From: Rhodothermales bacterium
GTDB taxonomy: Bacteria; Bacteroidota; Rhodothermia; Rhodothermales; UBA10348
NCBI GenBank assembly: GCA_040221055.1
Contig: JAVJVN010000013.1
Coordinates: 1-64,000 of the forward strand
Length of the DNA stretch: 64,000 nucleotides
Direction: 5' to 3'
The translations under genes and the position numbers were made by a program. Positions 1 through 64,000 of this stretch are shown piece by piece. The notes beneath the pieces are model-generated. The model was not told the DNA's origin. It made no database searches and worked only from the letters and a program-made list of their open reading frames with translations. The number at the start of each line of letters is the position of its first letter. Position 1 is the stretch's first letter.

Positions 1-332
1 TTTTGTGTGTTTGGTTTTTTTTTTTTTCTCGGCCGCCCCTGGCCTGGGCCAACCTGGTCCTTATAAATCCAACGAACCCGAGCCTTTGTTCTCCCCATGC
101 CCGAAAACCCTCGAATCACCTCTATGAATAACTCCACGAGCGGTGATTTTCCGGTTTTGCGGACCTTTTGTTATCTCCATGGAACTCCTTATTGGTGCGG
201 AATCGCAGATTTTCGGGGCCTCCGATACACCTCTATGAATAACTCCACGAGCGGTGATTTTCCGGTTTTACGGACCTCGTGAGCCGCAGGCGAGGGCCGG
301 CCGCAAAACCGGATAAATCATCCGCTCAAAAC
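1..332. other. Non-coding region downstream of nrdJ
   Basis: No convincing gene. The first 30 bases are a T/G-rich low-complexity run. The rest holds a 50-bp direct repeat (separate entry) and an inverted partial copy near 301-325. A 61-codon open frame at 97-282 exists only because the repeat spacing (111 bp) is a multiple of three; its translation is the repeat read twice and it resembles no family I know. Part of the region probably serves as the 3' end of the leftward nrdJ transcript. Confidence 0.6.
117..277. repeat. 50-bp direct repeat, two copies 111 bp apart
   Basis: Positions 117-166 and 228-277 are identical except for one G/A change (position 159 versus 270). The segment 301-325, read on the minus strand, matches the inner part of the repeat (a GCGG, TGATTT, CCGGTTTTGCGG pattern) with small differences, so a third, inverted partial copy is present. 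Copy 2 and the inverted copy could pair into a hairpin just downstream of the nrdJ stop codon. The origin of the repeat is unknown. Confidence 0.75.
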
Positions 333-3305
333 TCACCCGCACCCGGACGTATTCCCGCAGTTCGGGCAGGAGTAGCACGCCCCCGCGCGGACCGTGATGC
401 TGCCGCAATTGGCGCACGGAGGGGCATCTTCCTGGTTGTTGAACGTCAGCGTCTCCGTCTCGGTATGCGTGACCGTGGTCGTCTCCGTGGACGTGTGCTT
501 CAGGAACAGGTCCACCGTGTTGCCGACCAGTGGGTCCACCTCCTGCTTCGGAGCCGAGAACATGTCGATCTGTTCCAGGTCCACCGCAGGCTCATTGGCC
601 ACAGGCTCTTCCTTTACCGGCTCCTCCTTCGGAATGCCGAGGAACTTCAGCGACAGGTAGCGGAAGATGTAGTCCATGATGGACTTGGCAATCGGGATCT
701 GCCGGTTGTTCGTGAACCCGTTCGGTTCGAAGCGCATGTGCGAGAACTTGTTGCACAGGTCTTCCAGCGGCACGTTGTACTGCAGGGCAATCGAGATGGA
801 CGTCGCGAACGCATCCATCAATCCCGAGATCGTGGAGCCTTCCTTGGCCATCGTAATGAAGATCTCGCCCGGCATGCCGGAGTCGGGATACATGCCGATG
901 TGCAGATAGCCTTCGTGTCCGGCAATCGAGAACTTGTGCGTCATGGACGGACGCTCATCGGGCAGGCGATGGCGCTCGGCGCGGTGGATGACCCGCTCCA
1001 CGACCTTTTCGACAATGCGGACTTCCGGCTCTTCCCCGGCCATGCCGTCGCCGGATGCCGCTACCGCTTCCTTGTTCTTGGTGTTGCCACCCTGTGAGGT
1101 GGACAGCGGCTGGCTGCGCTTCGAGTTCTCGCGGTAGATGGCGATGGCCTTCAGCCCGAGCTTCCAACCCTGCGTGTAGGCATCGGAAATCTCTTCGACC
1201 GTGGTCGTCTCCGGCATGTTGACCGTCTTGGAGATGGCCCCGGAAATGAACGGCTGCGTCGCCGCCATCATCTTGATGTGCCCCATGTGATGGATGGAGC
1301 GGGTCCCCTTGAACGGCTTGAAGGCACAGTCGAAGACGGGCAGGTGCTCGTCCTTCAGGCCCGGGGCTCCCTCGATGGTGTCATTCTCTTCCACGAAGGC
1401 CAGGATTTCCTGGATCTGCTTCTTTTTGTAGCCGAGGCGCGAGAGGGCCTCGGGCACCGTGCGGTTCACGATCTTCAGCATGCCGTCGCCCTTGCCGGCG
1501 AGCAGCTTGTATTTGACAAGGGCAATGTCGGGCTCCACGCCGGTCGTGTCGCAGTCCATCATGAATCCGATGGTCCCCGTCGGGGCCAGAACCGTGGACT
1601 GCGCGTTGCGGTAGCCGTACTGCTCGCCGAGCTCGACCATGCGGGCCGCGGACTCGTGTGCCGCCTTCAGGAGGTGTTCCGGGCAGCTGGCATCAATAGT
1701 GTTCACTGCATCGCGATGCATGCGCATGACCTCCAGGAACGGCTCGCGGTTCTCCGCAAATCCGTCGAACGGTCCGATCTTCTTGTTCGCGGCGATTTCG
1801 GCGCTCCGGGCGTAGGCTTCGGAATGCTCGATGGCCATGATGGCACCGGCCACGGCGCGGCCTTCGTCGCTGTCGTAGGGCAGACCCATGGACATGAGCA
1901 GGGCGCCGAGGTTGGCAAAGCCGAGACCCAGCGGGCGGAACAGATGCGAGTTCTCGGCCACCTTGGCCGACGGGTAGCCGGCGTTGTCGACCAGGATTTC
2001 CATGGCCGTGATGAACACCCGGCTGGCAGCGCGGAAGCGCTCCACGTCGAACACGCCGTTCTCATCCTGGAACTTGCGCAGGTTCAGGCTGGCCAGGTTG
2101 CAGGCCGAGTTGTCCAGGAACATGTACTCACTGCACGGATTGCTCGAATTGATCGCATCCGTGTTTTTGCAGGTGTGCCATTTCTGGATGGTGTCCTCGT
2201 ACTGGACGCCGGGGTCGCCGCACACGTGCGTACCTTCCGAGATCTTCTCGAGGACGGCCGATGCGCTCATCGTATCGACCGTCTCCCCCGACTTCACGGA
2301 CCGGAGTGCATAGTCGGTGCCGGCATCGGCCGCTGCCATGAACTCGTCCGTTACGCGAACCGACTGGTTCACATTCTGGAAAGCCACGCTGCCGTAGGCC
2401 GGGCCGTTGAACGATCCATCGTATCCCTGTTCAATGAGGGCCCAGGCTTTCTTCTCTTCCTCCTGCTTGGCCTCCACGAACTCCATGATGTCCGGATGCC
2501 AGACCTTCAGGGTCTGCATGATGGCCGCGCGGCGGGTCTTGCCGCCCGACTTGATGGTGCCGCCCGTGGCATCCTGCACCTTCATGAAGGAGACCGGACC
2601 GGATGGCGTGCCGCCACCGGACAGTTTTTCGCGGGAGGAGCGCAGTTTCGACCAATCGGCGCCGACGCCCGAGCCGAACTTGAACAGCCGGGCGCTTTCG
2701 CCCATGAGTTGCCAGATGTCGTCAATCGAGTCGTTGACCGAAATGATGAAACAGGCCGATGCCTGCGGGCGCACGTAGGGATCCACCGGCACCACCTTGC
2801 CTTGCTTCTCGTCCCAGCCGAAAATGGTCTTCCCGCCCGTGTCCTTCACGCCGTACTGGTGATGCAGGCCGACGTTGAACCAGACCGGGCTGTTGAAGGC
2901 GCCGTACTGATTGACACACAGCCACGTCAGGTCGTCATAGAATCGCTCACCGTCCTCCTTCGTGGCGAAATAACCCTGCTCCGTGCCCCAATCCGAAATG
3001 GTCCGCGTAACCCGGTGGACCAACTGGCGGAGCGAATGCTCACGGCCGCCCTTGGACGGGTCCTTTCCGTTCTTCGAAAGCTCCCCGTAGAAGTACTTGC
3101 TGGCCACCACATTCGTGGCCAACTGACTCCACGTGACCGGGAATTCGACGTTCTTCTGTTCGAAGATGGCCGTTCCCGTGTGATTCTTGATGACGGCGTC
3201 GCGTGTGTCCCAGGCAAGGGAGTCGAAAGGGTCCTGGCCTTCCGTGGAAAAAACGCGGTCGATGGAGAGTCCTTTGGAGAGTTCGGAGGTGCGGGCTTCG
3301 GGCAT
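333..3305 (-). CDS. nrdJ: Adenosylcobalamin-dependent (class II) ribonucleotide reductase
   Basis: Reduces ribonucleotides to deoxyribonucleotides using a B12-derived radical, in the cytoplasm. The 990-residue protein has the ribonucleotide reductase large-chain barrel: an early active-site Cys in SACFIISVNDS, the NPCSE motif holding the radical Cys and catalytic Glu, and PTGTIGF near the phosphate-binding end. The extreme C-terminus is a Cys-rich tail (CANCGS, CPNCGNTSGCG) typical of long NrdJ proteins, where it carries redox or zinc cysteines. I chose the ATG at 3305 because the upstream in-frame extension to 3392 reads as non-family sequence and runs through a palindrome. No Shine-Dalgarno site is visible. 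No cobalamin riboswitch or NrdR box was found upstream, but DnaA-box-like sites are present. Confidence 0.95.
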   Translation of the reverse strand: MPEARTSELSKGLSIDRVFSTEGQDPFDSLAWDTRDAVIKNHTGTAIFEQKNVEFPVTWSQLATNVVASKYFYGELSKNGKDPSKGGREHSLRQLVHRVTRTISDWGTEQGYFATKEDGERFYDDLTWLCVNQYGAFNSPVWFNVGLHHQYGVKDTGGKTIFGWDEKQGKVVPVDPYVRPQASACFIISVNDSIDDIWQLMGESARLFKFGSGVGADWSKLRSSREKLSGGGTPSGPVSFMKVQDATGGTIKSGGKTRRAAIMQTLKVWHPDIMEFVEAKQEEEKKAWALIEQGYDGSFNGPAYGSVAFQNVNQSVRVTDEFMAAADAGTDYALRSVKSGETVDTMSASAVLEKISEGTHVCGDPGVQYEDTIQKWHTCKNTDAINSSNPCSEYMFLDNSACNLASLNLRKFQDENGVFDVERFRAASRVFITAMEILVDNAGYPSAKVAENSHLFRPLGLGFANLGALLMSMGLPYDSDEGRAVAGAIMAIEHSEAYARSAEIAANKKIGPFDGFAENREPFLEVMRMHRDAVNTIDASCPEHLLKAAHESAARMVELGEQYGYRNAQSTVLAPTGTIGFMMDCDTTGVEPDIALVKYKLLAGKGDGMLKIVNRTVPEALSRLGYKKKQIQEILAFVEENDTIEGAPGLKDEHLPVFDCAFKPFKGTRSIHHMGHIKMMAATQPFISGAISKTVNMPETTTVEEISDAYTQGWKLGLKAIAIYRENSKRSQPLSTSQGGNTKNKEAVAASGDGMAGEEPEVRIVEKVVERVIHRAERHRLPDERPSMTHKFSIAGHEGYLHIGMYPDSGMPGEIFITMAKEGSTISGLMDAFATSISIALQYNVPLEDLCNKFSHMRFEPNGFTNNRQIPIAKSIMDYIFRYLSLKFLGIPKEEPVKEEPVANEPAVDLEQIDMFSAPKQEVDPLVGNTVDLFLKHTSTETTTVTHTETETLTFNNQEDAPPCANCGSITVRAGACYSCPNCGNTSGCG

Positions 3306-3370
3306 GGCAAATGACGGTTGATGCGTGCAGATCTCAGGGTGGGAGCATCCGTGGGGGCCGCCGAAAAATA

Positions 3371-3440
3371 ACGGTCTATGGGGGGTATCCATAAACCGTT
3401 TCGTACAAGGCGGTGGTGGGTGCGGTTACCAATAAACCGT
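3371..3440. promoter_or_regulatory. Palindrome and repeated ATAAACCGT motif upstream of nrdJ
   Basis: ACGGTCTATGG (3371-3381) and CCATAAACCGT (3389-3399) form an inverted repeat with one mismatch in 11 pairs. ATAAACCGT recurs directly at 3432-3440, 41 bp away, next to a CGGTT that again makes it part of a dyad. On the minus strand the octamer TATTTTTC (3363-3370) lies just downstream and is one base from the Bacteroidota -7 box TAnnTTTG. The arrangement suggests an operator over the nrdJ promoter. The motif is not the NrdR box. Confidence 0.45.
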
Positions 3441-3466
3441 GGGATTGACCGTTTTGCAAGTAGAAA

Positions 3467-3616
3467 TTGTCCACATCCTCATATTGGGTGCATCATGGAC
3501 AAAGTGGCGTTTTCACCCCCTTTAGAGCCGCTTTTTTCATACATATGGGCGTGTGGGGGAGCCCCGGAATCAGGGCTTATGACCTGTCTTCCACGGAGGT
3601 TGGGGGGTTATCCACA
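3467..3616 (+). promoter_or_regulatory. DnaA-box-like sites between nrdJ and the next gene
   Basis: TTGTCCACA (3467-3475) and TTATCCACA (3608-3616, the exact classical DnaA box) lie in the 470-bp non-coding stretch 3306-3775. A third, weaker match (GTATCCACAC) lies at 3800-3809 inside the next gene. DnaA is known to control nrdAB in Escherichia coli, so a similar link is plausible. Nothing else in the stretch, such as AT-rich 13-mers or a dnaA/dnaN neighbour, suggests a replication origin. Confidence 0.45.
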
Positions 3617-3775
3617 CGTCGGGTCCGGACGCGTGCAAAAAAGCCCGTTTTCAGGCACAATAACGGACATAGCACAAAATGAGGCCTTCACGCGATCTTG
3701 CCGTCCGTCCGGAAGAACACATGGCCGATGTCGTGGTACAAGTGGACTTGATCATTCTGAAGACCAGCCAACAAC

Positions 3776-4171
3776 ATGGACCAAAACGAGCGCAGCGCGT
3801 ATCCACACCCGGGAGACTTCAAGGTCATGCGTCCCGAGTACTCCGAGCCCGAGGACGGTTACGTCACGGCCGAGATCATCATTACGCCGTTCAAGGTGTC
3901 CGGGACAAGTGTTACAAAGGCTGGAGCCCGCCGGGCTGCCCTGTACGAAGCGGAAAAGACGTACAAGGAATACCATCCCTCCTACCGGATAGACAATCCG
4001 TACCCGGACACGTTCGTGGACCAGGACGGCCAGCAGTGGAAGCGCAATTCCTTGCTCATGCAAGAGAAGCACGGCGACTATATGTTTGTCGACGCGGATG
4101 GGGAGGAAGATTACGCCGATATCGAGCAGATGCTCGCCTGGGACGTTCGTCCCCAGGTTGAGGAGGACTGA
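3776..4171 (+). CDS. Conserved-looking small hypothetical protein
   Basis: A 131-residue, soluble, acidic protein with no signal peptide or membrane segment. I do not recognise the family. The composition looks real: a beta-strand-like VTAEIIITPF, a Tyr/Lys-rich helix (GARRAALYEAEKTYKEYHP), and an acidic C-terminus (DADGEEDYADIEQML). The ATG at 3776 gives the best start, with no obvious ribosome binding site. It is divergent from nrdJ and ends 24 bp before the leftward CCA-adding enzyme, so it is a single-gene unit. It sits next to the DnaA-box region, but no functional link can be claimed. Confidence 0.6.
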   Translation: MDQNERSAYPHPGDFKVMRPEYSEPEDGYVTAEIIITPFKVSGTSVTKAGARRAALYEAEKTYKEYHPSYRIDNPYPDTFVDQDGQQWKRNSLLMQEKHGDYMFVDADGEEDYADIEQMLAWDVRPQVEED

Positions 4172-4195
4172 GCTGAGCCGAGCCGCACGGGCTGG

Positions 4196-5638
4196 TCAAG
4201 AAAGGAGATCGTCCTTGATCTGCATCATGTAGGCGCGTGCGGCTTCGTACTCGTTCGGGATGTCGCCGTCCAGTATGGCTTCGCGGATGGCATTCTTGAT
4301 GTCGCCCACGGCGCGCCCGGGCTTCAGGTCCAGGGTTTCCATGATCTCGAGGCCATCAATCGGCGGCTGGAAATTCCGCAGGTGGTCCTTTTCCTCCACC
4401 TCCCTGAATTTCTCCTCCACGCTGTCGAACGCCCGCAGGTAACGGCGCACCCGTTTCGGGTTCTTCGACGTGATGTCCGCGCGGACCAGCGTCATGAGGT
4501 CGTCGATTTCCTCGCCGGCGTCGAACAGCAGGCGCCGCACCGCCGAGTCCGTCACATCCTCGTCCACCAGCGATACGGGCCGGTGATGCAGACGCACCAG
4601 CTTCTGGACGTACTTCATGCGCTCGTCCGTCGGCAGGCGCAGGCGACGAAAGACGCCCGGCACCATGCGGGCCCCCCGCTCCTCGTGGGAGTGGAAGCTC
4701 CAGCCGATCCCCGGCGTGAAGCGCTTTGTGGCCGGCTTGCCGATGTCGTGGAGCAGCGCGGCCCAGCGCAGCCACTCGGTGTCTTCGGCCGGCCGGTCGG
4801 CAACGGCATCCACCAGGTTGTCCAGCACCTGCAGGGTGTGGAAGAAGTTGTCCTTGTGGCGCACGCCGTCCACCGTCTCGACGCCTTGCAGGTCTACGAG
4901 TTCGGGGAACACGCGGCCCAGCACGCCACACTCGTACAGCAGACGAAAACCCACTGAGGGCGTCCGGCAGGCCACGATCTTCTGCAGTTCGGTCGTAATG
5001 CGTTCCGGACTGACAATGTCCATGCGGGCGGCGCGATCCGCCATGCCCGCGAAGGTGTCGGGGTCGATTTCAAACGCCAACTGGGCGGCGAATCGCGCCG
5101 CCCGCACAATCCGGAGGGGATCGTCGTCGAAGGTGGTGACGGGATCGAGGGGTGTCCGGAGCACGCCCTTGCCCAGGTCCGACACGCCCCCATGCGGATC
5201 CACGAGTTCGCCGAACCGGTCGGGCCAGAGGTGGATGGCCAGCGCATTGATGGTGAAATCCCGCCGGAAGAGGTCGTCTTCCAGCGTGCCGGCCTCCACG
5301 TCCGGCTTGCGGGAGTCCCGGGCGTAGGATTCCTTCCGCGCCGCCACGAACTCCAGTACCAGTCCCCGCGCCCGGATGCCTGCGGTCCCGAAATTGGGGT
5401 ACACGTTGGCGGTGACACCGCCGATTTCGTCCGCCACGGCGCGGGCCAGGCGGATGCCCGAATCCGGCCCGACCGTCACGAAATCGATGTCCGTGGTCGG
5501 TCGGTTCAACAGAACGTCTCGCACTACGCCGCCCACCGCGTACACGTCAATGGACAGGGATCGGGCCACCCGGCCCACATCCTTCAACAGGCGGGCATAG
5601 GGCAGTTCTTCAAAGAGGTGGCCAAGGGAAACGTTCAT
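4196..5638 (-). CDS. cca: CCA tRNA nucleotidyltransferase with HD domain
   Basis: Adds or repairs the 3'-CCA end of tRNAs. The 480-residue protein opens with the class II nucleotidyltransferase head (around residues 30-60: VGGVVRDVLLNRPTTDIDFV, giving the GG/RD signature and the DxD metal ligands), then RRDFTINALAI, which is typical of CCA-adding and poly(A) polymerase enzymes. A middle RNA-binding helical part follows, then an HD phosphohydrolase domain (LLHDIGKP). The tRNA-Gln in this window lacks an encoded CCA, so such an enzyme is needed. Its ATG overlaps the stop of the upstream lipoprotein gene by 4 bp (5635-5638), so the two are probably translationally coupled. Confidence 0.93.
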   Translation of the reverse strand: MNVSLGHLFEELPYARLLKDVGRVARSLSIDVYAVGGVVRDVLLNRPTTDIDFVTVGPDSGIRLARAVADEIGGVTANVYPNFGTAGIRARGLVLEFVAARKESYARDSRKPDVEAGTLEDDLFRRDFTINALAIHLWPDRFGELVDPHGGVSDLGKGVLRTPLDPVTTFDDDPLRIVRAARFAAQLAFEIDPDTFAGMADRAARMDIVSPERITTELQKIVACRTPSVGFRLLYECGVLGRVFPELVDLQGVETVDGVRHKDNFFHTLQVLDNLVDAVADRPAEDTEWLRWAALLHDIGKPATKRFTPGIGWSFHSHEERGARMVPGVFRRLRLPTDERMKYVQKLVRLHHRPVSLVDEDVTDSAVRRLLFDAGEEIDDLMTLVRADITSKNPKRVRRYLRAFDSVEEKFREVEEKDHLRNFQPPIDGLEIMETLDLKPGRAVGDIKNAIREAILDGDIPNEYEAARAYMMQIKDDLLS

Positions 5639-6723
5639 CCCCCCAAGTTACGAACCACGGCCCGTGCAATCCGACCCGGACCGGCCGCCCAGCCGGCATC
5701 CGTGCCGTGGAAATGGACCGTCCAGAATGCGGTGGAATCGATGCGCGTCCAGGTGGCGCCGTTGTCCAGCGTCCAGGCCGATCCCGTCGGCGCAACGCCT
5801 ATGTACGCGCCACCAAGGCCCGGTATGGCCGATCCGCCGAAAATGGATCCGCCCAGCGGCGCCGACCCGACCAACGCCCAGGTCGCGCCGCCATCGTCCG
5901 TCACGGCGGCGTTGGCAAACACGGAATCGGGCTGTCCGAAATCGCCGCCGAAGATCATGCCGTTCGAGTCGGAATGCATGGACAGCGAGAAAATACCGGC
6001 TGTTCCGGCGTCACTGGGAATGGGCGACACGGTTTCTTCCCATGTATCGCCGTAGTCGGTCGTCCGGATTACCCGCGTATCCACGCCCGACGCCCCCGTC
6101 GTGAACCAGCCCAGTCCGCCCGGTCGCGTCACCACGCAGGTCCCACTCGCGGCGAAGGCACCCTCGCCCTCGCGCGCATCGGGAACCGTCGCCGGATCCA
6201 GGCGGCTCCAGGAAGCGCCGCCATCCAGGGTCCGCATGAGCGTGAACTCGCCCTCGAAACTGTCGCTGAACGCAAAGCCGCGCTCCGCATCCCAGAAGGA
6301 CAGGCAATCGAAGAAGGCGTTCGGGTCCTCGTTCCGGAACGACACGTTCCAGGTGGCGCCGCCGTCATCCGTCCGGTAAATGCGTGAATCCGTGCCGTTG
6401 CCGATGGTGAGCGCATAGGCCACGTCCGCCGAAATCCCGTGGACGTCGCGGAACTGGAGCGAATCGGCCCCGGGCACCACGTTGATGTCCCATGTGGTCC
6501 CGCCATCCACCGTCCGACCCACGCGGCCGCCGGTACCGGCCACCCAGACCGTCTGCGCATCAACCGCATGCAGGCCAATGAATAACGCGGTCGAATCCTC
6601 GTACTGGGTTTCCCAGGCGAGGGTGGGCACGGCCGGGGACGCAGGATCGGCCGGTGCGCCGCATCCGGTGGCGACGACCATCGCGGCGAGGACGAGGGTG
6701 CGAAAACAGGCAGAAGAAGTCAT
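5635..6723 (-). CDS. BNR/Ycf48-like beta-propeller lipoprotein
   Basis: A 362-residue predicted lipoprotein. The ATG at 6723 gives a signal peptide ending in a lipobox (VVATGC, Cys at about residue 21); the longer in-frame extension upstream is unlikely. The mature part has repeated Asp-box blades (TVDGGTTWD, TDDGGATWN, TLDGGASWS, TTDYGDTWE, TDDGGATWA), the pattern of sialidase-type BNR or Ycf48-like propellers. Such proteins often act in assembly or adhesion, but the substrate is unknown. No catalytic sialidase triad is apparent. The end overlaps the CCA enzyme start by ATGA. Link to tRNA maturation is positional only. Confidence 0.8.
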   Translation of the reverse strand: MTSSACFRTLVLAAMVVATGCGAPADPASPAVPTLAWETQYEDSTALFIGLHAVDAQTVWVAGTGGRVGRTVDGGTTWDINVVPGADSLQFRDVHGISADVAYALTIGNGTDSRIYRTDDGGATWNVSFRNEDPNAFFDCLSFWDAERGFAFSDSFEGEFTLMRTLDGGASWSRLDPATVPDAREGEGAFAASGTCVVTRPGGLGWFTTGASGVDTRVIRTTDYGDTWEETVSPIPSDAGTAGIFSLSMHSDSNGMIFGGDFGQPDSVFANAAVTDDGGATWALVGSAPLGGSIFGGSAIPGLGGAYIGVAPTGSAWTLDNGATWTRIDSTAFWTVHFHGTDAGWAAGPGRIARAVVRNLGG

Positions 6724-6750
6724 GGCAGGCTCCGGGTGGGTTATGTGGGC

Positions 6751-6758
6751 CAAAGATA
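6751..6758 (-). promoter_or_regulatory. Candidate Bacteroidota -7 promoter box
   Basis: On the minus strand the octamer TATCTTTG matches the Bacteroidota -7 consensus TAnnTTTG exactly and lies 28 bp upstream of the lipoprotein ATG at 6723. A clear -33 TTTG is not seen at the expected distance, so this is a candidate only. Confidence 0.4.
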
Positions 6759-6829
6759 CGTGTCTTCTGCGAACCTGCTCGCCCGGCGGCCGTAAGAGCC
6801 GCGAATCCCTAATCCAACCGACGTTTCCC

Positions 6830-7303
6830 GTGAAAAAGCTGCTCGTCGTCGTTTTCAGCCTGGGCCTCCTGGCCGTCGCTTCCGTGCTTCTGTTCACCAA
6901 CGTGGACTCCTCAGCCGCCCAGACCAAAATGGTCGTTTACAAATCGCCGTCATGCGGATGCTGCACCACATGGGTCGACTACATGGTGGATGCGGGCTTC
7001 GAGGTGGAAGTGCACGACACCGACGACATGAACACGGTGAAGGCCGAGCACGGCGTGACCCGCAACGTGTCGTCCTGCCACACCGCGCTGATTGACGGAT
7101 ACGTGCTGGAAGGCCACGTTCCGGCCGAGGACGTCACGCGTCTTTTGGTCGAGCGACCGGCCGTTCTGGGCCTGGCCGTGCCGGGCATGCCCATCGGATC
7201 GCCCGGCATGGAGCAGGGTGACCCGGCCAACTACGACGACTACGACGTGGTCACGTTCGACGGCCAGGGCCGCACGGAAGTTTTCCGCCATGTGACCAAC
7301 TGA
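6830..7303 (+). CDS. DUF411 domain protein (exported, metal-related)
   Basis: A 157-residue protein that starts at a GTG (6830), giving the N-terminus VKKLLVVVFSLGLLAVASVL, a clear signal peptide or membrane anchor. The mature region starts with VVYKSPSCGCCTTW, the CxCC motif of DUF411, then the family's conserved H-D and the SSCHT motif. DUF411 proteins are predicted periplasmic metal-binding proteins often found with copper-resistance genes. No copper genes are visible here. The gene is divergent from the propeller lipoprotein and converges on the FHA protease with only 8 bp between stops. Confidence 0.82.
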   Translation: MKKLLVVVFSLGLLAVASVLLFTNVDSSAAQTKMVVYKSPSCGCCTTWVDYMVDAGFEVEVHDTDDMNTVKAEHGVTRNVSSCHTALIDGYVLEGHVPAEDVTRLLVERPAVLGLAVPGMPIGSPGMEQGDPANYDDYDVVTFDGQGRTEVFRHVTN

Positions 7304-7311
7304 GCGACGGT

Positions 7312-8811
7312 TCAGGGCAGCAGTTTCCGCACTTCGCTGACCGGCACGCCCTGGTTGGCGCCGCCGAATTCAGGCACGATGGCCGCGTTCACGGCCACGA
7401 CTTCGCCCTGGGCGTTGAGCACCGGTCCGCCGCTGCCCCCGTGCGTGGTTGCCGCATCGTAGACCACGGCGGCCGACGTGATCTGGCCGACAATGCCCTC
7501 TGAAATCAACGGACCCATGTGCCCGCCGTCCGACAGCGCTGCTGCCACGTCCCAGAAGTCCGGCTGCGGCCGCCTGTCCAGCAGCGCATTGACAAAGACC
7601 GGATCGGTCCGGGCCAGGAGCGCACGGATGCCCGTCGGGTAGCCCAGGACCAGGACCCGGTCACCCAGCGCAGGGCCTGCCTCGGCCAATGGAATGGGGG
7701 GCGCCATCGTACTGTCGAGCTCCGACCGCAGGAGGGCCACGTCGGCCACATCGGAGGCCGTCGCCAGCGTCACGTCGAAAGCCTCGCCCCGTCCCGGCAC
7801 ATACCCGATGAGGCGGTGCATGAAGGGCGTCAACCCCGATTCCATGGCCCGGGCGGCCGCCGGATCGAACTCCCACGGAATGGCCACGTGGCGGTTGGTT
7901 ACCAGCAGACCCTCGCCCGATACCACGAATGCCGTTCCGGTATACTGCTGGGTGAACACCGGGCCCTCGGCGGTGGGCGATGCCAGCGGTTGCCCGCGGG
8001 GATCGCGCAGCACGTTGCCGTTCGCATCCAGCATGAGGCGGAGTTCCCGACCCGATGGATCGCGGAACCCGTACGCGCCCTGCACGAACACAATGGACCC
8101 GGAAACCCGCTCCAGGATGGCGCCCATCGACGTGTTCTCAATGGCGCCCAGCCGTTCAGACGTGCTCTGGAGGTCGTCCCGCAACCGCTGGAGTTCCTCG
8201 GTGCTGACGGATCCCTCCGGCCGGAACAGGCTCAGGGCCTCCGCGAATTCGACGGACTGGTCCGAAATGGCCCGTTCAATCTGCAGCGTACGCAGGCCGA
8301 GCCACGCTACGGCCACCACCAGCAGCGCCAGGAGCACCGCCGACACCACGCGTGTCCCCGGCGCGCTCCGGGCAATCATTTCAATGGGCAGTTCCGTGGC
8401 AATCCGGGCAGCCACGCCCGCCGGCGTCGTCGAGCGGATGCGCGCCGCATCCACCGTATCGGACATCACATCGCGCAGCGACTTGAAGGTGGTCGTCCGG
8501 TCTACCGGAATATGCCGGTACCGCATGATCGGTCCGCCCTCGCCAAGCTCGATCAGGTCGCCGTCGGAGAGCATCCCCCCGGAAAACGGCCGGTCATTCA
8601 CGCGCACCACGGCCGCCGGCTCGACGGCGAACAGGTAGTCATCCCCCTGGCGCGTGAGCGTTCCGTGGAACTCGTGCACCTGGGGTGCCAGCCGGGCCGG
8701 GAAGTGGATGGTGGCGTTCGCCCCGGTACCTATCAACTCCACGGATTCATCGAGACGCGTACGCGTGCCGCGATGCACCCCGTGCAGGTGGTCCAGGACG
8801 ATGGCATCCAT
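7312..8811 (-). CDS. FHA domain - membrane helix - trypsin-like protease fusion
   Basis: A 499-residue fusion. Residues 1-100 form an FHA fold (IGTGANATIHFP; VRVNDRPFSGGMLSDGD), a phospho-Thr reader. One membrane helix is at about 155-173, so FHA would be cytoplasmic. A coiled-coil-like stretch follows (205-235). The C-terminal part is a chymotrypsin-fold protease with the full triad: His308 in VTNRHVA, Asp357 in DVADVAL, Ser460 in THGGSGGP. There is no PDZ domain, unlike DegP. The topology would link a cytoplasmic phosphorylation signal to proteolysis outside the inner membrane. It is the last gene of a leftward run, 12 bp after the DUF1080 gene. Partners and substrate are unknown. Confidence 0.85.
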   Translation of the reverse strand: MDAIVLDHLHGVHRGTRTRLDESVELIGTGANATIHFPARLAPQVHEFHGTLTRQGDDYLFAVEPAAVVRVNDRPFSGGMLSDGDLIELGEGGPIMRYRHIPVDRTTTFKSLRDVMSDTVDAARIRSTTPAGVAARIATELPIEMIARSAPGTRVVSAVLLALLVVAVAWLGLRTLQIERAISDQSVEFAEALSLFRPEGSVSTEELQRLRDDLQSTSERLGAIENTSMGAILERVSGSIVFVQGAYGFRDPSGRELRLMLDANGNVLRDPRGQPLASPTAEGPVFTQQYTGTAFVVSGEGLLVTNRHVAIPWEFDPAAARAMESGLTPFMHRLIGYVPGRGEAFDVTLATASDVADVALLRSELDSTMAPPIPLAEAGPALGDRVLVLGYPTGIRALLARTDPVFVNALLDRRPQPDFWDVAAALSDGGHMGPLISEGIVGQITSAAVVYDAATTHGGSGGPVLNAQGEVVAVNAAIVPEFGGANQGVPVSEVRKLLP

Positions 8812-8823
8812 ATCCGAGGGGGT

Positions 8824-9537
8824 CTAAAGCCGCCTTACGCGGATGTTGCGATACGCCACCGAGGTGTGATCCCCCTGCAATGCGATGTAGCCCTCGCCGG
8901 CCATGCCGTACGTTTCCGCCCACTGGGCCCACTTGCTGGCATCCCGGTCGGCCACCCACTGCTCTGAATGCAGCTCGTACTCCACGACTTTCTGCCCGTT
9001 CAGCCAGTGCTCCACGTGGTTGCCGTCCACCACGAGCCGCGCCGTATTCCACTCGCCGGCCGGCTTGTTGGCCCGGACGGACGGCACATGCACATCGTAG
9101 TTCGATCCGGCGCTGTTCTTGTTCGGCTCGCCGTCCGAGAAGTGCATGTCATCCAGCACCTGGTATTCCGGCCCGGACATCCACGGATAATCGTTGTCCT
9201 CGGTCACGCGGAACATGACGCCGCTGTTGCCCTCGGCGGGGACCATCCACTCGAACTCCAGCTCGAAGTCGGCGAAGGTCTCGCGGGTTACCAGATCATT
9301 GCCGGCCCCCGGGTCGTGCGCCACCATGGCACCCGTCGAATCGATCATCCAGCCCGCGGGCATGGCTTCCTGCTGATAGCCCCGCCAGGCGTCCATCGAG
9401 GTTCCGTCAAACAGCGTGATCCATTCGGTATCGCCCTGCACCATCGTGGAGTGGTCCATTCCGTTGGAAGTTTCGTTCGATGCGTCAGCGCAGCCGGCCA
9501 TGGCCACCAGCACCGTGGAAAGAAGAAGTCGCGTCAT
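8824..9537 (-). CDS. DUF1080 (3-keto-disaccharide hydrolase family) lipoprotein
   Basis: A 237-residue lipoprotein: signal peptide MTRLLLSTVLVAMAGC with the lipid Cys at residue 16. The rest is the DUF1080 concanavalin-like fold, opening with ITLFDGTSMDAWRG and including the family motifs NSGVMFR, GPEYQVLDD and GEWNTARLVVDGNHVEHWLNG. The Pfam family is now annotated as 3-keto-disaccharide hydrolase and is linked to breakdown of oxidised sugars. It is 5 bp downstream of a Tat-exported sugar isomerase and behind a nucleoside/sugar permease, which supports a periplasmic sugar-processing role. No Gfo/Idh-type 3-keto-forming dehydrogenase is visible in this window. Confidence 0.85.
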   Translation of the reverse strand: MTRLLLSTVLVAMAGCADASNETSNGMDHSTMVQGDTEWITLFDGTSMDAWRGYQQEAMPAGWMIDSTGAMVAHDPGAGNDLVTRETFADFELEFEWMVPAEGNSGVMFRVTEDNDYPWMSGPEYQVLDDMHFSDGEPNKNSAGSNYDVHVPSVRANKPAGEWNTARLVVDGNHVEHWLNGQKVVEYELHSEQWVADRDASKWAQWAETYGMAGEGYIALQGDHTSVAYRNIRVRRL

Positions 9538-9542
9538 GATGT

Positions 9543-10496
9543 TCAGGTGTATTCAGGGGTGAGGGTCTCGCGGATGCGCTCCAGCAGGGCCTTGGTCAAC
9601 CGGATGCCTTCCGGCTCCGGCCGCTCCGTGCCTTCGTATTCAATGCCGACGTACGAGCGGTATCCGGCATCCAGGACAATCCGCATGAGGCGTTCGTAAT
9701 CCTTGTCGCGTTCATTGCCCGCGTCGTCGAAGTCGTGGCTCTTGGCCGAGACGGCCTTGGCGTAGGGCATGAGTTCTTCCGTGCCCTGATAGATGTCGTA
9801 CCATTCGCCCTCCGCAATCCGGAAATTGCCGAAGTCCGGGAGCGTGCCGCAGTTGGGGTGGTCCACCTGCTCCATGACCCCTGCCAGCCAGGCGCCGTTG
9901 GAAGACAGGCCGCCGTGGTTTTCCACGATTACGCCGATCTGATGCTCGGCGCCGAAGGTAGCCAGGCGGCGCAGGCCGTCGGCGGCCAGCGCCTGCTGCG
10001 TTGCATAGTCGCCTTCGCTTGCGGCGTTCACGCGGATGGAGTGGCATCCCAGGAACTTGGCCGCCTCCACCCACCGGTAGTGGTTCTCGACGGCCGTCGT
10101 CCGGGCGAGGTCATCCGGATCGCCGAGCCGCCCTTCGCCATCGCACATGATGAGGACGCTCGTCACGCCCTCGCCCTCGCAGATGGATTTCAGTTCGGTC
10201 AGGTAGGCCGTGTCGCGGGCCTTGTCCTTGAAGAACCCGTTCACGTACTCGATGGCATCAATCCCGTAATCGGCCCGGGCCACGCGCGGGAAGTCCAGGT
10301 TGGTCAACTCCCCGGCATAGAGCGCCTTGTGCAGGGACCACTCGGCCAGGGAAATCCGGAATATCGGGTCCTGGGCGGCCGCGCCGGCGGCGGCTGACGT
10401 TCCGGTGGAGGTCTGCCCTCCACACGCCAGCGGAAACACACTCGCCCCGATGACGGCGCCCGCCGAGCGCCGCACGAAATCGCGTCGGGTCATCAT
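9543..10496 (-). CDS. Tat-exported TIM-barrel sugar isomerase/epimerase
   Basis: A 317-residue protein of the xylose isomerase-like TIM barrel family (AP endonuclease 2 fold). The N-terminus has a twin-arginine signal ([13 protein letters not shown]) followed by a lipobox-like LACG, so it is probably exported folded and may be lipidated. Metal-ligand residues of the barrel are visible: a Glu in IVENHGG, an Asp in GTLPDFGN, His in SAKSHDFD and the late GIEYEG. The likely substrate is a keto-sugar or polyol. The start overlaps the stop of the NHS permease gene by ATGA (10493-10496), and the DUF1080 gene follows after 5 bp. It is part of a three-gene sugar module. Confidence 0.85.
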
Positions 10497-11725
10497 ACCT
10501 TCACCTCACTCGTATCGACCTTGTCATTGAACAGCAGTCCGAACAGCACCATGATGGCGCCCGCAAACAGGGCGGGAATCCACCAGAACGAGGCCCACTC
10601 GGTGGCTTCGAGCGCGGTCGCGCCGTCCAGGAACGTGTTGAACACGTTCCCGGCCACCTGGGCGCCGATGAACATGCCCAGTCCGTAGGTGACCAGCACC
10701 AGCATGCCCTGCGCCTGGCCACGGATGGCGGCGGTCGACTTCTTGTCGACATAGATCTGGCCGGTCACGAAGAAGAAGTCGTAGCACACGCCGTGCAACA
10801 GGATGCCGAAGGCAATCATCCAGAACAGGCCGTCCGGGGCTGCCAGCGCGAACAGCGCGTAACGGAGCACCCATGCGCCCATGCCCACGAGGAGCATCCA
10901 TTTCACACCGAGCCGCCGGAAAAAGAACGGCATGAGCAGCATGAACACCACTTCGGACACCTGGCCCAGGCTGAGCGTGGCCGCCACGTTCTCGACGCCG
11001 CTCGCATTCACGAAGATGGGGGCGAAATTGTAGTACGCCGCCAGCGGGATGCTCAAAAGGAAGGAACTGGCCAAAAACACGAAGAACGGCCGGCCCTTGA
11101 GAGTCTGGAACGCATCGATGCCCAGGATGGCCCGCACCGACATCGGCTCCCCGCGTCCCTGCGGAGGCGTATTCGGCAGCGAAAAACTGTAGAGGCCCAG
11201 CAGGACCGACGCCACGGCGGTCGTGTACAGCGGAAGCGCGGTTTCGTCGGGCTTCATGCCCTCGGGAGCAAAGCCCACCAGGACGAAGGAAATGAAGAGC
11301 CCGGCGGCAATCCAGCCGATGGTCCCGAAGACCCGGATGAGCGGAAACTGCTTCTCCTGGTCCGTGATATTGTGGAAGGCCAGGGTGTTCGTGAGCCCGA
11401 GCGTCGGCATGTAGCACAGGTTGTAGGCCAGCAGCATGCCGATGAACAGGGTCGGGTTGCCGGTGGTGGCGGGCGTCAACAGCATGACGATACCCCCCAG
11501 CACGTGGAGTACACCCAGCACTTTCTCGGCCGCGAAATACCGATCGGCCACAAGCCCCAGGAAGAACGGCGCCACGATGGCAGCAATGGGATTCACCGTG
11601 TACGGCCAGTGCGTCAGATCGGCCATCCCCATGGCCGTCATGTAGTTGCCGATGGTGACGTACCACGCCCCCCAGACAAAGAACTGGAGGAACATCATGA
11701 TGGAGAGCCGGGCACTGATGGTCAT
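10493..11725 (-). CDS. Nucleoside:H+ symporter family (NHS) MFS permease
   Basis: A 410-residue inner-membrane transporter with about 12 helices. The opening ([23 protein letters not shown]) and [22 protein letters not shown] are characteristic of the NupG/XapB-like NHS branch of the major facilitator superfamily, as is a late [18 protein letters not shown]-like segment. In Bacteroidota such permeases often sit with TIM-barrel isomerases and DUF1080 hydrolases, so the substrate may be a modified sugar rather than a nucleoside. It is the first gene of the module and lies 82 bp downstream of the broken DUF5916 gene. Confidence 0.85.
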
Positions 11726-11807
11726 GGGCGCCTTGGGTTGGGTGGCGTGGATTGCATGAAGTACGCCCTATTTACTTCGCCCGGCGCGGGAATTCAACCT
11801 TGCCGCA

Positions 11808-14072
11808 TCAACGGATGAATGTGTGGGAGTATTTCAGCAGCAGCGTGCGGGTCTCTGACCACGGCAGGACCGGGTTGCGGTCGAACCGGTCGGTGTTGTA
11901 CCCCTCGTTGTAGACGAGGTAGAAATCCTGGCCCTCCTTGGGATTGAACCGGACCCGGAGGTTGGCGACCGCGGCATCGTTCGCGGTGGTCATCTGGACG
12001 TAGGACGAGAAGGTCCACGCCCGGTTGAACGTGAACTGCGCCTTGAGGCGCACCAGGTGAGCCGTGAAGGTCTGGTCCCGTTCCGGCAGGTCCACGCGGT
12101 CGAAGGAGTACGTACCCGACAGGGTCACGACCGGCGAAAGGGTCCAGGTCGGACCGGTCGATACGCCCATCCGGGTGCCGTCGTAGAATTGACCGCCAAC
12201 CAGCGTGGTTTCCGTGCGGAGTAACCGATAGGAGGGGGATTCCCACCGCAATTTTCCGGACAGAAAGGTATAGGCGCCCACCGGAATCCGGGCGTCGTCC
12301 GCCAGTTCGAATTCCTCCCGCAAGTCGTCGTAGGTGGTGGTCAGGGTCAGCTGCCAATCATGCTCGGCCCACGATTGGATGCGTCCCAGGGTGTTCACCT
12401 CGAACGTTTCCGTGGACCGGTCGGCATTCCTGCCGTACCAGTCGCTCCATCCCCGGATCTGCCACAGTTTGAAGCGGCCCTCCTCATCCGGAACGCCGTA
12501 GTATCCCAGCCGTGTGGAAATCTGCGTATAGTTGTCCCGCAATTCGAAGCCCAGGTCGGGGCGGTAATCGCGACCCGAGCGGTGGATGTCGAGTCCGTGG
12601 GACAGGCCCGTTTCCCGCTCGCTCCGCAGGTAGAGCCGAAAGCGCATGGCGTTGAACCCTGCATCCGTCTCCTCGTCGAATGTGTGTGCAACGTTCAGTG
12701 TCACGTATTCGTCACCCGTCAGTCGGAAAATACCGTCCGCGCCGAGCGCCACGTTCTGTCCGCCATCCCGGTCGAACCGCGTGGTCAGGATGCCGCCGGC
12801 GTAGGAGTTCGGGTTCATTACCTGCCGACGCAGGCGCACGACGCCGAAATTCTCGGACGGCGAGCCGTCATGCCGGGCGGACTGCATGGTCAGCGCCCCG
12901 AGATCCCACCGGCCCAGCCGGCCCACCAGCCGGGCACCGCCCAGCAAGGGAATCATGTTGCCGTCGTCAATGCCTATCCGCCGGCTGTAGAAGAGCCGGT
13001 TCGAATCGCCCATGTTGAACTCGAAGTTGGCATTGCGCTCCTGGAAAAACAGCCGTCGCTCCGGAAAGAAGAGGGAGAACCGGGTCAGGTTCACCTGCGC
13101 GTCGTCCGCCTCGACCTGGGCAAAATCCGTGTTCACCGTCAGGTCGACCGTCAGGTTGTTCGTCAGGCCGTATTTGAGGTCGAGCCCGACATCCCGGGAG
13201 AACGCATCGTTCCGGTCATAACCGGTGCCCGGGAGGTTCAGATCGTGGTCCTGGGTCACGCCCCCGATGGCGTAGGGCGTAATGTAGAGCGCCTTCCGGG
13301 ACTGGATCCCGGCGAAAACAGCATCCTGAGCCACCGATGGCTTGAAAAACGACCAGAATCCCCAGTCCCTGCGACGTTCCGGGTAGATGTGCATCTCGGT
13401 GGCACGGGGAATGTGGCGATACACGGACAAGCCCATGGTGGTCGCGTCCGTGTCGGCATTGAACCGGAGACTCGTGAGCGGAATGCGCACTTCGGCCTGC
13501 CAGCCGGATTCATCAATCACGGTTTCGGCGTCCCAGAACGTATTCCACGACATGTTGAAGGGGTTGTCGCCCTGCGCATCGGACAGCACGGCCAGATCCG
13601 TCCGGGCGCCACTCGCCGACAGGATGAACATGACCGCGTTCTCGTTGTCGTTGAACGTATCCAGGATGATGGCCACCTGATCGAACGAAGCATCCCACGT
13701 GTCCCGTTTGTAGGACGTGGCCTAGACCTTGTCCGGCTCGGTGTCAAAGCACCGGCACGAGAAATACAGGAAGTCATCGTCGAATCCCACCCGGAATTCC
13801 GTGTTCTGCGTGCTCGGGGCGCCATACGACGGGTCGTACACGTACCACGGGAGCGGGGTCAGCGCATCCCAGGCGGGTTCGGTGACGCGGCCATCCAACG
13901 TGATGGGACCCTCCACGCGTTCAATCCGGATGGGGAGGGGGCTGCGGTAGGGCGTGTCGGCAATGCCAGCGGTGCCGGGCGCGTCGGCTGTGTTGGCCTG
14001 TGCGTTGGCTTCAGGAGATGCCGCAAGCAGGCCGCCAGCCAGGAGCAGGAAGAGGGGGATGCTACGTGTCAT
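11808..14072 (-). pseudogene. DUF5916 outer-membrane protein gene split by an in-frame TAG
   Basis: A 754-codon frame reads continuously as one DUF5916 protein except for a single TAG at 13722-13724 (codon 117). Upstream is a signal peptide (MTRSIPLFLLLAGG, start 14072) and a family 9 carbohydrate-binding-like domain (ITLDGRVTEPAWD; DDDFLYFSCRCFD). Directly after the stop the frame resumes with ATSYKRDTWDASFDQ and VAIILDTFND, the expected continuation. The rest is the DUF5916 beta-barrel-like part ending in Phe-Ile-Arg. A CAG-to-TAG change would explain it. Alternatives are a sequencing error or amber readthrough. The start overlaps the RidA gene by ATGA. Function of intact members is not established; an outer-membrane role in glycan or peptide handling is inferred. 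Confidence 0.85.
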
Positions 14073-14542
14073 TGCACATACGCAATGCACTCGATTTCCA
14101 TCGATGCGCCGAGGGCCAACCCGTTCGTTCCGAATGCACTCCGGGCCGGTTTCCGGTCGGGGAAGAACTCGCGGTACACCTCGTTCACGGCACCCCATTC
14201 GGACATGTCTTCCAGCATGACCGTGCATTTCACGACCTGGTCCATGGACGATCCGTTCGCCTCCACGACCCGTTTGATGTTCTCCAGGGTCTGACGGGCC
14301 TCCGCCATCGTCCCGCCCTCAACCAGTTCGAACGTGCCCGGCTTCGTGCCCACCTGACCCGACAGGAACAGCAGGTTGCCCACACGGACGGCATCCGAAA
14401 ACGGCAGGTCCAGTTCGGCGTTGTCGCCTCCCAGGAATTCGAGCTCGGCCGGGGGTGCCATGACGGCCTGATCGGCGGGCGGCTGGCAGGCCGCAAGGGC
14501 GACCGAAAACGTCAAAAGGCAGCAGAAGTAGAGTAAACGCAT
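14069..14542 (-). CDS. RidA-family lipoprotein
   Basis: A 157-residue Rid (YjgF/YER057c/UK114) protein with a lipoprotein signal (MRLLYFCCLLTFSVALAAC, lipid Cys at 19). The Rid fold has the expected landmarks: VGNLLFLSGQVG, EARQTLENIKRV, the active-site Arg in KPARSAF and the late Glu in ASMEIECIAYV. Cytoplasmic RidA deaminates reactive enamine/imine intermediates; an exported lipidated form is less usual. It lies 11 bp after an exported M20 amidohydrolase and overlaps the DUF5916 gene by 4 bp. The context suggests it handles a product of the M20 reaction outside the inner membrane, but this is inference. Confidence 0.88.
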   Translation of the reverse strand: MRLLYFCCLLTFSVALAACQPPADQAVMAPPAELEFLGGDNAELDLPFSDAVRVGNLLFLSGQVGTKPGTFELVEGGTMAEARQTLENIKRVVEANGSSMDQVVKCTVMLEDMSEWGAVNEVYREFFPDRKPARSAFGTNGLALGASMEIECIAYVQ

Positions 14543-14553
14543 GGGTTCAAGGG

Positions 14554-15903
14554 TCAGCGGTTATCGGTCGGTGCGAGGTAGTCCAGGGCCACATTCACGT
14601 AGGTCCGCATGCCCAATTGCATGCCGTCCTCTTCTATTCGGAAATCCGGCGTATGGTGCGAGACACTCACGCCATCGGGTATATCGCGTGCCCGTCCCCC
14701 AATGAATACATACAGACCCGGGACAGAGTTGGCAAAAAAGGAAAAATCCTCGCCTCCGGTCACGGCGTCGATCTCCACCACGTTGTCGGCGCCGGCCGTG
14801 CGCTGCAGGGTTGGCAGCATGCGCGCGGTGAGTTCCGGGTCGTTGTAGGTCAGCGGCGTGTGGTTCGTGTAGGGAAGCTCCAGCTCGGCGGTCGCGCCGT
14901 TGGAAGCGGCCGTGTGGGCCACGATGTCCCGCAAACGCGCATGCAGGCGGTCCCGCATGTCGTTGTCCAGCGTCCGGATGGTGCCCAGCAGTTCGACCTG
15001 CTCCGGAATGATGTTCGAGCGGACGCCTCCATGGATGGATCCGACCGAAATGACTGCTGCTTCCTTCGTGAGTTCAAGGCTCCGGCTGACCACCGTCTGC
15101 AGGTTGTTGATCATCTGGGCCGCCGTGACAATGGGGTCCACACCCATCCAGGGTGCCGATCCATGCGCCTGTTGCCCCTTTATGACCACCCGGAAATCGT
15201 CCACGGCCGCCATGAGCCCACCTGGACGGTAGGTCATGACGCCGACCGGTGTGCTGGCCTGGATGTGCAGGCCGAAGACCATGTCCACATCGTCCATGAC
15301 GCCCTCCTTGACCATGAGCGCGGCGCCGCCTTCTTCCCCGGGCGGAGGGCCTTCCTCGGCCGGTTGGAAAATGAACTTCACGGTGCCGTGCAGCTGCTCC
15401 CGCGCGGCGGCGAGGACCTCGGCTGCGCCCATGAGCATGGCCACGTGGGTGTCATGGCCGCAGGCGTGCATGACGGGCACCACCTCGCCCCGGTACTCGC
15501 TCGTCACGCGGGAGCGGAACGGCAGGTCCACGCGCTCCTCGACGGGCAGCGCATCCATGTCGGCGCGCAGCGCGATGGTCGGGCCGTCATGGGCGCCGCG
15601 CAGGTAGGCCACCACGCCCGTATGGGCGATTCCAGTCTGCACCTCCAATCCGAGGCCTCTCAAATGCCCGGCGACGAGCGCGGCGGTCTTGAACTCCCGG
15701 TTCGACAGTTCGGGGTTCTCGTGGATGTGCCGGCGCCATTCCACGACGCGGGCGTCCAGGTCGGCGGGGATGGCGACTTCAGCATCCGACTCCGCGCCGT
15801 CCTGCCCATGGGCGGGCAGGGACACGAGGGAAGCCCATCCGGCAATCAGGGCGGTCAGCAGGAGCGCCCGGACCGACGGCCGGCGGACAAAAAGAAACGA
15901 CAT
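14554..15903 (-). CDS. M20D-family amidohydrolase (exported)
   Basis: A 449-residue metal-dependent amidohydrolase of the M20D group (N-acyl-amino acid / hippurate hydrolase type). The ATG at 15903 gives a signal peptide ending in SLPAHGQ. The catalytic domain starts with RRHIHENPELSNREF and ALRADMDALPV, then HACGHDTHVAMLMGAA (metal ligands), the EEGPPPGEEGG loop with the catalytic Glu pair, the lid domain (GQQAHGSAPWMGVDPI), and the final SHHTPDF His. It probably removes acyl groups from amino acids or cleaves small amide substrates in the periplasm. It leads a three-gene unit with the RidA lipoprotein and the DUF5916 gene. Confidence 0.9.
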   Translation of the reverse strand: MSFLFVRRPSVRALLLTALIAGWASLVSLPAHGQDGAESDAEVAIPADLDARVVEWRRHIHENPELSNREFKTAALVAGHLRGLGLEVQTGIAHTGVVAYLRGAHDGPTIALRADMDALPVEERVDLPFRSRVTSEYRGEVVPVMHACGHDTHVAMLMGAAEVLAAAREQLHGTVKFIFQPAEEGPPPGEEGGAALMVKEGVMDDVDMVFGLHIQASTPVGVMTYRPGGLMAAVDDFRVVIKGQQAHGSAPWMGVDPIVTAAQMINNLQTVVSRSLELTKEAAVISVGSIHGGVRSNIIPEQVELLGTIRTLDNDMRDRLHARLRDIVAHTAASNGATAELELPYTNHTPLTYNDPELTARMLPTLQRTAGADNVVEIDAVTGGEDFSFFANSVPGLYVFIGGRARDIPDGVSVSHHTPDFRIEEDGMQLGMRTYVNVALDYLAPTDNR

Positions 15904-15998
15904 GGGAATTCCGGGGTGGATGGGTGGGGACCAGGACCCCCCAATCAACGAAAATCCTGCGACTCTTACTGCCGCAACGTTTTGCTTATTGCCCCTGC

Positions 15999-16757
15999 TT
16001 ATTGTCTGAGTGCATCCAGACGCTCCCGAACGCCGCGGGCACGCGGGTTGATGGCCAGCACCCGCTCGTAGGCAGCAATCGCATGGTCCACGCGCCCCGC
16101 GTCGGTATACAGCGCGCCGAGCGCCGACCAGATGGCCGTGGACTCCGGATGATATTCCGCGTTGAGTTCTTGCAGCGCAATGGCTTCCGCCGTCAGCCCG
16201 TCTTCGGCCAGGTCGTCGGCGGCCTCGCTCGTTTCCTGCTCCCGGAAATCGTAGGCGCCCGCGACTTCGTACTGTTCGCGCAGTTCACGATACCGGGCCA
16301 CCATGGCATCGGCACCCTGTTCGTGGGCCGTCAGGATGAGATCCTGTGACAGGAGGAACGGACGGGTGACCCCACGGTGGCAGGTCTTGCACGTCATGGT
16401 CACAGGCGGCGTGCCCCGCGTGGAGAGCGCCGGCAGCATCTCCTGATTGAGTTGGGCCAGCAACCGGATCATTGAGCGAGCCGTTTCCTTTTCCGGCTTT
16501 TCGTCCGATGCGAAATCCGTATCGGCAAACGACGTCCCGTTGTTCACGTGGCAATGCGTGCACCGGACGCCGAGCGCGAACGTGAAGTCGCGCATCATCC
16601 CGACCAGTTCGTCCCGGTCGATGTCTTCCGGGAGCACCTGGAGGTTCGTGAAGGTGTCCGGGATCTGGGCTTCAGCGACGCGGGGCCCAGCCACGATGGA
16701 TGCCAGGAGCAGGAGGAGGGCCGGGTAGCGTCGGGCCGCGTCAGGAAACAGGTTCAT
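15999..16757 (-). CDS. c-type cytochrome (reaction-centre cytochrome-like) with TPR tail
   Basis: A 252-residue exported protein: signal peptide ending in VAEAQ, then a domain like the photosynthetic reaction-centre cytochrome c subunit (TNLQVLPEDIDRDELVGMMRDF). Two heme-attachment motifs are present, CTHCH at about residue 66 and CKTCH at about 122. Related proteins with this fold occur widely in non-photosynthetic Bacteroidota and Acidobacteriota. The C-terminal ~70 residues form one or two TPR repeats (AIWSALGALYTDAGRVDHA, IAAYERVLAINP), suggesting a protein partner. Its role, perhaps electron transfer for a periplasmic oxidoreductase, is unknown. It is a single leftward gene, 95 bp upstream of the M20 start. 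Confidence 0.85.
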   Translation of the reverse strand: MNLFPDAARRYPALLLLLASIVAGPRVAEAQIPDTFTNLQVLPEDIDRDELVGMMRDFTFALGVRCTHCHVNNGTSFADTDFASDEKPEKETARSMIRLLAQLNQEMLPALSTRGTPPVTMTCKTCHRGVTRPFLLSQDLILTAHEQGADAMVARYRELREQYEVAGAYDFREQETSEAADDLAEDGLTAEAIALQELNAEYHPESTAIWSALGALYTDAGRVDHAIAAYERVLAINPRARGVRERLDALRQ

Positions 16758-16797
16758 GGCTCAATTCGGATTGTTCAGGATGCGTTTCTCAGCTCGT

Positions 16798-17121
16798 TCA
16801 CCTCAGGGGTTCAATCTTAACGGCGGTTCCGTAGGCCAGCAGTTCGGCGGCGCCCGACATGACCTGGCTCGTCACGAAACGCACATTCACCACGGCGTCT
16901 GCACCCTTGGCTTCGGCCTCCTGCATCATGCGTTGCAGGGCCTGGTTCCGGGCTTCCGTGAGCATGGTCGTGTATTCCTTGATTTCGCCGCCCACCAGGT
17001 TGCGCAGCGCCGCCAGGATATCGTTGCCGATGTGTTTGGCGCGGATGGTGTTGCCGCGGACCAGGCCGAGGCTTTCCACAATGCGATACCCCGCGATGTC
17101 GGACGTGTTGTAGATATTCAT
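16798..17121 (-). CDS. YbjQ/UPF0145 (DUF74) family protein
   Basis: A 107-residue protein that matches the YbjQ family along its whole length: IAGYRIVESLGLVRGNT, the GGEIKEYTTML centre, EARNQALQRMMQEA and GADAVVNVRF. The family forms pentamers and is often described as putative heavy-metal-binding; its function is not settled. Its ATG overlaps the stop of the upstream small membrane protein by 4 bp (17118-17121). It is the last gene of a three-gene leftward operon with two small two-helix membrane proteins, which suggests the three work together at the membrane. Confidence 0.92.
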   Translation of the reverse strand: MNIYNTSDIAGYRIVESLGLVRGNTIRAKHIGNDILAALRNLVGGEIKEYTTMLTEARNQALQRMMQEAEAKGADAVVNVRFVTSQVMSGAAELLAYGTAVKIEPLR

Positions 17122-17396
17122 GGGTCGTTGAAGTTGCTTTCGGTGGATCGATCAGCGCGGCGTTCCATCAAGAGGGACACCGTCAGGATCGTGAGCCCCA
17201 ATCCTGCCGTACCCAGGCCGATCTGCAGCGGCACCGGCAGTTGCCGGAACCAGAGCCAGGCCAGGCGCAGGGGGCTTATGCTGTACGAAACGACGAGCAG
17301 CACACCCAGCGTCATGAGGGCCACAGCCAGTGTTCGGATGCCCCGGAGAATGGTTGCAGGCCGAGGAGAAGGATAAAGGGTCTTCGGTTCGTCCAT
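17118..17396 (-). CDS. Small two-helix membrane protein
   Basis: A 92-residue protein starting at the ATG at 17396 (MDEPKTLYPSPRPAT). It has two hydrophobic segments, about residues 22-42 (TLAVALMTLGVLLVVSYSI) and 58-80 (LQIGLGTAGLGLTILTVSLL), and a charged tail (MERRADRSTESNF). The general layout resembles the upstream neighbour at 17399-17665, so the two may be distant paralogs forming one complex. It overlaps the YbjQ gene by ATGA and follows its neighbour after 2 bp. A longer in-frame extension to 17756 lies antisense to the divergent promoter region and is rejected. No family name can be given. Confidence 0.75.
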   Translation of the reverse strand: MDEPKTLYPSPRPATILRGIRTLAVALMTLGVLLVVSYSISPLRLAWLWFRQLPVPLQIGLGTAGLGLTILTVSLLMERRADRSTESNFNDP

Positions 17397-17398
17397 AC

Positions 17399-17665
17399 TC
17401 AAAGGTCCTTCAGGCCGCGTTCGGCGCGGGCATCGAATATGCGCTCCACGATGAGTGACGCCAGGAGCAGCACGGCACCCAGGACGAAGAGGAGAACGCC
17501 GGCCGTGATCTGCACCGGGACGCCTATGGCAATGAACAACCGCCAGCCCCGCTCGAAGCCCTCCCAGGCCAACCAGGCAGCCGAAAACAGCAATCCTCCC
17601 CGCCACAGGTAGAAGCCGAGGGTGGTCCCCACCGACGTGGACTCGATGTGCTGTTTCATGCCCAT
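17399..17665 (-). CDS. Small two-helix membrane protein, first gene of the YbjQ operon
   Basis: An 88-residue protein from the ATG at 17665 (MGMKQHIESTSVG); the ATG at 17659 is equally possible. Hydrophobic stretches lie at about residues 15-30 (TLGFYLWRGGLLFSAAW) and 45-70 (IGVPVQITAGVLLFVLGAVLL), ending in VERIFDARAERGL. The second helix and the charged end parallel the downstream 92-residue protein. The family is unknown. The gene is divergent from the DUF2721 gene at 17774; the 108 bp between them holds the promoters of both, with TATATTGC (17719-17726) as a weak -7-like element for the rightward gene. Confidence 0.68.
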   Translation of the reverse strand: MGMKQHIESTSVGTTLGFYLWRGGLLFSAAWLAWEGFERGWRLFIAIGVPVQITAGVLLFVLGAVLLLASLIVERIFDARAERGLKDL

Positions 17666-17773
17666 GCGGGAATGTACAGTGTGGCCGGCAATCCGACACG
17701 AACGGCACGGCACAGGTTATATTGCGGATTATCGTCCCAATTCGGCCGCCGGCCAATACCCCCGTTCAGGTCC

Positions 17774-18238
17774 ATGGAAACGCTCGAAATTGCCTTCACC
17801 CCGCTTTTTTTCGTGTCCGGAATGAGCCTGTTCCTGCTGGTCTTGACGAACCGGTTCACGACGCTGACCACGCGCGCCCTGGACATCGTGAACAGCTATG
17901 CGCCAGGTGACGAGCAGTCGCCGCGCCAGCTGTTCATCCGGCGTCACCCCGACCGGATCCACAAACTGGTGACGCGTATTGAAATCCTCAAGGCATCCAT
18001 TTTCCTGGCGGCCATTTCGATCGCCATTTCGCTGGCGGCCAGCGGGCTGGTGTTGTTCCTGTCGACGTCCGCCCGTGACCTGAAAGAACTCATGCTGGTC
18101 GTAGCGCTGTCTGCGCTGGCCAGTGTAGTGCTCTTCCTGCTGGATATCCTGCGCGCCGCATCGAACACACGCGCCGAACTGAAAGAGATCGCGGATATCT
18201 ACGAGTCGGCCAATTCCCGGGAAAACGTCTCGCCGTAA
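17774..18238 (+). CDS. DUF2721 membrane protein
   Basis: A 154-residue membrane protein of the DUF2721 family. The ATG at 17774 fits the family start (METLEIAFTPLFFVSGMSLF). There are three hydrophobic segments: about 7-24, 72-97 (KASIFLAAISIAISLAASGLVL) and 104-128. The middle has the family's charged loop with RRHPDRIHKLVTRIEILK. Function is unknown. Its last 40 bp overlap, tail to tail, the 3' end of the leftward AI-2E transporter gene, so both C-termini are encoded on opposite strands of the same DNA. Confidence 0.88.
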   Translation: METLEIAFTPLFFVSGMSLFLLVLTNRFTTLTTRALDIVNSYAPGDEQSPRQLFIRRHPDRIHKLVTRIEILKASIFLAAISIAISLAASGLVLFLSTSARDLKELMLVVALSALASVVLFLLDILRAASNTRAELKEIADIYESANSRENVSP

Positions 18239-19281
18239 AGGAACCAGATGGCCAGGAAGAGGCTGGCCACGATGGGGCCGATGATGAACCCGAGCACGCC
18301 GAAGAGCACGATGCCGCCGATGGTACCGATGAGGACCAGCAGATCCGGCATCTTGGTGTCACGGCCAATCAGGATGGGGCGCAGGAAATTGTCCACGCTG
18401 CCCACCACGGCCGCACACCACACGGTGAACAGGAGGGCCGTCCAGAAGGAGCCCTGCACGAACAGGATGATGGATACGGGAATCCAGACGATGGGCGATC
18501 CGATGGCCGGGATGACCGACAGCAGCATCATGATGGTCATCCAGAAGGCCCAACCCGGGATGCCCACGACCAGGAACGCCAGTCCGGCCAGTCCGCCCTG
18601 CACGACACCCACGACCAGCGAGCCCTTGAGGACGGCGCGCGTCACGGATACCATTTTTCCCACGAGTACCGCTTCCGATTCACGGGGCAGCGGGCTGTAG
18701 AACAGGATGCGGTCCAGGATCTCGTCGCCGTCCTTCAGGAAGAAGTACATGGCGTACAGGAGCACGAACAGCTGCAGGAAGAAATTGATGGTGCCACGCG
18801 TGAGGCCCACCACGGAGTCGGCCAGCAGGGAGCCGGTGGAGGAGGCCAATTCGCTGAACTTGGCCATCATGATCTCATGGTCCGGGATGAACGCGCCGAT
18901 GTACGGGATGGCCTCCAGGCGATCGGTGAGCGCCCCGGGATCGGAAATCTGCCCCTCCACCCAGGGCCGCGCGAGCTGGCTGATTTCGACGGCCTGGTTG
19001 GCCACCAGGATCAGGAACCCGAACAGGGGCAACGCCACGCCGAAAAACAGGATGAGAAGCGTCACAACGGCCGCCCAGGACTCGCTGCCGCGGGTCAGCC
19101 GCGTGCTGAACCGGAAGAGCGGCTGCGACATGGCGCTGAATACGGCTGCCAGGAACAACGTCATCACGAAGTCGCTGATCATCCAGAGGAACAGCAGCGT
19201 GATGGCGGCTACCAGGAACAGCAGGTAGCGACGGTGCAGGGAGTTGATCGGAGACGGTGCTTCCATGGAATCGGGGTTCAT
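18199..19281 (-). CDS. AI-2E family (PerM/TqsA-like) transporter
   Basis: A 360-residue membrane protein with about eight helices, of the AI-2E exporter/PerM superfamily. Landmarks are the opening RRYLLFLVAAITLLFLWMI, the long central soluble part (residues ~90-160), FLQLFVLLYAMYFFLKDGDEI, and the conserved late segments VVGIPGWAFWMTIM, LLSVIPAIGSPIVWIPV and GGIVLFGVLGFIIGPIVASL. The family exports small molecules or moves ions in different hosts, so the substrate cannot be named. Starts at 19302, 19296 or 19266 are also possible; 19281 (MNPDSME) is preferred by length. The 3' end overlaps the DUF2721 gene by 40 bp. Confidence 0.9.
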   Translation of the reverse strand: MNPDSMEAPSPINSLHRRYLLFLVAAITLLFLWMISDFVMTLFLAAVFSAMSQPLFRFSTRLTRGSESWAAVVTLLILFFGVALPLFGFLILVANQAVEISQLARPWVEGQISDPGALTDRLEAIPYIGAFIPDHEIMMAKFSELASSTGSLLADSVVGLTRGTINFFLQLFVLLYAMYFFLKDGDEILDRILFYSPLPRESEAVLVGKMVSVTRAVLKGSLVVGVVQGGLAGLAFLVVGIPGWAFWMTIMMLLSVIPAIGSPIVWIPVSIILFVQGSFWTALLFTVWCAAVVGSVDNFLRPILIGRDTKMPDLLVLIGTIGGIVLFGVLGFIIGPIVASLFLAIWFLYGETFSRELADS

Positions 19282-19329
19282 GCGGCAAGATAGCATGTCC
19301 AATGGGTCCGCGCATGGCCCGCGGAGCTG

Positions 19330-19653
19330 TCACCCTTGCCATACCCCATACCCTTTCCCGCGGAGGCGCTCTGCCAGGTAGGCCTCGAGTTCCAGGGCAT
19401 CCTGGCGGGACGGAATGGGATTGTAGGGCTCGAACAGATCCGGACGCAGGCGCAGGCCGAATTCCCGGGCATACCGATTGGCCTTGTAGCCTTCCTTGTG
19501 CTGGTCGAACCGGAGCAGCGGATTGCGGAAGGTGCTGCCCACGTAGAAGCACGGGGCCCCCGGCGTCATGTCCGGATTGGCCGTGCGGAAGCGCCGCCTG
19601 CCGGCAACGGCCGCGTCGAGTTCGATTACGTAGACGAAGTGATTTCGGGCCAC
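19330..19653 (-). CDS. GIY-YIG nuclease-like protein
   Basis: A 107-residue protein with a variant GIY-YIG motif: FVYVIELD near the start and FYVGSTFRNPLLRFDQHKEG, where YVG stands for YIG and the Arg and His of the helix are kept. A C-terminal LELEAYLAERLRGKG segment supplies the conserved Glu. Small stand-alone GIY-YIG proteins of this type occur widely and their function is mostly unknown. The start lies inside the 3' end of the YheT gene (28-bp overlap, different frame), so it is probably translated by coupling. Confidence 0.75.
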   Translation of the reverse strand: MARNHFVYVIELDAAVAGRRRFRTANPDMTPGAPCFYVGSTFRNPLLRFDQHKEGYKANRYAREFGLRLRPDLFEPYNPIPSRQDALELEAYLAERLRGKGYGVWQG

Positions 19654-20690
19654 AATCGTGCGAAGAAGGCCAACGTGCGCTGCTCGGACCAGTATACGCC
19701 GCGGTTCACGAAGCCGATATGCCCGCCGTACCGGGGCGTCTCGATCTGGACGGCTTCATTCGACGTGCGGGGATAGCAGGAGGGCGACAGGAACGAATCA
19801 TCCAGCGCATTCAACATGAGCGCCGGCACGCGGATGCCGTCCAGGAAGGGCGCGGAACTGGCCTTCACCCAGTAGTCCTCGGCGTCCCGGAATCCGTGCA
19901 GCGGCGCTGTATACCGGTCGTCGAATTCCCGGAAGGTCCGGACTTCGTCGAGTCCGGTAAGAGAGAGCTTGCCGGGATATTGTTCGGCCTTCTGCCGGAT
20001 TTTCTCCCGGAGCGACGTCATGAAACGCTTCAGGTACACCCGGTTCTCGCGTCGCTCGATTTGCCGGGAACTGCCCGTCAGGTCACAGGGCACCGAAAGT
20101 CCGACGCCACCATCCACGAGGGCCTCGTCACCGACTTCGCCCAGGTGCTTCAACGTGATGTTTCCCCCCAGGCTGAAGCCGACCAGGCCAATCCGGTCGT
20201 AGTGGGGCGCCACATGTCCGATGACCGTGCGCAGGTCCCCCGTTTCGCCGCTGTGGTAGAACCGCAGGCGGCGGTTCGGCTCGCCTGAACAACCCCGGTA
20301 GTTCCACGCGGCCACGTCAATGCCCGCGCGGTTCAGGGCCCGGGTCATACCCGCGATGTACGGCCGGTTGGTGCAGCCCTCCAGGCCGTGGGAGATCACG
20401 ACGACACGGTCACTGCCCACGCGCGACCAGTCAATGTCCAGGAAATCATCGTCCGGTGTCGGAATGCGCTCCCGGTCCCACGCCGGCATGGCTATCCGAC
20501 GGAGTTTGCCACCGACAATCGTGTTCAAGTGTCCATTCCGCAGGAGCACGGGCGGACGATACTTCGGCGGTTTCACGGATGGGTGGAATGCGTCGGGACG
20601 AACGGACACGGGCAGGACGGGGCTGGATGGAGGACGCAACAGGTGAGGCAGGTTGGGCGAATGGAGCGGGCAGTACAGGTCGGATTGCAC
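19626..20690 (-). CDS. YheT-family alpha/beta hydrolase
   Basis: A 354-residue alpha/beta hydrolase of the YheT / ABHD1-3 family. The family opening PPVLLRNGHLNTI is at about residues 47-60, followed by the oxyanion region VVISHGLEGCTNRPYI, the nucleophile elbow GFSLGGNI, and late Asp (NALDDSFLSP) and His (YGGHIGF) of the triad. Family members are putative esterases with poorly known substrates. The N-terminal ~28 residues look unlike the family, so the in-frame GTG at 20609 may be the true start. It is followed by an overlapping GIY-YIG gene. Confidence 0.87.
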   Translation of the reverse strand: MQSDLYCPLHSPNLPHLLRPPSSPVLPVSVRPDAFHPSVKPPKYRPPVLLRNGHLNTIVGGKLRRIAMPAWDRERIPTPDDDFLDIDWSRVGSDRVVVISHGLEGCTNRPYIAGMTRALNRAGIDVAAWNYRGCSGEPNRRLRFYHSGETGDLRTVIGHVAPHYDRIGLVGFSLGGNITLKHLGEVGDEALVDGGVGLSVPCDLTGSSRQIERRENRVYLKRFMTSLREKIRQKAEQYPGKLSLTGLDEVRTFREFDDRYTAPLHGFRDAEDYWVKASSAPFLDGIRVPALMLNALDDSFLSPSCYPRTSNEAVQIETPRYGGHIGFVNRGVYWSEQRTLAFFARLWPEITSST

Positions 20691-20718
20691 AGCCCATACG
20701 GCAAATGCGCCGAGGGGT

Positions 20719-22590
20719 TCAATCCGGTACCGGCAGCCCCTCCATGCGCATGATGGTCAATGCGTTGGTGGTCGGGCAGGGCCCCGGCCGGAGCCGGTAG
20801 TCGAACGTCATCCGCCCGTCGGCGACGTGCTCGCGGAAATGGAAGTTTTCGATGCCTGGCAGCTCCACCAGGTCCAGGTCGTGTGTGGTCACCAGGCCTG
20901 CGCCGTTGCCCGTGGAAAGGGCCTCAATCACCGACTTGCTGCCCGTGAAGCGCTCGCGGTTGTTGGTCCCGCGGAAGATTTCATCGATCAGGAACAGCAG
21001 TGGGGCGGCGTCCCGGTCGGAGAGCGCATCCAGGAGGGCACGCAGCCGTTTCACCTCGGCATAGAAAAACGAGATCCCGTCGTTTACCGAATCGGACACG
21101 GTGATGGACGTGAACAGGCGAACGGGCGCCAGGCGCAGATGCGTGGCGTGCACCACACCCCCGGCGAAGGCCATGCACACATTCACGCCCACCGTTCGCA
21201 GGTAGGTGCTCTTGCCCGACATGTTCGACCCCGTGATGAGCGCCACGTACCCCGGGCCCTCGAGCCGCACCGGATTGGTGACCCGGTCCGCGGGCGGAAT
21301 GAGCGGATGCCCGAGCGCCTCCGCCTCCAGAAGAGGCGCATTCGCGGAGGGGCTCGCTCCCGCTCTTGTGCTTGCCTCGACGCGTGTTGGTGCGTCTCTT
21401 TCTTCCCCTTCCCCGGGTATATCCGAAAACTCCGGAAAGGTCGCCTCGGGGTGCAGCGCCGCCCAATTGGCCAGCGAGCAGGCCGCCTCGAGCTGTCGCC
21501 ACACGGCCAACCACGTGGGCACGCGACCGCCGAGCTCCCCCTTGTACCGCGCCAGGACCCGGCTGAAAAACAGGTCCCACGGCCCGATCAAATTCAGCAC
21601 GACGCGCAGGATTTCGTTCTTCTGCGCACTGGCCGCCACGGTCAGCCACATGATGCGCCGGAGCACGCGCGACGGCCGCGGCTCTTCCCGCTGCAAAGGT
21701 GCGCACAACGCGCTGAGCGCCGGCCGGTCGTGGAACCGGAACCGCTCCACCCGCTCCAGCACGGGACGAAACCGCAGCAGCGCATAGTACAGGTGCTCGG
21801 CCTCGTCGAACAGGTGGCTGTAGAGTCGGCTGTTCATCAGATACACACCGACATAGGCCACCAGCGAAAACACCCACCAAGGTCCCGTCAAGCCCAGGGA
21901 ATGCGTCACGACCAGCCCGATGTTCAGCGCAGCCAGCGTCGTCAGCACGGCCAGCACCACATTCACGCGCCCCGGGTCGTCCGGTCGCTCCAACCAGTCC
22001 ACCAGCAACTGCCCGTCGAACCGGTCCTCCGGCTCCCGCGACACCAGCGCGCTCACCAGCGAAATCCGGTCCCGGAATCCCGTCAGGGGAATGAGTTCGC
22101 GGACCCACTGCTGCCGCATGGCATGATTCTGATGATGCGTCAGCCAGGTCGCCAGTTCCCGGGCCCCGTCGCGGGACGTAGCGGTATTCAGCAGGTGATG
22201 CACGCTGCGATTCCCGACCAGGTTCAGGTCCCCGGCAAACGGATGCGTCGCAGGGATTTCCACCGACTCGGCCGGGGGCAGGGCTTCCCAGTTGATGGCC
22301 ATCCTCGCCAGGTGGGTCCGCTTGATCTGGATGTAGATCCGGTGGGCCTTCAGGCTGCGGACGACGCGGCCATGGATGCGCGCCACAAACAGGAAAACCG
22401 CGGTCGCGGCCAGGCCCGCGACCCAGGCCCATGCTCCGTCGGTGGCATACACCGCCGCAACGCCCACGAGCGCAATGCCAAGCCGGACGCGGGAAAGGGC
22501 GGCGCTGCGCGCCGCCCTGCGCGCGGCCTGGACTTCGAGCCGGGAAATGGTCCGTTCCAGCAGCCGGATCTGATCTTCGTTTGTTTGCAT
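20719..22590 (-). CDS. Membrane-anchored MutS-related ATPase
   Basis: A 623-residue MutS relative without the mismatch-recognition domain I. The N-terminus has a coiled coil (EDQIRLLERTISRLE) followed by two hydrophobic helices (about 31-68); another pair lies near residues 205-250 (VLAVLTTLAALNIGLVV, WWVFSLVAYVGVYL). A lever-like helical part follows, then the complete ABC ATPase: Walker A GSNMSGKST, signature region SVNDGISFFYAEVKRL, Walker B LLFLIDEIFRGTNNRER, and the switch His in LVTTHDLDLV. Such transmembrane MutS-like proteins are common in Bacteroidota and their role is unknown; they should not be annotated as mismatch-repair MutS. A Ser/Ala/Glu-rich insert (about residues 397-425) precedes the ATPase part. 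Confidence 0.87.
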   Translation of the reverse strand: MQTNEDQIRLLERTISRLEVQAARRAARSAALSRVRLGIALVGVAAVYATDGAWAWVAGLAATAVFLFVARIHGRVVRSLKAHRIYIQIKRTHLARMAINWEALPPAESVEIPATHPFAGDLNLVGNRSVHHLLNTATSRDGARELATWLTHHQNHAMRQQWVRELIPLTGFRDRISLVSALVSREPEDRFDGQLLVDWLERPDDPGRVNVVLAVLTTLAALNIGLVVTHSLGLTGPWWVFSLVAYVGVYLMNSRLYSHLFDEAEHLYYALLRFRPVLERVERFRFHDRPALSALCAPLQREEPRPSRVLRRIMWLTVAASAQKNEILRVVLNLIGPWDLFFSRVLARYKGELGGRVPTWLAVWRQLEAACSLANWAALHPEATFPEFSDIPGEGEERDAPTRVEASTRAGASPSANAPLLEAEALGHPLIPPADRVTNPVRLEGPGYVALITGSNMSGKSTYLRTVGVNVCMAFAGGVVHATHLRLAPVRLFTSITVSDSVNDGISFFYAEVKRLRALLDALSDRDAAPLLFLIDEIFRGTNNRERFTGSKSVIEALSTGNGAGLVTTHDLDLVELPGIENFHFREHVADGRMTFDYRLRPGPCPTTNALTIMRMEGLPVPD

Positions 22591-22621
22591 GCCCCAAAGA
22601 CGATTCCGCGGCCGTTTCGTT

Positions 22622-23296
22622 TCACGGCACGACGGTCATCAGGAAGGCCGTCGGGGTACCGGGGTCAACCACCATGACGGGAAGGGACGGCGTGGGACCG
22701 AGTCCGAGCATCTGGCCCGTGATGCCGGGAATGTACAGCATGGTATGGGGCTTCCAGGCGCCCACGTTCGTACCATCGTCCCCGAACAGGACCTGGTCCG
22801 GCGACATCATCCAGGAGAGGGCGGGTCGGGACGGCACCGTGAGTCACCCCTTTTCAATTTCTGTCAGGATGGTTCGGTCAATCGATGGCCAATCGTGGCC
22901 GGCATTGCGCAGCTGGAAGCGGCGAATCTCGATTGGCAGGATGGTTTTTGCCCCTTCCGCATCGTAACAGACCGGCTCCAGGCTCTCGGGGAAGGAACGC
23001 ATGACCACGCAGGCATTTCCGTTCGTGCCGGGCGAGACTTCCCGGAATGCACCATCGACCAGCAGCCACAATGCCGCATCTTGCGAAACCTGGGCGGGCG
23101 CGGCACTGCGGGCGAGGGCTTCCTCCTGCGCGGCATCGAGCACGATGAAGCCCGGTTTCGACAGCGACGCATCCTTTTGCGCGCGTGCCGTACCGGGCAG
23201 CAGGACCCCTGCGCACAACAGGAACGGCAGCAGACGCGCTGGGCGCATCGACCGAAAAAACGGGACCATCATCACATTTGCGAGGAGTTTTTTCAT
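22622..23296 (-). pseudogene. Secreted hypothetical protein gene interrupted by an in-frame TGA
   Basis: The ATG at 23296 gives a basic, hydrophobic signal peptide (KKLLANVMMVPFF ... ending in TARAQ). The mature frame runs to a TGA at 22844-22846 (codon 151), and the same frame continues without another stop to 22622 with sequence that reads as the natural second half (VPSRPALSWMMSPDQVLF, GAWKPHTMLYIPG, VDPGTPTAFLMTVV). I recall this two-part pattern from uncharacterised exported proteins whose C-terminus ends in a DPGTP-containing segment, but cannot name a family. The break is a substitution-type nonsense codon, not a frameshift. Sequencing error or readthrough remain possible. The start codon sits in a 10-bp hairpin with a 2-nt bulge (23294-23305 with 23334-23343). 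Confidence 0.75.
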
Positions 23297-23394
23297 GGAT
23301 AGCGGAGGTCTGGTTCGGAAGGATCCTTTTGACCCGCTCCATGCCCTCCCATTACCGTCGGGCCGTCCCAATGCCCATTTTTGGACGCCCAGCA

Positions 23395-23419
23395 AAATGT
23401 AACCTGGCAGGTTACATTT
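23395..23419. promoter_or_regulatory. Perfect 11-bp inverted repeat upstream of the ECF sigma gene
   Basis: AAATGTAACCT (23395-23405) and AGGTTACATTT (23409-23419) are perfect inverted arms around a 3-bp GGC spacer. The site lies 39 bp before the ECF sigma ATG and about 100 bp from the start of the divergent broken gene. Its size and symmetry suit a dimeric repressor or activator operator. No DNA-binding regulator other than the sigma factor is encoded nearby, so the binding protein is unknown. Confidence 0.7.
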
Positions 23420-23457
23420 AAGCATGTGCTGTAATGACCGCCCGGAGCGGCAGTCTC

Positions 23458-24009
23458 ATGGACATGACAGACGAACAACTCATGGAGGCCGTTGGCCAAG
23501 GCAATCAGGTGGCGCTCGGCCAGCTGTTTGACCGGCACCACGCGAGCGTTTTCCGGCAATGTCTGGGCCTCGTGGGCAACCGGCAGGACGCCGAGGACCT
23601 CGTGCAGGATGTGTTCCTGCGCGTGTGGCGCTATGCCGGATCGTACAACGGAACGGCGGCGGTGACCACGTGGATGTATCGGTTGGTCCGGAATGCGTGC
23701 CTGGATCACCTGCAGCGGGGCGCGCGGCTCCGCGCCGTCGACCTGGATGCGACCGCGCATGAGACGTCCCGTTCCGCGGTCACTCCGGACCCCATACTGG
23801 ACTCGACGCACAATGCAGCCGGTCTGCTGGAGCGGTTGCTCTGCGGTCTGTCGTATGACCAACGCGAAATCATTGTGCTGAACCGCTACATGGACATGGA
23901 ATACCCGGAAATCGCCGCCGCGCTCGGCATTACCGTCAACGCCGCCCGTGTCCGTCTTCACCGCGCGCTCCAGGAACTCCGAACCCGATACGAGGAGGTG
24001 ACGGCATGA
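23458..24009 (+). CDS. ECF-type sigma-70 family RNA polymerase sigma factor
   Basis: A 183-residue sigma factor with region 2 (LFDRHHASVFRQCLGLVGN, then DAEDLVQDVFLRVWRYAGSY and TTWMYRLVRNACLDHLQR) and region 4 (LSYDQREIIVLNRYMDMEY, PEIAAALGITVNAARVRLHRAL). It lacks region 3, as expected for ECF sigmas. The ATG at 23458 is preferred; 23434 and 23464 are possible. Its stop overlaps the next gene's start by ATGA (24006-24009), the usual arrangement for a sigma/anti-sigma pair. A strong palindrome lies upstream. The target regulon cannot be read from this window, although the porin at 24740 is a candidate. Confidence 0.93.
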   Translation: MDMTDEQLMEAVGQGNQVALGQLFDRHHASVFRQCLGLVGNRQDAEDLVQDVFLRVWRYAGSYNGTAAVTTWMYRLVRNACLDHLQRGARLRAVDLDATAHETSRSAVTPDPILDSTHNAAGLLERLLCGLSYDQREIIVLNRYMDMEYPEIAAALGITVNAARVRLHRALQELRTRYEEVTA

Positions 24010-24575
24010 CAGATCACCATCGTCCCGATCCCCTTGACGCCCTCATGGACATCCAACCCGACGCATCCCGCATGAACGAAATCCGGAACGAACTGATGAC
24101 ACAGACGGACACGGACGCCCGGCCAAACCGCGAACGCTCACGGTGGATGATGGCCGCCACCGTTGTCCTGGCCGTGGCCGTGGGATTCCTGGGCGGGCGA
24201 ATGACCGCGCCCATCGGGGATGCGGGACCGGCCGCTGTCCGACCGGCGGGCGAAAAATTCCTGATCACGCTGCACGAGGATGCGTCCTTCCAGGCCCCAC
24301 CCATGCAGGAGGCCGTTGCCGAATACAACGCCTGGGGTGGAGCACTCGCCGAGCGCGGTCAGTTCGTAACGGCCGAGAAACTGGTCGATGAGCCGCCGGC
24401 TGTGCTTCCGGCCGTGGACGCGGCTTCCGGGCCTGTCATGACCGGGTTCTACATCATCCGCGCGGGGTCGCGGGCCGAGGCCGTATCGATTGCCGAGACC
24501 ATGCCGCATCTCAAATACGGCGGGACCGTGCAGGTGCACCCCGTGGAAGACATCTCGAAGTACATCGATCCGTGA
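24006..24575 (+). CDS. Membrane-anchored YCII-domain protein, putative anti-sigma factor
   Basis: A 189-residue protein with three parts: a polar N-terminal segment of about 46 residues (MNEIRNELMTQ), one membrane helix (about 47-64, WMMAATVVLAVAVGFLGG), and a C-terminal YCII/DGPF-like domain (about 83-182: KFLITLHEDASF, AYNAW-type helix, GQFVTAEKL, GFYIIRAGSRAEAV, YGGTVQVHPVED). YCII proteins are normally free cytoplasmic dimers and some accompany ECF sigmas. Here the domain would face the periplasm while the N-terminus faces the sigma factor. Coupling by ATGA and the topology suggest an anti-sigma whose sensor is a YCII fold. No zinc-binding ZAS motif (HxxxCxxC) is present. This role is inferred, not known. 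Confidence 0.75.
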   Translation: MTDHHRPDPLDALMDIQPDASRMNEIRNELMTQTDTDARPNRERSRWMMAATVVLAVAVGFLGGRMTAPIGDAGPAAVRPAGEKFLITLHEDASFQAPPMQEAVAEYNAWGGALAERGQFVTAEKLVDEPPAVLPAVDAASGPVMTGFYIIRAGSRAEAVSIAETMPHLKYGGTVQVHPVEDISKYIDP

Positions 24576-24588
24576 CAAACAGTCCTCT

Positions 24589-24742
24589 TGTCATAACATG
24601 ACATACCATCAGCGGACAGTGTAGGCAAACCCCCGACGTCCGGATATCAATATCCCTGCGCTTCCAAGAATCAAGAATCCTGCATGACGGTGCTTTGCCG
24701 GCTTGTAATTACAAGCTGCACCAATCCAAGGCAACCGTCATG
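24589..24742 (+). promoter_or_regulatory. Palindrome-rich leader of the FadL-type porin
   Basis: The 164-bp gap after the YCII gene has three short perfect dyads: TGTCAT-AAC-ATGACA (24589-24603), GGATAT-CA-ATATCC (24642-24655) and GCTTGTAATTACAAGC (24701-24716). The last sits inside a larger hairpin whose 9-bp outer stem is CATGACGGT (24683-24691) with ACCGTCATG (24734-24742). That right arm contains the porin's start codon ATG (24740-24742), so the folded RNA would hide the start. Confidence 0.6.
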
Positions 24743-26062
24743 AAGTTTTTCTGCACAATTCTCGTTTCGCTGTTCATGGTGATTTCGGTCGCGGCCCAGA
24801 GCGGGCACGTGATGAACGGCGTGGGTCCCATTGATCAAGGCATGGCCGGATCCGGAATGGCGGCGCCCCAGGATGCGCTCACCGCCCTGCATTGGAACCC
24901 GGCTTCCATCCTGGCCCTGCCCGGCAGATCGTTCGATGTGGGTCTCCAACTGATGATGCCGACCGGATCGCTGTCCTCCACGGTACAGCAGGGCGCCTTC
25001 GGGCCGATGGGCCCGGCCGTCACGCTGACGGGTACGTCGGATTCGGACGCCGGCCCGTTCCCCGTTCCGTCCATTGGATATATCCACAATTCCCCTGACA
25101 AGCCGTATGCGTGGGGTATAAGCGTGTTCGGAGTGGGTGGATTCGGAGTGGACTACGAACTCTCGGCAACCAATCCGCTGCTCACCCCGCAGATGCCGGA
25201 TGGAGGCATGGGCTTCGGCGCCATGTCGTCGACCTTCATGCTCATGCAGGTTTCGCCCACCTTTGCCTATCAATTCAACGATGCGATCTCCATCGGTATA
25301 GCGCCGACCATCAACTTCGCATCGCTCGAATTGTCGGTGTTTCCGGGCACGGCGCCCACGGTCATGGGCAGCATGCCGGACGGAACGCCCCTCATGAAGT
25401 ACCCTGACGCACCGGCGGATTGGGCGACCGGGTTCGGCTTCCAGGCCGGCATCCAAGCTGACCTGACCGAGACCGTACATCTCGGGCTGTCCTACAAGAG
25501 CAAGCAGTCCTTCAGCGACTTTGAGTACGATCCGGAATTGGCCGGAGCCGCAGACTTCGCTTTTCGGCTGGATTATCCCATGATCCTGTCGGCCGGTCTG
25601 GCCTACACCGGGCTTAGCGGGCTGAACGTGGCCGCCGACGTGCGATACATCGACTTCGAGAACACGGAAGGATTCGACGAAACCGGATTCGATGCCACCG
25701 GAGCCGTGAAGGGATTCGGGTGGTCGTCCATTGTCGTCGCATCGATTGGTGCCCAGTATGACCTGACGGACGACCTCACGGTGCGGGCCGGTTACGGATG
25801 GAACGACAGCCCCATCGATGGCGCCGTGGCGTTCTACAATTCGCCAGCCCCTGCGCTTATCACGAACCGTGTAGCGGGCGGCGTATCGTACGCCATTTCG
25901 GAAAAGGTGCTGCTTTCGGTGGCCGGACAGTACGGCATGAAGGCAGATGTCACGGGCGAGTGGAAGAACCCGATGTTTCCCGGCGGAAGCAACCCGTTCA
26001 CCTCCGTCACGCACGAGCTCTCCACACTTACGTTCATAATGGGAGTACATGTGAGCCTGTAG
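24740..26062 (+). CDS. OmpP1/FadL-family outer-membrane transporter
   Basis: A 440-residue outer-membrane beta-barrel. The ATG at 24740 gives a signal peptide ending in SVAAQ. The mature N-terminus (GVGPIDQGMAGSGMAAPQDALTALHWNPASI) is the classical FadL hatch start: G-x-AGSG and the NPA motif. The remaining sequence alternates as barrel strands and ends in Ser-Leu. FadL-type proteins take up hydrophobic compounds such as long-chain fatty acids; the substrate here is unknown. It lies downstream of the ECF/YCII pair, possibly controlled by it, and has a structured leader that pairs with its start codon. Confidence 0.9.
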   Translation: MKFFCTILVSLFMVISVAAQSGHVMNGVGPIDQGMAGSGMAAPQDALTALHWNPASILALPGRSFDVGLQLMMPTGSLSSTVQQGAFGPMGPAVTLTGTSDSDAGPFPVPSIGYIHNSPDKPYAWGISVFGVGGFGVDYELSATNPLLTPQMPDGGMGFGAMSSTFMLMQVSPTFAYQFNDAISIGIAPTINFASLELSVFPGTAPTVMGSMPDGTPLMKYPDAPADWATGFGFQAGIQADLTETVHLGLSYKSKQSFSDFEYDPELAGAADFAFRLDYPMILSAGLAYTGLSGLNVAADVRYIDFENTEGFDETGFDATGAVKGFGWSSIVVASIGAQYDLTDDLTVRAGYGWNDSPIDGAVAFYNSPAPALITNRVAGGVSYAISEKVLLSVAGQYGMKADVTGEWKNPMFPGGSNPFTSVTHELSTLTFIMGVHVSL

Positions 26063-26088
26063 GCATGACTTTTTGCATGTGATTCCGG

Positions 26089-26131
26089 AGAGGCCAGGGG
26101 CTATGTTGATCCAACCATGCTCCCGGCCTCT
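26089..26131 (+). promoter_or_regulatory. Hairpin enclosing the start codon of the T9SS cargo gene
   Basis: AGAGGCC (26089-26095) pairs with GGCCTCT (26125-26131), and after a one-base bulge GGG (26097-26099) pairs with CCC (26122-26124). The loop (26100-26121) contains the ATG at 26117. The upstream porin stop is at 26060-26062. There is no U-tract, so a simple terminator is less likely than an RNA element affecting translation. Confidence 0.4.
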
Positions 26132-27838
26132 TCCCATATCCGCACGTTTTTGCGCCTGTGCCCGCTCCTGATTCTGGGGCTGGGCATGCCGGTCCAGGCG
26201 CAGACGACGGATTCGACCGTGGTGCCCGTGCCTCCCACGCCCCCAAGTGCCTGCGATGAGATAACGGCCGAGGCTTTCCTCGACATCGGCAATGTCAGGG
26301 CAAAGATCATGAACAATGGCGCGTTGTTCTGGAACGGCGGAGCGAACACGTATGAGGTGCCCAAGGGCGGAGGCGTACACGCCATCTTTGCGGCAAATCT
26401 GTGGCTGGGTGGTATGGTGGACAACGACTTGCGGGTGGCGGCGACGACCTATGGCCCGTGGGATTTTTGGCCGGGCCCGGTTGCACCGGGTGACCGGACT
26501 TCGGAAGCGTGCGCCGCCGTTGACCGCATCTGGGAGGTGGGATTAGACGATTTGAGGGCGGATGGGCTGTTCGCACATGAACGCTTGTCGGAATGGCCCG
26601 TGTCCTTGGGAGCTCCGTTTATCGACGTGGACGGAGACGGCGTGTACCTGCCGGAAAATGGCGATCGGCCGGAATTGCTTGGGGATCAGCAGCTCTGGTG
26701 GGTCATGAACGACGCCGGCGGAGAGCACCTGCTATCAAATTCGGAACCCCTTGGTGTGGAGGTCCGCGCCACGGCATTCGCGTTCGATGTCGCGGGAGCC
26801 GTCGGGAATTCCACGTTCTATCGGTACCGGATCCGGAATACGACGACGCATCCCATCACGGAAGCCTTCGCGAGCATGTGGAGTGATACCGATTTGGGCG
26901 CGCCGTTCGACGATTACATAGGATCCGACTCAACGCTCGGAATGGGGTTCTCTTATAATGCGGACAACAACGATGACAACCAGTACGGCTCGGCGCCACC
27001 GGCCATCGGATTCACGGTGCTGAAGCGACCGGTCTCGTCACTGGGCGATGCCCATGCGTGCCGATATCCGGACACGAACGAGGTCGGTTTCACGAATGTC
27101 ATGCACTATCTGGGAGGTGGCGGAGTGCCTGGCGGACCCCAGGATCGGACGCACTTCTACAATTTCATGCAGAGCCGATGGCGGGACGGCGCGCCGTTGA
27201 GGATGGGGTCGAGCGGGCGGGATGCTCCTGGAATTCCCACGCAGTTCGTGTATCCGGGCGATCCGGTAACGGCTTCCTTTTGGAGCGAACGGAATAACGA
27301 TGGATCGGGGCGGCAATCGGCTCCTGCGGACCGACGGTTCATGAGCAGTCTCGGCCCGTATTGCCTGGCGCCGGGTGAGGAAGTGGAGTTGGTGGTGGCC
27401 ATCGTCTGGTCGCGGGGGTCGTCCAATCTGGATTCGGTGCGGAAGTTGCGGGAAGACGTGGCGTATATCCATTCCATCCGGGATGTGATTTTGACACCGC
27501 GGGAGTTGCCGGGACGCAGCAAAGAGGATGTGAGATTGGGTTCGGAATTGCCGTTCGCTGCGTCAGTCTACCCGAACCCGGTGGGTGGAGCCGGCGGGGT
27601 GGGCGGTGGTGGAGCCGCGAACGTCAGGCTCAGCACCCCGGAGGCGCTCGAAGTGAGCGTGACCGTATTCAACGCACTCGGCCAGCGGGTCCATACGGCC
27701 GCCGAGCCTGGTTTCGTGCAGGCGGGAGGCCATTCCTGGACACTCCCGACCGCCGACTGGGCGCCGGGCGTCTATTTGGTTCGCATATCGGCAGGGCACG
27801 CCGTGACGACGCGTCAATTGGTCGTTTCAGCGCAATAG
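26117..27838 (+). CDS. Secreted protein with T9SS type A C-terminal sorting domain
   Basis: A 573-residue exported protein. The signal peptide ends in MPVQAQ. The large central part (about 45-470) is a beta-rich domain of unknown function often seen in Bacteroidota/Rhodothermota cargo (FWNGGANTYEVPKGGG, AANLWLGG, DGDGVYLPENGDRPE, STFYRYRIRN). The last ~80 residues are a type A sorting domain for the type IX secretion system: ASVYPNPVGG, then ALEVSVTVFNALGQRVHT, and WAPGVYLVRISAG. The protein should be exported across the outer membrane and attached to the surface or released. No enzymatic motif was recognised. A Gly-rich linker (GGAGGVGGGGA) lies at the start of the sorting domain. Confidence 0.88.
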   Translation: MLPASSHIRTFLRLCPLLILGLGMPVQAQTTDSTVVPVPPTPPSACDEITAEAFLDIGNVRAKIMNNGALFWNGGANTYEVPKGGGVHAIFAANLWLGGMVDNDLRVAATTYGPWDFWPGPVAPGDRTSEACAAVDRIWEVGLDDLRADGLFAHERLSEWPVSLGAPFIDVDGDGVYLPENGDRPELLGDQQLWWVMNDAGGEHLLSNSEPLGVEVRATAFAFDVAGAVGNSTFYRYRIRNTTTHPITEAFASMWSDTDLGAPFDDYIGSDSTLGMGFSYNADNNDDNQYGSAPPAIGFTVLKRPVSSLGDAHACRYPDTNEVGFTNVMHYLGGGGVPGGPQDRTHFYNFMQSRWRDGAPLRMGSSGRDAPGIPTQFVYPGDPVTASFWSERNNDGSGRQSAPADRRFMSSLGPYCLAPGEEVELVVAIVWSRGSSNLDSVRKLREDVAYIHSIRDVILTPRELPGRSKEDVRLGSELPFAASVYPNPVGGAGGVGGGGAANVRLSTPEALEVSVTVFNALGQRVHTAAEPGFVQAGGHSWTLPTADWAPGVYLVRISAGHAVTTRQLVVSAQ

Positions 27839-28016
27839 GCGCGGGAACCTTTCGTTTCAAGGATCATTCCAATCGACTGGCCCAAATTGGCCAAATGCCA
27901 TCCGGGGATCGCGCGTAGGCGTCAACACCGCCCTCACATGAGGATGTTGCCCCCCATCCCGGATCTGCACATCCTTTGCCCGACGGCGGCGCGACCGCAC
28001 CCTTCCCCCTGATTTC

Positions 28017-29312
28017 TTGACTTCTTTTTCCGACCTGGGTCTCATTGAGCCCCTCGTGCGTGCTGTTGCAGCTGAAGGCTACGACACACCCACTCCTGTC
28101 CAGGCTGCAGCCATTCCTGTTGCGGTCCGTGGACGTGACGTACTGGGCGTGGCCCAGACCGGCACCGGCAAGACGGCGGCGTTCACGCTGCCCATCCTGC
28201 AACTCATTGACGCATCCAGGGAGCGCACGGCTCCCCATGCGCCACGTGCACTCATCCTTACACCTACCCGCGAGCTGGCCATCCAGATCGGCGAGAGCAT
28301 CCGCACGTACGGCCGTCACCTCCGGGTGAGCCATACGGTTGTTTTCGGCGGCGTTGGTCAGCAACCACAGGTATCCGCCATGCGGCGCGGTGTCGACATC
28401 CTTGTCGCCACGCCAGGCCGCTTGCTGGACCTGATCGACCAGGGCTTCATTGATCTGGGCCTCATCGAGTTCTTTGTACTCGACGAAGCCGACAGGATGC
28501 TCGACATGGGCTTCATCCGCGACGTCAAGCATATCGTTGCTGAAATCCCGCAGCGGCGCCAGACCTTGTTCTTCTCGGCCACCATGCCGCAGGCCATTAC
28601 CGGGCTCGCATCGGAACTGCTGAAGAACCCCGAGCGCATTGAAATCAAACCGGCAGCCACGACGGCGGAGCGCGTATCGCAACGCGTCCTGTTCGTGGAC
28701 AAGTCGAACAAGCGCGAGCTCTTGCACGACCTGTTCAATGACCCGGCCATGGACCGCGCCATCGTATTCACCCGCACCAAGCACGGCGCCAACAAGGTGG
28801 CCAAGTACCTCGGACAGCGTGGTATTGGCAGCGATGCCATCCACGGCAACAAGTCCCAGACCGCACGCCAGAAGGCCCTCGACGGGTTCAAGGCGGGCAA
28901 GACCCGGGTGCTTGTGGCCACCGATATCGCATCGCGTGGTATTGACGTGGACGACGTGAGCCACGTCATCAATTTCGATCTGCCCAACGAGCCGGAAAGC
29001 TACGTGCACCGGATTGGGCGGACGGCCCGGGCCGGTGCCGACGGCATTGCGCTCTCCTTCTGTGACGACAGCGAAGTCGCGTACCTGCACGCCATCGAGC
29101 ACATCATCCGCCAGAAGGTGGATGTGGACTCGGGGCACGCCTTCCATGACGACCGCATTGCGCGCAGCCATGCGAACGGTCCAGCACGCGGAAACGCGGG
29201 CGGCGGGGGATCGAATGGTCGCTCCGGTGGACGTTCCGGTGGTCGCTCGAGCGGCGGTGGACGTGGTCAGGGACGTGGTAACGGTAATGGCGCCGGGAGG
29301 GGCCGTCGATAG
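28017..29312 (+). CDS. DEAD-box RNA helicase (RhlE-like) with RGG-rich tail
   Basis: A 431-residue helicase that starts at a TTG (28017), because no ATG precedes the Q motif and the resulting N-terminus ([12 protein letters not shown]) is the standard one. Motifs in order: Q motif (YDTPTPVQ), I AQTGTGKT, Ia [14 protein letters not shown] in [19 protein letters not shown], then IV-VI with [17 protein letters not shown] and [10 protein letters not shown]. The last ~45 residues are a Gly/Arg/Ser-rich (RGG-like) tail that probably binds RNA non-specifically. The next helicase gene begins 3 bp after its stop, so the two form an operon. Likely roles are ribosome assembly and mRNA structure removal. 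Confidence 0.92.
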
Positions 29313-29314
29313 AC

Positions 29315-31165
29315 ATGGAAACGACAAATCTGAATTCGACTCCGGCGACCGACGCTCCGACGCTGTCGTTCAAGGACCTGAACCTGCCTCCGGCGCTGCT
29401 TCGCGCCATCGAGGAAGTCGGTTACGAGACGCCGTCGCCCATCCAGGCGAAGGCCATTCCGCCGCTCCTGGAGGGCAAGGACCTGTTCGGTCGTGCGCCC
29501 ACCGGTACCGGGAAGACGGCGGCGTTCGCGTTGCCGCTCCTGTCGCGGATTGACCTGAAGTCGCAGACCATCCAGCTCATGGTCCTCACGCCCACGCGTG
29601 AGTTGGCTATCCAGGTGGCCGAGGCGCTGCAGCGGTATGCCAGCGGGCTCGGCGGTCTGCACGTGCTCCCCGTGTACGGTGGGCAGGCGTATGGCGGCCA
29701 GATCCGTCAGCTGAAGCGCGGCGTACAGGCCATTGTCGGTACGCCCGGCCGCATCATGGACCACATGAACAAGGGCACGCTGAAGCTCGATAATCTGAAG
29801 GCCCTCGTGCTGGATGAGGCCGACGAAATGCTGCGCATGGGATTCATTGACGACGTCGAGTGGATCCTGGATCAGACGCCTGCCGAGCGGCAGATTGCCC
29901 TGTTTTCGGCCACCATGCCGCGGGAAATCGTACGGATTGCCAAGAAGCACCTGCGCGACCCCGTCGAAATCGCCATCCAGACGAAGACGGCAACCGCCTC
30001 CACCATTCGCCAGCGGTTCTGGCCGGTCAGCGGCGTGCACAAGCTCGATGCGCTGACGCGCATCCTGGAAGTGGAGCCGTTTGATGCCATGCTGATTTTC
30101 GTGCGCACCAAGATTGCGACGACCCAGTTGGCGGAGAAGTTGGAGGCCCGCGGACACGCGGCTTCGGCGCTCAATGGAGACATGCCGCAGGCCCAGCGGG
30201 AGCAGATGATTGAGCGCCTGAAGAAGGGCTCCATCGATATCCTGGTGGCTACCGATGTGGCCGCCCGCGGCCTGGACGTGGAGCGCATTTCCCACGTGGT
30301 GAACTATGACATCCCGACCGGCACGGAATCCTACATCCATCGGATTGGCCGGACGGGCCGCGCCGGTCGCGAAGGGGAAGCCATCCTGTTCGTCGCACCG
30401 CGGGAGCGTCGTCTGCTGAGCGCCATTGAGAAGGCGACCCGGCAGCCCATTGAGCAGCTCAAGCTGCCCACGGCGGAAATGGTGACCGACAAGCGGATTG
30501 GGGATTTCAAGCAGGCCATTACCGATACCCTCGGTGCCGGCGACCTGGCGTTCATGCGCAATCTGCTGGAAAACTACCAGGAAGAGCATAACATTCCCGT
30601 CATCGAGATTGCGGCCGCCCTGGCCCAGATGGCCATGGGAGACAAGGACCTGGTCATGAAGAAGGAGCCCCGGCGCGCCGAGGAGCACCCGCTGGATGAT
30701 CGTCGAGGGAACGACCGCCCGCGCGAAGATCGTGGCCGAGGCAACTCCGAGCCCATGACCACCTACCGGATTGAGGTCGGGTACATCCACGACGTCAAGC
30801 CCGGAAACATCGTGGGCGCCATCGCCAACGAAACCGGTCTCGACTCGAAGTTCATCGGCCAGATTGACATCCAGACGGACCATACGTTCGTGGACATGCC
30901 GGGAGGCATGCCCAAGGAAGTCATGCAGAAGCTGGGCAACGTGTGGGTGTGCGGCCAGAAGTTGGCCATCAGCACCGCTGGACCGGCGCGTCCGTTCGCG
31001 CGTCCGTCCGGAAAGCCAAGCAGCAAGTCCGGCCCGAGAACCGGCGGCAAGCCCTCAGGGAAGCCGTCCGGCAAGCCGAAGAAGGACTATACCTCCACGC
31101 CCGGTGGCATGGGCCCGGTCAAGAAACGGAAGCGTCACCTGGTCGCCAAAAAACCTAAACGCTGA
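29315..31165 (+). CDS. DEAD-box RNA helicase with DbpA-type RNA-binding domain (DeaD/CsdA-like)
   Basis: A 616-residue helicase of the DeaD/CsdA group. The core (about 20-370) has the Q motif, [32 protein letters not shown], and ARGLDVERISHVVNYDIP with HRIGRTGRAG. A linker follows, then a C-terminal DbpA-like RNA-recognition fold (about 485-560: YRIEVGYIHDVKPGNIVGAI, GLDSKFIGQIDIQ, HTFVDMPGGMP). The tail is rich in Pro, Ser, Gly and Lys, ending in basic KKPKR. Such helicases act in cold adaptation, ribosome biogenesis and RNA decay. It is co-transcribed with the RhlE-like gene (2 bp apart). Confidence 0.92.
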   Translation: METTNLNSTPATDAPTLSFKDLNLPPALLRAIEEVGYETPSPIQAKAIPPLLEGKDLFGRAPTGTGKTAAFALPLLSRIDLKSQTIQLMVLTPTRELAIQVAEALQRYASGLGGLHVLPVYGGQAYGGQIRQLKRGVQAIVGTPGRIMDHMNKGTLKLDNLKALVLDEADEMLRMGFIDDVEWILDQTPAERQIALFSATMPREIVRIAKKHLRDPVEIAIQTKTATASTIRQRFWPVSGVHKLDALTRILEVEPFDAMLIFVRTKIATTQLAEKLEARGHAASALNGDMPQAQREQMIERLKKGSIDILVATDVAARGLDVERISHVVNYDIPTGTESYIHRIGRTGRAGREGEAILFVAPRERRLLSAIEKATRQPIEQLKLPTAEMVTDKRIGDFKQAITDTLGAGDLAFMRNLLENYQEEHNIPVIEIAAALAQMAMGDKDLVMKKEPRRAEEHPLDDRRGNDRPREDRGRGNSEPMTTYRIEVGYIHDVKPGNIVGAIANETGLDSKFIGQIDIQTDHTFVDMPGGMPKEVMQKLGNVWVCGQKLAISTAGPARPFARPSGKPSSKSGPRTGGKPSGKPSGKPKKDYTSTPGGMGPVKKRKRHLVAKKPKR

Positions 31166-31175
31166 CGAGGGGTAC

Positions 31176-31211
31176 CATGGGGAAACAACGTTCATCACGG
31201 ATTTCCCCATG
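31176..31211 (+). promoter_or_regulatory. 10-bp hairpin ending in the start codon of the aldehyde dehydrogenase
   Basis: CATGGGGAAA (31176-31185) and TTTCCCCATG (31202-31211) are perfect complements with a 16-nt loop. The last three bases of the right arm are the ATG start codon (31209-31211). The hairpin starts 11 bp after the helicase stop and has no following U-tract. It could reduce translation of the dehydrogenase or separate its expression from the helicase operon. Confidence 0.6.
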
Positions 31212-32750
31212 TCAGACCACGACCGCTCCTTCCACGCCATTGACCCGACCACAGGCCTGGACCTGCCCGGGACCTTCCACACGGCCACCACCGCCGAAGT
31301 GAACCGGGCGGCCGAACAGGCCGGTCGTGCTTTTGCGGCGTACCGGAAACTCTCCGGTGCGTCGCGGGCCCGATTCCTGCGCGCCATTGCCGATCACCTG
31401 GAGGAGGCCCGCCCCCGCCTGGTGCAACGCATGCCCATGGAAACCGCCCTGCCGGAAGGCCGGGTGAACGGCGAACTGGGTCGCACCATCGGCCAACTCC
31501 GCATGTTTGCCGACCTGGTGGAAGAAGGCTCCTGGGTGGATGCGCGCCTGGAGCGTCCGCAGCCTGATCGTGCACCCGCACCCAAGCCCGACCTCCGGTC
31601 CATGCGCATCCCGCTGGGCCCGGTGGCCGTGTTCGGCGCATCGAACTTCCCGCTGGCCTTTTCGGTCGCGGGTGGCGATACCGCATCGGCCCTGGCGTCC
31701 GGCTGCCCCGTGGTTGCTGTCGCCCATTACGCGCATCCCGGCGTCAGTGAAATCGTGGGAGAAGCCATCCTGGCGGCTGCCGAGGCCACCGGCATGCCCG
31801 ACGGCGTGTTCGCGCTCCTGCAGGGCACCGGTCAGCAGGTGGGCGTCCCGCTCGTGAAGCATCCGGCCATCCGGGCCGTCGGGTTCACGGGGTCGCGCTT
31901 CGGTGGTCTGGCCCTGGCCAAGATCGCGGCTGAGCGGCCCGTCCCCATTCCCGTGTTCGCCGAAATGTCGAGCGTCAATCCGGTGGTCATCCTGAAGGGG
32001 GCCCTTGAAGAGCGGGCATCGGCGCTTGCCGAAGGATTGGCCGGATCGGTCACCATGGGCGTCGGGCAGTTCTGCACGAATCCCGGCCTGGTATTCCTGC
32101 CGGCCGGAAAGGCCGCCGATCGGTTTGCCGGACAGTTGGCCGGCTTGCTGGACGCATCGAAAGGCGGAACGGCCCTGCATCAGGGCATTGCCCGGGCCTA
32201 CGACGAGGCCGTCACGGCGCGGGTGGGTCAACCCGGCGTGGAAACCGTCTCGGCGACCGAGAACGACACGGCGACCGGACGTATAAACCCCTGGATTTTC
32301 CACACGGACATCGACACGTTCCTGAGCCGCGGCGAACTGGCCGCCGAAGCGTTCGGGCCGTCAACGACACTGGTTACGTACCATTCGGAAGATGCGCTCA
32401 TCCGCGCCATCGAGGGCCTGGAGGGGCAGCTCACCGGTTCCATCCATCACGATGACCGGGATCTTCCGCTGTCCGATGCGCTTGTGGATGCACTCCAGGA
32501 CCGCGTCGGCCGTCTGCTCATGAACGGGTTTCCGACGGGCGTCGAAGTATGCTCGGCCATGGTGCATGGCGGACCGTATCCGTCGACGTCGGACGGTCGG
32601 ACCACATCGGTGGGGACGGCGGCCATTGAGCGCTGGACCCGGCGGTTCTGCTGGCAGGATTCGGTGCAGGCGGTGCTGCCGCTGGAACTGAAGGACGGCA
32701 ATCCGCTGGGCATCCAACGACTCGTGGACGGCGCGCCGGCTCAGGACTGA
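31209..32750 (+). CDS. NADP-dependent aldehyde dehydrogenase (2-ketoglutarate semialdehyde type)
   Basis: A 513-residue aldehyde dehydrogenase of the group that includes 2,5-dioxovalerate (alpha-ketoglutarate semialdehyde) dehydrogenases. Evidence: the N-terminal ATTAEVNRAAEQAGRAFAAYR, cofactor region GPVAVFGASNFPLAFSVAG, GFTGSRFGGLAL, the general-base region FAEMSSVNPVVI, and the catalytic Cys in MGVGQFCTNPGLV. The C-terminal GFPTGVEVCSAMVHGGPYP is typical of the same group. It would oxidise a sugar-acid or hydroxyproline breakdown product to 2-oxoglutarate. No neighbouring pathway genes are seen. The ATG at 31209 gives the family N-terminus but lies within a hairpin. Confidence 0.9.
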   Translation: MSDHDRSFHAIDPTTGLDLPGTFHTATTAEVNRAAEQAGRAFAAYRKLSGASRARFLRAIADHLEEARPRLVQRMPMETALPEGRVNGELGRTIGQLRMFADLVEEGSWVDARLERPQPDRAPAPKPDLRSMRIPLGPVAVFGASNFPLAFSVAGGDTASALASGCPVVAVAHYAHPGVSEIVGEAILAAAEATGMPDGVFALLQGTGQQVGVPLVKHPAIRAVGFTGSRFGGLALAKIAAERPVPIPVFAEMSSVNPVVILKGALEERASALAEGLAGSVTMGVGQFCTNPGLVFLPAGKAADRFAGQLAGLLDASKGGTALHQGIARAYDEAVTARVGQPGVETVSATENDTATGRINPWIFHTDIDTFLSRGELAAEAFGPSTTLVTYHSEDALIRAIEGLEGQLTGSIHHDDRDLPLSDALVDALQDRVGRLLMNGFPTGVEVCSAMVHGGPYPSTSDGRTTSVGTAAIERWTRRFCWQDSVQAVLPLELKDGNPLGIQRLVDGAPAQD

Positions 32751-32766
32751 GCGGACCGGACAGACG

Positions 32767-33312
32767 TTATTCTCCAGCGGGTTGCGCTGCGCGGATGGCG
32801 GCGAGCACTTCCTCGCTGTTCTTGTTCGGGTTCACGCCCACGAACACCGCGGCAACCGTGCCCTCGGGGTCTATGACGAACGTGTTGCGCGCGGATATTT
32901 TGGCTGGGCCGGCGCCGCGCGCTGAGCCGTACTCCTCGGAGACATCACCGCCGATGTCGGCCAACAGCTTGAACCGCAGACCTTCCTTTTCGCAGAATTC
33001 GGCGTGGGTCTCGGCATCGTCGACGCTTACGCCCAGGATGGTCGCGCCCAGTTCATCGTACTTGGGCATGTCCTCCTGGAAGCGGCGGGCCTGGATGGTG
33101 CATCCGCTGGTGAAGTCCTTGGGATAGAAGTACAGGACCACCCATTGGCCGCGCAGGTCGGACAACGTGACCTCCGTTCCCTCGTTCGAGACGAGCGTGA
33201 AATCCGGGGCCGGCTCGCCGACTTTCGGTATGTCCCCATTGGGAACCACCGCCCAGGCAATGCCGGCGGTGAGGGCACAGACAACGGCGAGGATGACTTT
33301 GAAGCGCTTCAT
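32767..33312 (-). CDS. Exported peroxiredoxin of the Bcp/PrxQ type
   Basis: A 181-residue peroxiredoxin. The ATG at 33312 gives a hydrophobic N-terminal segment (KRFKVILAVVCALTAGIAWA), either a signal peptide or an anchor. The thioredoxin-fold part begins VGEPAPDFTLVSNEG and has the peroxidatic Cys in FYPKDFTSGCTIQA and the conserved Arg/Trp region FVIDPEGTVAAVFVG. The typical PrxQ resolving Cys five residues after the first is replaced (SGCTIQARRF); another Cys occurs in AEFCEKEGL. It would reduce peroxides in the periplasm. It converges on the dehydrogenase gene (16 bp between stops) and is divergent from the symporter gene. Confidence 0.88.
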   Translation of the reverse strand: MKRFKVILAVVCALTAGIAWAVVPNGDIPKVGEPAPDFTLVSNEGTEVTLSDLRGQWVVLYFYPKDFTSGCTIQARRFQEDMPKYDELGATILGVSVDDAETHAEFCEKEGLRFKLLADIGGDVSEEYGSARGAGPAKISARNTFVIDPEGTVAAVFVGVNPNKNSEEVLAAIRAAQPAGE

Positions 33313-33499
33313 GGGACGATGGGCGGTTGGGTGGAATGGAAGACCCTTCAACCATTCCGGGACGGAAGGGTTCGGCCTGACTGTTTTCGGAACGCCTGCC
33401 TGCGGCCCATAGGAAGTGTCGGGGCGGTGACGCATATTCCGCGCCACGCTGAAAAGGCAGCTCCAATACACTTTGGCCCGCCCCGCCGGGGCACCCTCC

Positions 33500-34789
33500 A
33501 TGTCCGAACGCGCGTCTGCCCCATCCCGGGGTCTGGCCCTGCACTGGAAAATCCTGATCGGTTTGGTGGCGGGCGCAGTCGCAGGCAGCGCCGTGAACAT
33601 CTGGGTGGGCGCCGAGGGAGCGGCATTCGTCACGACGTATGTCCGGCCGGTCGGCACGCTGTTCATCCGGCTCATCACCATGATCGCTGCTCCGCTGGTC
33701 CTGACCAGCCTGGTCGTGGGGGCTGCTTCCATGGACGATCCGCGCAAACTGGGCCGTATCGGTGGCAAGTCCCTGGGCATCTACATGGTCACCACGGCCA
33801 TGGCCATCTCCATCGGTCTGATCACGGCCAACCTCATCCAACCGGGTGCCGGCGTGCCGGCAGACGTGAGTGCCCGGCTCCTGGAAGGATACCAGGACCA
33901 GGCGTCCACCCGTATTGAGCGGGCCGAAGAGGTATCCTGGATCGACCAGATCGTGCAGATCGTGCCCACAAATCCATTTGCCGCGCTGGCTGACGGCAAC
34001 ATGCTGCAGATCGTGTTCTTCGCGCTCATGGTGGGCATCTGTCTGACGCTCATCTCCCGCGCGAAGGCCGAGCCGGTCCTGCGCGTGTTCGACGGGTTCA
34101 CGGACGTACTCATCCGGATTGTCGACCTCGTCATGCTGACGGCGCCCTACGGCGTATTCGCGCTTATTGCCGCGGTCACGGCCGAATTCGGATTCGGTAT
34201 CCTGGGAACGCTGGGGTGGTATGCGGCGGCCGTGGTCCTGGGCCTGAGCCTGCACCTGGTACTCGTGTACGGCGGGATGCTGACATGGGTATCCCGCGGT
34301 CGGATGTCGTTCGGGCAATTCATGAAGGTCATGGGGAACGTCCAACTCCTGGGATTCAGCTCGTCGAGCAGTGCAGCCACGCTCCCGCTGAACATGGAAA
34401 CGGTTCGCGACAGACTCGGCGTCAGTGACCGGGTGACGTCGTTCGTATTGCCGCTCGGTGCCACCATCAACATGGACGGGACGGCGCTCTACCAGGGCGT
34501 GGCCGCGGTGTTCATTGCTCAGGTGTACGGCATTGCGCTCACATTCGGGGATCAGATTGCCATCGTGCTGACGGCGACGCTGGCCTCCATTGGAACGGCG
34601 GCCGTACCAGGCGCCGGCATTGTCATGCTCGTGATTGTGCTCCGTACGATCGGCGTGCCGGTGGAAGGGATCGCGCTCATCGTGGGCATTGACCGGATCC
34701 TCGACATGTGCCGGACCGTGGTGAACGTGACAGGCGATGCCGTGGTCGCGGTCGTCGTGGCCGCCACCGAGGGCGAGTGGAATCCATAA
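33500..34789 (+). CDS. Dicarboxylate/amino acid:cation symporter (DAACS family)
   Basis: A 429-residue inner-membrane symporter of the DctA/GltP family. Visible motifs are the opening helix (ALHWKILIGLVAGAVAGSAV), RPVGTLFIRLITMIAAPLVL, the reentrant Ser-rich loop (GFSSSSSAATLPLNM, including SSSSAATLP), the NMDGT motif (ATINMDGTALYQ), the second hairpin and DRILDMCRTVVNVTGD. These bind substrate and Na+ or H+. The likely substrate is glutamate, aspartate or C4-dicarboxylates. The ATG at 33500 fits the family better than the TTG at 33473. A GC-rich hairpin follows the stop, then the small VYRC protein gene. Confidence 0.92.
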   Translation: MSERASAPSRGLALHWKILIGLVAGAVAGSAVNIWVGAEGAAFVTTYVRPVGTLFIRLITMIAAPLVLTSLVVGAASMDDPRKLGRIGGKSLGIYMVTTAMAISIGLITANLIQPGAGVPADVSARLLEGYQDQASTRIERAEEVSWIDQIVQIVPTNPFAALADGNMLQIVFFALMVGICLTLISRAKAEPVLRVFDGFTDVLIRIVDLVMLTAPYGVFALIAAVTAEFGFGILGTLGWYAAAVVLGLSLHLVLVYGGMLTWVSRGRMSFGQFMKVMGNVQLLGFSSSSSAATLPLNMETVRDRLGVSDRVTSFVLPLGATINMDGTALYQGVAAVFIAQVYGIALTFGDQIAIVLTATLASIGTAAVPGAGIVMLVIVLRTIGVPVEGIALIVGIDRILDMCRTVVNVTGDAVVAVVVAATEGEWNP

Positions 34790-34810
34790 CGGATTATATT
34801 CTGATTAAAG

Positions 34811-34830
34811 CCGTTTCCCGGGAAACCGGC
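34811..34830 (+). terminator. Candidate hairpin after the DAACS symporter
   Basis: The perfect palindrome GTTTCCCGGGAAAC (34813-34826), extended by GCC/GGC flanks, lies 22 bp after the symporter stop. No clear T-tract follows, so it is a weak terminator candidate or an operator upstream of the next small gene. Confidence 0.4.
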
Positions 34831-34871
34831 CCGGTTCTGTGGATTAAACGGGTCACTTTCCGACCCTGAAC

Positions 34872-35207
34872 ATGCACGCCCCGCGCCTGGCCCACTTCGT
34901 CCTGCTCATCCCGATGATCCTGCTCATGCTGGGTCAGTCGGTGCGCATGATGCCTGCGCCAGACGCCACGGACCATGGCGTCCATGCGGATGATGCGATG
35001 GGCCTCACCGCCGAGCCCACCTCGGTGTTCTCAGGTGTCCTGCCGTCCGGGCCCCGCCCGGCTTCTGTTGCATCCGATGCGCCGCAGTTCCATTCTGCAC
35101 GGTTTGCAGAGCGTATCGTCGGGCAGTACGCCGTCGGCGCGCGCGTGCCCGAAGGGCCGCGCGTCGCATCCCTTTCCCGCCAAATCCTTCGTGTCTATCG
35201 CTGTTGA
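34872..35207 (+). CDS. Small membrane/exported protein with C-terminal LxVYRC motif, copy 1
   Basis: A 111-residue protein of unknown family. It has a hydrophobic N-terminal segment (HFVLLIPMILLMLG), a low-complexity Ala/Pro/Ser-rich middle, and ends exactly in SRQILRVYRC followed by the stop. A second gene in this window (36901-37317) has the same plan and ends in SRHFLQVYRC; only the hydrophobic part and the last ten residues are alike. The final 15 bases of both genes, GTCTATCGCTGTTGA, are identical. It lies 52 bp before an amino-acid permease gene, with a 6-bp hairpin in between. The plan resembles export-linked arrest or leader peptides, but also fits a small secreted protein with a terminal Cys. 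Confidence 0.65.
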   Translation: MHAPRLAHFVLLIPMILLMLGQSVRMMPAPDATDHGVHADDAMGLTAEPTSVFSGVLPSGPRPASVASDAPQFHSARFAERIVGQYAVGARVPEGPRVASLSRQILRVYRC

Positions 35208-35213
35208 CAGGCC

Positions 35214-35231
35214 GCTTGACCCCGCTCAAGC
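35214..35231 (+). promoter_or_regulatory. Hairpin between VYRC copy 1 and the amino-acid permease
   Basis: GCTTGA (35214-35219) and TCAAGC (35226-35231) form a perfect 6-bp stem with a CCCCGC loop. It begins 7 bp after the stop of the small VYRC gene and ends 28 bp before the permease ATG. A comparable small hairpin follows the second VYRC gene. Confidence 0.4.
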
Positions 35232-35259
35232 ATCCCTGTAACCGTATTGGACACAACAC

Positions 35260-36720
35260 ATGAAGGATATTCTCTTCCGGCGCAAGGCTATTGCGGCGCC
35301 GGACGCCGTCGGCTCCGGCTTGAAACGCGTTCTCGGGCCCGTTCACTTGACCCTGATGGGCATTGGTGCCATCATCGGGACCGGCATTTTCGTGCTCACG
35401 GGAACGGCAGCCGCCGGTGGCCCGGGCCATGAAGGTGCGGGACCCGCGCTCATGGTCAGCTTCCTCCTGACCGGATTCACGTGCGGGCTCGCCGCGCTGT
35501 GCTACGCCGAGTTGGCATCCATGATGCCCGTGGCCGGCAGCGCCTATGCCTACGCCTATGCCGCGTTCGGTGAGCTGGTGGCGTGGATCATCGGGTGGGA
35601 CCTCATCCTCGAGTATGCCGTCGGCAACGTGGCCGTGGCTATCGGTTGGTCCAGCTATTTCCAGAGCCTGCTGGCGGCCGGGGGTATGCACCTGCCCGTC
35701 TGGCTGGGAACGGATCCCATGACGGCGTCCTACGCGGCCCCACACGTATTTGACGCGGCGCCGACCGTGTTGGGCCTGCCCATCGTGTTCAATCTGCCGG
35801 CGTTCCTGGTGGTCGTCGTCATGACGGCCATCCTGAGCATCGGCATCCGCGAAAGCGCGACGGCCAACGCCTGGCTCGTGGCCATCAAGCTCGGCATGAT
35901 TGCCCTGTTCCTCTGGGTGGGTGTCGGTCACGTGGATGCGACGAACTGGGTGCCGTTCGCGCCGAACGGCTGGAACGGCATTGTCACGGGCGCCGCACTG
36001 GTGTTCTTCGCCTTCATCGGATTCGATGCGGTGAGCACGACCGCCGAGGAGGCCCGGAATCCCCAGCGGGACATGCCCATTGGCATCATGGCCAGCCTGC
36101 TGGTCTGCACGCTGCTGTACGTGGCGGTGACGGTGGTCCTGACCGGCATGGTGCCCGTTTCTGCCCTTGCGAACGCCGAACCCGTGGCCGCGGCGTTGCG
36201 GTTTGTCGGCGAAGCGCGCGTGGCCGCCCTCCTGTCGGCCGGGGCCGTCATCAGCATTGCGAGCGTGCTCCTGGTCATGCAGATGGCCCAGACGCGGATT
36301 TTCTTCGCCATGAGCCGCGACGGGCTGTTGCCGCGTGGGCTGAGCCGGGTGCACGCCCGGTGGGGTACGCCGCTGCTGCCGACGGTGCTCACGGGTCTGG
36401 TGGTCGCCGTGGCCGCCGGCTTCATGGACATTTCCGCCGCCGCTGAGCTGACCAATATCGGTACGCTCTTCGCCTTCGTCATCGTGTCCGGGGGCGTGTG
36501 GTGGCTGCGTGTCCACCAGCCCGACCTCCATCGACCCTTTCGCGTCCCCTTTGTGGGCGTGGTCAGCACCGCCGCCATGCTGTCCTGCTTCTACCTGATG
36601 CTCGGACTTCCGGCCGTCACGTGGGAGCGCTTCGGGATCTGGCTGCTGCTTGGCCTCATCATCTACTTCGTCTTCGGCCTGCGTCACAGCCGGCTGGGAC
36701 ACACTCAGTCAATACAATGA
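35260..36720 (+). CDS. APC-superfamily amino-acid permease (cationic amino-acid transporter type)
   Basis: A 486-residue inner-membrane transporter with about 12-14 helices. The unwound TM1 motif IGAIIGTGIF, followed by a GPGHEGAGPAL loop and the FLLTGFTCGLAALCYAELASMMPVAGSAYAYAYA segment (given here only as its family trait), identify the CAT-type branch of the APC family. The late motifs FAFIGFDAVSTTAEEARNP and RIFFAMSRDGLLP are also typical. It imports amino acids with H+. Its TGA overlaps the ATG of a 41-codon single-helix protein (36717), implying strict translational coupling. A small bound protein (MgtS) is known in the ApcT crystal structure from Geobacillus, so a small subunit is plausible. 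Confidence 0.92.
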   Translation: MKDILFRRKAIAAPDAVGSGLKRVLGPVHLTLMGIGAIIGTGIFVLTGTAAAGGPGHEGAGPALMVSFLLTGFTCGLAALCYAELASMMPVAGSAYAYAYAAFGELVAWIIGWDLILEYAVGNVAVAIGWSSYFQSLLAAGGMHLPVWLGTDPMTASYAAPHVFDAAPTVLGLPIVFNLPAFLVVVVMTAILSIGIRESATANAWLVAIKLGMIALFLWVGVGHVDATNWVPFAPNGWNGIVTGAALVFFAFIGFDAVSTTAEEARNPQRDMPIGIMASLLVCTLLYVAVTVVLTGMVPVSALANAEPVAAALRFVGEARVAALLSAGAVISIASVLLVMQMAQTRIFFAMSRDGLLPRGLSRVHARWGTPLLPTVLTGLVVAVAAGFMDISAAAELTNIGTLFAFVIVSGGVWWLRVHQPDLHRPFRVPFVGVVSTAAMLSCFYLMLGLPAVTWERFGIWLLLGLIIYFVFGLRHSRLGHTQSIQ

Positions 36721-36842
36721 GCTTCCTGAATCCTCCTTTCGACAACGACAATGACCGGATTTCCCACTATGCCTTCCTGTTCTTCATGGTCATGTTGGCG
36801 TTGAGCCTGGTCATGGTCATCGGGATGTTGTTCGCGCTGTAG
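36717..36842 (+). CDS. 41-residue single-helix membrane protein (SHYAFLFF family), copy 1
   Basis: A tiny protein: a polar start (MSFLNPPFDNDND), then RISHYAFLFF and a hydrophobic helix ending in GMLFAL. Its ATG overlaps the permease stop (ATGA, 36717-36720). A 34-residue homolog occurs at 37365-37469 with the same SHYAFLFF start, an LSL centre and the same GMLFAL end. Independent conservation of both ends across two copies argues that this is a real gene although very short. Its likely job is a subunit or stabiliser of the permease. The family is not one I recognise. Confidence 0.8.
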   Translation: MSFLNPPFDNDNDRISHYAFLFFMVMLALSLVMVIGMLFAL

Positions 36843-36848
36843 CCGGCA

Positions 36849-36900
36849 GGGCGGAAACTTCAGCGCTTCTCGTGGTTGAAGCGCTGAAGTTTTTCCGCCC
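36849..36900 (+). terminator. 21-bp hairpin between the two small-protein genes
   Basis: Bases 36849-36869 pair with 36878-36900 in a 21-bp stem interrupted only by a two-base TT bulge at 36893-36894, with an 8-base loop (TCGTGGTT). It starts 6 bp after the 41-residue protein's stop and its last base touches the ATG at 36901. The run of T in the right arm lies inside the stem rather than after it. It may end transcription of the permease operon or control the second VYRC gene. Confidence 0.7.
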
Positions 36901-37317
36901 ATGACCGCCAACACGTCCACCAACTCTGCCGCGAACGCTGCCGCCGATGCCGCCGCACGCGTGTGGATGCTCGTCCCGATCCTGCTGCTCTGGGCGGGTT
37001 CGGTAGGGAACGGCTTTTCGGGCAGTTCTTCAGGCGTCGATCGGGTTCTGGGGCCCGGATTGGACTCTGGAAGAAAGAATGAACCGGCCACCGCAGCCGT
37101 TACCACCGCCGAGCCCTGGACGGGCCAGGCCGTGTTGCCCGTGTCCGTGGCCGTTCCTGTTGTTGAGGATGTCCGGCCAGCGGGTCCCCAGTCCGGGCTG
37201 AAGGGTCCGCGACGGGAACGTACGGTTCGCTCCCGGGAGCTGCCGTTTGCCGCCACGGAATCGCGTGACGATTCCCCGTCTACGAGTCGGCATTTCCTGC
37301 AGGTCTATCGCTGTTGA
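36901..37317 (+). CDS. Small membrane/exported protein with C-terminal LxVYRC motif, copy 2
   Basis: A 138-residue protein if started at the ATG at 36901; GTG 36961 or ATG 36967 (MLVPILLLWAGSVG) would match copy 1 better and escape the adjoining hairpin. After the hydrophobic helix the middle is variable and Ala/Pro/Arg-rich, and the protein ends in SRHFLQVYRC. The helix parallels copy 1 ([L/V]-P-[M/I]-[I/L]-LL pattern), and the terminal VYRC and its codons are identical. A 5-bp hairpin (GAGCG 37321-37325, CGCTC 37333-37337) follows the stop, and the second tiny SHYAFLFF gene follows after 47 bp. No permease is present between them. Function unknown. Confidence 0.6.
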   Translation: MTANTSTNSAANAAADAAARVWMLVPILLLWAGSVGNGFSGSSSGVDRVLGPGLDSGRKNEPATAAVTTAEPWTGQAVLPVSVAVPVVEDVRPAGPQSGLKGPRRERTVRSRELPFAATESRDDSPSTSRHFLQVYRC

Positions 37318-37320
37318 GAT

Positions 37321-37337
37321 GAGCGCCACGGTCGCTC
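37321..37337 (+). promoter_or_regulatory. Hairpin after VYRC copy 2
   Basis: GAGCG (37321-37325) and CGCTC (37333-37337) form a 5-bp stem with a 7-nt loop, 4 bp after the stop codon of the second VYRC gene. It matches the position of the hairpin after copy 1. Confidence 0.35.
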
Positions 37338-37364
37338 TGCTCACCTCAACAAGCCATTACTGCA

Positions 37365-37469
37365 ATGTCAAACTCCAACGACAAGGTGTCGCATTACGCG
37401 TTCCTGTTCTTCGCCGGCGCGCTCATCCTGAGCCTGCTGGTCCTCGTCGGCATGCTGTTCGCGTTATAG
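37365..37469 (+). CDS. 34-residue single-helix membrane protein (SHYAFLFF family), copy 2
   Basis: Encodes MSNSNDKVSHYAFLFF followed by a hydrophobic helix ending in GMLFAL, 34 residues in total. Compared with copy 1 (36717-36842), the D-[KR]-[VI]-SHYAFLFF start, the LSL centre and the GMLFAL end are kept while the intervening helix residues differ. It follows VYRC copy 2. Its last six bases overlap the stop end of the convergent M14 peptidase gene (37464). The gene would be missed by most length cut-offs; homology to copy 1 is the main support. Confidence 0.75.
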   Translation: MSNSNDKVSHYAFLFFAGALILSLLVLVGMLFAL

Positions 37470-39230
37470 CCGGACCGTTTGCTGGACGTCGCCGCCCTTG
37501 GTGCTCTCGTACCGGATGGTGACGTCGCCCCGTCCGCGCAGCAGGTATTCGATGGTCCGGGTCGTATGGCCCGGATGACCATTCCGGATCATGATGCGCG
37601 ACAGGTTGTGCTGGTCAATGAGTTCCGTCGCATCCGGGCGGAACTTGTTGGCCACCCAACCGGCCGAGATCACCTCCACGTTGCGTCCGGACACCAGGAG
37701 CAGGTCCGGCGGGACCACATTGTTCTGCGCCGCGCGTGCCGTGATGGTGGGAGCCACGCGGTCATTCTCGATGTCAACGCGCACCCGGTAGACGTCATCG
37801 GCAACCCGTTCCACGGTGGGCGCGTGCATGGCCATCCTGGGCATCTGGTCGGCCTGGTACAGCGTGAAGGCCATGTTCCGGTGCGAGAGTTCCTCGTTCA
37901 TGAACCGGGGCGGAATGCGACCGCGCAACTTCGACCAACCGCCGAGCTCCACGGCTCCGTACGTGGGGTGGTCGAACGGTTTCCACTCCGAATACTGGCC
38001 CCCGAACTCCAGGTAGTCGTCGAAGAAATACGAGCCCTTCTGTCCGGCAATGGGGCTGTCGTCGTCCCGTTGCTGCTCCTTCAGGTCCGGACTGTTGTAG
38101 TACTGCCCTCCGTTCCAGAGTTCGTTCGAAAACGAAATGATGCCCAGGCCGTCGTTCGTCCAATCAATGAAGCCACCGTGCACGGTGTACAGGCCGCTCC
38201 AGATGACCATGTATTCGTAATACGGGAGCATCCGCTCGCCCTGACGGCCGAGTTCATCGTAGACCAGGTTGTCCTCACGCGGGTACTCGCCCTGCCATTC
38301 GGCGCCGGGGCCGCGGAGGATCATCCCCCCGCTGTTGTGATACGACTGCACGCCGGCAATATTTGGGCGTGACACCAGGAAATCATTGACCGCGCGGGCC
38401 GCCGGAAGCTGGAACGGATAGTCGAGCGACCCGCCCTGGATGTAGTCGGGCTGCCAGTCGGAGGCCCAGTTCCGGTTCGGATCGTAGCCGCCCGGTCCGT
38501 CCTCGTCCACGCGACCATCTCCGTCGTCATCAATGCCCTCGCTGCCGAGCAGGATCCAGTCGCCCTTTTCGCCATCGGGTACGACTTCCATGATCCGCGG
38601 GTCGTCGTGACTTATCCGGTGGGTACCCTCACCGGGAACGTATTTGCGCATCTGCTCCCGGATGCCGTTCCCATTCAGGTCATTCGGACCGTCCTCGTCG
38701 AACAGGCCGTCGTTGTCGTTGTCCACCGGAAAGTGACCGGTACGGGCGCCACTGCCCGTATCCTCCATGAAGTACTGCCGCCCGTCCGGGTTCACGGTGG
38801 GCACGATGTAGAATACGCGCTCATCCACCAGCCGCGTAATCATGTCGTTCCGGCCGTAGTTCTCCATGAGGTACCAGATGGTGTACAGCGACACTTCCGA
38901 CCCTTGGATTTCGTTGCCGTGCACATTGGCTTCAATGTACATGCCCGCCTTTTCCAGCTCGGGTCCGGTCTTCGGATTGTTGATGGTCATCATCATGATG
39001 TCCCGGCCGCCCCAGCTCTTGCCCAGCGAGGAGAGCGTGAGGAATTCCGGCCACGTCTCGGCCATCAATTCCATGTTCTGGATGAGTTCGCCGTAGTCGT
39101 GCCAGCGATTCCAATCCAGACGCAGGGTATGCGGCGGGTCCGATGCTTCCTGGGCAATCGTGGCGAGGGGCGTGGCTGCGAGGGCCGCGAGCAGGAGGCT
39201 GGCGGCGGCAATGCGTTCCATTACATTCAT
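37464..39230 (-). CDS. M14-family zinc carboxypeptidase (exported)
   Basis: A 588-residue exported metallopeptidase. The signal peptide ends in TIAQ. The M14 zinc site is intact: H104 and E107 in NVHGNEIQGSE, and H298 in QSYHNSGG. Arg in DPNRNW is the substrate-binding Arg region. Between the ligands are two Asp-rich, calcium-binding-like stretches (DNDNDGLFDEDGP near 170 and DDDGDGRVDEDGP near 234). The C-terminal ~150 residues look like a beta-rich accessory domain (YRVRVDIENDRVAPTITARA). It would trim C-terminal residues of extracellular peptides. It lies directly after a diverged paralog (gap 1 bp) in one leftward operon, a set-up for peptide scavenging. Confidence 0.9.
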   Translation of the reverse strand: MNVMERIAAASLLLAALAATPLATIAQEASDPPHTLRLDWNRWHDYGELIQNMELMAETWPEFLTLSSLGKSWGGRDIMMMTINNPKTGPELEKAGMYIEANVHGNEIQGSEVSLYTIWYLMENYGRNDMITRLVDERVFYIVPTVNPDGRQYFMEDTGSGARTGHFPVDNDNDGLFDEDGPNDLNGNGIREQMRKYVPGEGTHRISHDDPRIMEVVPDGEKGDWILLGSEGIDDDGDGRVDEDGPGGYDPNRNWASDWQPDYIQGGSLDYPFQLPAARAVNDFLVSRPNIAGVQSYHNSGGMILRGPGAEWQGEYPREDNLVYDELGRQGERMLPYYEYMVIWSGLYTVHGGFIDWTNDGLGIISFSNELWNGGQYYNSPDLKEQQRDDDSPIAGQKGSYFFDDYLEFGGQYSEWKPFDHPTYGAVELGGWSKLRGRIPPRFMNEELSHRNMAFTLYQADQMPRMAMHAPTVERVADDVYRVRVDIENDRVAPTITARAAQNNVVPPDLLLVSGRNVEVISAGWVANKFRPDATELIDQHNLSRIMIRNGHPGHTTRTIEYLLRGRGDVTIRYESTKGGDVQQTVRL

Positions 39231-39231
39231 G

Positions 39232-40998
39232 TCAGTTCAGGGTAATCGAGGCCGAATCGGAGCCTCCTTTCTGGGCGACGACCTTGAGTTCGAGGGTCTG
39301 GCCGCGGCGACCGCGGACGACCCACTCGTATTCCTGGCGGTTTCCGGAGCCGTCCAGCGCCGGAAAGAAATTGGTCTTGGCGCTGCCCGACAGGATGTCG
39401 TCCGGGTCAATGCCCAGCTGGACCATGGTCGGGGCCACGGACCGGGAGGTCACGCCATGCGCGGTCGAGGTCGGCAGGAATCCGGCGTTCTCGATTTCCG
39501 CAGTGATGCGGAAGATGCCTCCACCGTGATCGGTTACGCTTGTTTCGGCGATGTGGACACGGGGAAACAGCGACATCAGATGCGCCACGAACGCCCCGTG
39601 CTTCGGGCCCTGCTCCGCCACCACGTCGGCCGGTGGATTGTAGGCCTCGAAATGCTTGAATCCGCCTATTTCGACCGCGCCGAGCGACGGGTGGTCGAAT
39701 GCGGTCCACTCCACGAACCCGTCCACGCCCTTGGCATCCATCCAATCGATCAATTGGCGGTCGAAGGAGGCTTTCGCGTCAGGCTTGGCGCCGGAGCTGT
39801 CTGCCGGCAGGTCGAGTCCCCATCCGGGTGTCGAAAAGGACGGTACGCCGAATTGGTAGTACCCGTACTCGAAGAAGGCGCCGGCCGGTTTGCGGAGCGC
39901 CGGAGGCGTTTCAATACCCGTCAACTCCTTGTACGTCTTGCTGATGGCCGTGAAATACGGCAGGTCATCCGAGTTGACCGTAGTGGCAGGCCGACGGCCG
40001 GAGCGCCCCCCGGCGTTCGAAGCCTGCCCACCGCCGCCGCCGCCGAAGAAACGGGGCGTCGACGTGGTGAAGATGCCCACCTTGGACGCATCCTCCAGGG
40101 AGGCGTCGGCAAACGCAAACAGATCAATACCCTTGGCAGCAGCCAACTCGCCCTTGTTGTTGGGTGGTTCTATCAGGTTGTCGCTTTCGCTGAGCGTCAG
40201 CACCATGGCGATATGCCGATGCGAGACAACGAAATCCAGGAGCGCCCGCGATTCGCGTTCGCTGACCATGTGCAGGCCGGCCCCGCGCTGGTAATACGGG
40301 TATTCGTGCTGGAAATTCCGGTTCAGGTCCACGCCACCCGCGGCATCCTCGTTGTAGAAGCCGTCGTTGTCGTCATCGGTCCCCTCCCAGTACACCGCCC
40401 AGCCGCCTTTCTCGCCCTTCTTCGGGTCGGCCTTCTTCATGATCCGGGCATCGTCCGGATCGATCATGTAGGGGCTTCCCGGTTCCTGGACGCGCATGAG
40501 GCTGATGAACCCGTCGCCGTTCAGGTCCTCGGGCCCGTCCTCGTCCGTGCGACCGTCGTTGTCATCGTCGTACGCCGAGGTGTTGGTGGCGCCGAAACGC
40601 CGCTCCGCACCATCCGGATTCAGTCGCGGAAACACGTGCAGGGTGTACGAGTCGAGCGCCTTCGTCACGGCATCGTTGGTGCCGTATTCCGCGAGCAACC
40701 AATCGATCGTACCGAGCGCGATTTCGCTGCCCACCACGTGATGCCCTTCCAGGTTGGCGACCATCAGAAGCGCGGGCCGTTCTTCCAGCGGAACGCCAGC
40801 CGACCGGTTGCCGAGGGTCAGTACCCAGATGTCGCGGCCTTCCAGGGTTTTGCCGGCCGATTCGAGAGACGCCAACTCCCCGTGTGCCGCAACGGTCGCG
40901 CGGAGCGCGGCCGTCAGGTCATCGTAGTCGGGTTTCGTGGGCAACAGAAGCAACAGGGCGGCCATCGCGGCGCCCAGCCAATGGGATTTCAGGATCAT
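39232..40998 (-). CDS. Diverged M14-like paralog with altered zinc ligands
   Basis: A 588-residue paralog of the downstream gene; the ATG at 40998 gives a signal-type N-terminus (MILKSHWLGAAMAALLLLL). Alignment by eye with the active copy places ANLEGHHVVGSE over ANVHGNEIQGSE, so the HxxE zinc motif has become ExxH (E84, H87). The third ligand His is Ser270 here (VLTLSESDN over VQSYHNSGG). The Asp-rich calcium-like stretches and the DLNRNF Arg are kept. A Gly/Arg-rich insert (GGGGGGQASN) lies mid-protein. It is either inactive, a binding partner for the active copy, or uses a rearranged site. It is the first gene of the two-gene operon. Confidence 0.82.
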   Translation of the reverse strand: MILKSHWLGAAMAALLLLLPTKPDYDDLTAALRATVAAHGELASLESAGKTLEGRDIWVLTLGNRSAGVPLEERPALLMVANLEGHHVVGSEIALGTIDWLLAEYGTNDAVTKALDSYTLHVFPRLNPDGAERRFGATNTSAYDDDNDGRTDEDGPEDLNGDGFISLMRVQEPGSPYMIDPDDARIMKKADPKKGEKGGWAVYWEGTDDDNDGFYNEDAAGGVDLNRNFQHEYPYYQRGAGLHMVSERESRALLDFVVSHRHIAMVLTLSESDNLIEPPNNKGELAAAKGIDLFAFADASLEDASKVGIFTTSTPRFFGGGGGGQASNAGGRSGRRPATTVNSDDLPYFTAISKTYKELTGIETPPALRKPAGAFFEYGYYQFGVPSFSTPGWGLDLPADSSGAKPDAKASFDRQLIDWMDAKGVDGFVEWTAFDHPSLGAVEIGGFKHFEAYNPPADVVAEQGPKHGAFVAHLMSLFPRVHIAETSVTDHGGGIFRITAEIENAGFLPTSTAHGVTSRSVAPTMVQLGIDPDDILSGSAKTNFFPALDGSGNRQEYEWVVRGRRGQTLELKVVAQKGGSDSASITLN

Positions 40999-41117
40999 GA
41001 CAAACGGGTCTCGTCGACGGGATGGAATCGAACCAAAGTAGGCATTGCGGTCCTTCCTGGCCCGGCAAAAATCCGCCGGCATGGCTGGGGCCTCCTCGAC
41101 TTCCAACTCACCCAGTT

Positions 41118-42179
41118 TCAGCCAGGGAGTTCAAGCGTGAAGGTCGTGCCCTCGCCGACCGTGCTTTCCACGGAAATCGATCCACCCAGCCGCTCCAGAT
41201 GTCGCTTGACCAGGTACAGGCCGACTCCCTTGGCATCGGGATGGTCGTGGAACGTCTGGTTCAACCGGAACAACTTGTTGCCCATCCGCTCCAGATCCAG
41301 TCCCCGGCCGTTGTCCGACACCACAATCCGGCCCGGCGCGCTGCGGATGGATACGACAGGCGGAATGTCCGGGCGCGCATATTTTACCGCGTTCGATATC
41401 AGGTTCAGGAAGATGCTCTCCATGGAGGAGCGGTGGAACCGGACGGAAGGGGCCTGCGAAAAGTCCGCGTGGATGGTTGTCTCCGATCGTTCCAGCAGGT
41501 TGGCGATGCTCGTCCGGACCAGGTTGAGGCACGACGCCAGGTCGACCTCTTCCACGGTGGCGCCCGTCGACGACGCATCGCTGAGCATATCCAGATAGCG
41601 GGACAGCGAGAGGTGGATGTTGTGCCCGGATTGCTTCAGCATCCCGATCAAATCCCGGGTCTCCCCCTCGGGCAGCGTCTCCACATCAATCAAATCGAAC
41701 GCCATGATCAGGCTGGATACGGGTGACCGCAGGTCATGCGATGCGACCAGGCTGAGCTGGGTCAGATCCCGGTTGGCGTTCTGGAGGTCGGCCAGCAACG
41801 CCGTCCGTTCGAACTCGAGCTGTTTCCGATGCGTCACGTTCTTGGCGATGGCGAAGATGCGTTCCGCCGATTGGATGGCCTTGGCCGTCCAGGACAGCCA
41901 GACAATCTCACCCTGCTTCGTGACGTACCGGTTCTCGAAGTGGAACAGGGTTTCCGACTGCAGGACGCGCTGACGGGATTGGACCGTGGCTTCCTGGTCG
42001 CTCTCGAACACGAAGCTGTCAATGGGCCGGGCGTACAGCTCTTCCTCCGTATAGCCGAGTGTTTCGCATACGGCGCGGTTCACTTTCCTGAAGTAGCCGT
42101 CGAATCCTGCAATGAAGCACAGGTCGGCCGACAGTTCGAAAAACTGCCGGAAATCGAGGTCGCGTTCCTGTTGGGTCAT
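41118..42179 (-). CDS. PAS-domain sensor histidine kinase
   Basis: A 353-residue soluble sensor kinase (ATG at 42179, MTQQERD). An N-terminal PAS/PAC domain (about 10-118: FFELSADLCFIAGFDGYFRKVN, LGYTEEEL, IFAIAKNVTHRKQ) is followed by the HisKA helix with H148 in SHDLRSPVSS, and the HATPase: N box NLISNAVKY, G1 VVSDNGRGLD, G2 GVGLYLVKRHLERLGG and the end GEGTTFTLELPG. There is no membrane segment, so it senses a cytoplasmic signal. No response regulator is beside it (an orphan kinase). It marks the last gene before the defence island. Confidence 0.92.
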   Translation of the reverse strand: MTQQERDLDFRQFFELSADLCFIAGFDGYFRKVNRAVCETLGYTEEELYARPIDSFVFESDQEATVQSRQRVLQSETLFHFENRYVTKQGEIVWLSWTAKAIQSAERIFAIAKNVTHRKQLEFERTALLADLQNANRDLTQLSLVASHDLRSPVSSLIMAFDLIDVETLPEGETRDLIGMLKQSGHNIHLSLSRYLDMLSDASSTGATVEEVDLASCLNLVRTSIANLLERSETTIHADFSQAPSVRFHRSSMESIFLNLISNAVKYARPDIPPVVSIRSAPGRIVVSDNGRGLDLERMGNKLFRLNQTFHDHPDAKGVGLYLVKRHLERLGGSISVESTVGEGTTFTLELPG

Positions 42180-42341
42180 GAGGAAATGGGTGACCAGTGT
42201 AGCCTTGAAAGATACACACACAAAACCCCGTGATCACGATCTCCGATCCACAATCGAGTGGTCACCTGTAGCGGCGTCTCGTCGCTTTCGCTTCACGCCA
42301 ATAGTACAGGGCCTTTGACCATTTCACCCGACATGGCTCAG

Positions 42342-43073
42342 CTAGAACTGCACCTGCTCCAGCTGTTCCTTCCGCCTTCTCCAGTCCGGCAGCACACGGT
42401 CGAGAAGCTGGTAAAAGGCTCGGCCGTGGTGGGGGTGAATGATGTGGCAAAGCTCGTGGATCACGACGTAGTCGATGCAGTAGGTCGGCGCGAGCACGAG
42501 CCAGCGATTCAGCATGATGCGATTGGTCGGGGTACAGCTCCCCCATCTCCGCTTCATCACCCGCACGACGAGTTCGGGGTCGCCGATCCCGTACCGGCGC
42601 ATCTGTGCGACCGCCTCCACAAAGCGATGGTGGAGGTGACGACGGGCCGCTTCAGCGTACCACGCCTCCAGCAGTACCCGAGTATGTTCCGGTACGTTCG
42701 GCAGGTTGGTATGCACCTCGAAGAAGCGGCCGATGAGCTTCACTGCTTCCAACGTCGCGTCGGCCCGTACGATCTTCAGCCGGTACTGTCCTCCCAGATA
42801 CCGGTGCGTTTCGCCGGAAACGTATTCCTTCTCCATCAGCGGCTGGACGAATGTGGCAAAACGGCGCTGCTGGTGCGTAATCCACCGCGCCCGTCGTTTT
42901 ATGCGACTACGTATAAATTCACTATCGGCGTCAAGCGGCGCCCGCACCACGACCCGTCCGTCCGGATGCACGGCGATGCCGAGCGTGGTGCGCTTCGCCG
43001 GCACCACGTGAAAGGTGAGCTGGCGGCTGCCGTAGGTCACCTCGTCGTTATAGGGGTGCTGGATCGCACTCAT
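42342..43073 (-). CDS. YgjP-type (DUF45) metallopeptidase, end of type I RM operon
   Basis: A 243-residue M48-related zinc peptidase of the YgjP/SprT-like DUF45 family. The metal site is HELCH (in VVIHELCHIIHPHHG) with a third His shortly after, preceded by the family's RWGSCTPTNRIMLN. The start overlaps the hsdR stop by ATGA (43070-43073). DUF45 peptidases occur often as the last gene of type I restriction operons; their role is not settled and may involve turnover of a restriction subunit. It closes the leftward operon. Confidence 0.9.
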   Translation of the reverse strand: MSAIQHPYNDEVTYGSRQLTFHVVPAKRTTLGIAVHPDGRVVVRAPLDADSEFIRSRIKRRARWITHQQRRFATFVQPLMEKEYVSGETHRYLGGQYRLKIVRADATLEAVKLIGRFFEVHTNLPNVPEHTRVLLEAWYAEAARRHLHHRFVEAVAQMRRYGIGDPELVVRVMKRRWGSCTPTNRIMLNRWLVLAPTYCIDYVVIHELCHIIHPHHGRAFYQLLDRVLPDWRRRKEQLEQVQF

Positions 43074-46000
43074 CGGCTGGACTGACTCTTTGCAATCCGT
43101 ATGGCTTCGTCAAGAATGCGGTCGACCCGGTCGAACCCATTCGGCTCATCGACGTCGATCAGGCCTGACTCGATAAGGAAATCCTCGACATCGCTGCGCA
43201 TCTGCTTCTCGATGTCTGGGTTGCGCTGCCAGTCGACTATTTTGTGAACATCTACGCGCTTGTCCATCTCAAGCGCAGCATGGGCGAGGCGCTTGCGGTC
43301 CGCTGCGACACCGTCACCACCTGCCTGGCCAAGGACTTCGCCGAGCACATTGAAAAACGCCCGCGCCTCGGGCCGGCCGTGGAGCACGCGGGGCGTGTCT
43401 TCACCGGCGCGTCCGTGGGCCTGTGCTTGAAGGTCCTGCACGCGATTGAGGTAATCGACGGCGCTCAGGCGGTCCTGGTGATACTCCTCGATCGCCTGCA
43501 GGATGAGCTTTGAGAGCTTCTCGAAAAGGACTGGGTCTTCATCCATCCGCTCGGACAGCTCCTTCTTCGTCTTATGAGCGATCTCGTCCGCCTGCGAGGC
43601 CATGGCCGACGCGGGCGAGCGGTGCTCAATCTGTACGGCCAGCGCCTCGCGGTCAAAAATGTTGACGCGGTCGACAATCTGCTCCACCTCGTCAACGGCG
43701 ATGTGGCGGTGAAGCAGCTTGTCGACGCGCCGCTCGTACTCCTTGAAGTCGACGACCTCATGATATCGTATCCGGACAGACCTCCGAAGAGCCTGGAAGA
43801 ACTTGGCATCCTTCATGTAACGCTGCCGCACGACCGCCGGGAAGACTTCGTCCTCGAAGAAATATTGGGACGAGACGGAAAGGTGGAGTGTCTTGGAGAA
43901 CCGTGCAAGCCGCTCATAGAAGTCGTCTCGCCGCTCCTTGTCCTGCAGGTGCCGCTCAAGCGACTCGATGTCGTTCTTGTTCTCAACGGCATCGAAGAGC
44001 TGCAGAAGGTCAGTGTGGTATTGGCCCAGCTTGCCGATCTCGTGCCGCACGCTGGCGAGGGCATCGCCGAGATCACGGGTCAGATCCTCCTGGTCAAAGC
44101 CGGAGAGAGCCGTGTAAGACGTCAGGGCCTGATCCAGTTCTTCGAGAATGCCCCAGTAGTCGACGATGTATCCGAAGTCTTTGCCGGGGTACAGCCGGTT
44201 GACGCGGGCGATGGCCTGAAGAAGAGTGTGCTCCCTCAGGCTCTTGTCGATGTAGAGGACCGTGTTCCGCGGAGCGTCGAAGCCCGTCAGCAATTTACTT
44301 ACGACTATGAGCACCTCGACGCCCGGATCGTCGTCGTGGAAGCTCTGGAAGCGCTCGATCTGGAACTTCTCATACTCCTCGCCGTCATTTTGGAACCGCT
44401 CCTCGACGTGATCCCGCCAGAAATCGATCACCTCCTGCTTCGGATCCTCGTCGTCATCGTTGTCCTCGCGCTGGTCCGGCGGGGACATGACGACAGCGGC
44501 ATTAACTCGCCCGTCCTGCTCGAAGAGCTTCAACGCACGGACGGCTGCCGACCTGCTGGGGACTACAAACTGGGCCTTGAAGCCGGTTCCTTGCCAATTC
44601 TCGACGTAGTTGTCGATCAGGTCGAAGACGACTTCCTCAAGAGTCGGTTGCGTCTCCTGTAGGCGCTTCTTTGTCGTCGCCTTCCGCTTGAGATCGGCCG
44701 TCTGCTCGTCCGTGAGCGGCTCGGCCACGCGGTCGAAGGCGCGGTCGAGTGGCTTCGCATAGACGAACTGGCGCGCCTCTCGCTGCTCGTACAGGAGCGG
44801 GACGACGGAGCCGTCCTCTACAGCCTGATCCATGGTGTACGGCTCACCGATGATGCCGCCGAACTTGCGGGCCGTGTTCTTTTCCTCCTGGAGGAGCGGG
44901 GTGCCGGTGAAGGCGATGAGGGAGGCGTTCGGCACGGCCTTCCGCATTAGCGCGTGAAGCGAGCCGTACTGCGTTCGGTGCGACTCGTCGATGAGGCAGA
45001 AGAGGTTCTCGTAGGTGCTCTGCGCCTTCTCGCGCTCCACGGCCGTCTTGAACTTGTTGATGAGAGTAGTAACCACCTCCATGCGGTCATCCTCAATCAA
45101 CTCGGCGAGCTGCGCGCCGCTCTTGGCATGGACCGGCTCCTTGCCGCAGTGGCGCAGCGTGTTGGTGATCTGCCGGTCGAGATCCTTCCGGTCTGTGACG
45201 ACGATTACGCGCGGGTTCTTGACATCGTCGGCCAGTGCCAGGGCCTTCGTGAGGAAGACCATCGTTAGGCTCTTGCCGCTGCCCTGAGTGTGGTAGATGA
45301 CACCCCCCTTGCGGCGGCCGTGCTCGTCCCGCATCCGCACGCGGTCCATCACCGACTTCACGGCGAAGTACTGCTGGTAGCGCGCCAGCTTCTTCTCGCC
45401 GGCGTCGAATACGACGAAGCCGTAGGTCAACTCCAGCAGCCGCTCAGGGCGGCACAGCGCCCACATCGCCCGGTCCTGCTCCGTCGGTAGCCGGTCCTCA
45501 CCTGCGGCCGCCAAAAGGGCGCTCACGGCCTCCTCGGCCTCCGGCTCCCTCCATCTGGCCCAGAACTCCCCCTTTGTACCAACTGTCGCGTACAGCAGCT
45601 CATTGGGCTGCACCGAGAGGATGATCTGCGCGTAGTAGAACAGGTCCCGGATGTGCTCGGGCCTCTGGTAAGAAATGAGCTGGCGAAGACCGGCCGTCAC
45701 GGATTCGTTTTTGTCTCGGCGCTTGCATTCGATGACGACGAACGGGATGCCGTTGACGAAGAGGACGAGGTCGGGCTTCTTGCCGCGCTCCCGGCCCTCG
45801 ACATAGAACTCGGGGACGACATGATAGACGTTGCGCTCCGGGCGCTCCCAGTCGACATAACGGAGAGGGTAGCTCTTGCGGTCGCCCTCAATGTCCTGTT
45901 CCAGGCTCTTGCCTAGCGTGAGCAGGTCGTAGACGTATTCATTGGTGTGGACAAGTCCGCCCAAGGGCGGTGTCCGGAGGGCCTCAATGGCTTCGTGGAT

Positions 46001-46240
46001 GTTGCCGTCGGAAAAGTCGTAATGGCGGCCCTTGTATTCGATCTGGTTCAGGCGGCGGAGCTGCGCGTCGAGAACGCTGCGCAGGAGCACCTCGCTCGTC
46101 GAGCCGCCACGGGAACCCAGAGCTTCCTCGGGTGAGAGGAACGTATAGCGCAGCCGCTGATCCTGAGAGATGTGCTGGAGCAGGCGGATCGCCGGCGCCT
46201 GGGAGTCATCCCATTCAGCGTAGTTTGTCGTCGTGCTCAT
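43070..46240 (-). CDS. hsdR: Type I restriction enzyme, R (endonuclease/translocase) subunit
   Basis: A 1056-residue motor and nuclease. The N-terminal PD-(D/E)xK nuclease has D157 (GKKPDLVLFV) and E171-x-K173 (VVIECKRR). The SF2 motor has motif I QGSGKS (319-324), motif II as DESH (418-421, LIDESHRTQYGSLH), motif III FTGTPL, and the later VLIVVSKLLTGFDAP and QAIARVNRLYPGKD. The C-terminal helical part would bind the HsdM/HsdS core. It cuts unmodified DNA after translocation. It overlaps the DUF4209 gene upstream and the YgjP gene downstream by 4 bp each, so all three are co-translated. Confidence 0.95.
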   Translation of the reverse strand: MSTTTNYAEWDDSQAPAIRLLQHISQDQRLRYTFLSPEEALGSRGGSTSEVLLRSVLDAQLRRLNQIEYKGRHYDFSDGNIHEAIEALRTPPLGGLVHTNEYVYDLLTLGKSLEQDIEGDRKSYPLRYVDWERPERNVYHVVPEFYVEGRERGKKPDLVLFVNGIPFVVIECKRRDKNESVTAGLRQLISYQRPEHIRDLFYYAQIILSVQPNELLYATVGTKGEFWARWREPEAEEAVSALLAAAGEDRLPTEQDRAMWALCRPERLLELTYGFVVFDAGEKKLARYQQYFAVKSVMDRVRMRDEHGRRKGGVIYHTQGSGKSLTMVFLTKALALADDVKNPRVIVVTDRKDLDRQITNTLRHCGKEPVHAKSGAQLAELIEDDRMEVVTTLINKFKTAVEREKAQSTYENLFCLIDESHRTQYGSLHALMRKAVPNASLIAFTGTPLLQEEKNTARKFGGIIGEPYTMDQAVEDGSVVPLLYEQREARQFVYAKPLDRAFDRVAEPLTDEQTADLKRKATTKKRLQETQPTLEEVVFDLIDNYVENWQGTGFKAQFVVPSRSAAVRALKLFEQDGRVNAAVVMSPPDQREDNDDDEDPKQEVIDFWRDHVEERFQNDGEEYEKFQIERFQSFHDDDPGVEVLIVVSKLLTGFDAPRNTVLYIDKSLREHTLLQAIARVNRLYPGKDFGYIVDYWGILEELDQALTSYTALSGFDQEDLTRDLGDALASVRHEIGKLGQYHTDLLQLFDAVENKNDIESLERHLQDKERRDDFYERLARFSKTLHLSVSSQYFFEDEVFPAVVRQRYMKDAKFFQALRRSVRIRYHEVVDFKEYERRVDKLLHRHIAVDEVEQIVDRVNIFDREALAVQIEHRSPASAMASQADEIAHKTKKELSERMDEDPVLFEKLSKLILQAIEEYHQDRLSAVDYLNRVQDLQAQAHGRAGEDTPRVLHGRPEARAFFNVLGEVLGQAGGDGVAADRKRLAHAALEMDKRVDVHKIVDWQRNPDIEKQMRSDVEDFLIESGLIDVDEPNGFDRVDRILDEAIRIAKSQSSR

Positions 46241-48012
46241 GTCTGTTCCTCGCGATCACTGCGGCCTTCCGCAGCATCTTTCCACAGAAAACACACTCGC
46301 AGTACAAGCCACCAGGCATAGACGGCTCGGTAGCTGTAGAAGTCCTCGTCCGACATCAACCCATGGCCGAACTTGTTGCGTAGGTTATCGCCACTACCAA
46401 GGGCCAGCAGGCCTTGCAGGTCGCATACCATATCTTCACCAAGCATCTCGATGAGCTGCGGTCTAAAATTCTCATTTTCGAGCAGCATGATTAAGCTGCG
46501 CTCGTCCTTAATTCCCGAGGTGTTGAGGCCTGTCGAGATCACTCCCTTCTGCCTCAGCAAGTGCCGCAACGACTCTTCGACATGTGGAACGAGGAGTGCG
46601 GTAGCAACCATGAAGTCGGCTTGGAGACCGGCGTGGAGGCCACGCATGAACGTGCGCACTCGGCGTGTGGGAACAAACGGGTTCAAAGTCACCAGCGCCT
46701 GGAATGCCTCCAGGCCTGCACTATGATGAAACAGAATCTGCCGACGGGTAGGTTCGACATGGTTGACCACGATATCTGCCCGGCGGAACGAAGCCTCCGA
46801 GTGTACCTCGTGTTCGAGGGCCGCAACTTCGTTCTCGAACGCCGAAGGCTTCATCGCCACTGTCCGCCCCATCCTATCCACCGCCCGTGCTCGGATGAAC
46901 ATCGTAAGCGGACTTATCTCAGCCACTTCTCGCAGCTCTTGCTCCAGCAGTGCTCGACTGGGAGATGTCGCCAAATAGGCAAGCTCCGCCAGAACTTCCT
47001 CAGCAGGCATGTTGGCGAAATGTCGCCTCACGCTCTCAATTTCCTCAGACATCGCAAGGCACCGAAGAATCATGCCGAACTCCTTCGTCATCTTCCCCTG
47101 CGCTGCTCTCAGCAGACGCTTTAGTTCGTCTCTGCGGTCATCGAAACCGGGAAGATCTCGATAGGCCTTGTATGCACGCTTGTAGCAGGAGGCCACACTC
47201 ATCTGGGTGGGCGCAGTTTCTGCTTTCTTCACCCAGCACTCGGCAGCCTCGATCCCAACGGCGCGCTCAGAATCGGAATCGCCGCTCCGGCGGTGGCATA
47301 TCGCGGCCGTTTTCCAAAAGGCTTTCGCTGTCCACAGGTTGCGCTCCGTTTCGAGGAACCGGGCATTCTCCTCTGCGTGCGCTGCCAGCACAGCCGGCTT
47401 GCCAAGCCGGTATTCAAGCTGTAACTTGGTCAACGCGGAGGACAGATCAGTTGGATCACTTCCGCTCTTCGTCGAGTTGACGTCTCCAACAACGGCCTCG
47501 CACTCCTTTAGCTTCTCGGCATTTTTCAGCCGGGCGGCGATATCCAAGGCACGCTCGAACCGACGCATGGACGCCGTCGGTTTGGCGTCTACGAGGCGCT
47601 GGGCTCTCTCGAGGTACGACGATGCCCCTGTCTGCCATGTGTAATGCCCACCTTTCCGCCGTAGCCATAGCACGTCCGCTACGCGCGCGCATAACTCGGG
47701 ATCACCAATGCTGGGAGCCAGCCCGACCAACGATCGTAAAGCCTCATCGCTGAATTCTTCGATATGCGGTAGCTGCCCAGGATGTTCAGCGAATACCGTC
47801 TGTGAGTCACCATGGGCAAGCCACATCCCGCTTGCAGCCTTCAGAAGCGTGTATATGGCTTCGCCCGCGTCATCGCTACTTACGTGCAGCTCACGGCGGC
47901 GCTTGCCGAACGCCTTGATGTAGTGTCTGCACAACGGTTCAGCGCACCCTTCAAGTGCAGCCAGCCAATCATATTTGGCGAAGTCCTCGGCCGAAAGGAT
48001 TCGGTTAATCAT
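46237..48012 (-). CDS. DUF4209-containing protein within the type I RM operon
   Basis: A 591-residue soluble protein. The first ~480 residues are helical, repeat-like (ALDIAARLKNAEKLKECE, ESVRRHFANMPAEEVLAELAYLA). The C-terminal ~100 residues fit DUF4209 (GLNTSGIKDERSLIMLLEN, LLALGSGDNLRNKFGHGLM, AVYAWWLVLRVCFLW), including the family's Asn/Arg-His-Gly core, which I read as HEPN-like from its helical R-x-K-F-G-H-G segment. It sits between hsdS (12 bp gap) and hsdR (ATGA overlap), so it is an integral operon member. It may be an added defence effector or a regulator of the restriction enzyme; the function is not established. Confidence 0.75.
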   Translation of the reverse strand: MINRILSAEDFAKYDWLAALEGCAEPLCRHYIKAFGKRRRELHVSSDDAGEAIYTLLKAASGMWLAHGDSQTVFAEHPGQLPHIEEFSDEALRSLVGLAPSIGDPELCARVADVLWLRRKGGHYTWQTGASSYLERAQRLVDAKPTASMRRFERALDIAARLKNAEKLKECEAVVGDVNSTKSGSDPTDLSSALTKLQLEYRLGKPAVLAAHAEENARFLETERNLWTAKAFWKTAAICHRRSGDSDSERAVGIEAAECWVKKAETAPTQMSVASCYKRAYKAYRDLPGFDDRRDELKRLLRAAQGKMTKEFGMILRCLAMSEEIESVRRHFANMPAEEVLAELAYLATSPSRALLEQELREVAEISPLTMFIRARAVDRMGRTVAMKPSAFENEVAALEHEVHSEASFRRADIVVNHVEPTRRQILFHHSAGLEAFQALVTLNPFVPTRRVRTFMRGLHAGLQADFMVATALLVPHVEESLRHLLRQKGVISTGLNTSGIKDERSLIMLLENENFRPQLIEMLGEDMVCDLQGLLALGSGDNLRNKFGHGLMSDEDFYSYRAVYAWWLVLRVCFLWKDAAEGRSDREEQT

Positions 48013-48024
48013 GAGGCGTTCGAT

Positions 48025-49374
48025 TTATGAGGCGACCGAAGTTTGGATGTCTCTATTCATAGACCGAAGCTTCACCCGCACCTCACCAGTTATCAGGCGA
48101 TGCATCAGCCCCTTCTTTTGCTTCAGAAGGACAGTACGTTCGTGACGGCGGAGCTCAAGTTCGGCAGTCGCAGCGTCGAGGACGTTTGCGATCTCCTTTT
48201 GCTCGTCCACCGACTTTGGGATCGTCAACTCGATCTGCTTGAAGCTGGAAAACTTCAAGTTCAGCGTGTCGGAAACGAGACCCTGTGAGTACCTCAGGAA
48301 TCGGTGAACGACGGTGGGCGATTTAAACAGGTGGGCGGCAAAACGGACGTCGATCCCTTTCTTGGCCACGCAGACGGTGTAGGCCGGGCTGACTATGCCG
48401 TCTTCGGACGAGACGGCCGACACCCCCTGCCACATACGCATCGTGTTATAGGCGATATCGCCTGGCGCCACGCGCAGGTAGTTCGATTTGTCGGACGCGG
48501 AAATGTCGCGGCGGTCTAGTGTGTCCTGCCGCACGATCCCATGCTCCCCAGAAACGGACAGTAACGGGAGATCTCCTCGATTGCACTCTTTTCGCTGTCG
48601 GAAAACCTGTCCGAGCTTGACCACGTGCCATGCCTCGTCTGCGTACGCCGGTAGCCTCACCTCACCCGTTAGCATGCGTTGGGCGAGACCCCTCAGTCGC
48701 TGTTCCTTCATGGCAATAAGTGCGTCAAGCTGCGCTAGCGCCTCGTCCCAGGCGCCGAGGATAAGGGCGATCTTGCGCTGCTCGCGGTACGGTGGCAACG
48801 CGACGATATACTCAGCTAACTCTACTCGATTGATTTTGGGGATTCCGCTACGCACCGACACAGACTCTGCAAACGCTGAAAAACGTTCTCCTAGGAGTAC
48901 GCCTAATATGAATCCTGGTGACACGCTTTCCTTCGCCCTCAGCGGATACATGTCCGCACTACAAAGCCCATCGAAGTCAACCAGCGTGGCCTTTCGTAAA
49001 TATGGACGGATCTTGCAGTAAACAATGTCTCCTGAATTGAAGAGGTATTTGCCACTCGATGCCCCTTGTTCTCCTGCCGTAACTCGTTTAAGGAGGCGGC
49101 CCGTGCCACTCTCCACGTGATCTGGTGCCACTAATACCATTGATATATAGGGCTCTTTCTTAGGATCGACTTGCCCGCTAGCAATGTCAACGGCTTTAAG
49201 GAGAGGCGTGAGTGTCCAATCACTAGGCAGCCAGCCAAGTTGTTTTACCTTTCGGAAATCGGGACGTTCTTCGGTTTCAGAGTCCGCTTCCTTAGCAAGC
49301 GCCTGATGGTGGTCTTCAGACGCTGGCGTCGAATCGAGAAGGGTTGTCTGTCGCTTTTTCGTGTTGTCGCTCAT
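48025..49374 (-). CDS. hsdS: Type I restriction enzyme, specificity (S) subunit
   Basis: A 449-residue specificity subunit with two target-recognition domains. TRD1 is at about 40-205 and TRD2 at about 240-400. Each is followed by a coiled-coil conserved region; the two conserved regions echo each other (GLAQRMLTGEVRLP near 235 and GLMHRLITGEVRVK near 430), as expected for the inverted pseudo-repeat of HsdS. It directs HsdM/HsdR to a two-part DNA site. It lies 49 bp downstream of hsdM and 12 bp upstream of the DUF4209 gene. A half-size S protein is also encoded in this operon. Confidence 0.93.
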   Translation of the reverse strand: MSDNTKKRQTTLLDSTPASEDHHQALAKEADSETEERPDFRKVKQLGWLPSDWTLTPLLKAVDIASGQVDPKKEPYISMVLVAPDHVESGTGRLLKRVTAGEQGASSGKYLFNSGDIVYCKIRPYLRKATLVDFDGLCSADMYPLRAKESVSPGFILGVLLGERFSAFAESVSVRSGIPKINRVELAEYIVALPPYREQRKIALILGAWDEALAQLDALIAMKEQRLRGLAQRMLTGEVRLPAYADEAWHVVKLGQVFRQRKECNRGDLPLLSVSGEHGIVRQDTLDRRDISASDKSNYLRVAPGDIAYNTMRMWQGVSAVSSEDGIVSPAYTVCVAKKGIDVRFAAHLFKSPTVVHRFLRYSQGLVSDTLNLKFSSFKQIELTIPKSVDEQKEIANVLDAATAELELRRHERTVLLKQKKGLMHRLITGEVRVKLRSMNRDIQTSVAS

Positions 49375-49423
49375 CGTGTTGCTGATCCTTTCGTTCCAGA
49401 CGCCCCTTGTCGGATCCCGTCAT

Positions 49424-50992
49424 TCATGTGGGAAGCCCTAGCTCCTGTAGGTAGCCGTTCAACTTCCGCCGGGTATCACCTAGCTTCTCCTCCAACTCAC
49501 GTATCATGATGGCCACAGCCTCCAAGTCGACCGGCTCCTCCGGCTCGAACGTATCCACATAGCGAGGGATGTTAAGGTTGCAGTCGTTCTCCTCGATCTC
49601 GGCCCGCGAGGCCTTGTATGCGTACTTCTCCACCATCTCGAAGTCGGGATCACGCTCGTAGGCCTGGTAGGTCTCGACGATACGCTTGATGTCCTGCCGA
49701 CGAAGCACGTTCTGGGTGCCGCGATCATCGAAGTCCCGCGAGGCGTCAATGAAGAGCACGTCCCCATGCTCGCGTCCCTTCCTAAAGATGAGGATGGCGG
49801 CCGGGATGCCCGTCCCGTAGAAAAGTCCCTCGGGCAGTCCGATGACCGCCTGTAGCAGGTTTGCCTCGATAAGGCTCCGGCGAATTTTGCCTTCCGCGCC
49901 TCCGCGGAAGAGGACGCCATGCGGCACGATGACGCCCACGCGGCCCGTCGCCTCCTTCATCGAGGCGATCATGTGCAGCAGGAAGGCGAAATCGCCTTTC
50001 GACTTCGGCGGCATGCCGTGCTTCGTGAACCGCTTGAACGGATCCTTCTGCACATCTCCATACCCCCATTTCTTGAGTGAGAACGGCGGATTGGCTACCA
50101 CGATGTCGGCCTTCAGAAGCTGGTCGGCCTCCTTCAGTTTCGGGTCGCTGATGGTGTCGCCGGCCTCGATCTGTGCCCCATCGACGTTGTGGAGGAACAT
50201 GTTCATCTTGGCCAGTGCCCATGTCGAGCGGTTGTTCTCCTGGCCATAGATGGCGAAATCGTTCGACGACTTCTTGTCCGGATGCAACTCCTTGTCCGGG
50301 TGGCGCAACTCGTCGGCCACTGTAATTGCGAGGGAGCCCGAGCCGATCGTCGGATCATAGATGCGCTCGCCGGGCTGCGGGTCGAGCAGCAGTGCCAATA
50401 GCTTCGAGACCTCCTTCGGTGTGTAAAACTCGCCGCCCTTCTTGCCCGAGTCCGAGGCGAAGCGGGAGATAAGATACATGTAGCCGTCGCCGATGACATC
50501 GGCCATGCCCGTGTCGCTCGTGTCGGTGAAAGCCGAGAAGTTGAGTGCCGGGTCGGAGAAGTCGTCGAAGAGGCTCTTCATGCGTCGGTTACGAGCCTTC
50601 GTCTCACCCAGGTTTGGCTCGCTGTTGAAATCGATGTTGCGGAACACGCCCTCCAGCTTCTGCTTGTTGGCGTCCTCGATCGCCTGTAAGGCTTTGTTGA
50701 TCTTGTCTCCCAACTCCGCGTCGTTCCGGTGCTCATCGCGTACGTAATAGAAGGAGGTCCCCTCCGGCAGCACGAACCGGTCACGCTCCAGCTTCCGGCG
50801 GATGAGCGTCTCATTGTCGCCGTACTTCTCGCGCAGCTCCCGTTCGTGTCTGGCGTGGATGTCGGAGAGATACTTCCAGAAGAGAAAGACGAGAATGTAA
50901 TCCTTGTACTGCGCCGGGTCTACGGTGCCACGAAAGGTGTCGCATGCACTCCAGAGCGCATTGTTGATCTTGTCTTGATCCGGACCGGGCAT
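49424..50992 (-). CDS. hsdM: Type I restriction enzyme, N6-adenine methyltransferase (M) subunit
   Basis: A 522-residue adenine methyltransferase. It has the N-terminal HsdM helical domain (NALWSACDTFRGTVDPAQYKD), SAM-binding motif I DPTIGSGSLAI after FYTPKEV, and catalytic motif IV NPPF in VVANPPFSLKKWG. The C-terminus is a helical S-binding region (AIMIRELEEKLGDTRRKLNGYL). With two HsdM and one HsdS it modifies the host sites. It follows the half-S gene after 13 bp, so both come from the same promoter in the 51609-51916 gap. Confidence 0.95.
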   Translation of the reverse strand: MPGPDQDKINNALWSACDTFRGTVDPAQYKDYILVFLFWKYLSDIHARHERELREKYGDNETLIRRKLERDRFVLPEGTSFYYVRDEHRNDAELGDKINKALQAIEDANKQKLEGVFRNIDFNSEPNLGETKARNRRMKSLFDDFSDPALNFSAFTDTSDTGMADVIGDGYMYLISRFASDSGKKGGEFYTPKEVSKLLALLLDPQPGERIYDPTIGSGSLAITVADELRHPDKELHPDKKSSNDFAIYGQENNRSTWALAKMNMFLHNVDGAQIEAGDTISDPKLKEADQLLKADIVVANPPFSLKKWGYGDVQKDPFKRFTKHGMPPKSKGDFAFLLHMIASMKEATGRVGVIVPHGVLFRGGAEGKIRRSLIEANLLQAVIGLPEGLFYGTGIPAAILIFRKGREHGDVLFIDASRDFDDRGTQNVLRRQDIKRIVETYQAYERDPDFEMVEKYAYKASRAEIEENDCNLNIPRYVDTFEPEEPVDLEAVAIMIRELEEKLGDTRRKLNGYLQELGLPT

Positions 50993-51005
50993 GGTGATTT
51001 CGACT

Positions 51006-51608
51006 CTATGGTTGATGAATTCGTTCGAGCAGTAGCGTGTCTGTAAACAGACGGCGCATTTTCAGGAGCTGACGAGTAAGTTGATGTTCCACTTCTGAGA
51101 GGCGGGCCACTTCGGAAACTTTCTCCTGGACCTCAAGAGGCGGAAGGGGAAGCTCCAGGCTTCCAAGTGCGTCCCGGCGCAGCATCTTTACGGACACCCC
51201 TCCACGCAGCGCCTCGAAATATGCCTGCGCAATAGGCTGATTCAGATACCAGGCCAGGTATCCCGGCAACACGACCTCTTCACGCAGAACAAGCTGCCGG
51301 GGTCGTGGGCGAAGGAGATAGAAGGTGGAACTGGCAACCACGTTGTCGGGCAAATGCCCAAAATGGTACGCACGGTTCCGCGGACCATAGGCAACGAAAA
51401 GGACGGACCTATCGTCCACCACGTGATACTCACGCGGACTAATATCACTGACCAACGGCAACTCCTCTGCCGTTACCTCGCCGGAAGAGCCGATGCTGCT
51501 CGGCTGAAGGATCCGGAACTTTCCTTCAGGATCGTGCTCGATCCTTCCGCGGAAAAAAAATCCCGGCTTGATCGACACGAGTGAAGCCAATTTATGATGG
51601 TGACTCAT
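51006..51608 (-). CDS. Half-size HsdS-like protein (single target-recognition domain)
   Basis: A 200-residue protein with one TRD (about 1-150) and one conserved coiled coil (about 150-195: LPLPPLEVQEKVSEVARLSEVEHQL, LKMRRLFTDTLLLERI). This is half of a normal HsdS. It is the first gene of the operon, just before hsdM. Half-S proteins can pair as homodimers and give a new specificity; it could instead be a remnant. The TRD starts at residue 8-10 with SLVSIKPGFFFRG, so it looks complete rather than truncated. The presence of both a full and a half S in one operon suggests alternative specificities. Confidence 0.8.
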   Translation of the reverse strand: MSHHHKLASLVSIKPGFFFRGRIEHDPEGKFRILQPSSIGSSGEVTAEELPLVSDISPREYHVVDDRSVLFVAYGPRNRAYHFGHLPDNVVASSTFYLLRPRPRQLVLREEVVLPGYLAWYLNQPIAQAYFEALRGGVSVKMLRRDALGSLELPLPPLEVQEKVSEVARLSEVEHQLTRQLLKMRRLFTDTLLLERIHQP

Positions 51609-51916
51609 CGGCCGTGGGTATGTAGGCTTCGATGGGTGCGAAGAACGCTTCGCGAATTTTTCTCATACCAGCAAGATCGGCATTTAGGGTGCATGAACGG
51701 CGAAAGTCGTTGCGACTATAACTGCACTATCGACATACTGTGCTAATTCAGGGAACCACTCTTGCTGCAGTATCATAATAGTGCACTAAAGATGGAGACA
51801 CAAGCAGGTGCCGCCCGTACTGGATCTAAGCCTGAAAAATAGTCTTCCCGGCATAACATGAGCGCATCACACAGTCAGTATTCGTTCAACGCACCCATAG
51901 AACTATAGGCCCTCCC
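51609..51916. promoter_or_regulatory. Shared divergent promoter region of the RM and CBASS operons
   Basis: No gene is seen in these 308 bp, which look more AT-rich than the flanks. The 20-bp segments 51721-51740 and 51767-51786 are inverted copies matching at 15 of 20 positions, including a perfect 8-bp core (TGCACTAT 51723-51730, ATAGTGCA 51778-51785). They are placed to serve both divergent operons. No regulator gene (for example an XRE or WYL protein) is found in the island. Confidence 0.55.
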
Positions 51917-52879
51917 ATGTCCCGTACACATGTTGATCACAGCACCATAGCCCGGTTCGCACAAGAGCGGGTCAACTTACCGCGCGAGAAGGCGAACGAG
52001 TACCGCGCACAGGTTCGACGGCTTCGTGAGAAGCTTGAGACTTACCTATCGGAACACCCGGATTTTTCCCTTCGGAAGATGCTCCTGTCGGGCAGCCTCG
52101 CGAAGAGTACGGCGCTTCGTACGCTCAACGACATAGACGTCGCTTGCTACATCACAGGTACCGATGCGCCACATGACGTACCGGCCCTTCTCGACTACTT
52201 GGCTGAACGACTGCGCAACGCGTTCCCGAACTTCAACCCCGATCAGGTACAGCCCCAGACGTACTGCGTGAAGGTGTCCTTCCGCGGATCCGGTCTCGAT
52301 GTCGACGTCGTGCCCATTCTGTACGACGGAGATGCGGACTGGTACGGCAACCTTGTCAGCCAAGAAGACGGATCCTTCCTCGAAACGAGCATACCCCGTC
52401 ATATTGAATTCTCGCTCAAGAGGCGAAAGGCCCACGAGGATTTTTCGCAGGTAGTCCGATTGGTCAAGTTTTGGGTGCGCAAGGAGAAGCGAGAACGAGA
52501 CGGGTTCCGTTTCAAGTCATTCATGGTCGAACTCATCCTCTCGCATCTAGCCGATCATGGTCAGGACTTCTCCGACTACCCTGAGGCCATGCAGGCGTTC
52601 TTCACGTACGTAGCTCGCTCCGATATGCGGGAGCGCATCGTCTTCGAGGACTACTACAAGGCGTCCGCCGTAGGTGCGTACTCTGACCCGGTCCAGATCA
52701 TTGATCCCGTCAATCCCTGCAACAATGCGAGCTGCCTGTACACTTCCGCACAAGCCGATGCGATCGTGGATGCAGCTCTCGACGCGGGCGATGCTATTGA
52801 TGCCGCCCTTACGGCTCCCACGAAGCAAGAGACAGTCTACTACTGGCAAAAAGTACTCGGCACCACCTTCTCCGCCTGA
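51917..52879 (+). CDS. cdnC: CBASS CD-NTase (CdnC-like cyclic oligonucleotide synthase)
   Basis: A 320-residue cGAS/DncV-like nucleotidyltransferase. The active site has G58-S/GS at 58-60 (LLSGSLAKST) and the Asp pair in NDIDV (D72, D74), and the third Asp in LDVDVV (D130). The C-terminal helical domain follows. On phage infection it would make a cyclic trinucleotide second messenger; relatives in HORMA/TRIP13/NucC operons make cyclic tri-AMP. The HORMA gene begins 6 bp after its stop. The gene order is the same as in the characterised Escherichia coli MS115-1 system, which is why CdnC is proposed. Confidence 0.9.
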   Translation: MSRTHVDHSTIARFAQERVNLPREKANEYRAQVRRLREKLETYLSEHPDFSLRKMLLSGSLAKSTALRTLNDIDVACYITGTDAPHDVPALLDYLAERLRNAFPNFNPDQVQPQTYCVKVSFRGSGLDVDVVPILYDGDADWYGNLVSQEDGSFLETSIPRHIEFSLKRRKAHEDFSQVVRLVKFWVRKEKRERDGFRFKSFMVELILSHLADHGQDFSDYPEAMQAFFTYVARSDMRERIVFEDYYKASAVGAYSDPVQIIDPVNPCNNASCLYTSAQADAIVDAALDAGDAIDAALTAPTKQETVYYWQKVLGTTFSA

Positions 52880-52885
52880 ACCGAC

Positions 52886-53401
52886 ATGAGCTACAGCTAT
52901 ACTCTTTCAAATACCACCACATTCACCGTCACCCATGCTCGCCACATGGCAGCAAAGGTGGCCGCTGACCTGAAGCGGCTGGAACGCTTCTACGGGAAGC
53001 CCAGTGATACTGACATCGCCAACTACGAAGCAGAAATCATTGCCCTCCTTAAGGCCGGATACCTCAATGAGGTGACGTACGGGTTCAAGCGCGGCGGCCT
53101 GTGGATCGAGCCGACACTCCGTTACTCGGCAGCCGACCTGAACGGCGATACGGCATTAGATGATGATCCAGGAAGGGTGCGTCCCGGCGCCAATGTGAGC
53201 GGTGCCGCCTTCTACAGCTTTCTCAGCTACGACTCGTCCTGGTTTTCACTGAGCCAGGATGAGCGGGAGAGATTCAGGAAGACCCTATCGGTCGTTCGCA
53301 CCACCGCGGAAGAACCCGAAGTAGATGGCTACATGAGTCCAGACCGTACGTACTCGGCCGGAGGGCGTGCACTTAACCGTTTCACCGTAAGGAGTTATTA
53401 A
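52886..53401 (+). CDS. cap7: CBASS HORMA-domain protein (Cap7)
   Basis: A 171-residue bacterial HORMA protein. The opening TTFTVTHARHMAAKVAADLKR is characteristic of the HORMA1 group in CBASS operons, followed by YGKPSDTDIANYEAEIIALL and the beta-rich closing part ending in FTVRSY. By family knowledge it binds a peptide or phage protein when closed, then activates the CD-NTase; the TRIP13-like ATPase reopens it. It overlaps the ATPase gene by 1 bp (53401) and follows the CD-NTase gene closely. The assignment rests on sequence pattern and on context. Confidence 0.88.
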   Translation: MSYSYTLSNTTTFTVTHARHMAAKVAADLKRLERFYGKPSDTDIANYEAEIIALLKAGYLNEVTYGFKRGGLWIEPTLRYSAADLNGDTALDDDPGRVRPGANVSGAAFYSFLSYDSSWFSLSQDERERFRKTLSVVRTTAEEPEVDGYMSPDRTYSAGGRALNRFTVRSY

Positions 53402-54342
53402 TGATCAACAAGCTTCACATGGACGACCTATTCGAGCAGCACGTCGTCTACCCCGACCCCGACGCACGAGATCGGCTCAATCGTCTCATTGGTCTTGACG
53501 AGCACAAGGCACGTCTCGGCAAGATCTTGAGCCTGCTCGTCAACCCCGGTGGCATGGCGCGGTGGGCCACCGAACACCACCCCAACGCAGTCGGCCTCCT
53601 GGAAGGCGTTTTGAGACGCCCCCCGCTGGTCGTCCTGTCTGGCGACGTAGGAGCTGGAAAAACGGAGCTGGCCTCCACAATCGGAGATGCCGTAGCAAGG
53701 CTGGAGGACATTGACGTCACACTCTTTCCTTTGAGCCTTGCAACGCGCGGCCAGGGACGCGTCGGCGAGATGACGCAGCTCTTGGCAGCCGCCTTCGACT
53801 ACACGGTCGAACAGGCCGCAAGATTGAAGACAACCTCAGGAAAAGCGCGAGGCGCTGTTCTACTTCTAGTAGACGAAGCCGACGCGATCGCTCAATCTCG
53901 CGAGAACGCTCAGATGCACCACGAGGACCGGGCTGGCGTCAATGCCTTTATCCGCGGAATTGATCGGATCGGTGACGCACGCCTCCCTGCTGCCGTTATA
54001 ATGTGCACGAATCGGCTGAGTGCACTGGACCCTGCTATCAAACGCCGAGCAGCAGACATTCTGACCTTTCGTCGCCCCGGTGAAGACCAGCGTCGAGCTG
54101 TGCTGGGTCGTCTACTGACCGGCCTCAAATTCGGGAAAGATGACATTCAAAAATTGGTTAACGCGACAGGGATTCTCACAGACCGTCCATACGGATTCAC
54201 ATTTTCAGACATCACGCAGCGCTTGATTCCTGCGATAGTCCTTGATGCGTATCCCACTGAGCCGGTACGCCCCTCCCGTGCCCTCGAAATCGCCCACACG
54301 TTAGTTCCGACCCCTCCATTCAACGATGGTCTATTACCATGA
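53401..54342 (+). CDS. cap6: CBASS TRIP13-like AAA+ ATPase (Cap6)
   Basis: A 313-residue AAA+ ATPase. Walker A is GDVGAGKTE (81-89), Walker B VLLLVDEADAI (153-163), and the sensor region is MCTNRLSALDPAIKRRAADIL with an Arg-finger-like pair. In type III CBASS this Pch2/TRIP13 homolog remodels HORMA from closed to open, keeping the CD-NTase silent without infection. Its stop overlaps the NucC start by 4 bp (54339-54342). Confidence 0.9.
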   Translation: MINKLHMDDLFEQHVVYPDPDARDRLNRLIGLDEHKARLGKILSLLVNPGGMARWATEHHPNAVGLLEGVLRRPPLVVLSGDVGAGKTELASTIGDAVARLEDIDVTLFPLSLATRGQGRVGEMTQLLAAAFDYTVEQAARLKTTSGKARGAVLLLVDEADAIAQSRENAQMHHEDRAGVNAFIRGIDRIGDARLPAAVIMCTNRLSALDPAIKRRAADILTFRRPGEDQRRAVLGRLLTGLKFGKDDIQKLVNATGILTDRPYGFTFSDITQRLIPAIVLDAYPTEPVRPSRALEIAHTLVPTPPFNDGLLP

Positions 54343-55061
54343 ACTGGTCTCTCCCAAAACTGCTGTCTAGCCTTCATGAAGACATCCATAACCGACTGTA
54401 TACGGTTCGGAGCAGTATCGCACATCCGACTGCCAAAGGGGACGGTAGCGAGAATGTCTGGATCGGGTTGCTGAATAAATACTTGCCTAGGCGCTACTGT
54501 GCCACAAGTGCTTTCGTAGTGGATAGCAAGGGGACATTCAGTGAGCAGGTTGACGTCGTGGTGTACGATCGACAGTTCTGTCCGCTCATCTTCGAGTACG
54601 AGGGAACAACGGTTGTGCCAGCTGAAAGCGTTTATGCTGTCTTCGAGGCGAAGCAGGAGGTCGACGCCAACCAGATACAGTATGCCCAGGCCAAGGCTGC
54701 GACCGTACGTCGTCTCTACCGAACCAGCCTGCCCATTCCACATGCAGGAGGAAAATATGACCCGAAACCGCTCAACCGAATCATAGCCGGTATCCTGACC
54801 CTTGACAGTTCCTGGAACCCCCCCTTTGGGGCTTCAATGCTGACTTCCTTAAAAAAGGGCACTCACGATGAACAAATCGATATCGGATGCGTCGCCTCGC
54901 ATGGCTACATGGTTCTTGACCCCGTTACCGGCTCCTATTCGTTCGAGACGGGTGGCAAGCATGCGACGGGGTTTCTACTCAGGCTGATTACGATGCTGCA
55001 GGTGAGCGCGACAGTGCCAATGATTGACGTGCAGGCTTATGCCGCTTGGTTGGACGGATAA
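54339..55061 (+). CDS. nucC: CBASS effector NucC, cyclic-tri-AMP-activated DNA endonuclease
   Basis: A 240-residue nuclease that I recognise as NucC from the Escherichia coli MS115-1 protein: the opening WSLPKLLSSLHEDI, GSENVWIGLLNKYLP, and the active site D72 in SEQVDVVVYDRQ with E103-A-K105 in YAVFEAKQ, matching D73/E104/K106 of the E. coli enzyme with a one-residue shift. The later TSLPIPHAGGKY and the C-terminal VPMIDVQAYAAWL are also conserved. NucC trimers pair on binding the trinucleotide and cut the host and phage DNA, killing the cell. It is the last gene of the operon. Confidence 0.92.
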   Translation: MNWSLPKLLSSLHEDIHNRLYTVRSSIAHPTAKGDGSENVWIGLLNKYLPRRYCATSAFVVDSKGTFSEQVDVVVYDRQFCPLIFEYEGTTVVPAESVYAVFEAKQEVDANQIQYAQAKAATVRRLYRTSLPIPHAGGKYDPKPLNRIIAGILTLDSSWNPPFGASMLTSLKKGTHDEQIDIGCVASHGYMVLDPVTGSYSFETGGKHATGFLLRLITMLQVSATVPMIDVQAYAAWLDG

Positions 55062-55269
55062 CCTCCTAAACCCAATAGCATTGCCTCGGCTTTTTGGGAA
55101 ACGGAATCCAAGCTGTTGTCAGACGTCATGTTGTACCCACGTATTTAGGTCAAAACCAGACCCTTTCGCGGCACATTTCTACTCAGTTTGTGACAGGGTG
55201 TCGGGACAATATCGTAATAGCGGCTTCTTCTTCATCACGCTCTCGCTCTCAGGTGCCGCCTACACAGGC

Positions 55270-55314
55270 AAAAAGCAGCGCGCCGCGCAGGTCCGTTGGA
55301 CCCGCGCGGCGCGC
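55270..55314 (-). terminator. Strong hairpin terminator of tRNA-Gln
   Basis: On the minus strand, just after the tRNA 3' end, arms 55304-55314 and 55278-55288 (GCGCGGCGCGC-type) plus inner arms GGACC/GGTCC form a stem of 16 pairs with one mismatch and a 3-base loop. It is followed by GCTTTTTGCC, so it has the usual U-tract. It also separates the tRNA from the end of the CBASS operon. Confidence 0.8.
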
Positions 55315-55318
55315 CGTG

Positions 55319-55391
55319 TTGCCCCACCAGGATTCGAACCTGGAACCTCTTGATTCAGAGTCAAGCGCTCTGCCAATTGAGCTATGGGGCA
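55319..55391 (-). tRNA. tRNA-Gln (anticodon CUG)
   Basis: A 73-nt cloverleaf on the minus strand. The acceptor stem pairs TGCCCCA with TGGGGCA. The D arm is GCTCAATTGGCAGAGC, the anticodon arm CTTGA-CTCTGAA-TCAAG gives the anticodon CTG (Gln, codon CAG), and the T arm is CCAGG-TTCGAAT-CCTGG. The discriminator base is A. The 3' CCA is not encoded. Its 3' end faces the defence island, which ends about 257 bp away. Confidence 0.95.
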
Positions 55392-55507
55392 GAAGAGCTG
55401 AAATTAAGGCGCGTGTAAGCGAAAACCAATCTGCTGGTTTCCTCGGCCGGTCGTCTTAGCCGGTTTTTGACGCGCCTCCCGGACCGCGCCAAGCCGGCTG
55501 ACACCTG

Positions 55508-56461
55508 CTACCGATCCTGGAAGTCCCTTTTCATTGCGGCATTGAACCGGGCGAGTTGATCCGCAATCGGCTCCATTCCCTTTGCGGCACGGCGTTCGTC
55601 CACGTGTTCGGGGTCTGTCATGGGTTGGGGAACGTACTCGCCGGAGCGTTCATCCAGCATCATTTGTGTACCGTACACCTGTGGGCGGCCGGACTCCAAC
55701 TCGGTCCGGTCGAGTGATGGCGCATATTCGTACCAGTCGGCTTCGCCGGCCTCGCACGCTCGCTTCATGACGGGAAGGATCTGGAGGCGCATTTCGAGAT
55801 CCATGTGCGTCAGTGTATTGGCCGCGGCGAACGCGGCTTCCTCACCGACGGTGGAAAGGGGGGGCCAGCCTCCGTCGTCAAGGATGTCCAGGAGAACAGC
55901 TTGGTTCTTTTCATGCCGTTTGCCCATGGCATGCGACAGCAGAGTCAGGACCGGGGACTGACCGGCGCTCTGTCGGAACAGGAGCATCATGTGGTAGCGC
56001 CCAACCCACTCGTTTCGGCGCATCCGGAACAGTTTTCGCGCCAGTTCGCGGTCAAAAACGCCGGACACCTGCATGGAGAGCCGATCGAGCATGGTCTGTT
56101 CTATGTGCTCCCAACGGGGGTCCTCGGTCATGAAATAGAGATCGGGGTCGTACAGGACGCGCATGGACTCCATGGCCGGCAGGGCTTCCTCCAAGTGTTT
56201 GAAGGCCGGATCGAGATAGTCGAGGTGCAGCGCATAGGTGGAAGCCAATGCATATGAAATGCCCTCTTCTCCGCCGCGTTCATCCGGCCGTGTCTGATCA
56301 TACACCTCGGTGTAGGCATCGACGGCGGCAAGCAGGTCGCCGGCAGCCCGGAGGCTGTCGCCGACGGCACGGCTTTGGGCAGCGGAGGAGAGGACAAAGG
56401 ACGGAAAGAGCAGCACGACCAGGAAGGACACGCTGAATAATGGGGTTCGGAAGTGGGACAT
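55508..56461 (-). CDS. DUF6624-containing exported protein
   Basis: A 317-residue protein with a signal peptide (LFSVSFLVVLLFPSFVLSS). The first half is TPR-like helical repeats (AAGDLLAAVDAYTEVYDQ, FKHLEEALPAMES). The C-terminal half fits DUF6624: ILDDGGWPPLSTVGEEAAFAA, MKRACEAGEADW, the PQVYGTQM motif, and DPEHVDERRAAKGM. The family's function is unknown. It is a single gene downstream of the tRNA, facing leftward, with a weak hairpin (AAACCA 55423-55428, TGGTTT 55435-55440) between it and the tRNA. Confidence 0.82.
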   Translation of the reverse strand: MSHFRTPLFSVSFLVVLLFPSFVLSSAAQSRAVGDSLRAAGDLLAAVDAYTEVYDQTRPDERGGEEGISYALASTYALHLDYLDPAFKHLEEALPAMESMRVLYDPDLYFMTEDPRWEHIEQTMLDRLSMQVSGVFDRELARKLFRMRRNEWVGRYHMMLLFRQSAGQSPVLTLLSHAMGKRHEKNQAVLLDILDDGGWPPLSTVGEEAAFAAANTLTHMDLEMRLQILPVMKRACEAGEADWYEYAPSLDRTELESGRPQVYGTQMMLDERSGEYVPQPMTDPEHVDERRAAKGMEPIADQLARFNAAMKRDFQDR

Positions 56462-56558
56462 GGGCGCGTACGGGTTGATTTCCGGTCAACCTAGCCACAC
56501 CATGACGCAGGTCAATGAGATTGTCGACGGACGGCCTGCAGGCGTCGACCATCGACGG

Positions 56559-57326
56559 TCAGGATCCCGGATCAGCCGCCGCATCCGCATCCACATCCGA
56601 AACCGGTACGCCGCGCCACTCGGCAATTTTGTGCACGATCATGTCGCGTACATGGCGGGTCAAGTCCGTACCGTCATCGAAACGGGTGACGTCAACCGGC
56701 GGGAAGACGTGCAGGCGGATGGTGCAGGGTGGGCCGAATTTCCATCCACTGCGGGGAAGGGCATCGAACGTGCCGTCCAGGGCCAGCGGCAAGACCGGTA
56801 CGCCGAGCTTCATGGCCAATTTGAACGCGCCGTCGTTGAACGCATGGACGCGGCCGTCCGGTGATCGTGTGCCCTCGGGCATGATCATGACGGACATGTT
56901 GCCGTCCAGCCGTTTCTTCGTCTCGATCATGACCTCCGCACGGCTGCGGCGGTCGTCCCGTTGCACCGGAATGTCACGCGAAATGCGCATCATCCATCCC
57001 AGGATGGGCAATTTGAAGGTCTCGGCCTTGCCGACCCACTTCATGTCCCAGGGGAGCCGGCTGACCACGGGGATGTCGGTGAACGACTGGTGATTGCACA
57101 CGACCACGTACGGGTTGCGGATGTTCGCGGGGAAGTCGCCCGTGATGTGCACGTCCCAGATGGGGTTCACACCGGCCATCCACGCGCCCAGCCGTCGGAA
57201 TTGCCGGCCGGTCGCGTACTTCCACTCGTCCCGGTCGAACAGATGGGTCACGAACATGACCGGCACCCAGATGAGGGTGAGCAGGGAAATCGAAAGCCAG
57301 GCCCAGATGGATCGGAGTACAACCAA
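56559..57326 (-). CDS. Lysophospholipid acyltransferase (PlsC family)
   Basis: A 255-residue membrane-associated acyltransferase. An N-terminal hydrophobic helix (VLRSIWAWLSISLLTLIWVPVMFV) is followed by the catalytic motif HQSFTD (H-x4-D in VVCNHQSFTDIPV), the acceptor-binding RDIPVQRDDRR block and the PEGTRS motif (MIMPEGTRSPDG). These are motifs I to III of the PlsC family. It would acylate lysophosphatidic acid or a related glycerol lipid in the inner membrane. The start at 57326 is the ATG that gives the hydrophobic helix. It is divergent from the unknown gene at 57379. Confidence 0.92.
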   Translation of the reverse strand: MVVLRSIWAWLSISLLTLIWVPVMFVTHLFDRDEWKYATGRQFRRLGAWMAGVNPIWDVHITGDFPANIRNPYVVVCNHQSFTDIPVVSRLPWDMKWVGKAETFKLPILGWMMRISRDIPVQRDDRRSRAEVMIETKKRLDGNMSVMIMPEGTRSPDGRVHAFNDGAFKLAMKLGVPVLPLALDGTFDALPRSGWKFGPPCTIRLHVFPPVDVTRFDDGTDLTRHVRDMIVHKIAEWRGVPVSDVDADAAADPGS

Positions 57327-57378
57327 GATGACACACGCGCGTTGATGGAGGGATCAAGATACCTGCCCCCGTTCTCCA

Positions 57379-58056
57379 GTGCATATCCTGAAGTACTTCC
57401 ACGAAGAGCCTGCCGGGCTTGAAATCCTGACCCGGGAGACCAGTCCGCACGCGCGCCGTCCGGATGGTCCGGCCCTGTCCCTGGAGGATTTCCTGCGTGC
57501 CCGCCCGTATTTCCGGGGATATCTGTCGGCGACAGACCTGGAGACCGGTCGGACGGGGGCGTCCACGTTGCCGGAGACGATTACGGGTGTGCTGAATGCG
57601 GTGCTGCCGACGCCCCGGATCCATTTCACGGTCGATGCCCAGCTCTGGACATCCTTCCGTGACGCTACGCGACCGGAGGATCTGATGGATGCGCTCACCG
57701 ACCGGAATCCGCGTTCGCTCATCGTGTGCGGGTTGCCGACGTTCTCCGAGACCCGGCCGTTCATTGAGATCATCCTCAAGGAGGACCGGAGGACGGCGCT
57801 GCGGCCCATTACGGAGGTCCTGGACCAGGGGGGTACGGTCCTGCTTCCGGAACCCGCCCACGATGGGCACGACTGGGCCGTGTTTTCGGCGGTACCCCTG
57901 GCCGATGCGTTTGCGGGGGCGGTACGTGACCGCTTGCACGAGGAACTGACGGCCTACGTCATTCCCATGGCACGGGCCCGTAGCGAACACGCGTTCTGGT
58001 TCGAACGCTACGACCTGGACAAGTACGCCGAATACCGGATCAACGGATCGGGTTGA
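57379..58056 (+). CDS. Hypothetical soluble protein
   Basis: A 225-residue protein with no signal peptide, membrane helix or Cys-rich motif. The family is not recognised. The coding potential is good, and the frame is uninterrupted with normal codon choice for the region (FLRARPYFRGYLSATDLET, RNPRSLIVCGLPTFSETR, VPLADAFAGAVRDRL, RSEHAFWFERYDLDKYAEY). Secondary structure by eye is mixed alpha/beta. The start at 57379 lies 52 bp from the divergent PlsC start. The 3' end overlaps the convergent Ig-like lipoprotein gene by 17 bp. No function is claimed. Confidence 0.75.
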   Translation: MHILKYFHEEPAGLEILTRETSPHARRPDGPALSLEDFLRARPYFRGYLSATDLETGRTGASTLPETITGVLNAVLPTPRIHFTVDAQLWTSFRDATRPEDLMDALTDRNPRSLIVCGLPTFSETRPFIEIILKEDRRTALRPITEVLDQGGTVLLPEPAHDGHDWAVFSAVPLADAFAGAVRDRLHEELTAYVIPMARARSEHAFWFERYDLDKYAEYRINGSG

Positions 58057-59509
58057 CCTCCACACGGTAGCCGGAACGGGTCTCGGTCAGTTCGGCATTC
58101 TCTGCCCGCAACTGCGCCGGGGCACCGCCACCGCTCAATACCAGTTCCAGGTTGCCGTTCTCTCCTGCGATGGTGATCGTGATGGTACTCACGGATGGGG
58201 TGACCGGGTTGTCCGGGTCAATCGCTTCGGGGTCCTCGATCACATGGAACGTGAACTGGGTAATGCCCGGCCCGCGGACGACGTGCTCGTAATCCATGCC
58301 GCCGCTGAAGGCCGTTTCTGACAGCGTGACCTCGGTATTTCCGACGGTCTTGATGGCCGTGCCTTCTGCCTTGACGACAATGGACGTGCCGGCCACCAGG
58401 GGATTCCCGTTGTAGTCGGTGACGCGCAGGGAATAGGCCTGGTTCAGGATCGCGTTGCCGGGGGAGACCTCCACGAGCGGTGTTCCGGAGAACACGACCG
58501 GTGTGGTGGCAAAGACCTCGGACTGGTTTTCATCCACGGTCGTGGCCGTAACATGGACAATTCCGTCTGAAGGCAGTGGGTTGGCGGACGTCAACTCCAC
58601 GGAGCCACGCCCTGACTCATCGGTCTGTACCGAGCCGCCGATGACGCCATGGCTGGTATTGAAATAGACCGACGTGCCGGGGCGAACCGGGTTGCTGTAC
58701 TGGTCCCCGACAATCACGGAAATATTGTTCGTCAACCCGAGGATATTCAAACCCGGGAAATTGCGGCGCACCGGTCCGAGCGAAAAATGGGTCTGGGCCG
58801 GATGTCCGCCATGGATCGTCAGCGCAACCGGCTGGGAACGGACCGTGCGGCCGGCAACGTCGGTTTCGGCAATGACCTGGACCACGCCGGCGCGCGTCCC
58901 GGAGGACACGTGGACCTGGACCTGGCCGTTGTTGTCGGTGGTGGCCTCCATCGGGGCGATTTCCTCACCGCCGCCGGGACGCGCGCCGAACCGGAACTGG
59001 ACCCGGGCGCTCTTGGTCAGGATGACCGGGCGTCCGACCGAATCGGCAAGCTGGAAGGTGAGCGTGGCGACTTCCTGCGATCCGCTTTCGCGGACGCCGA
59101 TGGCTGCAATGGACTGTCCGATGAGCAGCATGTTTGCGGCTCGTCCGGACTCCTTGGGTGCATCGGCTGCGGGAGCAATGGAGATGGTCGGTACCTGGAT
59201 GATGCGTCCGGCCAGCGCCAGGACCGTCGTATTGGCCGATGAGAACCCGTCGAGGGAGGCCTGGACCGTCAAGTCCATGGTGCTGTCTATTTCAACGTCC
59301 ACGCTGTATTCGCCCGACGCATCGGCCTCGAACAGGAGGTCCATGGGCAGGATGCGGACGAAGGCACCGGGGACCGGTGCTGCCGTATCGGAATTCAACA
59401 CGACTCCCGAGAGCGTGACCACACCGCTGGTGTCGTCATCGTTCGAGAGCGCGTCGCATCCCGTGGAAAAGACAAGGATCGGGAACAGCAGCAGAAGAAG
59501 ACGGCGCAT
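58040..59509 (-). CDS. Lipoprotein with carboxypeptidase-regulatory-like and Ig-like (Big_1) domains
   Basis: A 489-residue lipoprotein (ATG at 59509; MRRLLLLLFPILVFSTGC, lipid Cys at about 18). The first domain (about 30-110) is carboxypeptidase-regulatory-like (VTLSGVVLNSDTAAPVPGAFVRI, ASGEYSVDVEI). At least two later domains have the invasin/Big_1 pattern: DSVGRPVILTKSARVQF with TDNNGQVQVHVSSGT, and DQYSNPVRPGTSVYFNTSHG with TDESGRGSVELTS. A third partial copy (DYNGNPLVAGTSIVVKAEG) follows. Such repeats form extended rods on the cell surface. The C-terminus is beta-rich. It is a single gene. Confidence 0.85.
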   Translation of the reverse strand: MRRLLLLLFPILVFSTGCDALSNDDDTSGVVTLSGVVLNSDTAAPVPGAFVRILPMDLLFEADASGEYSVDVEIDSTMDLTVQASLDGFSSANTTVLALAGRIIQVPTISIAPAADAPKESGRAANMLLIGQSIAAIGVRESGSQEVATLTFQLADSVGRPVILTKSARVQFRFGARPGGGEEIAPMEATTDNNGQVQVHVSSGTRAGVVQVIAETDVAGRTVRSQPVALTIHGGHPAQTHFSLGPVRRNFPGLNILGLTNNISVIVGDQYSNPVRPGTSVYFNTSHGVIGGSVQTDESGRGSVELTSANPLPSDGIVHVTATTVDENQSEVFATTPVVFSGTPLVEVSPGNAILNQAYSLRVTDYNGNPLVAGTSIVVKAEGTAIKTVGNTEVTLSETAFSGGMDYEHVVRGPGITQFTFHVIEDPEAIDPDNPVTPSVSTITITIAGENGNLELVLSGGGAPAQLRAENAELTETRSGYRVEVNPIR

Positions 59510-59662
59510 GGTAAACGTTTGGACGTGGCTGGATACGAGGTGTATCGACCACGCGAAACCGTGCTTAAACGCGCGGCGTACTGTCAAGAAACCGTTAACC
59601 ACGAAACCCCGGGAGCCTGTTCGTAGATTAAGCAGGTCCCCATATCCACTACACGACGACTG

Positions 59663-59965
59663 ATGGCTATCAAAAGTATCGACATGAACGCCGTTGCGGC
59701 GGCAACCGGCAACGTTTACGAGTCCCTTGCCGTGCTGTCCAAGCGAGCCCGTCAGGTGTCCACGCAGAGCAAGGCCGAGTTGGATGAGAAGCTGGCCTAC
59801 TTCGAGGGTTTCGAACAGGAACTCGAAGATCCGCGTTTCCAGGAGGAGCAGGCGAAGGTTTCGCTCGAATATGAAGTGAAGCCCGAGCCGACCGAGGTCG
59901 CCATTGACCAGCTGCTCGGCGGGGACGTCTACTTCCGCGATTCCGGCGCCGAACTTCCCGCTTGA
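59663..59965 (+). CDS. rpoZ: RNA polymerase omega subunit, Bacteroidota type
   Basis: A 100-residue omega subunit. The N-terminal SIDMNAVAAATGNVYESLAVLSKRARQ is the omega fold with the usual NxYE helix, followed by the Bacteroidota/Rhodothermota-specific extension (ELDEKLAYFEGFEQEL, FQEEQAKVSLEYEVKPEPTE). It stabilises beta' and assists assembly. It lies divergent from the Ig-like lipoprotein gene. A GC-rich hairpin starts at its stop codon and leads into the next gene. Confidence 0.88.
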   Translation: MAIKSIDMNAVAAATGNVYESLAVLSKRARQVSTQSKAELDEKLAYFEGFEQELEDPRFQEEQAKVSLEYEVKPEPTEVAIDQLLGGDVYFRDSGAELPA

Positions 59966-59986
59966 CGCGCGCTCATCATGCGCGCG
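59966..59986 (+). promoter_or_regulatory. Hairpin covering the start codon of the 4Fe-4S membrane protein
   Basis: CGCGCGC (59966-59972) and GCGCGCG (59980-59986) form a 7-bp GC-only stem around a 7-base loop (TCATCAT). The ATG at 59978-59980 has its first two bases in the loop and its G in the stem. The hairpin begins at the base after the rpoZ stop. Confidence 0.5.
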
Positions 59987-60937
59987 ACGCTGGGCACCCC
60001 GCTTTCCCCCTGGAGCCGCCGGCTATGGACGACGGCACAGATCGTGGCCTTTGGTGTAACGCTGGCCGTGGTGGCCGGGCTGTTCCTGGCGCCTGATTTG
60101 ACGCTGCGGCTGGCCTGGTACGGGATCGTGCCGGTGCTGCCGGCGTCGTTCCTGTTGAACGCCGGATTGTGGCGTGGCGTGTGTCCGATTGCTTCGGCCA
60201 ACACCTTCCGTTCCAATGACCGGGGCCGCCCCATGTCCACGCAGGCCATGAAGATCCTCTGGACGGTAGGCATAGGCCTTCTGCTGGTGCTCATTCCGCT
60301 GCGTCATGTCCTCTTGAACGGGAACGGACCGGCACTTGGTGTGCTGCTGCTGCTCATTGTCGGGGCTGCGTTCGCTTCGGGTTGGTTTGTGCGGGCCAAG
60401 GGCGGGTTCTGCAATTCGGTCTGTCCCGTCCTGCCGGTCGAGAAACTCTACGGTCAGCATCCCCTCATCCACGTACGGAATCCCCGCTGCGTACCCTGTA
60501 CACTCTGTTCCACCAAGGGCTGCATGGATATCGATACGCTCAAGGCGGTACACACGGCGTCCCGCGGAGGCAGCGATTCCGGTGGACGGTCGTGGCTCAG
60601 GACACCCATGGGGCTGTTTGCAACCGTCCTTCCGGGGATCATTCTGGGCTATTTCCTGGTGGATGACGTTCCGTCCAGCTCTGCGCTCGAAATCTACGGC
60701 ACGGTTCTCGGCATGGGCGCCGCGAGCCTGGTTGCCTTTGCCGCGCCCATCGGGCTCGCCGACCTCCCGCCCCGGCGGGTATCGCCGTTGCTCGCCGCGC
60801 TGAGCGCCGGCCTGTATTACTGGTTCGCGGCACCCGGCAGCGTGGCTGCTTTCGGGGGACCGGTGGAACTGGGACTCCTGCTGCGGGGCGCATTCCTGAC
60901 GCTCGTCGTCGTGTGGCTGGTCCGGGCGCTCCCATGA
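59978..60937 (+). CDS. Polytopic 4Fe-4S membrane protein (NapH/polyferredoxin-like)
   Basis: A 319-residue membrane protein with about eight helices and three Cys-containing segments: [12 protein letters not shown] (about 66-77), [18 protein letters not shown] (near 142-160) and the ferredoxin-like [16 protein letters not shown] (near 172-187). The C-x-P segments in membrane-adjacent loops resemble the NapH/FixG group of membrane iron-sulfur proteins. The second half has only hydrophobic helices. It probably passes electrons at the membrane; donor and acceptor are unknown. It lies between rpoZ and uvrA, overlapping uvrA by ATGA (60934-60937), an unexpected neighbourhood for a redox protein. 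Confidence 0.75.
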
Positions 60938-63834
60938 ATGAACGCATTGTCGTCCGGGGTGCCCGCGAGCACAATCTGAAGAATGTTGATCTGGATATCC
61001 CGCGGAACCAACTGGTGGTGATTACCGGGTTGTCGGGTTCAGGCAAATCGTCGCTGGCCTTCGATACCATCTATGCCGAGGGTCAGCGTCGCTACATGGA
61101 AAGCCTGTCGGCCTACGCCCGGCAGTTCCTGGGCATGATGGAGCGCCCGGACGTGGATTTCATTGACGGCCTGTCGCCGGTCATTGCCATCGAGCAGAAA
61201 ACCGTGAGCCGGAATCCCCGGTCCACGGTCGGGACCGTAACCGAGATCTACGATTTCCTGCGCCTGCTGTATGCCCGCGCCGCCACCGCTTATTCATACG
61301 TAAGCGGCGGTGAAATGCGGAAGCAGTCGGACGACGAAATCATTGACGGCATCCTGTCCCTGCCCGAGGAGTCCCGCGTGTTGCTGATGGCGCCGCTCGT
61401 GAAGGGGCGGAAGGGGCACTACCGCGAACTTCTCGAACAGATTGCCAAGCAAGGATTCCAGCGGGTCCGCATTGACGGCGAACTCGTCGAAGTCGAAAAG
61501 GACCTGAAAGTGGATCGGTACAAGACCCACGATATCGAGGTGGTGGTGGACCGACTCGTCATCCGCGAGGGCATCCGGAGTCGTGTAAGCCAATCGGTGG
61601 AGACTGCGCTCGGCATGGGCAACGGTACACTCATCGTGCGCCTGCTGGATGAAGACCGGGACCGGCTGTTCAGTCGGCATCTCTTCAGTCCGGAGGACGG
61701 CATATCCTACGACGACCCGTCCCCGAACACGTTCTCGTTCAACTCGCCCTATGGCGCGTGTCCGGACTGCAACGGTCTGGGTTCCAAGCGGGAAATCGAC
61801 CCCGAACTGGTCATTCCGGATCCGGGAAAGACCATCAACGAAGGGGGTATCGCGGTCCTCGGGGAGCCCCGGGATATCTGGGTGTTCGCCCAGGTACGGG
61901 CCGTGGCCGAGGCCTATGGTTTCGGCTTCGACACGCCGCTTGGTGCACTGTCGGACGAAGCCCGCACCGTGCTTCTGGAGGGCGCCGGCGACGAGCAGTT
62001 CGACATTGTTTATTCCTACAAGGACCGCCAGGTCACGTACAAGCACCGGTTCTCCGGTGTCTACGGCCACGTCTGGCACACCTACGAGAACACCTCGTCC
62101 AACAAGTCGCGGAAGTGGGCCGAGGGGTACATGCGGATGATGGACTGCGCCACCTGCGGGGGCGGTCGTCTGAAGCGCGAAAGTCTGTCGTACCGGCTTG
62201 GGCCGCATTCGATTGCGGATCTGGTGCGTATGGACCTGGACGGGCTGCGCACGGCCCTCCGGGGGCTGGATCTCACGGAGCGGCAGCAGATCATTGGCGG
62301 TCCCATCATCAAGGAGATCTGCGAACGACTGGACTTCATGGTGAACGTGGGCGTGGGCTACCTGGAACTGGACCGGCCGGCCCGTTCGCTGTCCGGGGGA
62401 GAAAGCCAACGCATCCGTCTGGCGACCCAGATCGGGACGCAGTTGACGGGTGTGCTCTATGTCCTGGACGAACCGTCCATCGGGCTCCACGCGCGGGACA
62501 ACGAGCGACTCATCGCATCCCTGAAACAGCTCCGGGACCTGGAGAACTCCGTGCTCGTCGTGGAGCATGACCGGGACATCATCGAGGCCGCGGACTTCGT
62601 GGTGGACCTGGGGCCGGGGGCCGGGGAGCTCGGCGGTCGCGTGGTCGAGGCCGGTGAAAGCCTCACAGGGGCCTATCTGAGCGGGAAACGGTCCATCCGG
62701 ATTCCCAAGACCCGCCGCAAGGGTACCGGAAAGGCCATCACGCTCACCGGCGCCCGTGGGCACAACCTGAAGGGTGATCCCCTGTCCATTCCGCTCGGGA
62801 CGCTCACGTGCGTTACCGGCGTATCGGGCAGCGGGAAGTCGTCGCTCATCAACCAGACCCTCTACCCCATCCTGGCCGCCCATTTCCACGGGGCCAAGAC
62901 CGTTCCGCTCAAGTACGACAGCGTGGACGGCATGAAGCACGTGGACAAGGTCATCGACATCGACCAGAGTCCCATCGGCCGGACGCCGCGCTCGAATCCG
63001 GCCACCTACACGGGCCTGTTCGGGCACATCCGGGATCTGTTCACGCAGTTGCCTGAATCGCAGATCCGGGGATACAAGGCGGGTCGCTTCTCCTTCAACG
63101 TGAAAGGGGGACGATGCGAAACGTGCAAGGGCGCCGGCATCGTGAAGCTGGAAATGAACTTCCTGCCGGACGTGTATGTGGTGTGTGAGACGTGCGATGC
63201 GCGGCGCTACAACGCCGAAACGCTCGAAGTGAAGTACAAGGGCAAGTCCATTGCCGAAGTGCTGGCCCTCACCGTCGAGGATGCCCTGGCGTTCTTCGAG
63301 CACGTCCCGCGGATTGCCCGGAAGCTGCGCACGTTGCACTCGGTGGGACTGGGGTACATCCGGCTGGGTCAGCAGGCCACCACGCTGTCGGGCGGCGAGG
63401 CCCAGCGCGTCAAACTGGCCAAGGAGCTGTCCCGTCCGGGTACCGGGTCCACCCTCTACATCCTGGACGAGCCCACGACCGGCCTGCATTTCGAGGACAT
63501 CCGGCACTTGCTGGTGGTGTTGCAGGCGCTGGTCACCAAAGGAAATACGGTTGTGGTCATTGAGCACAACATGGACGTCATCAAGGTCGCCGATCACGTC
63601 ATCGACCTCGGGCCCGACGGGGGGCGCGGCGGCGGCCGGATCCTGTTCTCAGGGACGCCGGAGGACCTGGCCGGCATGGACACACCCACCGGAATCTGGC
63701 TCCGGGCCGAACTCGAGCGGTTCACGGACGACACGGACGAGGAGGACGAGGTCCTGGACCTGGACGCGCTCGCGTCGGATGACGACGATGACGACGAACC
63801 CGAAACCGATGCTGAAACGGAAGAGCCCGAATGA
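60934..63834 (+). CDS. uvrA: Excinuclease ABC subunit A
   Basis: A 966-residue DNA damage sensor. The first ATPase has Walker [10 protein letters not shown] (about 32-40) and signature [11 protein letters not shown]; the second has GVSGSGKSS and [14 protein letters not shown]. Both Walker B motifs ([14 protein letters not shown]) are present. The zinc module near the second ATPase is CETCKGAG with [10 protein letters not shown]. The first zinc module keeps only one pair (CPDCNGLG); the upstream CPxCG pair is absent, as in related Bacteroidota UvrA forms. The C-terminus is a strongly acidic tail (Asp/Glu-rich, last ~40 residues). The ATG at 60934 overlaps the upstream stop. Confidence 0.95.
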
Positions 63835-64000
63835 GCTTCATACCTGAATACAACAAGCCCGATGCGCCCGGAATAGCCATGAACTTCGACAACACCGTGT
63901 CGCTGTATCACATGGTGGAACCGGAAGACACGTTCGAGGACGCCGCCGGAGCGGTGTTCAGCCTTATCAAGACCGCCCAGGAGCAATACCCGGACTGGCC
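63831..64000 (+). CDS. Start of a further gene, cut by the window end
   Basis: The ATG at 63831 overlaps the uvrA stop (ATGA), and 56 codons are visible before the window ends. The visible part starts [17 protein letters not shown] and continues with NFDNTVSLYHMVEPEDTFED, a soluble-looking protein. No family can be assigned from this part. Position and overlap indicate translation coupling to uvrA. Confidence 0.6.
   Translation, partial: MSFIPEYNKPDAPGIAMNFDNTVSLYHMVEPEDTFEDAAGAVFSLIKTAQEQYPDW

Follow-up and report, generated by a model that had tools for sequence, protein, structure and literature searches.

Putative leader peptides with a VYRC-type tail and small single-helix membrane proteins form a recurrent gene pair in a bacterial order, probably Rhodothermales

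In a 64,000-nucleotide stretch of a Rhodothermales genome (the window), we found two copies of a pair of small genes, VYRC and SHY. Judged by sequence comparison with relatives, this pair is a conserved two-gene unit of the order, because most SHY genes bring with them upstream ORFs with a VYRC-type tail, and a scan for this tail leads back to SHY. We lean towards reading the VYRC ORFs as leader peptides, in which pausing of the ribosome at the C-terminal tail would open the next gene for translation. This reading builds on a conserved tail that follows an export segment and a disordered spacer, on the UGA stop codons, and on a complementarity between the stop codon and the region before the next start. 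More tentative, and in our judgement a little short of an even chance, is the wider proposal that these ORFs represent a new VYR[CL]-UGA family of arrest peptides, which would stall at termination and control undescribed single-helix membrane proteins across the order (probably Rhodothermales), and in one case a permease.

The gene pair in the window and in related genomes

Both units of the locus lie on the forward strand. The first begins with VYRC1, putative leader peptide 1 (34872-35207, 111 aa), upstream of an APC/CAT-family amino-acid permease (35260-36720) and of SHY1, a 41-aa single-helix membrane protein (36717-36842). The SHY1 start is located within the permease stop codon (ATGA overlap), and permease and SHY1 are therefore one translation unit. 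A long, terminator-like inverted repeat (36849-36900), which is strong in folding against shuffles (-38.4 kcal/mol, z -6.4), separates this unit from the second, which comprises VYRC2, putative leader peptide 2 (36901-37317, 138 aa as an ORF), and the 34-aa single-helix membrane protein SHY2 (37365-37469). Since the VYRC2 ATG at 36901 directly adjoins the repeat, the true start of this protein may lie later, at GTG 36961 or ATG 36967. An earlier reading of this DNA from sequence only had described two small families, each present twice and in the order VYRC then SHY. All four ORFs are indeed present, and their order is kept here and in the genomes of relatives. The second set, which had been noted for having no permease, represents the usual arrangement in other genomes.

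VYRC1 consists of a hydrophobic segment (residues 6-20), a 91-residue spacer and the tail LRVYRC, followed by a TGA stop; VYRC2 ends in LQVYRC and likewise stops with TGA. The two proteins are not detectably similar (BLASTP E 2.2), and we regard them as kin on the basis of tail, layout and relatives. Hydropathy revealed an N-terminal hydrophobic segment in all VYRC-type members checked (for VYRC2 from the full ORF), with about 90-110 residues between this segment and the tail, and a single-sequence AlphaFold model of the full VYRC2 ORF predicts a helix at residues 7-35 and a disordered or low-confidence remainder. The best-conserved part of a VYRC-type protein is the tail directly at the stop codon. 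This stop codon is UGA in 14 of 14 tail ORFs versus 66 of 173 control genes from the same kinds of loci, which is supportive and not decisive, because UGA is commoner in some genomes of the set (in this window, for instance, 27 of 44 genes end in it). Metal sensing by cysteines was considered and rejected: none of 12 VYRC-type members matched DUF2946 at E<=10, a CxxxC copper motif is not conserved in the exported part of 11 members, and cysteines are absent from three of 11 members and restricted to the last residue in three others.

When about 119 relatives were scanned with stringent nucleotide patterns for SHYAFLFF and VYRC, matches came from this genome only. The resulting picture of an orphan of one genome was overturned by a profile of the two sequences SHY1 and SHY2, which found distant relatives through weak matches in a second family. 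At these places, an upstream same-strand ORF of ~120-140 aa has a hydrophobic N-terminus and the tail LCVFLC-stop. With the iterated profile, 14 genomes of the order proved to have SHY genes. The pairing for which the sequence-only reading had proposed a profile search was borne out in 12 of these 14 genomes, from seven families, in which the upstream ORF (110-140 aa) combines a hydrophobic N-terminal segment with a disordered spacer. In G013 and G016, SHY lacks such an upstream leader. The tails of the upstream ORFs resemble L-x-V-[YF]-[RL]-[CL]-stop in most members and include LRVYRC, LQVYRC, LCVFLC (five copies), LCVYLC, FCVYRL, LCVYRL and LLVYRL, with LHVLRL, LRPIRC and YGVFLT as looser forms and G036, G007 and G031 as looser members.

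A genome that was in no profile (G030) served as a blind test, which the pair passed: the SHY profile detected a SHY gene at E 1e-9, and the upstream ORF (114 aa, hydrophobic N-terminus) ends in DVLLVYRL-stop. In the reverse direction, LxVYR[LCFWR]-stop served as a DNA pattern to scan 114 genomes. Matching ORFs that reach 100 aa or more and have a strongly hydrophobic stretch near the N-terminus lie exclusively at five SHY-associated places, and the remaining matches were chance frames; the tail is thus poorly explained by chance. The distribution of the pair is patchy, with occasional duplication (G000, G075). Single-sequence searches of the family returned chance matches only, including one in G002 that is antisense to a miaA-like gene; VYRC frames in L111 and L113 were also attributed to chance, and SHY-profile matches in other orders of the class resembled, by eye, unrelated helices.

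SHY proteins are 34-70 aa long, with a polar N-terminal part followed by a single helix at the C-terminus (A-F-x-F-F-M-G). SHY1 and SHY2 are 65% identical, with 10 synonymous-difference codons and a dN/dS of about 0.2, and are therefore real paralogous proteins. The protein-level selection that had been supposed from the conserved ends is purifying, with dN/dS values of about 0.1-0.2 for SHY (informative pairs) and 0.34-0.5 for the leaders. The earlier reading knew of no description of either family, and neither is described in Pfam: VYRC has no match, and SHY has stray single-member matches only (best E 0.003 in one of 14).

Complementarity between stop codon and next start

The 11 nt that begin with the stop codon of the tail ORF show complementarity to the 45 nt that precede the next start codon. 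We assessed this by a duplex test, in which the stop codon plus 12 nt was paired with the 45 nt immediately ahead of the next start and compared with 1000 dinucleotide shuffles of the gap in 11 lineages. The test gave p<=0.083 in 10 of 11 lineages (Fisher 5.8e-7). With any one lineage left out, p stays at or below 1.1e-5, and it is 1.1e-5 both when a single lineage represents f13, the largest family, and when this window is omitted. Because the sizes of the compared segments were chosen after some examples had been seen, the p of 4e-4 obtained for five pairs not inspected beforehand is the fairest figure. The signal depends on position: it is gone when the 5' segment is moved by 15-60 nt (Fisher p 0.14-0.94), and among 120 ordinary gene pairs, which are mostly null, 17% reach p<=0.1. 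In a scan with finer steps, in which only the 3' side was shuffled and the 5' side was left unchanged, the signal was strongest right at the stop codon (mean z of -1.94 at 0 and -1.80 at +3 in 11 lineages), and the mean z of the 24 other positions lies between -0.8 and +0.5. The stretch from the stop codon on falls within the footprint of a ribosome whose A site is occupied by the stop codon.

Of the individual cases, the one that stands out most is the stem between VYRC1 and the permease (35191-35254, forward strand), in which the tail codons of VYRC1, its stop and the following bases pair with the region before the permease start. This stem, which takes in VYRC codons, stops 5 nt short of the permease start; at -27.2 kcal/mol (z -4.55) it is matched in stability by none of 200 shuffles, and its duplex p is 0.009. 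The corresponding stem of the second unit (37313-37350, forward strand; z -1.4, duplex p 0.06) joins the VYRC2 stop codon (GTTGAGATGAGC) and the sequence just upstream of SHY2 (GCTCACCTCAAC). The gap in family f13 begins with TCCTCGCA or TCCTCGT and ends with TGCGAGG or ACGAGG, and the stem covaries, both sides having changed together (TCCTCGCA/TGCGAGG against TCCTCGT/ACGAGG). The 3' arm of the f13 stem is the Shine-Dalgarno sequence of SHY, located a few nt ahead of the start codon. Only in f13 is the Shine-Dalgarno sequence covered; in several others the arm lies upstream of the start. G007, G030, G031, G046 and both units of the window have different sequences and the same kind of pairing. 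In G036, stop-to-start complementarity was not detected (p 0.81). Partition-function folding of the whole gap did not by itself favour closure over shuffles at individual loci (p about 0.06-0.98), and Rfam has no family in the region.

A possible leader mechanism and its alternatives

How these features could act together may be pictured as follows. The N-terminal signal or membrane segment of VYRC would target the growing chain to the export machinery as translation arrives at the C-terminal L-x-V-[YF]-[RL]-[CL] tail and the UGA stop. Slow export, or a sensed ligand such as an amino acid, could make the ribosome pause at this point and cover the bases just after the stop, which would otherwise be paired with the region before the next start. 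Opening of this stem would allow translation of the next gene, which is SHY in nearly all genomes. In the window, leader 1 (VYRC1) would gate the permease and SHY1, and leader 2 (VYRC2) would gate SHY2. We infer the pause, its release by the pulling of export, and the role of SHY as the main target from this combination of features. The VYRC ORF resembles a regulatory leader of the gene that follows it, and of the earlier picture of two unknown proteins, their undescribed status stands, while a role as equal partners is unlikely. Several observations count against the leader reading: the tail is short and, in the looser forms listed above, variable; complementarity is missing in G036 and the leader itself in two SHY genomes; folding of the whole gap does not single out closure, and the 3' arm covers a Shine-Dalgarno sequence in f13 only; and the target is no known export component, unlike those of SecM, MifM and VemP.

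The gene pairing, the tail, the UGA stops, the stop-to-start complementarity and the selection on both proteins are shown by the sequences. The main rival is plain translational coupling, in which any terminating ribosome opens the stem and VYRC is an ordinary exported protein whose tail serves something else. Coupling of this kind would require no pause and would lead us to expect the stop-to-start stem equally, but it leaves unexplained why an otherwise diverged, disordered protein is best conserved in its tail before the stop, and why all 14 stops are UGA; we regard it as fairly unlikely. VYRC could also act as an exported protein in its own right, with SHY as its membrane partner and with a tail that either docks in a PDZ-type protease or periplasmic partner or is released as a peptide signal. 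A C-terminal hydrophobic tail that docks in a PDZ-type protease is known from MucE/AlgW, and the export segment, the disordered spacer, the conserved C-terminal residues and the constant pairing with SHY would all fit. We nevertheless consider this quite unlikely, as it predicts neither the complementarity nor the UGA stops, the conservation spans about six residues and thereby exceeds a typical PDZ ligand, and no recurrent protease or receptor gene accompanies the VYRC-SHY pairs.

Size (34-70 aa), the single helix, a gated start and a patchy distribution with duplications, including one copy near an integrase, would be in line with SHY being a small type I-like membrane toxin whose translation is gated by the leader ORF. 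Such a role is very improbable given that a basic tail or stress-toxin features are absent by eye, that SHY1 is translationally coupled to the permease, that elsewhere an ABC protein or an L,D-transpeptidase operon follows shortly after SHY, and that no known RNA family was found in the region. Finally, confinement to one order and the near-absence of shared sequence between VYRC1 and VYRC2 outside the tail could suggest chance or decaying frames without function, an explanation that is hardly credible in view of the pairing in 12 genomes, the purifying selection, the successful G030 prediction and the positional RNA signal, which contradict it.

Known systems, the permease and the possible role of SHY

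The leader-peptide reading has known counterparts. SecM, MifM, VemP and the RAPP-type ApcA, ApdA and ApdP are monitoring substrates with arrest, that is, leaders of 80-200 aa with an N-terminal signal or transmembrane segment, a long spacer, a conserved C-terminal motif and a stem that hides the next start (PMC7897499, PMC10987492). They are recognized as small ORFs directly upstream of secA, secDF or yidC, with a spacer over 30-40 residues and a translation arrest that is cancelled by export (PMC7897499, PMC10987492). Some Bacteroidota leaders, NSP-stop and NAP-stop, stall while the stop codon occupies the A site (PMC10987492). VYRC resembles these systems in its N-terminal segment, its spacer of about 90-110 residues, its conserved C-terminal tail and the stop-to-start stem, but its downstream gene is not secA, secDF or yidC: no sec or yidC gene was found beside the VYRC-SHY pairs examined, where SHY or the permease follows. 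Moreover, the L-x-V-[YF]-[RL]-[CL]-UGA tail, at which stalling is predicted, matches none of the published arrest motifs compared.

A downstream gene outside the export machinery is known from CutF (DUF2946) of Rhodobacter capsulatus. This exported nascent leader carries a stalling-like motif at its C-terminus, and a stem-loop covers the Shine-Dalgarno sequence of the downstream gene (PMC9973294). VYRC shares with CutF the export segment, the C-terminal tail, the stem and this kind of target, and differs in having no DUF2946, conserved CxxxC, proline-rich tail or downstream metal genes. TnaC stalls with UGA in the A site, where RF2 is unable to release the chain, and controls an operon that includes the permease tnaB (PMC8429421); the UGA stop of VYRC, at which a stall is proposed, as well as the position of VYRC1 upstream of a permease, are reminiscent of this leader. 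However, TnaC has only 24 residues, lacks a signal segment and works by Rho termination in response to tryptophan (PMC8429421), whereas VYRC has 110-140 residues, a signal segment and a stop-to-start stem.

As a mechanism, VYRC-SHY control would thus be a variant of the SecM/VemP/CutF-type layout of an export-directed nascent chain, a stalling tail and a stem over the next start (PMC7897499, PMC10987492 (uDF_RQH), PMC9973294). If it is confirmed, its novelty would lie in tail, target gene and lineage. The published screens considered here, which were aimed at secretion-monitoring arrest peptides, searched only upstream of secA, secDF and yidC, and in the literature covered, mostly outside subscription journals, no paper joins Salinibacter with arrest peptides or Rhodothermota with small proteins. 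If the leader reading is true, leader control of this build extends beyond export components to a one-helix protein, and SHY becomes a candidate export or envelope factor. The VYRC tail, which is short and easily mutated, could be useful for the study of stalling at UGA.

The permease is by its domains (PF13520 plus AA_permease_C; best NCBIfam model BcaP, below cut-off) an ordinary APC/CAT-type transporter. It is not part of the VYRC-SHY module, because only two of 27 family genomes have the permease and its other copy, in G017, lacks both small genes; VYRC- or SHY-type genes were likewise not found near the permease in 80 loci, mostly from other phyla. Of the proposed duplicated two-protein module around a permease, the pairing is therefore real and old, and the membership of the permease falls away.

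Single-helix accessory subunits of transporters are known in KdpF, AcrZ and MgtS. SHY is like these in size and in its single helix, and the SHY1 gene overlaps the permease gene here; it differs in that no sequence relation was found in Pfam and in its variable neighbours. In related genomes, FeoB lies upstream in G007 and an APC-Usp permease upstream in G069 and G107. Other neighbours occur elsewhere, namely an ABC protein shortly downstream (G046) and a lipoprotein plus L,D-transpeptidase operon (G036, G013, G016), and one SHY copy is situated near an integrase. These operon neighbours hint, weakly, that SHY probably serves envelope or transport proteins as a small accessory subunit.

Start and tail codons of the putative leader ORFs

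A strong inverted repeat (36849-36900; -38.4 kcal/mol, z -6.4) lies immediately 5' of the annotated ATG of VYRC2, the second putative leader-peptide ORF. Because the repeat abuts this codon, the true start of VYRC2 and its promoter are probably located within 36901-36967.

We compared the codons of the conserved C-terminal tail in both leader ORFs (35187-35207 in VYRC1, 37297-37317 in VYRC2) and their relatives. The aromatic residue of the tail is encoded by TAT in all six tyrosine cases and by TTT in five of the six phenylalanine cases, whereas the same genomes prefer TAC, and mostly TTC.

Genes adjoining SHY elsewhere

In three genomes (loci L197, L201 and L166), a gene resembling those of the small membrane protein SHY is followed by a conserved lipoprotein of ~200 residues and a YkuD L,D-transpeptidase; two of these three lack the leader ORF. 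A phage-type integrase (L204, 3354-4478) adjoins one of the two SHY pairs, each a leader ORF plus SHY gene, of genome G075, and this integrase is a possible vehicle behind the patchy spread of such pairs.

Symporter and carboxypeptidase genes

The SDF-family symporter of the window (GltP/DctA-like; 33473-34789) is a second, divergent copy in the source genome, with 54% identity to that on contig C11; genus-mates carry a single copy, counting those above the cut-off used. Two adjacent minus-strand genes encode M14 zinc carboxypeptidases (37464-39230 and 39232-41106). The first had no relative at the cut-off used in the three genus-mates searched, and has relatives at 74-83% identity in other genera of the family.
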